From a virus: a stretch of DNA of 21,364 bases. The position numbers were made by a program, and so were the translations under genes. Position 1 is the first letter of the stretch. Each line of letters opens with the position of its first letter. The stretch lies in the IMG/VR virus record IMGVR_UViG_3300017740_000103, positions 1 to 21,364 of that record; one strand, given 5' to 3'. The notes beneath the pieces are model-generated. The model ran no database searches, was not told the DNA's origin, and saw only the letters and a list, made by a program, of their open reading frames with translations. Below are positions 1 to 21,364 of this stretch, piece by piece.

Positions 1-1234
1 GTTTAATCTTTACTTTTAGTTTATGTTTTTTAAATACATCTAGTATTAATTTTATCTCCTCTTTCTCTCCCTTATGTACATCTAACAAAAACGCATCGTA
101 AGTATAAAGAATTAGTTTAGTTTTTTTGCTTTTTAATATCTTAATTATTTCCCATAATATACAAACATTTGTTGCAGTTTCCAAATTCTGTAACAAATAA
201 TTGAATAATTTTTGTGGGTTCATATTATCCAATTTATCCCGCTCAAATCTATATTTTGATATAGGACATTCTATAAAACCTTCATTTTGGAATTGACTCC
301 ATATTTTATTTATGTAAGTTTGAATCTTTTGAAAGAATTCTAAGTGTTGATATTGTTTAAAAACACCACCATAAAGTTGTTTAAATGTTAATTCTTTGGC
401 TTTTTTATAATCAACGTTATATAATCGCGCAAATGATCTATGAATATCGTCATCACCAAAGTTATAATGAATAAGGGAGCTAGCAAGAGTAGGGTGATAA
501 GCTGAAATGTCAATTTCAACCAATCTATCATTTTCAGGAATAAATGTTTTTCTTGTTCCATTTTCTTTATTTAAAGCGGCAAAATTGACCCCTCCGAACC
601 TATTTGAGGGCCTTGTTGTTGTTGTTCTATAATTATATTGTGTGTAAACTTTATCTCCCCAATCTTTATTGAAGTGTTCTTTAAAGAGTTCTCTATTAAC
701 TCGTAAACCATTCCTTTCGATGGAGTTGAATACCAATGGTACTCTGCTATTGTAAAATTCGTTGACTGGTGCATTAAAATATTGTTTTAGATTATTATAA
801 TTTTTTTCACACGTTTCATAATGTTTAACGATAGGAACTATTCTGTTAATATCCAACTTATTTTTAGCTCTTTGTGATAATATTTGGTGAGCTTTAGTAG
901 TTTCCATTTCATATTCTGGGGATGTTAAAGAAATATCTATTATGTTTTTATGCACATAATAATGCAAAAATTCCTTTTTACCCCAAACATACAATGTATT
1001 ATAACTACCAATTAATTCAGCAATATATTCGCTGTTTAATGGCATAGATTCACTATGGTTTATTGAAATGATATAGCCCTTATGCGCATCTAAAGGATGT
1101 ACATATACTAAGGATACTTTGTTAGTTACAGGGTGAGTTTTATAAGAATATGGTATAACTTCTATATAAGCTTCTTTGTAACCTTTATTGTAAAAACCTT
1201 TTAATTGGTCTGTATTTTCAATTAGCCAAAACAA
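1..1234 (-). CDS. Family A-like DNA polymerase, 3' end beyond the window
   Basis: An open frame of about 411 codons with no stop runs off the left edge. It resembles the polymerase part of family A (Pol I-like) enzymes, which would copy phage DNA. Numbering from TTG at 1232-1234, motif A is VEIDISAYHP with the metal-binding Asp at residue 242. Motif B is KELTFKQLYGG at 280-290, matching the Kxxx(F/Y)xxxYG pattern. LLQNLETATN at 347-356 resembles the Q-helix, and motif C is LYTYDAFLLD with Asp 380. Motif C is HDE in Pol I but YDA here, and the Arg four residues before the motif B Lys is Tyr, so this is a divergent branch. The N-terminal 200 residues could be a degenerate exonuclease-like domain, which is a guess. 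The frame opens after a TAA at 1238-1240 with no early ATG. TTG is the likely start because convincing coding sequence precedes the first Met (1043-1045). It begins 26 bases after the upstream gene. Few residues should be missing, since motif C lies near the C-terminus. Confidence 0.8.
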   Translation of the reverse strand, partial: MFWLIENTDQLKGFYNKGYKEAYIEVIPYSYKTHPVTNKVSLVYVHPLDAHKGYIISINHSESMPLNSEYIAELIGSYNTLYVWGKKEFLHYYVHKNIIDISLTSPEYEMETTKAHQILSQRAKNKLDINRIVPIVKHYETCEKNYNNLKQYFNAPVNEFYNSRVPLVFNSIERNGLRVNRELFKEHFNKDWGDKVYTQYNYRTTTTRPSNRFGGVNFAALNKENGTRKTFIPENDRLVEIDISAYHPTLASSLIHYNFGDDDIHRSFARLYNVDYKKAKELTFKQLYGGVFKQYQHLEFFQKIQTYINKIWSQFQNEGFIECPISKYRFERDKLDNMNPQKLFNYLLQNLETATNVCILWEIIKILKSKKTKLILYTYDAFLLDVHKGEKEEIKLILDVFKKHKLKVKIK

Positions 1235-1260
1235 TAATTAAATATAATTATAAAACTTAA

Positions 1261-1914
1261 TTATTCCAAGTTATATTGTGAAAAATTATAATCAAAATAA
1301 TTAAAAAATCCAGGCCATATTTCTTTTTTTTCTACATTTTTAATTAATGATTTATTTACGGCATAAACAACACTTTTATTCCCCCTTAACCTCCATTTTA
1401 CTTCTATACAACTGTAAAGTTCAAAAGCTACCGTAGGGTCTTCAAGTTTTAGTAAATTGTAATAAATAGGTGATATTTCAAAATAAAGTGATTCATTATT
1501 TTTTTTAACAAAATATCTAATAAAGTATCCATTAATGTAATCTTTAGATAAAGGAGATGGTTGGGATGGAATAGGAAGAGACCTATCATTTGATTTTTGT
1601 TTTGGGGATAGGTTACTATAACTTACATTATTGTTATAATTTATACCCTCAGAACCATAAGTTTCCATTGGGATTTTTTGAACCATAATTGTATTTGGAG
1701 AAAATACATTGTCATTTTCTTGTTGGTTAGAAGAAGGAGGAATTATAGGTATTAACCTTATATTTTTTCCATCATTAGGATATTTACCTGTATAATTAGT
1801 TCCACCTGAAGTAGAATAGTAATATCCTGTATATGCTTTTTGATTAGTAGAAAGAGCATATTTATCCCCATTAGTATAAAGATTGGATTTTATTTGGGAT
1901 TTTGGATAATACAT
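1261..1914 (-). CDS. Conserved-looking hypothetical tail-cluster protein (217 aa)
   Basis: I do not recognise a named family. The protein begins MYYPKSQIKSNLYTNG and has a Tyr/Gly/Asn-rich N-terminal part (YTGYYYSTSGG, TNYTGKYP), a Ser/Pro/Gln-rich linker around residues 60-120, and a more compact C-terminal part (about 125-217) with aromatic and charged residues. No signal peptide or membrane segment is visible. It starts two bases after the hub-peptidase stop, so it is translationally linked to the baseplate genes. A structural or baseplate-associated role is inferred from position only. The next gene downstream is the polymerase. Confidence 0.75.
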   Translation of the reverse strand: MYYPKSQIKSNLYTNGDKYALSTNQKAYTGYYYSTSGGTNYTGKYPNDGKNIRLIPIIPPSSNQQENDNVFSPNTIMVQKIPMETYGSEGINYNNNVSYSNLSPKQKSNDRSLPIPSQPSPLSKDYINGYFIRYFVKKNNESLYFEISPIYYNLLKLEDPTVAFELYSCIEVKWRLRGNKSVVYAVNKSLIKNVEKKEIWPGFFNYFDYNFSQYNLE

Positions 1915-1916
1915 TA

Positions 1917-4900
1917 TTAATAAGTTATATTACCCGTATTTACATCAATAAATTGTGGGGGTTTAAAACCAAAATTTTGAGATTGGGATTGAACATCTTT
2001 TTGAATATTAGATATATTATTAGATTCTTGTAAAGTTTCATTTACACCTGGGGTTGTTGAAAGGTTTGCATGTATGTGAGGGGGTTCGTGCCATATAATA
2101 CCTTTAAACCCAATTTCCCAAAGTGCATCTTGAATAGCTCTATTCCTTAACTTGTTAAAATCACTAGATGCAGGGCTTGCTTGTGCAATATCTAAAGCTA
2201 ACCCTCTTACATGAGTAGTGTTATAAGGTTGAACCTTTGCTCCTGAATCACTATAACCTCCTGAACCTGGAAGTGTGGATCCATGATGGAATGCATCATT
2301 ACCTGCAGTTATTGTTATAGGTAAATAAGGTTTGTATTTATCTTTTCCTAAGAGGTCATATAGGTTTAATAAAGCTACATATAATTCTTCATGAATATCA
2401 CCTCCATTTCCTAATTGATTTTCACTTCTTTGGGTATTTTTAAATCCCCCTTTTAATGCAATTCTTACATCAGAACTATTTTTTTCTAAAAATTGAGTAA
2501 ATTTAGTCGTATAAGAATTTGGATTTCCCTCACCAGGTTTTATTAAAAAATTATCAAATTCAATCTCTCCTTTAAAAAACCCTGGTTTATTTAATTCTTT
2601 TCCATAAATTTTTAAATAATTTTGTTTTACTTTTTCAGATTTAACAATTATAGGATATTTATTATCTCTCCAATTCCTTACTGAAGTACGATTAGGATAA
2701 GGGTTATCTGAAGGTACAATATTTGAACTTTCTTCAGCTATTAAATCAATATTGTAATTGAAATCTGGTAAATACACAGTTTTATTGGATAATTGAGAAG
2801 TAGCTAAAGTTGATAATTTAGTACTCCAACTATTATTATCTAAAGTATGAGATACTCCCCTAATTATAAAATCCATAGCATCTGGGTAATTATTAGGTAA
2901 AAATTTAGTATCAACATTTAATTTTTGATATATTTTAGGACCTGAAATTCCATCTAAACTAACATCTAAAGTAATAGGCAAAAAACCTTGAAGATTAGCA
3001 ATGGGTTTAGTACTATTAGAAGCAGCAGAAGCACTAGCAATTAAATATTGGTAAAAAGAAGTTCCTGTGGAAAGGTTTTCTTCAATTTGAAAAGGCATAA
3101 TTACACCTCCTCCATATTTTATAGTAGTAGTTGCTTCAGGGGGTGGTTTTCCTTCTATTATTATACGTTGTTGTCTGTCTTCTTCAGTTTCATTTTCTAC
3201 AGGGTTAGATAATACTTCATAAGCCCCACTATAATATTTTCTTGTTGAAAATTCAAAATTATTAAAAATCATAAAAGCATAATTTCTTTGAATTTCTTCA
3301 TTATCTTTTTTTAGCCTTTCAGCTAATTCAGCTTTTATTTTTTCATCATATTCAGCATCAACAATTTCTTCATAGTACCTATCTCTCATACCAAAATTCC
3401 ATTTTGAAAAAGCTGTTGATTCTTCTCCTACTACGTAACCATTAGCCGTAGCTCCTATAGATAACATAGTAGACATATCTTTTGTTACTTTAGTTGCTAT
3501 TTTTACATTATTTACAAAATTTGAATTATTAGAAGTACCATCATAACCATAAAGATTAAGAGTATAGGGTACTGTTTGGTTTGGGAGTGTATTACAATTC
3601 CATTGAAAATTCTTTACGTCTTCAAAAAATTTATATTTTTTAGGATCTTTAGCTCTTAAATATTGAGATATTTTTTCTAAATTAGGTACTGGGGTATCAT
3701 CATAAATTTTAATACAATTTGTAGTTTCATCTATAGAAGGGTGAAGATTATTAATTCCTCCAAAAATAACATTTAAGCGTGAACATATAGAATCTAAAAA
3801 ATCAAATAATATAAGATTATGTTTTTCATCAGTATTTGCAGAAATTTGATTAAAAATAAATTGATGAGATAAATAAATATTCATTATCTTACCATAAAAA
3901 GGTTCAGTATTTTGAAATTCTTCTAATCCCTCAAAAGTTTTAATATTAGAACCTATAGATTTAACATTTATATTAACTATAGCTTGTGTAGGATCTAATG
4001 AAATATGGTTAGGTAATGTGTACATAATATTAGAATCTATATCAGTATCTAATGTAAAAATAGGAGGGTTAGTTTTTTTGTCCCCACCATTATCTACTTT
4101 ATAAAGAATATTTTCTTTAATAAATTCTAAAAGTGTTCCAAACCTAATAAAATAACTATTATCAATAGGATTATACTTTTTAATAAAAACATGATCAGCT
4201 TTATCTGATGAAGATTTGTAAAGTTTTGTTGAATCCCAACCTGTTGATCTATTAATGATATTTCCTATAGTTTCAAGTTTCGTTTTTTTCTTAAAGGGAG
4301 TTGCAGCTATATATACATTATTTGATTTAGGTAGGGTTTTTTGGCTTTTTTCCTTTTTAATTAAATCAATAATTTGATCTTGTTCAGCTTGGATTTTTTG
4401 CTGTGCCTGTCTTAGTTTGTTATTATTCTTGCTAAGAATTTCTCTATCAAAATCTGAAGGGAATGGGACTCTATTTCTAGGTGATGTCCCTTGGGTTTGA
4501 ATAGCTTTAGTAGGTTCAAAAATTTCACTAGTTTTTGGACCTAAAGAAGTAAGAGAATATTCTTTACCATTAGTAAAAAAATTAATAGGTGTAAATCCAG
4601 CCTCAATATTTTGTTGTTGTGAACTACCTAATAAGTCAGTCCCCATACCCTCAATAGAGGCAAGTTTAATTTGGTTTCCTACATATTTTTCATCTTCTAT
4701 AAAACTATTAGTAAACCTATATAATTTAACTGTATAAATAACTCCTTTAAATTCTTCTGTAAAATCTGTAAGTTCTACTTCATTATAATTTGAAGATTTA
4801 TTTTTATAAGCATCTAAACTTCCTCCTAAATTATCAAATTCTTCTTGTGTAATTGGGGGATTTGTCTTATCATCAAATGTTGCAGTTAAATCAGGATCAT

Positions 4901-6212
4901 TTGGTACTAACTTATAATACAATGGAGGGACAGATGGGTCAAATGAAATTTTAGGAACATACCTATCTCCTGAGAGAACTTCAACAGCAATAAGATCTTC
5001 TAGTCTTTTTTGTTCATCTAATTTTAATTGTGCATTTATTGCATTTTGGATTTGGGGATCATTATCAACATTATCTATACCATAGTGAGGGCTACTTTGC
5101 AATGCATCATTTATTACAGCCGTTTGTTGTGATTGTACTCTAGCTGTTCTAGTTACCTCACTTTCTTGTGTAAATTTTAAGTAATTAAAAGATTGTATTT
5201 CTTTAAGATATTCATATATTTTATCTCTTTCTCTTTCTTGTTGTTGTAAAAAAGTTAATATATTTTCATCATTATAATCTAACTTAAATCTAGCAGCCAT
5301 GTGTTTTTGCTGGGCTTCATCTGCATTTTTATATTTTTGTAATAATCCTTGGGTATTTACTTGATTTAATTTTAAAGATTCTATAACATCTCCTAAACTG
5401 TATAAATTAATTACAATATCATAACTTCCATCAGGGTTAAAATCCCAACTAAAGTTAGTTATTCTCCCAAAAAAACCATCATAATTTCCACAATATTCTA
5501 ATCTTTTTTTCTCTATTTCAGGAAGTAAATCTCTATAAGATTTACCTACTAATTCTTCTGTAAAGAATTTCTCTTCTATTATAGTAGAACCTATATTTTG
5601 AACTTCTCCACTTTTATCTATATATAAATTATTTCCAAATTCTACAAGTAAAGTGTAACCTAATCTTAGGTATAAAACATCTAATATTGCTAATTGTTCT
5701 TTATTATAAGCCTTTATTTTTATTATTGCTTTTTTTAAAGAACCCATATTTAAAGCTTCAATATCCATACTAATAATACCAGGCATAGGTTGTAAACCAA
5801 ATTCTAATCCTCCCATACCATAAGCAGAATTATGTACAGATTTAGGGCTTTCATTTGAATTTATAATTCCAGACCTTTGTTTAAGAATATCACCACTATC
5901 TTTATTTAAACTTGAAACTCCATTAAATAAAACAAATTTTTTAGCTAAATCTTTTTTCAAAGCAATTTCGCCTACTAAATCTAAATTTTTTCTTCTTAGT
6001 TTAGCCATTGTTAAATCTCCATTTTCTCCAGTTTTAGCATCTAAAGAAACAGAAGAAGCAACTTTTATCCAGGCTGTTCTAGAATTTAAATAAGTAATTT
6101 CTTTTTCGGTTCTTAAAGTATTAGATTGAGCACCTGAACCATAAATTTTTTGTCTATCGTTTATTTGTCTTCTAACATAATCATTAAAACCTTCTCCTAT
6201 TAAATTAGCCAT
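1917..6212 (-). CDS. Baseplate hub protein with C-terminal M15-type peptidase domain (1431 aa)
   Basis: A very large structural protein placed where contractile-tail phages keep the hub/spike gene (T4 gp27/gp5 or XkdQ equivalents). The N-terminal part (about 134-290, containing GLEFGLQPMPGII, SLKKAIIKIKAYN and LYLRLGYTLLVEFGN) looks like a hub-type beta domain. A long middle region of about 900 residues includes charged helical stretches. The C-terminal part (about 1230-1390) has the signature of M15/VanY-like zinc peptidases: HVRGLALD gives HxxGxAxD with ligands His 1334 and Asp 1341, and WHEPPHIH gives the ExxH pair with Glu 1376 as likely catalytic acid and His 1379 as third ligand. M15 enzymes cut peptidoglycan peptide cross-links, so this domain probably opens the cell wall during tail penetration. 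A Gln/Asn-rich tail of about 45 residues follows. The gene starts three bases after the LysM gene. The hub assignment is inferred from position and general appearance; the peptidase motif is seen directly. Confidence 0.8.
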   Translation of the reverse strand: MANLIGEGFNDYVRRQINDRQKIYGSGAQSNTLRTEKEITYLNSRTAWIKVASSVSLDAKTGENGDLTMAKLRRKNLDLVGEIALKKDLAKKFVLFNGVSSLNKDSGDILKQRSGIINSNESPKSVHNSAYGMGGLEFGLQPMPGIISMDIEALNMGSLKKAIIKIKAYNKEQLAILDVLYLRLGYTLLVEFGNNLYIDKSGEVQNIGSTIIEEKFFTEELVGKSYRDLLPEIEKKRLEYCGNYDGFFGRITNFSWDFNPDGSYDIVINLYSLGDVIESLKLNQVNTQGLLQKYKNADEAQQKHMAARFKLDYNDENILTFLQQQERERDKIYEYLKEIQSFNYLKFTQESEVTRTARVQSQQTAVINDALQSSPHYGIDNVDNDPQIQNAINAQLKLDEQKRLEDLIAVEVLSGDRYVPKISFDPSVPPLYYKLVPNDPDLTATFDDKTNPPITQEEFDNLGGSLDAYKNKSSNYNEVELTDFTEEFKGVIYTVKLYRFTNSFIEDEKYVGNQIKLASIEGMGTDLLGSSQQQNIEAGFTPINFFTNGKEYSLTSLGPKTSEIFEPTKAIQTQGTSPRNRVPFPSDFDREILSKNNNKLRQAQQKIQAEQDQIIDLIKKEKSQKTLPKSNNVYIAATPFKKKTKLETIGNIINRSTGWDSTKLYKSSSDKADHVFIKKYNPIDNSYFIRFGTLLEFIKENILYKVDNGGDKKTNPPIFTLDTDIDSNIMYTLPNHISLDPTQAIVNINVKSIGSNIKTFEGLEEFQNTEPFYGKIMNIYLSHQFIFNQISANTDEKHNLILFDFLDSICSRLNVIFGGINNLHPSIDETTNCIKIYDDTPVPNLEKISQYLRAKDPKKYKFFEDVKNFQWNCNTLPNQTVPYTLNLYGYDGTSNNSNFVNNVKIATKVTKDMSTMLSIGATANGYVVGEESTAFSKWNFGMRDRYYEEIVDAEYDEKIKAELAERLKKDNEEIQRNYAFMIFNNFEFSTRKYYSGAYEVLSNPVENETEEDRQQRIIIEGKPPPEATTTIKYGGGVIMPFQIEENLSTGTSFYQYLIASASAASNSTKPIANLQGFLPITLDVSLDGISGPKIYQKLNVDTKFLPNNYPDAMDFIIRGVSHTLDNNSWSTKLSTLATSQLSNKTVYLPDFNYNIDLIAEESSNIVPSDNPYPNRTSVRNWRDNKYPIIVKSEKVKQNYLKIYGKELNKPGFFKGEIEFDNFLIKPGEGNPNSYTTKFTQFLEKNSSDVRIALKGGFKNTQRSENQLGNGGDIHEELYVALLNLYDLLGKDKYKPYLPITITAGNDAFHHGSTLPGSGGYSDSGAKVQPYNTTHVRGLALDIAQASPASSDFNKLRNRAIQDALWEIGFKGIIWHEPPHIHANLSTTPGVNETLQESNNISNIQKDVQSQSQNFGFKPPQFIDVNTGNITY

Positions 6213-6215
6213 ATA

Positions 6216-6515
6216 TTAGGAATTTATTAATTTAAACTTTGCTATAATTGGGGATGGGTTAGGTGGGATTCTTATTTGAGAACCTATTGGGGGTGTTAAA
6301 GAATTTTGAACTAAATTATCATTAGCAATTGAAATTATCCACCATAAAGTAGAATCTCCATAAAATTGTTGAGCTAGAGTATCAAATCTATCACCAATAG
6401 TAGTATAAACATAAGTATCTTCAAATGACTTAGGGATATCAGGATAACGTACAGTTTCGTACATTAATTTTTTCCCTGGGGATCTTGTTTCTGGTATTTG
6501 AGAATATCTATTCAT
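6216..6515 (-). CDS. LysM-domain baseplate protein (99 aa)
   Basis: A short protein with one LysM-like domain at about residues 36-84: YVYTTIGDRFDTLAQQFYG, then STLWWIISIAND and IGSQIRIP. This matches the GDxxxxLAxxfYG...WWxIaxaN...iGxxlriP pattern of phage baseplate LysM proteins, such as the LysM part of T4 gp53 and XkdP-like proteins. In phages these domains often hold baseplate or hub parts together, and they may contact peptidoglycan. The stop of the preceding 633-residue gene directly abuts this start (6516 versus 6515) and the hub gene follows after three bases, so coupled translation is likely. Domain recognition is firm; the exact structural partner is inferred. Confidence 0.85.
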   Translation of the reverse strand: MNRYSQIPETRSPGKKLMYETVRYPDIPKSFEDTYVYTTIGDRFDTLAQQFYGDSTLWWIISIANDNLVQNSLTPPIGSQIRIPPNPSPIIAKFKLINS

Positions 6516-8417
6516 TTAAAAACTATTTAAATTTCCATACTTGTTTATAAGATCTTGATTTGGTAATTCTTCTAAAATATCCATTTCATTTTCTTCTTGA
6601 GTTGGAGGTGGGGGTGGTTGTTTTAGATTAAATCTTGGGTCTGGTTTGAAAAATCTATCATTGTCATAATTGTTATTTTTTCCTCCTGTGGATAATTGAA
6701 TATAATGCTCCTTTCCATATTTTCCAATTTCATTTTGATTATCTTCAGTATAAGTATTATTTTGTTTTTGTGGTCTAAATGGGTGAATTGGAGTAAATTG
6801 CATAGTTACATTACACATATGAGGCATTTCTTTTACTGATTTATCAAACTTACCTAAAGTATTTATACCAATTTCCCATGGGGATTCTTGTGGAATATCT
6901 AAAGTTATTGAATTTAAAAAACCAGGCAATTCATAACACCAACCTCCCATAGTTAATTGGACTAAAGGTCCTGCCATATAACCTGCTGTTGTGTAATCTG
7001 GAAAAGTATTAGAAACTAAAAAGTTTAATTTTCTATATTGTTCCATTATTTCTGGTTTTGATTGGGCAGCTACTGTAAAATCCATATTAATATTTCTACC
7101 AAATTTAGAATATCTATAAAAATCTTCTCCTCTACCCATATAAGACACTGTACTCCAATTTCCTTGGTAGTTATCTGTGAAATTATTTATAAATGCTCTA
7201 AAATGTATAAATTCTTTTTTATTAGGGTCTTCTGTATCTATAGCTGCGATCCTAAATTTTACTAAATCATTCTTTTTTATTCCCTCATCAGTTCTAACCC
7301 CACTTGATCTATATATAGGTTGGGCATTAATTAAATCTACAGCTCCTATAGGATTTCCTTGTGGGTCTGTCTTACCAAAAGTATAATCTATTACATTTCC
7401 TCTTTGACCTGGGGATTTATAATGAATTCTAGAATCTGATTTACCAGCAATTGTAAAATTTGTTCCAGGGGATGATGTGTTATAGTTAGGTGCTATACCC
7501 ATTATAATTGAAGATTTTTGGTCTTTTAATTTTGGTTTTCTAAAATCATCTATTGATGAAAGATCTTTTAAAGAATAACCTACTCTAACTATTTTATAAT
7601 CTATATTTCCTAAACTTTCTTTAATTCTAAAATTATTAATTCCTGTTCTTAAAGGTGCTCCTGTTTGATCAGTAGCAAACTTTATTTGGGTATTTCCTGC
7701 TCCTAAAATTGAATTAGGTCCTCCCTGATATTCAAATATTTCATTAGGTGCACTAATTTGAATATTATTATTAAGTAAAGCTTTGGATATTTTTAAAGCA
7801 CCTGCTTGGGTTTTGTCTGTTTTTAAGTTAAGTTGTTTAATTTCGTTTAATAATACAAGTCTATTTTCACTCCCATCAGCCCCTCCTATAATATGATTTG
7901 TTACAAAATTTGGTGTTACAGTAGATGCTCCTGGGGTTCCAGTTGAATCTAAATATCCTCTTGTTTGTTTAAGGGGATTTAATAAACCTTTTAAAAATCT
8001 ATTAGAATGACCTCCTACATTATTAGTTCCTATTTGATATAAAGTTTGTAGTGGAGAATAAAAACCTTGATTTGGTTTAGCACCTAATGAAGCTTGAGTT
8101 CTTACTGATATTTCTGATAGTATTCCTTGGTTAGCTACAAATTGAAGTCCTCTAGGACTTGTAGTATCAAAAAACCATTTACCTATTCTTTCTAAATCTT
8201 TAGCTACGTGTTCTGCTGATGATATCCCACCTCTTATTAAAGCATCAGTCCCCGTTCCTATAGGGGTTCCTAGTACATTCATTGTTTCAGCATATCCTTC
8301 TTGTTGAGGGGGTATTGCTGTTTTTACATATGGTTGTTGACTAGAGCCTCCTTCAGGACGATCCTTTCCAAATCTTAAAGATTTAAGATCTGTTTGAAGA
8401 GTTAATAAAAATGACAT
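6516..8417 (-). CDS. Baseplate or tail-tube-like structural protein (633 aa)
   Basis: A structural protein between the tape measure and the LysM/hub genes. The N-terminal half is Gly/Ser/Pro-rich and without recognised motifs. The part at about 384-550 is compact: VKFRIAAIDTEDP, IHFRAFINNFTDNY, FGRNINMDFTVAA, VQLTMGGWCYELPGFLNS and MPHMCNVTMQFTPIHPF. This alternation of beta strands, with a stretch like a tail-tube or tube-initiator domain, suggests a ring that joins tube and baseplate (T4 gp48/gp54 role) or a hub ring. That reading rests on pattern and position, not on a firm family match. A proline run (about residues 599-604) precedes an acidic C-terminus. It abuts the LysM gene with no spacer. 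Confidence 0.7.
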   Translation of the reverse strand: MSFLLTLQTDLKSLRFGKDRPEGGSSQQPYVKTAIPPQQEGYAETMNVLGTPIGTGTDALIRGGISSAEHVAKDLERIGKWFFDTTSPRGLQFVANQGILSEISVRTQASLGAKPNQGFYSPLQTLYQIGTNNVGGHSNRFLKGLLNPLKQTRGYLDSTGTPGASTVTPNFVTNHIIGGADGSENRLVLLNEIKQLNLKTDKTQAGALKISKALLNNNIQISAPNEIFEYQGGPNSILGAGNTQIKFATDQTGAPLRTGINNFRIKESLGNIDYKIVRVGYSLKDLSSIDDFRKPKLKDQKSSIIMGIAPNYNTSSPGTNFTIAGKSDSRIHYKSPGQRGNVIDYTFGKTDPQGNPIGAVDLINAQPIYRSSGVRTDEGIKKNDLVKFRIAAIDTEDPNKKEFIHFRAFINNFTDNYQGNWSTVSYMGRGEDFYRYSKFGRNINMDFTVAAQSKPEIMEQYRKLNFLVSNTFPDYTTAGYMAGPLVQLTMGGWCYELPGFLNSITLDIPQESPWEIGINTLGKFDKSVKEMPHMCNVTMQFTPIHPFRPQKQNNTYTEDNQNEIGKYGKEHYIQLSTGGKNNNYDNDRFFKPDPRFNLKQPPPPPTQEENEMDILEELPNQDLINKYGNLNSF

Positions 8418-8424
8418 ATATTAA

Positions 8425-8661
8425 TTATATTCTACCTAATCCTTCAGTTGGTGCTGTTACATCATAAGAATTAGAAGGTTTTAAACCATTTAAATCTAAA
8501 TCTGATGGGTTTGGCTTTCCTGCTAAACTAGGATTTCCATTAATTGAATATTCATAATGTAATTCTGATAAAGGTGATGTTCCTGGCATAATAGATACAT
8601 TAGCCCCATTATTTTTAGATAAAGGTGAACCCTGTACTGTTAATTTTTTTTGTAGTCCCAT
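8425..8661 (-). CDS. Small hypothetical protein after the tape measure (78 aa)
   Basis: A short Pro/Gly/Ser/Asn-rich protein starting MGLQKKLTVQGSPLSK. No domain, signal peptide or membrane helix is recognised. The frame is open upstream to an ATG at 8706, but that start would lie inside the tape measure stop region and add 15 residues (MEGIFLNNIYNKTII) encoded by AT-rich intergenic-looking DNA, including the TATTTATA motif. The ATG at 8661 is therefore preferred. It lies 14 bases after that motif, the same spacing as in front of the tube and tape measure genes. A minor tail or baseplate part is possible from position only. Confidence 0.6.
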   Translation of the reverse strand: MGLQKKLTVQGSPLSKNNGANVSIMPGTSPLSELHYEYSINGNPSLAGKPNPSDLDLNGLKPSNSYDVTAPTEGLGRI

Positions 8662-8675
8662 AATTATTGTTTTGT

Positions 8676-8683
8676 TATAAATA
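8676..8683 (-). promoter_or_regulatory. TATTTATA motif upstream of the 78-residue gene
   Basis: The coding strand reads AATATTTATAAC here, 14 bases before the ATG at 8661. It is one of seven intergenic copies. Read on the plus strand it is TATAAATA, the T4 late promoter octamer, but in the wrong direction for the adjacent gene. Its role as a promoter is inferred from placement. Confidence 0.4.
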
Positions 8684-8686
8684 TTA

Positions 8687-11155
8687 TTAAGGAATATTCC
8701 TTCCACCTCCGGTGTTATTTATACCAGAATTACTAGTTAATAAATCCCCATCTATAGATACAGATCTAGCTCTTGCAATAGCTTCATATAGTTCTTGTGT
8801 TTGAGCCATTAATTGCTGGTTATTAGCTAAAAGTAATTCGTTTGTTTTCTTTTGTTCTTCTAAGTTTTTATCCCCATAATCTCCAAAAGTACCCGCAAAC
8901 ATATCTATAACTCCACCAATTAAAGGTCCTGCCAACATACTAATTCCTCCAGTAAGTGGAGCAAGTGCTAATCCCGCAGCTGTTCCAGCTGCTAATCCTT
9001 TATTTTGATCTAATGTTTTTAAGGCTGCATCTCCTCCTGATAAACTTTTATCATTAAAATTCTGATAAGCATCAAATCCTACTCCTGCTATAGCTAAAGG
9101 TGCTGCTATTCTTCCTAAACCTTTCATAGCTGTTCCTCCAAATTTAGCAAATCTACCAACATTAGACGCTGTTTTTACTGCAGTTGATCCTGTTCTAGAA
9201 GCAGCTTGTGCAGCCCTAAAACTTGATTCACTGGCAAATTTTCCACCAACTTTGAAAAATTGTTGTCCTGCTCTTGGTCCACTAGCAAATCTCCCTGTTT
9301 GAAATGCAGAACCTGCAGCACTAGCACTAGCACCTGCAGATTTACTCATTAAGCCAGTTAAACCTATCATTCCAGCTGTTGATTTAGCTATTCTTCCAGC
9401 AGTTGATACAGCACCCACACTTCCTAATGCCGTAGCTTGAAGGGCACCTTTCATTGCTCTATTAGGACCATCTCCTCCTGTGAAAAAATCTAATAAACTT
9501 TTCAATTTTTGTAAAATGGATAGCATTAAATCTATAAATTTTCCAGATATAGTATCAATTAAATCTTGCATTTGCTCTTGCATTGTTCTATTATTGGCTG
9601 CTTCTAACAATGCATCATTTCCTATTTTATCTTGAATTTGTTTTCTAGAAAAACCATCTTTTCTCATTTGTTGGATTATTTCTTGGACTCCTCCTATATC
9701 TTGAGCTCCTAACCTTTTAAATGTAGCTTGCTTAGCAAACATATCTCCCATTCCTGCAGCGGTCATACCTAAGGCTTTAGCTATAGAAGATTGTTGAATA
9801 GCGTTCATTCTTGAGAAACTACTTTGAGTAATACCCTGTTTACCAATTTCTTCGGTTACCCTTTGTATGTCATTATTTAAAGCAGCTAATCTAGCTCTTT
9901 CTAAATTAAGATCTTTACCTATTAATAATTCAGCTTCTAGTTCATTTGTAATAGATGATTCAAATTCTAATAAACTTGATGCTGTTTTTTCTATCTGTTG
10001 CATTGATAGCCCTAATTTTTGAGCTTGATAAACAGCACTAGCAAGATTTTTTCCTTGAGCTGCCATTGACATAGCTACATTAGAACTAATGTTAGCTATT
10101 TCTTGCATTACTACTTTTTCTGATACTGCAATATTGAATCTTTGATTATTAAATCTAACTAATCCTATTGTTGACTCAACTTGGTCTTTTAAATTAGAAC
10201 CTACAAGTATAGAGGTAGAATTTAATTTTGAACTAATAGCATCTGATATTCCTAAATTTTTGGTTAATATAGAAAAAGTACCAGCTGTTTCTGCCGAAAA
10301 AGTATTTTGAACTCCTGATAATTCTGTAAGTATTATTTGAGCTTCTCTTATTTTTACAAAAGTCATAAACATTCCTTGCAATGACTTAGCCTGGTCTTGG
10401 AATGATCTATTTAAGTTTCTTGCATTTTGGTTTGAAATTCCTAAATTAGCAGCCAGTGCTTTAGAAGATTTATCTATACCTACAATTCCATCTTTTAATA
10501 TTTTAATTGAAAAAATTGCAATTGTTTTTGCTAATAATTTAAAATATTCCGTAGAACCCGCTAATAAAGCTTCGAATGAATCATTAGTTTCAATTATGGT
10601 ATTTCTATATTTATCAGAAGCACTTACTAAATTACCTAATAACTTATTAATGACGGGAATATCTGATACTAAATCTGCCAAACCTTTAAAGGGATTAGAT
10701 TTTGCTATTTTATCAGATTTATCTAATATACCACTATAACCATCATTTATTTTTTCTAATCTTTCTTGAGCATCGTATAACCTTTTAACAACATTTTTAA
10801 TATTAGTTTCTTCTTGAGATCCTTGTTTTACTCTTAAAGCTAGTAGAGAATTAATTCTAGCATTAATAGATTGTTCAACACCTAAAAGTTTAGCTTGTTT
10901 TCTTTTAATTTTATCTATTTCTTTTTGAGATTTTAAATTCTCTGTAGAAGCTTTAGTTAAATCCTCCGCAAACTTTTGGGATTGTTTAACAGTTGCTGCA
11001 GCATTACCCATAGCAGATTCAAAATCCTTAGAACCCTTTGCAACCTGTCTAATAGTTTTTTCAATATCTACTAAATCACTTTGAAATTGAACAGATTCCT
11101 GATTTAATTTTTCAAAATCTCCTTTTAAGTTTCTAAAGTCTTTTCCTAATGCCAT
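8687..11155 (-). CDS. Tail tape measure protein (822 aa)
   Basis: The tape measure sets tail length and is threaded inside the tube. Recognition rests on its place directly after the chaperone genes and on composition. Residues 1-150 are highly charged helical coiled coil (FRNLKGDFEKLNQESVQF, KEIDKIKRKQAKLL). A long helical middle follows, then an Ala/Gly/Ser-rich stretch (about 570-690), then a hydrophobic Gly-rich segment at about 719-755 (LALAPLTGGISMLAGPLIGG) of the kind thought to insert into the host membrane. A short coiled coil (KKTNELLLANNQQLMAQTQ) ends the protein. T4 gp29 is about 590 residues. At the commonly used 0.15 nm per residue, 822 residues imply a tail near 120 nm. The start is supported by the TATTTATA motif 16 bases upstream; no Shine-Dalgarno is seen. 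Confidence 0.88.
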   Translation of the reverse strand: MALGKDFRNLKGDFEKLNQESVQFQSDLVDIEKTIRQVAKGSKDFESAMGNAAATVKQSQKFAEDLTKASTENLKSQKEIDKIKRKQAKLLGVEQSINARINSLLALRVKQGSQEETNIKNVVKRLYDAQERLEKINDGYSGILDKSDKIAKSNPFKGLADLVSDIPVINKLLGNLVSASDKYRNTIIETNDSFEALLAGSTEYFKLLAKTIAIFSIKILKDGIVGIDKSSKALAANLGISNQNARNLNRSFQDQAKSLQGMFMTFVKIREAQIILTELSGVQNTFSAETAGTFSILTKNLGISDAISSKLNSTSILVGSNLKDQVESTIGLVRFNNQRFNIAVSEKVVMQEIANISSNVAMSMAAQGKNLASAVYQAQKLGLSMQQIEKTASSLLEFESSITNELEAELLIGKDLNLERARLAALNNDIQRVTEEIGKQGITQSSFSRMNAIQQSSIAKALGMTAAGMGDMFAKQATFKRLGAQDIGGVQEIIQQMRKDGFSRKQIQDKIGNDALLEAANNRTMQEQMQDLIDTISGKFIDLMLSILQKLKSLLDFFTGGDGPNRAMKGALQATALGSVGAVSTAGRIAKSTAGMIGLTGLMSKSAGASASAAGSAFQTGRFASGPRAGQQFFKVGGKFASESSFRAAQAASRTGSTAVKTASNVGRFAKFGGTAMKGLGRIAAPLAIAGVGFDAYQNFNDKSLSGGDAALKTLDQNKGLAAGTAAGLALAPLTGGISMLAGPLIGGVIDMFAGTFGDYGDKNLEEQKKTNELLLANNQQLMAQTQELYEAIARARSVSIDGDLLTSNSGINNTGGGRNIP

Positions 11156-11171
11156 AAGAATGTGGATTTAT

Positions 11172-11179
11172 TATAAATA
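11172..11179 (-). promoter_or_regulatory. TATTTATA motif upstream of the tape measure gene
   Basis: The coding strand reads AAATATTTATAATAAATCC, 16 bases before the tape measure ATG. It is nearly identical to the copies before the tube and chaperone genes. A copy in the conventional T4 direction (coding strand TATAAATA, 11194-11201) overlaps the end of the preceding gene just upstream, so this gap holds both orientations. Confidence 0.4.
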
Positions 11180-11192
11180 TTTAAAAATATAG

Positions 11193-11534
11193 TTATTTAT
11201 ATGAAGTTCGCTTATTACTGTTAGAAGGAGGTTTGGTTGTTTCTTGAGCTTTTTTATTTTGTAAAAAATCTGGAATTTGAACCTGGTTAGATTCTGGGTT
11301 AGATTGTTTAGCTTTATTTTTCATTGAAGGATCAACCCAAGATTGTTCCTTTGCAGTTTTACCGGTAGCAGCAGCATGTTCTTTTTCATAATGGTTTGAA
11401 ATTCTACGTAATGTAAAATTTCTTAACCATATAGGCATATTATATACTGTGTTATAATCAAATCCTCCTTTACCATGAAAGACTATATCATGTATTGATT
11501 GGAAGAGTAATGTTCTATACTCAGGCGTCAGGCC
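11193..11534 (-). CDS. Frameshifted C-terminal extension of the tail assembly chaperone (GT-type, 113 codons)
   Basis: This frame overlaps the end of the upstream chaperone gene. The first ATG is at 11438 and would give 81 residues (MPIWLRNFTLRRISNHYEKE...). The same frame is open back to a TAG at 11550-11552, and the part before the ATG reads like protein: GLTPEYRTLLFQSIHDI, then VFHGKGGFDYNTVYN directly before MPIWLRNF. No ATG, GTG or TTG lies in that part. The simplest reading is that ribosomes shift +1 or -2 on the seven T at 11535-11541 and make a fusion of about 355 residues from 12261. Sheath, tube, chaperone, frameshifted extension, tape measure is the canonical order of G/GT chaperone pairs in long-tailed phages. 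The C-terminal 50 residues are hydrophilic (Lys/Gln/Ser/Asn). Alternatives are a separate gene from 11438 or a homopolymer sequencing error. Confidence 0.75.
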   Translation of the reverse strand, partial: GLTPEYRTLLFQSIHDIVFHGKGGFDYNTVYNMPIWLRNFTLRRISNHYEKEHAAATGKTAKEQSWVDPSMKNKAKQSNPESNQVQIPDFLQNKKAQETTKPPSNSNKRTSYK

Positions 11535-12261
11535 AAAAAAAGTTAAGACCTATAGGAAGGTCTACTACCTCCTCTCCTCCACCTTCTGTATCTAGGTAAA
11601 CTTTCATGTCTACATCCGGTGATATTTTAGAATAATAATTTCTAAGCTCTCTAGCATCTTTAGCTAATAAATACCCTTTAACAAATTCTCTAATGTCTTT
11701 TTTTTCTTCACTACCATTAATTGAAGTAATTATGTGGGCTAATCTAGTTGTTACTTCATGAGCCCCTTGCTTATCTATCTTTTTTAATCCTTTTATTTCA
11801 GCATCTATTTTTTTATCATCACCATGTGTTAGTAACTTAAATGTTATTTGATTTTCTGTGTTGGGTAAAGTAAATGAAAAGTTATTTTCTCCTGATTGAA
11901 ATAATTTTTCATCTATTTCTTTATTTTGCATAATAGATAAATTAATATTTTGAGATTGTCCATCCCAAATAAATTCATAATCTTTACCATAAGATAAAAT
12001 ACGAGCAGCTACCATTATAGCATTTTTATCCCCTATTAATAAATCATTATAATTAATATCTTTATTAACTATTAAAGATTGTAATAATTTATCTATTACT
12101 ACACCTTTTTGAATGTAATTTTGATTAGTTAAAATATCCTCTTCCTTTGCGGTCATATATTTCATTTCTATTTTACCAGATGATAGAGGGTTTTCTTTAG
12201 GATATAATAATCCTTTTGAGGGTAATTCTACTTCTTCAGTAGGTAACTTAAATTCGGCCAT
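11521..12261 (-). CDS. Tail assembly chaperone, T4 gp26/PF12322-like (246 aa)
   Basis: The N-terminal pattern (FKLPTEEVELPSKGLLYP, then KIEMKYMTAKEEDILTN and GVVIDKLLQSLIV) resembles the T4 baseplate protein family that includes gp26, a factor needed for hub assembly but probably not a lasting virion part. Lying between the tube and tape measure genes, it occupies the place of the G chaperone, which binds the tape measure before the tube forms around it. The middle has GDKNAIMVAARILSYG and YEFIWDGQ, and the C-terminus is acidic (TEGGGEEVVDLP) before ending LNFFWPDA. The two Phe codons lie in a run of seven T, giving a likely shift into a 113-codon extension. A strong terminator and a TATTTATA motif precede the gene, so it may have its own transcription start. 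Confidence 0.75.
   Translation of the reverse strand: MAEFKLPTEEVELPSKGLLYPKENPLSSGKIEMKYMTAKEEDILTNQNYIQKGVVIDKLLQSLIVNKDINYNDLLIGDKNAIMVAARILSYGKDYEFIWDGQSQNINLSIMQNKEIDEKLFQSGENNFSFTLPNTENQITFKLLTHGDDKKIDAEIKGLKKIDKQGAHEVTTRLAHIITSINGSEEKKDIREFVKGYLLAKDARELRNYYSKISPDVDMKVYLDTEGGGEEVVDLPIGLNFFWPDA
11535..11541 (-). promoter_or_regulatory. Probable programmed frameshift site (AAC TTT TTT TGG)
   Basis: In the zero frame the coding strand reads CTT AAC TTT TTT TGG CCT GAC GCC TGA. Moving +1, or -2, on the T run keeps perfect Phe pairing in the P site and enters the frame GGC CTG ACG CCT GAG, which continues for 113 codons. A -1 shift would read TTG GCC TGA and stop at once. A 5-base-pair stem (AGACC and GGTCT, 11546-11563) ends four bases upstream. 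A purine stretch GGAGGAGAGGAGG (11568-11580) lies 26 bases upstream. Whether either stimulates shifting is unknown. Confidence 0.65.
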
Positions 12262-12292
12262 AATCTTTTATTTATTAATAACTTTAATTTAT

Positions 12293-12300
12293 TATAAATA
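12293..12300 (-). promoter_or_regulatory. TATTTATA motif between terminator and chaperone gene
   Basis: The coding strand reads GATATTTATAATAAATTAAAG, 31 bases before the chaperone ATG. It comes seven bases after the T-run of the terminator that ends the sheath/tube unit. A terminator followed at once by this motif is the arrangement expected if the motif starts a new transcript. Confidence 0.45.
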
Positions 12301-12307
12301 TCAATAT

Positions 12308-12340
12308 AAAAAAGGAGCTTGACATAGCCAAGCTCCCTTT
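12308..12340 (-). terminator. Rho-independent terminator after the tail tube gene
   Basis: On the coding strand a perfect 8-base-pair stem, GGAGCTTG and CAAGCTCC (12314-12321 with 12329-12336), encloses a 7-base loop and is followed by a run of six T. It lies 21 bases past the tube stop. It would separate the abundant sheath and tube message from the chaperone and tape measure genes, which are needed in smaller amounts. Confidence 0.85.
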
Positions 12341-12361
12341 AATAAAATATTTAAATCTTTA

Positions 12362-12850
12362 TTAGAAATTTAATACACAATAATCTACTGCTAACGTTAC
12401 TTCTATTTGTTTTGCTTCGTTTTCAGTGTCCCAGTTGTAATCTCCAAATGTTGCTTCTTTAACAAAAGCGCCTTTTAGTATCCATTCAGAAACTATATCA
12501 CCTACTGGACCTAATACGTCTAATCTTAGATCTTTCTTATAGAAATCAGAATAACCATCTCTACCTGTTACAGATTCGTGATGTAGTCTTACCCACTCCA
12601 TTACTGCTTGAGCACCTGAAGGTGTAATTGGGTCGAATAATGTCATTGTGATATCATTCCAAGTAGTTTTACCTTTTACTTTTCTTTGAATGTTTATGTG
12701 GTTTAATATTACTTCACCTTGTGTTAGTGATACTGCACTTACCCCTTTTACTATAAAGCTTGGTATGCCATCCATGTATAGGATAAACCTATTAGCTTGT
12801 TTTGGCTCAAAAGCGGTAAAAAATATTTCATTTGGATCTATTACTGGCAT
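12362..12850 (-). CDS. Tail tube protein, T4 gp19-like (162 aa)
   Basis: This is the subunit of the inner tail tube through which DNA passes. The length (162) matches T4 gp19 (163). Typical features are an early FEPKQANRFILYMDGIPSF stretch, KGVSAVSLTQGEVILNHI, the segment KTTWNDITMTLFDPI, AVMEWVRLHHES and a C-terminal TLAVDYCVLNF strand. It follows the sheath gene and precedes a strong terminator, as expected for a highly expressed major structural gene. A TATTTATA motif lies 15 bases upstream of the ATG, and no Shine-Dalgarno sequence is seen. Confidence 0.93.
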   Translation of the reverse strand: MPVIDPNEIFFTAFEPKQANRFILYMDGIPSFIVKGVSAVSLTQGEVILNHINIQRKVKGKTTWNDITMTLFDPITPSGAQAVMEWVRLHHESVTGRDGYSDFYKKDLRLDVLGPVGDIVSEWILKGAFVKEATFGDYNWDTENEAKQIEVTLAVDYCVLNF

Positions 12851-12865
12851 GTTCTGTTAATTTAT

Positions 12866-12873
12866 TATAAATA
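12866..12873 (-). promoter_or_regulatory. TATTTATA motif upstream of the tail tube gene
   Basis: The coding strand reads TTAATATTTATAATAAATT, 15 bases before the tube ATG, in the 39-base gap between sheath and tube genes. Ten or more flanking bases (ATATTTATAATAAAT) are shared with the copies before the chaperone and tape measure genes, which argues for a functional element rather than chance. Confidence 0.45.
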
Positions 12874-12889
12874 TTAATTTTTTTAGCTT

Positions 12890-14977
12890 TTATGATGGAA
12901 ATACTGCTCCAGTTGGTAATACATTGAAATCTAGGTATATAAATTCAGCTGTTTTGGTTGGCTGTAAATATATTTGCCCAATTAATTGATTTCTATCTAT
13001 AACATCTGGTGTGTTATTACTATCATCCATTACTACTTTAAAGGCATATAATCCTTGTCTTTGTTGTACGCTTTCTAAGTATGGGTTAACTTGTGCTAAG
13101 AAATTATTTCTTGTAGCTATTGTATTTTGTTCGAATACTAAATTATCTGCTATTTGAGAAATAAATCCTTTTAAAGCAATTAATAATCTCCTTACATTTA
13201 CTCTATCTAAAGCACTAGCTTTTTTCTGTAATGTTTTCTGACCAAATACTACTACTCCTGTGTTTGGGAATGTAGCTATTGGGTTGATGTTTGCTTGGTA
13301 TAGTTCATCTCTATTACCATTAGTTAATTTTCTTTCAGCTCTTATTACTGATGATAATCCACCTCTATTTAATCCTGCAGGTGCAAACCATGCTTCTGAA
13401 ACTGAATCGTTATAAGCAAATACTCCTGGCATCATTGCTGAAGCTGGTACCCAAACTTGATCTCCTAAATCAGGATCAATTGTTTGTAACCAAGGCCAAT
13501 ACATAGCAGCATATGAGGAATCAACTCCTGCAGCTTGTGTTTTTGCCGCTGTTATTGATTTGTCATAAGCAACACCATCTATTACTGCTATTGAATCACC
13601 TCTAAATTGACAATTATTAACCATTGATGAAATTTGAGATGCATAATCTTCTCTATATAATCCAGGGATTGAAAGAACATTATATTGGAATTCGTCTTTA
13701 TTTGCTAATAAATTTAATGCTGTAGTATAGTTACTTCCTATTAAACCTTGAGTGTTAGTAGCATTAATATTTTGGTTAAAATTAGCACTTATATTATTAA
13801 AATCAATACCTAAAGCAGCTCCAAACGAACCTGAACCAGCTACAGGAATAGAGCTAGTATATTGAGATTTTGGGTCTCCAGCATTGTCAAAATAATTTAA
13901 TGTTTTAGAATTTACTGATTTTACTCTTACATATCTAGAAGCATTAGCATATAGTCCTTCCATTTGTAAATAATAAGTAGTACCATCAGTTTTTACTGAT
14001 TGTTTTTGGTCTCCTATTACTCTTGATACATAATTTGAAGCATTTGGATCTAAGGATAAGTTAGTCCAAGTTTCTAGTACTTTTTTCTGGCTAGTAATAT
14101 CATCTCCTTGTCTAATTAAAAGACTAAATGTACCTGAGGATGTATCTGGGGATATTACTTCCCATCTAACATTATCTTTAGTACCACTAGCTAATTGTCC
14201 TCTAGAACCTTCTGTTGAAGTATTGTTTTGTATTGCTCCTACAGCTAATGTTTCTAATTCTAAAGTTGAATTAAAGGTTGAAGCTGTTCCTCCAGCTAAA
14301 GTAGCTATTGTTACACCATTTCCTTGAAGTAAAGCATTTTGTGAACCAGATTTAACAGTTGAACCATTAAATAAGATTCCAGCAACTGAAGCTGTTATAG
14401 ATAATGCTGCTCCACCATCTTCATTTATAATAATTTCATTAGTTCCTGAAGATCCAATTATTTCATTTACTTTACCTACAAATCCAGCTTGTGAACCTGT
14501 ATAATAATACAAGTCAGCTCCTGGAAGATTGTAACTAAAAGAAGAAGAAATAAACATTGGATTTGTTGTTGGAGTATTTATATTTAATCCATAATTTACA
14601 GCAGGAACTAAATAATTAAATGATGCTGCTGCTTTTGCTCCTGCTACCGCTGTATCAGAGTTTTCAATTTTAGAACTAGTAGCACTAGTATAAGAACCAC
14701 TAACTACTCTAGTTACTAGTAATGAATCTCCTCCTTGTTGAAAATAATTGTATGCAGATACAGAAGTAAAGTAAGTATATTCATTACTACCACTTTCTAC
14801 AACTGTACCAAATCTATTTTGGTAATCTGAGTAAGATGTTACTATTGTTGGGATATTAACTGGACCTTTTACGGTAGGACCCACTATAGCACAACCAGCT
14901 TCTATTGGTTGTGAGGATACTTGTGAAGAGTCATTTTCTCTTGCTAATACACCTGGGGATAAAAGTACTTCTGCCAT
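12890..14977 (-). CDS. Contractile tail sheath protein, T4 gp18-like (695 aa)
   Basis: This major structural protein forms the contractile sheath around the tube. It begins MAEVLLSPGVLARENDSSQV, the start typical of phage sheath proteins, followed by AIVGPTVKGPVNIPTIVTS and NRFGTVVE. The C-terminal part carries the conserved sheath core: ALDRVNVRRLLIALKGFI, FEQNTIATRNNFLAQVNPYL, AFKVVMDDSNNTPDVIDRN and GQIYLQPTKTAEFIYLDFNV. The length is close to T4 gp18 (659). The middle (about 140-400) is a Ser/Thr/Gly-rich insertion, as in other variable, surface-exposed sheath domains. It shows that the virion is a myovirus. The tube gene follows 39 bases downstream. Confidence 0.95.
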   Translation of the reverse strand: MAEVLLSPGVLARENDSSQVSSQPIEAGCAIVGPTVKGPVNIPTIVTSYSDYQNRFGTVVESGSNEYTYFTSVSAYNYFQQGGDSLLVTRVVSGSYTSATSSKIENSDTAVAGAKAAASFNYLVPAVNYGLNINTPTTNPMFISSSFSYNLPGADLYYYTGSQAGFVGKVNEIIGSSGTNEIIINEDGGAALSITASVAGILFNGSTVKSGSQNALLQGNGVTIATLAGGTASTFNSTLELETLAVGAIQNNTSTEGSRGQLASGTKDNVRWEVISPDTSSGTFSLLIRQGDDITSQKKVLETWTNLSLDPNASNYVSRVIGDQKQSVKTDGTTYYLQMEGLYANASRYVRVKSVNSKTLNYFDNAGDPKSQYTSSIPVAGSGSFGAALGIDFNNISANFNQNINATNTQGLIGSNYTTALNLLANKDEFQYNVLSIPGLYREDYASQISSMVNNCQFRGDSIAVIDGVAYDKSITAAKTQAAGVDSSYAAMYWPWLQTIDPDLGDQVWVPASAMMPGVFAYNDSVSEAWFAPAGLNRGGLSSVIRAERKLTNGNRDELYQANINPIATFPNTGVVVFGQKTLQKKASALDRVNVRRLLIALKGFISQIADNLVFEQNTIATRNNFLAQVNPYLESVQQRQGLYAFKVVMDDSNNTPDVIDRNQLIGQIYLQPTKTAEFIYLDFNVLPTGAVFPS

Positions 14978-14999
14978 TTTATAATAAGTTTATTTTGTT

Positions 15000-15007
15000 T
15001 ATAAATA
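15000..15007 (-). promoter_or_regulatory. TATTTATA motif upstream of the sheath gene
   Basis: The coding strand reads CCAGTATTTATAAACAAAAT, 22 bases before the sheath ATG, in the 53-base gap after the 82-residue gene. The octamer is exact but the flanks differ from the tube, chaperone and tape measure copies. Confidence 0.4.
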
Positions 15008-15030
15008 CTGGAGAAGGGTGTAAAAATTGA

Positions 15031-15279
15031 TTAAGCTTTAATAAATTCGCCGCTTTCTATATTTACTGTTCCTACCCCATACTTTTCCTCTAATTTTTTC
15101 GCTAATTTAGCTGATTCTTGTTCTGAGGATGATAATTCTAAAGATGTTTGTTCTTTAGTTTTATTTAAATTTCTTAATTGGTACTCAATTTGACCTAATC
15201 TATATAATAAACCATTTTGAAGATCTTGAATTTCTTTTAATTCTGTAATTTCTTCTTTATTTAAAACTGTTTTTTCCAT
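15031..15279 (-). CDS. Small coiled-coil hypothetical protein (82 aa)
   Basis: Residues 7-68 are charged and predicted to be helical, with heptad-like Leu/Ile spacing (ELKEIQDLQNGLLYRLGQIE, ESAKLAKKLEEKYG). A short Gly-rich end, GTVNIESGEFIKA, follows. The combination of a coiled coil with a KYGxGxxNxxxGEF ending looks familiar from small proteins of marine phages, but I know no function. It lies directly upstream of the sheath gene and 11 bases after the 69-residue gene. A scaffolding, chaperone or minor virion role is possible and not shown. Confidence 0.75.
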   Translation of the reverse strand: MEKTVLNKEEITELKEIQDLQNGLLYRLGQIEYQLRNLNKTKEQTSLELSSSEQESAKLAKKLEEKYGVGTVNIESGEFIKA

Positions 15280-15282
15280 GAC

Positions 15283-15290
15283 TATAAATA
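15283..15290 (-). promoter_or_regulatory. TATTTATA motif abutting the 82-residue gene start
   Basis: The coding strand reads AATATTTATAGTCATG, with only three bases between octamer and ATG. If it is a -10-type promoter element, the transcript would begin at or inside the gene. Here it either serves the genes further downstream or acts in another way. Confidence 0.3.
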
Positions 15291-15500
15291 TTATTTTTTA
15301 GGTTTAGGTTTAGATTCTGGTGTGGTTTCTGATTTTGGAGAATCAAAATCTTTTCCTTCTTGAGATTCTATCTCTAATCTGCTAACTTGATCTTGTAGTT
15401 TATTTAGTAAACTTGCCATATAAATAGCATCTGATCCTTTAATATTAAGACTTTGTACAGCTCCTATTAGGACTCTGTAATCATTGATATTTAATTCCAT
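15291..15500 (-). CDS. Small hypothetical protein, apparent paralogue of its neighbour (69 aa)
   Basis: Residues 1-43 form a compact helical part (NINDYRVLIGAVQSLNIKG, then SDAIYMASLLNKLQDQVSRL). A Ser/Pro/Lys-rich tail ending PKPKK follows. The helical part aligns without gaps to the C-terminal part of the preceding 66-residue protein, with about 10 identities in 28 positions (shared V, N, G, D, L, K, L, Q, S, L). It starts three bases after that gene, so a tandem duplication is likely. Function unknown. Confidence 0.75.
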   Translation of the reverse strand: MELNINDYRVLIGAVQSLNIKGSDAIYMASLLNKLQDQVSRLEIESQEGKDFDSPKSETTPESKPKPKK

Positions 15501-15503
15501 TTT

Positions 15504-15704
15504 TTATAATTTTGAATATGCGTTTTGTAATTTTAATACTAAATTAAAAACTCCTTGAACATCCTTACCTTGGAAGTTGGAATTTTTAACTCCATTTAAT
15601 ATAAGACTAAGTTCTCGCTTATCCAAATCTACTTTAACTTTTTTTAAATTCACTGATGATGATACCTTATTAGGTGATTTTATATTTTTTGCTTTAAAAC
15701 CCAT
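15504..15704 (-). CDS. Small basic hypothetical protein, apparent paralogue of its neighbour (66 aa)
   Basis: A Lys-rich N-terminal 25 residues (MGFKAKNIKSPNKVSSSVNL) precedes a helical domain (DLDKRELSLILNGVKNSN, then FQGKDVQGVFNLVLKLQNAY) that resembles the start of the next protein. The extensions sit at opposite ends in the two paralogues: basic N-terminus here, Pro/Lys C-terminus there. The gene begins about 16 bases after the T-run of a terminator, with no TATTTATA motif between them, so it may rely on read-through or an unrecognised promoter. Function unknown. Confidence 0.7.
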   Translation of the reverse strand: MGFKAKNIKSPNKVSSSVNLKKVKVDLDKRELSLILNGVKNSNFQGKDVQGVFNLVLKLQNAYSKL

Positions 15705-15719
15705 ATTTAAAAATTTTAT

Positions 15720-15754
15720 TAAAAAAAGGGCTGCATTTATGCAACACAGCCCTT
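15720..15754 (-). terminator. Rho-independent terminator after the fibre genes
   Basis: The coding strand carries AAGGGCTG ... CAGCCCTT with a 13-base loop, followed by seven T. The loop can form an alternative inner hairpin, TGCAT and ATGCA. It lies 27 bases past the stop of the 494-residue fibre gene and would end the fibre transcript before the sheath/tube unit. Confidence 0.85.
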
Positions 15755-15780
15755 ATTTGGTTAATTGTTATTATGTAATA

Positions 15781-17265
15781 TTAAGAATAAATCCAAATAT
15801 CCTCCAAATTACTTGCTACATAAATATTACCTTTTCTGTTGTAAGTACTATCAATAGCTGCAATGCCTGAGGCACTATTAACATTATCTTGTCCTTTTAA
15901 TACAGCTGCCATATAAGCATCTGGATCAAAATTACCAGTTGAACTTGGGTTAAAGTTGGTTTTAATACCCCATCTTTGACCACCAATTGCTGATGCAGCT
16001 GCATCTGCCCAACCGAATAATTCACCATTAGGACCATCTTGTAGTACTACTATACCACCAGAATCATTAGCAGCTCCTGCTGAACCTGAGTTCATTGAGA
16101 TGTATTGATCCGCTACGTTTAAGTTTGTAGCGTTTTTAAATGAAGCAGTTCCTGCTACACTTAAATCACCTGAAACTGTTAAGTTTGAAAATTCAACATC
16201 ATCACTAGTTCCTAATCCAACAGCTACTGCTGATAATGCTCCTGCATTTACTGTAAAATCAATACCAGTTTGGCCTGAAGTATCTGTTACAGAAGAAATG
16301 AATGCACTTGGGAACGAACCTGATAATACTGTTGAACCAGCTAATATCTGAGTCTGTGTTACTACTCCTGTCTGACCTGCCACACTTGTTACTGGTGCTG
16401 TAGGGAAAGAACCTGAAAGAACAGTTGAACCAGCTAATATATTTGCTTGTGAAACTGAACCACCTAAGTTTACTGAGTTACCTGCAATGGTCATTCCTTC
16501 ATTTGCTAATTGAGCATTGGTAATAGTATCGTTGCTAATTTGGCCAGCGATAGTATCCGCTGTAATTGATCCTCCTAATGCTACTGTTTGTCCTGCAATA
16601 GTCATTGAATTAGATCCTGAATATGCTCCTGATCCTGCAAATATTTGAGTCTGTGTTACTACTCCTGTTTGACCTGCTACACTTGTTACTGGTGCTGTAG
16701 GGAAAGAACCTGAAAGAACAGTTGAACCAGCTAATATTTGAGTCTGTGTTACTACTCCTGTCTGACCTGCTACACTTGTTACTGGTGCAGATGGGAATGA
16801 TCCAGAAAGAACAGTCGAACCAGCTAATATATTTGCTTGTGAAACTGATCCACCTAAGTTTACTGAGTTACCTGCAATGGTCATTCCTTCATTCGCTAAC
16901 TGAGCGTTAGTAATAGTGTCATTACTGATTTGACCTGCAATAGTATCGGCTGTAATTGAACCACCTAATGCTACTGTGCTACCCGCAATAGTCATTGAAT
17001 CTGAGCCTGATAGTGCTCCTGATCCTGCAAATATTTGGGTTTGCGTTACTACTCCCGTTTGACCTGCTACACTTGTTACAGGTGCAGATGGGAAGGAACC
17101 TGAAAGAACAGTCGAACCAGCTAATATCTGAGTCGTTGTTACAGTTCCTGTTTGACCTGATACACTTTGTACTGGTGCACCCGCCGAAGTTATGTAGTTG
17201 GTGGTACTGTTATCTAACTGAGCTAACGAACTACCTGATACAACTACTTTTTTCCATGTTGCCAT
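15781..17265 (-). CDS. Repeat-rich tail fibre or adhesin-like protein (494 aa)
   Basis: A Ser/Gly/Thr/Val-rich structural protein. Residues 1-45 form a unique start (MATWKKVVVSGSSLAQLDNS). Residues 47-176 and 177-306 are two near-identical 130-residue repeats built from shorter beta units (FPSAPVTSVAGQTGVVTQTQ, then SITADTIAGQISNDTITNAQ). A third partial unit leads into the C-terminal domain (about 330-494). That domain contains LTVSGDLSVAGTASFKNATN, GGIVVLQDGPNGELFGW and GGQRWGIKTNFNPS, which I associate with phage fibre or decoration proteins. Such proteins usually bind cell surfaces or form fibres; the exact place on the particle is unknown. A TATTTATA motif lies 104 bases upstream and a terminator follows. 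Confidence 0.8.
   Translation of the reverse strand: MATWKKVVVSGSSLAQLDNSTTNYITSAGAPVQSVSGQTGTVTTTQILAGSTVLSGSFPSAPVTSVAGQTGVVTQTQIFAGSGALSGSDSMTIAGSTVALGGSITADTIAGQISNDTITNAQLANEGMTIAGNSVNLGGSVSQANILAGSTVLSGSFPSAPVTSVAGQTGVVTQTQILAGSTVLSGSFPTAPVTSVAGQTGVVTQTQIFAGSGAYSGSNSMTIAGQTVALGGSITADTIAGQISNDTITNAQLANEGMTIAGNSVNLGGSVSQANILAGSTVLSGSFPTAPVTSVAGQTGVVTQTQILAGSTVLSGSFPSAFISSVTDTSGQTGIDFTVNAGALSAVAVGLGTSDDVEFSNLTVSGDLSVAGTASFKNATNLNVADQYISMNSGSAGAANDSGGIVVLQDGPNGELFGWADAAASAIGGQRWGIKTNFNPSSTGNFDPDAYMAAVLKGQDNVNSASGIAAIDSTYNRKGNIYVASNLEDIWIYS
16348..17127 (-). repeat. Two tandem 390-bp coding repeats in the fibre gene
   Basis: The first copy is 16738-17127 and the second 16348-16737, with a period of exactly 130 codons. 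The encoded repeats differ at only a few residues (for example SGALSGSDS versus SGAYSGSNS). The DNA differs at many third codon positions, for example in the stretch encoding ISNDTITNAQ. Confidence 0.85.
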
Positions 17266-17314
17266 AATTGTTAAATTTTAATTATTAATAATTGTTTTTT
17301 GTTTTTCTAAAAGT

Positions 17315-17346
17315 AATTGTACCACTTTGATACAATTAATTTTTTT
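17315..17346 (+). terminator. Hairpin with T-run, oriented for plus-strand transcripts
   Basis: The plus strand shows AATTGTACC and GATACAATT (17315-17323 with 17329-17337, one G-T pair) around a 5-base loop, followed two bases later by seven T. The stem is AT-rich and therefore weak. On the minus strand the same hairpin is followed only by ACTTTTAG. It sits in the 118-base gap before the 494-residue fibre gene. A plus-strand terminator would only matter if antisense transcripts exist; it might instead be a leader structure of the minus-strand message. Confidence 0.35.
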
Positions 17347-17369
17347 ATTAAATCGATTTAAATATCAAT

Positions 17370-17377
17370 TATAAATA
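17370..17377 (-). promoter_or_regulatory. TATTTATA motif upstream of the 494-residue fibre gene
   Basis: The coding strand reads ACGTATTTATAATTGAT, just past the stop of the 227-residue gene and 104 bases before the next ATG. The rest of the gap holds the AT-rich hairpin and A-rich leader sequence. Confidence 0.35.
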
Positions 17378-17383
17378 CGTTAT

Positions 17384-18067
17384 CTATTCTACTCCTACAT
17401 AAAAAGCTGAAGCAGAGTATACCATTCCTCCTTCTACCGCTGTTGGTAAAGAAGATTGAGAAGCAAATACAACTACTCCATTATTCTGTACCTTAAATAA
17501 GTCAGTATCTCCGCTCTTAATAATAAAGACATCATCAGATACTGAACTAGTAATTTGAAAACTACCACTTATTTGAGTTAAACCTGTAGTTTTATTGAAT
17601 AAAAATTTAGAATCTCCTCCAAAACTACCTGCATCATTAAATTGTACTGAGTTAGCTGGTGAACCTGGTGTTCCACTTCCTCCCGAACCAGTATCTATTG
17701 TAACTGAGAATTGATCTCCATTACCTTTGGTAAATGTTAGGACATTTAATGCTGCCGATGCAGTTGTCATTAATGAACCAGTATTTACACTTCCTCCACC
17801 ACCTGGAAATGAAAAAGAATTCCAAGTTACTGTGGGGAAAAATGAAATTGGTGGGTTAGCTGGATTTATAGTAGCCTGATATAATGAAGAACTAGCCTCT
17901 AACCAAACTATTTGATTATCTGTAACTTGTTCTACAATTGCATTCTGCATTTCTGCAGCAGTCTCAAATATTTTAAAGGCTCCTTTAATATATTTAATAT
18001 CCGCTAAGGGGAGTGAACCGGTAGCACTTGCGGCTAAGACTAAATTCTCTGGTACTGATATTGCCAT
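17384..18067 (-). CDS. Fibre-associated structural protein (227 aa)
   Basis: The N-terminal 90 residues are a compact domain (MAISVPENLVLAASATG, IKYIKGAFKIFETAAEMQ, VTDNQIVWLEASSSLYQ). A Gly/Ser/Thr-rich part follows: GGGGSVNTGSLMTTASAALN and GSGGSGTPGSPANSVQFND. The C-terminal part (SFGGDSKFLFNKTTGLTQIS, then SGSFQITSSVSDDVFIIKSG) resembles beta-rich repeats of phage fibre and adhesin-like proteins. It sits between two other fibre-like genes, so it is probably part of the same host-contact structure. No catalytic motif is visible. The leader before the ATG is A/T only, without a Shine-Dalgarno sequence. Confidence 0.7.
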   Translation of the reverse strand: MAISVPENLVLAASATGSLPLADIKYIKGAFKIFETAAEMQNAIVEQVTDNQIVWLEASSSLYQATINPANPPISFFPTVTWNSFSFPGGGGSVNTGSLMTTASAALNVLTFTKGNGDQFSVTIDTGSGGSGTPGSPANSVQFNDAGSFGGDSKFLFNKTTGLTQISGSFQITSSVSDDVFIIKSGDTDLFKVQNNGVVVFASQSSLPTAVEGGMVYSASAFYVGVE

Positions 18068-18088
18068 TTTTTAATTTTTATTTAGTTA

Positions 18089-21000
18089 TTAGGTTGGTAC
18101 AGAACCACTTGCTGCGTTTGCAGGTATCATTCTCATATAAATATTACCATCAGTTGAATTAAATCGATCTGTTGTTGCTATCATATACCAGTTTGTATAC
18201 CCATTTACTGCAGTGCCTAATGTTAAGTTTAATACTTGGGTTTCTTTAATATCATTATCTAACCCTCCAGTTGAATTTTGGAATGAATTTTCTACAGAAA
18301 CAAAATTTACAAATTGTCCTGAAGTAGAGTTACCTGAATTTGGATCACTTGTTGTAAAACTTGTAGGTAATTCAGTCATATTTCCACCATTAGGTATAAA
18401 TACTATTACTCTTTGGAATCCACTTGTACCTGCTCCAAGGTTACTTCCTGATATTAAATTGTCAGGTGTAGTTCCTGTATCATCTAATCTTCTTACTGAT
18501 TGATAAGGACCTCCATATGAAAAATTAATAGAAGCATCTCCTAAAGTATCAGAGTTTACAACACTATCTAAAAGTCCATAAGTAGTAGCTACTGTTGGAA
18601 CTGGAGGTGTTGCACCACTTCTAGAAGATATACCAAAAGCAAAATCAAAATCAGCATTTAAGTCCATAGTATAAACATATCCTGTGTCTGCTGCAGCTGG
18701 TGCTGCTATAGTAATTGATATTGGTTGAGTAGTTGATTTTCCGTAAGCATCAGTACCTACACCATTTAAACTGTAAGATCCAGTTTGTAATGAACTAGCT
18801 CCTACATTTAAATTCCAAGTTCTTGAAGAACCTGCACCTGGATTAGGCCCTAGAGTAAAGCTACCTGCATCTGTTCCTGATAAGGTTAAACTTTCAATAT
18901 TTTCTCCTTGTGAATCTGAAACATTTATTGTTCCTATTGTTGTTCCTGGGGATTGAGAACCTGTAAATCCACCCGCTCCTAAACTAAATGCTACACTTGG
19001 GGCAAGATTTTCTGATACTTCTATAGTATAAGATTGTCTATTTTCTGTTCCAAATGTGTTTGAAGCTGTTACACTAAAATTAATAAGATCACCGTCTGTA
19101 TATGATCCACTAATGTCTGAAGCTGCAAATATTTGTTGAGTTCCATTAAAATCAAGTACGCTTGAAGGGCTATTAATAGTCCATGTTACTGTTTCATTTT
19201 GAACACTATATGTACTTGTATTTCTAGCTACTGTTCCAGTGTATCCATTAGTATTAGTATAAGCAAAATCATTTGTTTCTGCTGATTCTATTATATAAGC
19301 TCTTGTACTCCAATTTTTATTTATAGAAGGAGCTGTATCATCATCTATGTCTATATCAATTAATGCTGTGTCAGTTCCTGGATCATATTGATCTCTAACT
19401 GTTACTTGGTAAACATATTTATTTATTAAATCTGAATTAACAAATACACCATTTTTTCTAGTAATATATCCTGCTGATGTTATTTCAAAAGCATCTTCTG
19501 TTGGATCCGATTGACCTCCACCTGTATATGTTCCTATAGGAACGTTTACACCATCTATTGATAAAGATTGTAGTGTAAAATTTGAATAAGTAATTACATC
19601 TCCTACATCATTACCATCTGCTGAAAGTTGTCCTACATTTCTGTACTCACCACTTACTAAACCTTGACCATTATTAACATTAACATTTTCATTAATATCA
19701 AATTGTTGATCATTGATGGTTGGGGTAGCATTATCTAATACTCTAATTTGATAAGGTAAATAAGTTATAGATGTTGGGTCTTGTCCACTTTGATAATGTT
19801 CATCACTTGCTGTTAAAACAAACTCATATTTTGGGTTTGTATCATAATCTAGTGAAGATGTAGTTTGTGTTAAAACTACATTAGTAGCATTAATTGTTAA
19901 AGTAAAAGCATTATTAAATGCTGTAGATAAGGATCCTGTTTGTATTGTGATTGTATCACTATTTATATCTGTGAAATAAACGGTGCCATTTGATTTAGCT
20001 CCTGCAGCTGAACTTTCTGATAATGAAGCTGTAAAGTTTGTGGATAATACATTACCTCCTATACTAGTTTCTCTAAAAACAGGTGCTGTATTACCTGCTA
20101 TTCTAATATATAAATTTTTATCTACTGTAGCTCCATTTATATCAGTACCTCTAACTGGGAATAATACTGCATCATATCCCTGTGAGTTATCATTTTCTAA
20201 GGATTCTGTTAATAAAGTTGTTTGAACTGATATTACACCATTACTAGCTACTCTAAAATCATCAGTTGTGTATGAACTTTGAGTTTGGAATGTTACTACA
20301 CCTTCTGGATCTGTATATGCTATAGTACCTACTGTAGTACTTTGAGCTGAATATTCATCTACATCAAATACTAAAGAATCAATTACAGGAGGAGTATTTG
20401 CAAAATATGCTTGTTCTAAGAAATCTACTACATTATTAGTTCCATAATTTTCACCATATATCCCTGTAGGTTGATATTGATTTGAAATAGCTCTATTACC
20501 ATCAAATACCATAAAAGATGAAGTAACAGAATATGAAGCACTTGTTACAGATCCTGATAATATTCCTGTTCCACCTAAATTAGATATTGTTTGAGCTGAA
20601 CTTGAAACTGTTCCTGATGGAACTGAAACTGATCCTGATAAAATTCCTGTACCATCTAAGTTAGCAATTGTTTGTGCTGATGATGATACTGTTCCTGAGG
20701 GTACTGATGTTGATCCTGAAAGTATTCCTGTACCATCTAGATTAGCAATTGTTTGAACTGAGCTAGAAACAATACCTGAAGGTAATTGTGAAGATCCCGA
20801 AATAATTCCTGTAGGTAACTGTGAAGATCCTGAAATTACACCTGAAGGTAAACCTGCTATTATTTGTGCAGATGATGATACTGTTCCTGATGGGATAGAT
20901 GCTCCTGAACCAGTATTTAAAATAATAATTTTACCACCCATAGCTGGATGTGAAGTACATTGATAGTATAAAACATCTGGAGTATCAAATTGTACATTCC

Positions 21001-21364
21001 ATAATAAGGTTCCATTTGAAACATTATTATTTGTTACACCATCATTATAAGCAGTACCTGCTGAACCTGTAATGGTAGATTGTATTCTAAATGGGTGAGC
21101 ACCCATATTATTAGTAAACTTATATTGTTGGCCTCTAATTAAATATATTATTGGATCATTTTCAGCTCCAGTTAAACCTGGCCCTGTAAACGTATAATCT
21201 GAAGAACCATTTGCTCCTAAAGTCCATTCAGATGTATAAGTAGCTATTATTGCAACATCAGCAACTGATGAACTTGCTACAGACATTGAACTTGTTTCAG
21301 TTTGATTTATATATCCTAATCCTGCTATTTGTGCTGATGATGATACTGTTCCTGATGATACAGA
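18089..21364 (-). CDS. Large fibre/adhesin-like protein with cupredoxin-like and cadherin-like domains, 5' end beyond the window
   Basis: The frame has no stop before the right edge, so the gene is cut at its 5' end. An internal Met at 21286 is not the start, since SVSSGTVSSSAQIAGLGYI precedes it in frame. Numbering from that Met, residues 20-125 look like a cupredoxin domain (YLIRGQQYKFTNN, GAHPFRIQ, YYQCTSHPAMGGKI). His 64, Cys 110, His 113 and Met 116 match type-1 copper ligands. Residues 132-250 are Ser/Gly-rich tandem repeats. About 295-860 holds roughly five cadherin-like beta domains (for example NTPPVIDSLVFDVDEYSA, TVGTIAYTDPEG, ATPTINDQQFDINENV). The last 200 residues are unique and may be a distal binding tip. 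A role in host attachment is inferred. A smaller fibre-like gene follows 21 bases downstream. Confidence 0.8.
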   Translation of the reverse strand, partial: SVSSGTVSSSAQIAGLGYINQTETSSMSVASSSVADVAIIATYTSEWTLGANGSSDYTFTGPGLTGAENDPIIYLIRGQQYKFTNNMGAHPFRIQSTITGSAGTAYNDGVTNNNVSNGTLLWNVQFDTPDVLYYQCTSHPAMGGKIIILNTGSGASIPSGTVSSSAQIIAGLPSGVISGSSQLPTGIISGSSQLPSGIVSSSVQTIANLDGTGILSGSTSVPSGTVSSSAQTIANLDGTGILSGSVSVPSGTVSSSAQTISNLGGTGILSGSVTSASYSVTSSFMVFDGNRAISNQYQPTGIYGENYGTNNVVDFLEQAYFANTPPVIDSLVFDVDEYSAQSTTVGTIAYTDPEGVVTFQTQSSYTTDDFRVASNGVISVQTTLLTESLENDNSQGYDAVLFPVRGTDINGATVDKNLYIRIAGNTAPVFRETSIGGNVLSTNFTASLSESSAAGAKSNGTVYFTDINSDTITIQTGSLSTAFNNAFTLTINATNVVLTQTTSSLDYDTNPKYEFVLTASDEHYQSGQDPTSITYLPYQIRVLDNATPTINDQQFDINENVNVNNGQGLVSGEYRNVGQLSADGNDVGDVITYSNFTLQSLSIDGVNVPIGTYTGGGQSDPTEDAFEITSAGYITRKNGVFVNSDLINKYVYQVTVRDQYDPGTDTALIDIDIDDDTAPSINKNWSTRAYIIESAETNDFAYTNTNGYTGTVARNTSTYSVQNETVTWTINSPSSVLDFNGTQQIFAASDISGSYTDGDLINFSVTASNTFGTENRQSYTIEVSENLAPSVAFSLGAGGFTGSQSPGTTIGTINVSDSQGENIESLTLSGTDAGSFTLGPNPGAGSSRTWNLNVGASSLQTGSYSLNGVGTDAYGKSTTQPISITIAAPAAADTGYVYTMDLNADFDFAFGISSRSGATPPVPTVATTYGLLDSVVNSDTLGDASINFSYGGPYQSVRRLDDTGTTPDNLISGSNLGAGTSGFQRVIVFIPNGGNMTELPTSFTTSDPNSGNSTSGQFVNFVSVENSFQNSTGGLDNDIKETQVLNLTLGTAVNGYTNWYMIATTDRFNSTDGNIYMRMIPANAASGSVPT
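20540..20782 (-). repeat. Three tandem 81-bp (27-residue) Ser/Gly-rich repeats
   Basis: Units begin at PSG[TI]VSSS[AV]QTI and run through L[DG]GTGILSGS, with starts 27 codons apart (coding strand 20782, 20701, 20620). Shorter 11-residue units of the type LPSGVISGSSQ precede them (about 20783-20851). Further SGTVSSSAQI copies lie at about 20870-20895 and at the right edge (about 21325-21364), so the array probably continues outside the window. Confidence 0.8.

Follow-up and report, generated by a model that had tools for sequence, protein, structure and literature searches.

The stretch of viral DNA analysed here (the window) is 21,364 nt long, and the structural genes that could be assigned to families are all encoded on its minus strand. 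The genes and sequence elements that concern us are the following:

12890–14977, minus strand: tail sheath protein (family matches).
12362–12850, minus strand: tail tube protein, gp19-like (phrog_4542, 5e-20; PF06841, 1.5e-4, under the cut-off of that family).
11521–12261, minus strand: G-like gene of the T4 gp26/gp51 family (TAC-N), 246 aa, ATG start, with PF12322 and phrog_150 matches and an AlphaFold model.
11542–11544, minus strand: AAC codon preceding the T run.
11535–11541, minus strand: run of seven T's, present likewise in two other assemblies (L001 and L002).
11527–11541, minus strand: candidate shift site TTTTTTTGGCCTGAC, with the slip on TTT-T in the P site.
11193–11534, minus strand: T-like extension (TAC-C) in the +1 frame, 113 codons and a stop.
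11193–12261, minus strand: predicted GT-like fusion (TAC-NC), 355 aa if one T is skipped.
8687–11155, minus strand: probable tape measure protein, 822 aa, assigned by position and by the annotation of phage immuto.

Along the minus strand the order is sheath, tube, G/T pair and 822-aa ORF. The same order is annotated in phage immuto, where the gene at the position of the 822-aa ORF is called tape measure. The pair lies directly before the tape measure gene (assigned by position) and near the tube gene, as in G/GT systems, which supports the location between tube and tape measure given in the original prediction. The region is best explained as the locus for the tail assembly chaperones of a phage of the T4 superfamily that has sheath and tube genes. 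Scanning the whole window for Rfam families and tRNAs gave no match.

The zero frame of the 246-codon gene ends AAC TTT TTT TGG CCT GAC GCC TGA, and the T run at 11541–11535 has exactly seven T's. The second frame (offset +1/−2) is open from 11549, after a stop at 11552–11550, to the stop at 11195–11193; between GGC at 11534 and position 11196 lie 113 codons. No ATG, GTG or TTG occurs in this extension before the ATG at 11438, which has 32 codons upstream of it. A slip on the first or the second TTT codon leads to the same product, and the −1 frame reaches a stop at 11530. Re-reading of the sequence therefore bore out the coordinates and codons of the original prediction, including a 32-codon stretch devoid of start codons and the early termination that would follow a −1 slip. 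The seven T's are identical in the two other assemblies, which have one mismatch to the window in 1161 nt. By itself the run is not special, since the window (31% GC) contains 20 runs of at least seven A or T.

Near the shift site no consistent RNA fold was found (mean z −0.67 downstream, 60 sequences). A prfB-type frameshift uses CUU U before a stop codon plus an SD-like element at close upstream spacing; here the site reads TTT TTT TGG, and 54 of 65 sequences have no SD-like 4-mer in the 20 nt upstream. With no consistent signal of either kind, a stimulatory RNA structure or SD-like element was rejected as part of the site. The window has a purine run, GGAGGAGAGGAGG, at about 11568–11580 (minus strand); it precedes the shift site by some 27–39 nt, more than the usual SD effect would allow.

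The G part matches PF12322 (4.9e-6) and phrog_150 (9.4e-12), in agreement with the gp26-like identity proposed earlier, which places it in the T4 gp26/gp51 family; the short product would therefore be a chaperone of the lambda G type and the fusion one of the GT type. T4 gp26 and gp51 themselves match PF12322 at 8.8e-64 and 3.9e-52 (the gp51 match ends at residue 201 of 249). The G proteins of immuto and Mel-JY01 match phrog_150 but give no PF12322 match at E 1. The fusion, read across the junction, matches phrog_150 with residues 4–275 (profile positions 10–264); on the same profile T4 gp26 ends at 235 and gp51 at 280.

The 113-aa extension alone had no match in Pfam or PHROG. Among the 27 members of alignment A1, eight have a hit to phrog_32580 ‘tail assembly chaperone’, the best at E 0.0052, and one has a hit to phrog_634 (0.065); these hits are too weak to use. 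Comparison with T domains of tail chaperones, suggested in the original prediction as a check, was fruitful at the level of profiles: the window T matched the T of SP-15/LIS04/GXN1 at 80%, the latter matched the cyanophage T at 81%, the cyanophage T matched the gp51 C-terminus at 96% and the window T matched the cyanophage T at 39%. In each of these four comparisons 0 of 60 column shuffles scored equally high. Direct comparison with the gp51 C-terminus gave 0.5% for the window T and 0.6% for the SP-15-type T, with 8 of 60 shuffles as high in both cases. The link of the window T domain to the gp51 C-terminus thus appears to go via intermediates. The T domain of phage RM378 had no profile match to that of the window, so RM378 is included below on its site and frame alone.

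The AlphaFold model of G has a mean pLDDT of 93.2; the model of T shows three confident helices (residues 4–57) followed by a low-confidence tail. Searched against viral predicted structures, the G model gave good matches, such as an SP-15 hub subunit (TM 0.82), and Foldseek against the PDB gave only E-values of 1.0 and above. With VIA-align against the PDB, 4 of 992 chains scored Z 2 or more. The two highest were YqbN (3klu), of a tail chaperone family, at Z 5.7 over 88 residues (rmsd 4.2), and the HK97 tail assembly chaperone (2ob9) at Z 4.8 over 76 residues (rmsd 3.2). Both are under 8, where a score may reflect only a common arrangement; the resemblance of the modelled G fold to solved tail chaperones is a hint. 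A PDB sequence search with G returned a single match, to an outer surface protein (E 0.052), which we attribute to chance, and the same search with T4 gp51 returned none. A structural relative of the 246-residue G protein in BFVD, A0A8S5RZL9 (Myoviridae sp. ctNQV2), has 430 residues and is possibly a fused or differently extended gene.

A search of IMG/VR with the extension gave 49 loci, and from a search with the gene the best 80 of 593 loci were taken. Among the matches listed, 128 loci and the window match both parts; one locus (L104) matches the first part only, with no T match. Alignment of these relatives, another check proposed with the original prediction, showed both frames retained at offset 1 in all distinct rows listed. 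The same layout is present in Flavobacterium phage immuto, Microcystis phage Mel-JY01, an uncultured 484-kb phage (LR756508), Listeria phage LIS04, Streptococcus phage GXN1, Rhodothermus phage RM378 and Bacillus phage SP-15 (L159).

After addition of further scans and of the named phages, site codons were read in 156 records (L104 included), 132 of them distinct. The slippery site is kept in the overlap of the frames: 128 records have TTT TTT TGG, 14 have TTC TTT TGG and five have TTT CTT TGG. The other nine are TTT CTA (twice) and single cases of TTT CTT TAC, TTT TTT CAC, TTT TTT CGT, TTT TTT AGT, TTC TTT CGT, TTC TTG TAT and TTC CTT TGG. Counts out of 130 given below refer to the distinct records minus two (L150 and L154), with T homology examined in part of them; all site and frame counts concern related sequences, not independent events.

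The two records set apart, L150 (1968–2708) and L154 (1869–2705), encode the T domain downstream in a separate third-frame ORF that starts at its own ATG. Neither has TTT-Y at the two site codons, and both nest inside the +1 rows of the tree described below. Since L154 retains CTT-T, where a slip could be weak, the correspondence between site and layout is good but imperfect.

A scan for TTTCTTTGGCCTGAC found at least 120 loci, and 93 of the 120 matches listed are the chaperone shift site. A rule by which TTT occupies at least one of the two codons at each +1 site was dropped, as it fails in nine of the 120 loci listed, which read TTC CTT TGG; in these the T domain stays at +1 via CTT or via TTT CG[CA], which all nine carry just upstream. 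A divergent group (L381, L386, L413, L433, L434, L465, L468, L479 and L485) reads AAC TTT CG[CA] TTC CTT TGG CCT GA, giving two candidate +1 slips a few codons apart. GTDB genomes contributed 11 loci. Nine of them have T7 or T8 with a T-like domain at +1 (judged by eye) and a base other than T before the run, and one runs off its contig. The locus in an Aquificaceae MAG (L504) has GAG TTT TTT CTG and a +1 frame; at 2501 to about 3330 of this locus the T-like frame lies almost wholly within an extended first frame.

Selection on the second frame was assessed by dN/dS over 250 pairs with 72–98.5% G identity. The ratio is 0.162 from the slip to the window's first ATG, close to the 0.156 of the G gene, and 0.296 in the rest of the extension. 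The start-less stretch thus appears to be coding, as had been supposed from its appearance. An ungapped test on the 60 nt past the G stop gave pN/pS of 0.44 in the T frame versus 1.34 and 1.11 in the other two frames. Judged by these substitution patterns, the second frame is translated and under purifying selection, and it is so at a fixed offset. When the second codon of the site encodes Phe, it is TTT in 122 of 122 cases, although TTC makes up 18% at other places in these genes.

Just ahead of the run, T is found in only one of 100 distinct T7 sites (L023); a T at this position would create a −1 heptamer. AAY and AGY codons before the T7 run end in C 80 times and in T never, and elsewhere in these genes in C 584 times and in T 1729 times. 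The C of the AAC codon may thus keep the window's site from being a −1 heptamer. Avoidance of −1 is not the whole reason, because the TTT CTT class, unable to pair in −1 tandem, prefers C before the site too (40 C, 8 T, above background); T before the site, seen in 9 of 88, is commoner here than among T7 sites (Fisher p 0.007).

By far the best reading of the locus, and one in which we place considerable confidence, is a programmed frameshift that makes TAC-NC, with +1 as the preferred direction. Family, gene order, conserved offset, conserved site and purifying selection on the second frame, all obtained by sequence comparison, make a G/GT-type chaperone pair with two frames joined by frameshifting, as originally proposed, the most likely arrangement. 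Most ribosomes would read 12261–11521 and produce the short chaperone TAC-N of the lambda gpG type. A minority would pause with Phe-tRNA on TTT in the P site; the tRNA would slip forward by one base (UUU to UUU), one T would be skipped and 113 more codons would be read to give TAC-NC, of the same type as lambda gpGT. If the parts act as they do in lambda, the N part would serve to bind tape measure protein and the C part to recruit tube protein.

The same fusion, with identical final frame, could come from a −2 shift in which Phe-tRNA on the second TTT moves back two bases. Re-pairing of the P-site tRNA was scored as good if the first two bases were identical and the third was identical or a T/C exchange. 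At the window's own site and in the whole T7 class both +1 and −2 re-pairing are possible, and a −2 shift is in use in phage Mu according to the accessible text of a 2016 review (PMC5009743). The original prediction had offered the two directions side by side, and they are not equal: +1 re-pairing is good in 130 of 130 distinct records, −2 re-pairing in 108. Among the 22 exceptions, six are TTT CTT sites weakened by a first-position G-U pair and 16 fail outright (TTC TTT TGG, TTT CTA and TTC TTT CGT); all 22 keep a good +1 slip. The relatives, by these pairing scores, favour +1, and a Mu-type shift, the pairing for which is not kept throughout them, is improbable.

Still less probable is a second frame that is a separate gene, read from an internal start or by re-initiation at the G stop. 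Separate starts of the T domain do occur in L150 and L154, and the immuto and Mel-JY01 records annotate a separate small ORF. Downstream of the slip, an ATG, GTG or TTG comes no later than 45 nt after the G stop in 37 of 130 records, and a T-frame start codon upstream of the slip in 62 of 130. However, the 32 codons ahead of the first start codon in the window are under purifying selection, and in 45 of 130 records no such start is found ahead of the slip, nor in the sequence up to 45 nt beyond the G stop. RNA polymerase slippage on the T run, yielding some mRNA with six T's and fused frames, would suit the seven T's found in most records, but the run is broken as TTTCTTT in 93 of the 120 matches listed and as TTCTTTT in 14 of 156 records; we give this mechanism next to no weight. 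Equally little is given to gene decay or an error in sequencing. The window comes from a single contig and homopolymers are error-prone, yet two more assemblies have the identical run, the isolates immuto and Mel-JY01 share the layout and the second frame is under selection, so that an error or decay is largely contradicted.

Frameshifting to +1, the preferred reading, is not the only arrangement in this family. For cyanophage-type gp26 the best 80 of 598 loci (L174–L253) were taken, 78 of them distinct and complete. All 78 genes end with T_TTT_TTC, one codon and a stop; the −1 frame is open through the gp26 end, begins FFR or nearly so and carries the ‘gp51’ T domain. Since that frame is open in 78 of 78 loci, the annotated short gp51 of cyanophages may be a truncated TAC-NC. 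A poly-T end with an open −1 frame was found in S-SM2, ACG-2014h, S-SSM4, P-SSM3, BUCT-ZZ01, KVP40, phiM12, Cr30, Milchi and Atu_ph07. An ATG is near the stop in most of the 78 loci, and it overlaps or abuts the stop in KVP40, phiM12 and Cr30; independent T starts are therefore possible in these −1 phages. Cyanophage gp51 was described in 2010 as ∼20% of the non-cyanophage length with a similar C-terminus (PMC3037559, in the text available); the word ‘frameshift’ is absent from the available main text of that paper.

In a tree of 46 rows, 12 of 13 −1 rows and four T4-type rows are split from all +1 rows (100/100). Atu_ph07 (−1) and LR756511 are long branches that join the +1 side at its base. 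LR756511 (L137), an uncultured 595-kb phage, has a gp26-like protein with GFFF encoded by poly-T near its end (around 4682), where the −1 frame is open; judged by eye, this is perhaps a −1 site.

Taken jointly, these data incline us slightly towards a switch of shift direction within one homologous family, with the base before the T run as the switch and with a new +1 motif. The shift would be −1 in cyanophages and their kin, and +1 in a group with the window, immuto, Mel-JY01, RM378, SP-15 and GXN1 among its members; it would have been abandoned for a separate T ORF in L150 and L154 or for two full genes in T4. A T before the run would make the −1 heptamer and any other base would forbid −1. 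The +1 motif would mostly be TTT-YTT-TGG or TTC-TTT-TGG; the tRNA that slips would usually be Phe-tRNA, and the pause would probably occur at the next codon. A homologous gene pair that has both shift directions, along with natural losses, offers a comparative test of how direction is controlled.

The T4 genes resemble the window pair in being short and long forms of one protein family (PF12322, phrog_150); they differ in that the T4 forms come from separate genes (26 and 51) lying on opposite strands, and the window has one gene with a proposed shift. Vladimirov, Gautam and Davidson (Virology, 2022) are said to have identified genes 26 and 51 as the short and long tail chaperones of T4, and reportedly frameshifting is retained in several T4-like groups, T4 itself using the two genes. 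The available text of the PRFect paper (PMC10274946) describes, after Vladimirov et al., some T4-like phages with a short gene and a longer fused gene, and that of the phage Adele paper (PMC12846349) cites the same work for poly-T −1 signals in T4-like TAC-N genes. Inclusion of T4-type chaperones in the G/GT scheme, which the original prediction had presented as a novelty, is thus supported by the family matches, and the claim to novelty was dropped, as the link appears from these texts to have been published in 2022. The cyanophage −1 sites may also be in print already. The literature searched, the full text of Vladimirov et al. (2022) aside, held no account of a +1 shift in the gp26 family; the +1 direction, its site and its spread are apparently what is new here.

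Cyanophages, KVP40, phiM12 and Cr30 share with the window a gp26 gene followed by a T domain in another frame with a poly-T site. They differ in using the −1 frame at T_TTT_TTC or a similar heptamer, often with an ATG near, whereas the window has the +1 frame and a base other than T before the run. Lambda G/GT and the scheme of long-tailed phages likewise have the pair before the tape measure gene and two products with a common N part; the lambda shift, unlike the +1 proposed for the window, is −1. The 2016 review (PMC5009743), in its accessible text, calls G-T frameshifting widely conserved ‘except T4’, with −1, −2 or +1 depending on the phage, and names the archaeal phage HSTV-2 as very likely +1. 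A conserved poly-T GTTTTT site ends TAC-N in phage Adele (Vandenendeviridae / Andersonviridae), as here, but its direction is −1 (PMC12846349, available text).

Among known +1 sites, UUU_CGU of the PA-X type (from a title cited in PMC5009743) has a counterpart in the TTT CGT of GXN1 and L160, and for CUU_U of prfB (PMC10274946, available text) CTT T is available in the TTT CTT class. The window family differs from both in having no A-site stop, no consistent SD-like element and TGG as the usual next codon. According to the available text of the PRFect paper (PMC10274946), a general motif for forward frameshifts has yet to be identified; such sites are poorly defined.

A +1 shift would explain why phages such as immuto, whose site reads AGC TTT CTT TGG, are annotated with a truncated second chaperone domain. 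For the T domain (L131:4707–4949) the immuto record shows a hypothetical protein of 36 aa that begins at a late ATG (4839), and ∼44 T-frame residues ahead of this ATG are unannotated.

Three further minus-strand proteins of the window deserve mention. A 494-aa protein (15781–17265) has repeats around SVAGQTGVVTQTQILAGSTVLSGSFP, and a 1431-aa protein (1917–6212) has the C-terminus HHGSTLPGSGGYSD...HVRGLALDI...WHEPPHIH, which presumably resembles a metallopeptidase; neither has a Pfam match at 0.01. A 1065-aa protein (18089–21286), with a cadherin-like domain (PF00028, 2.8e-8) and serine/glycine-rich repeats, is probably a tail fibre or adhesin.
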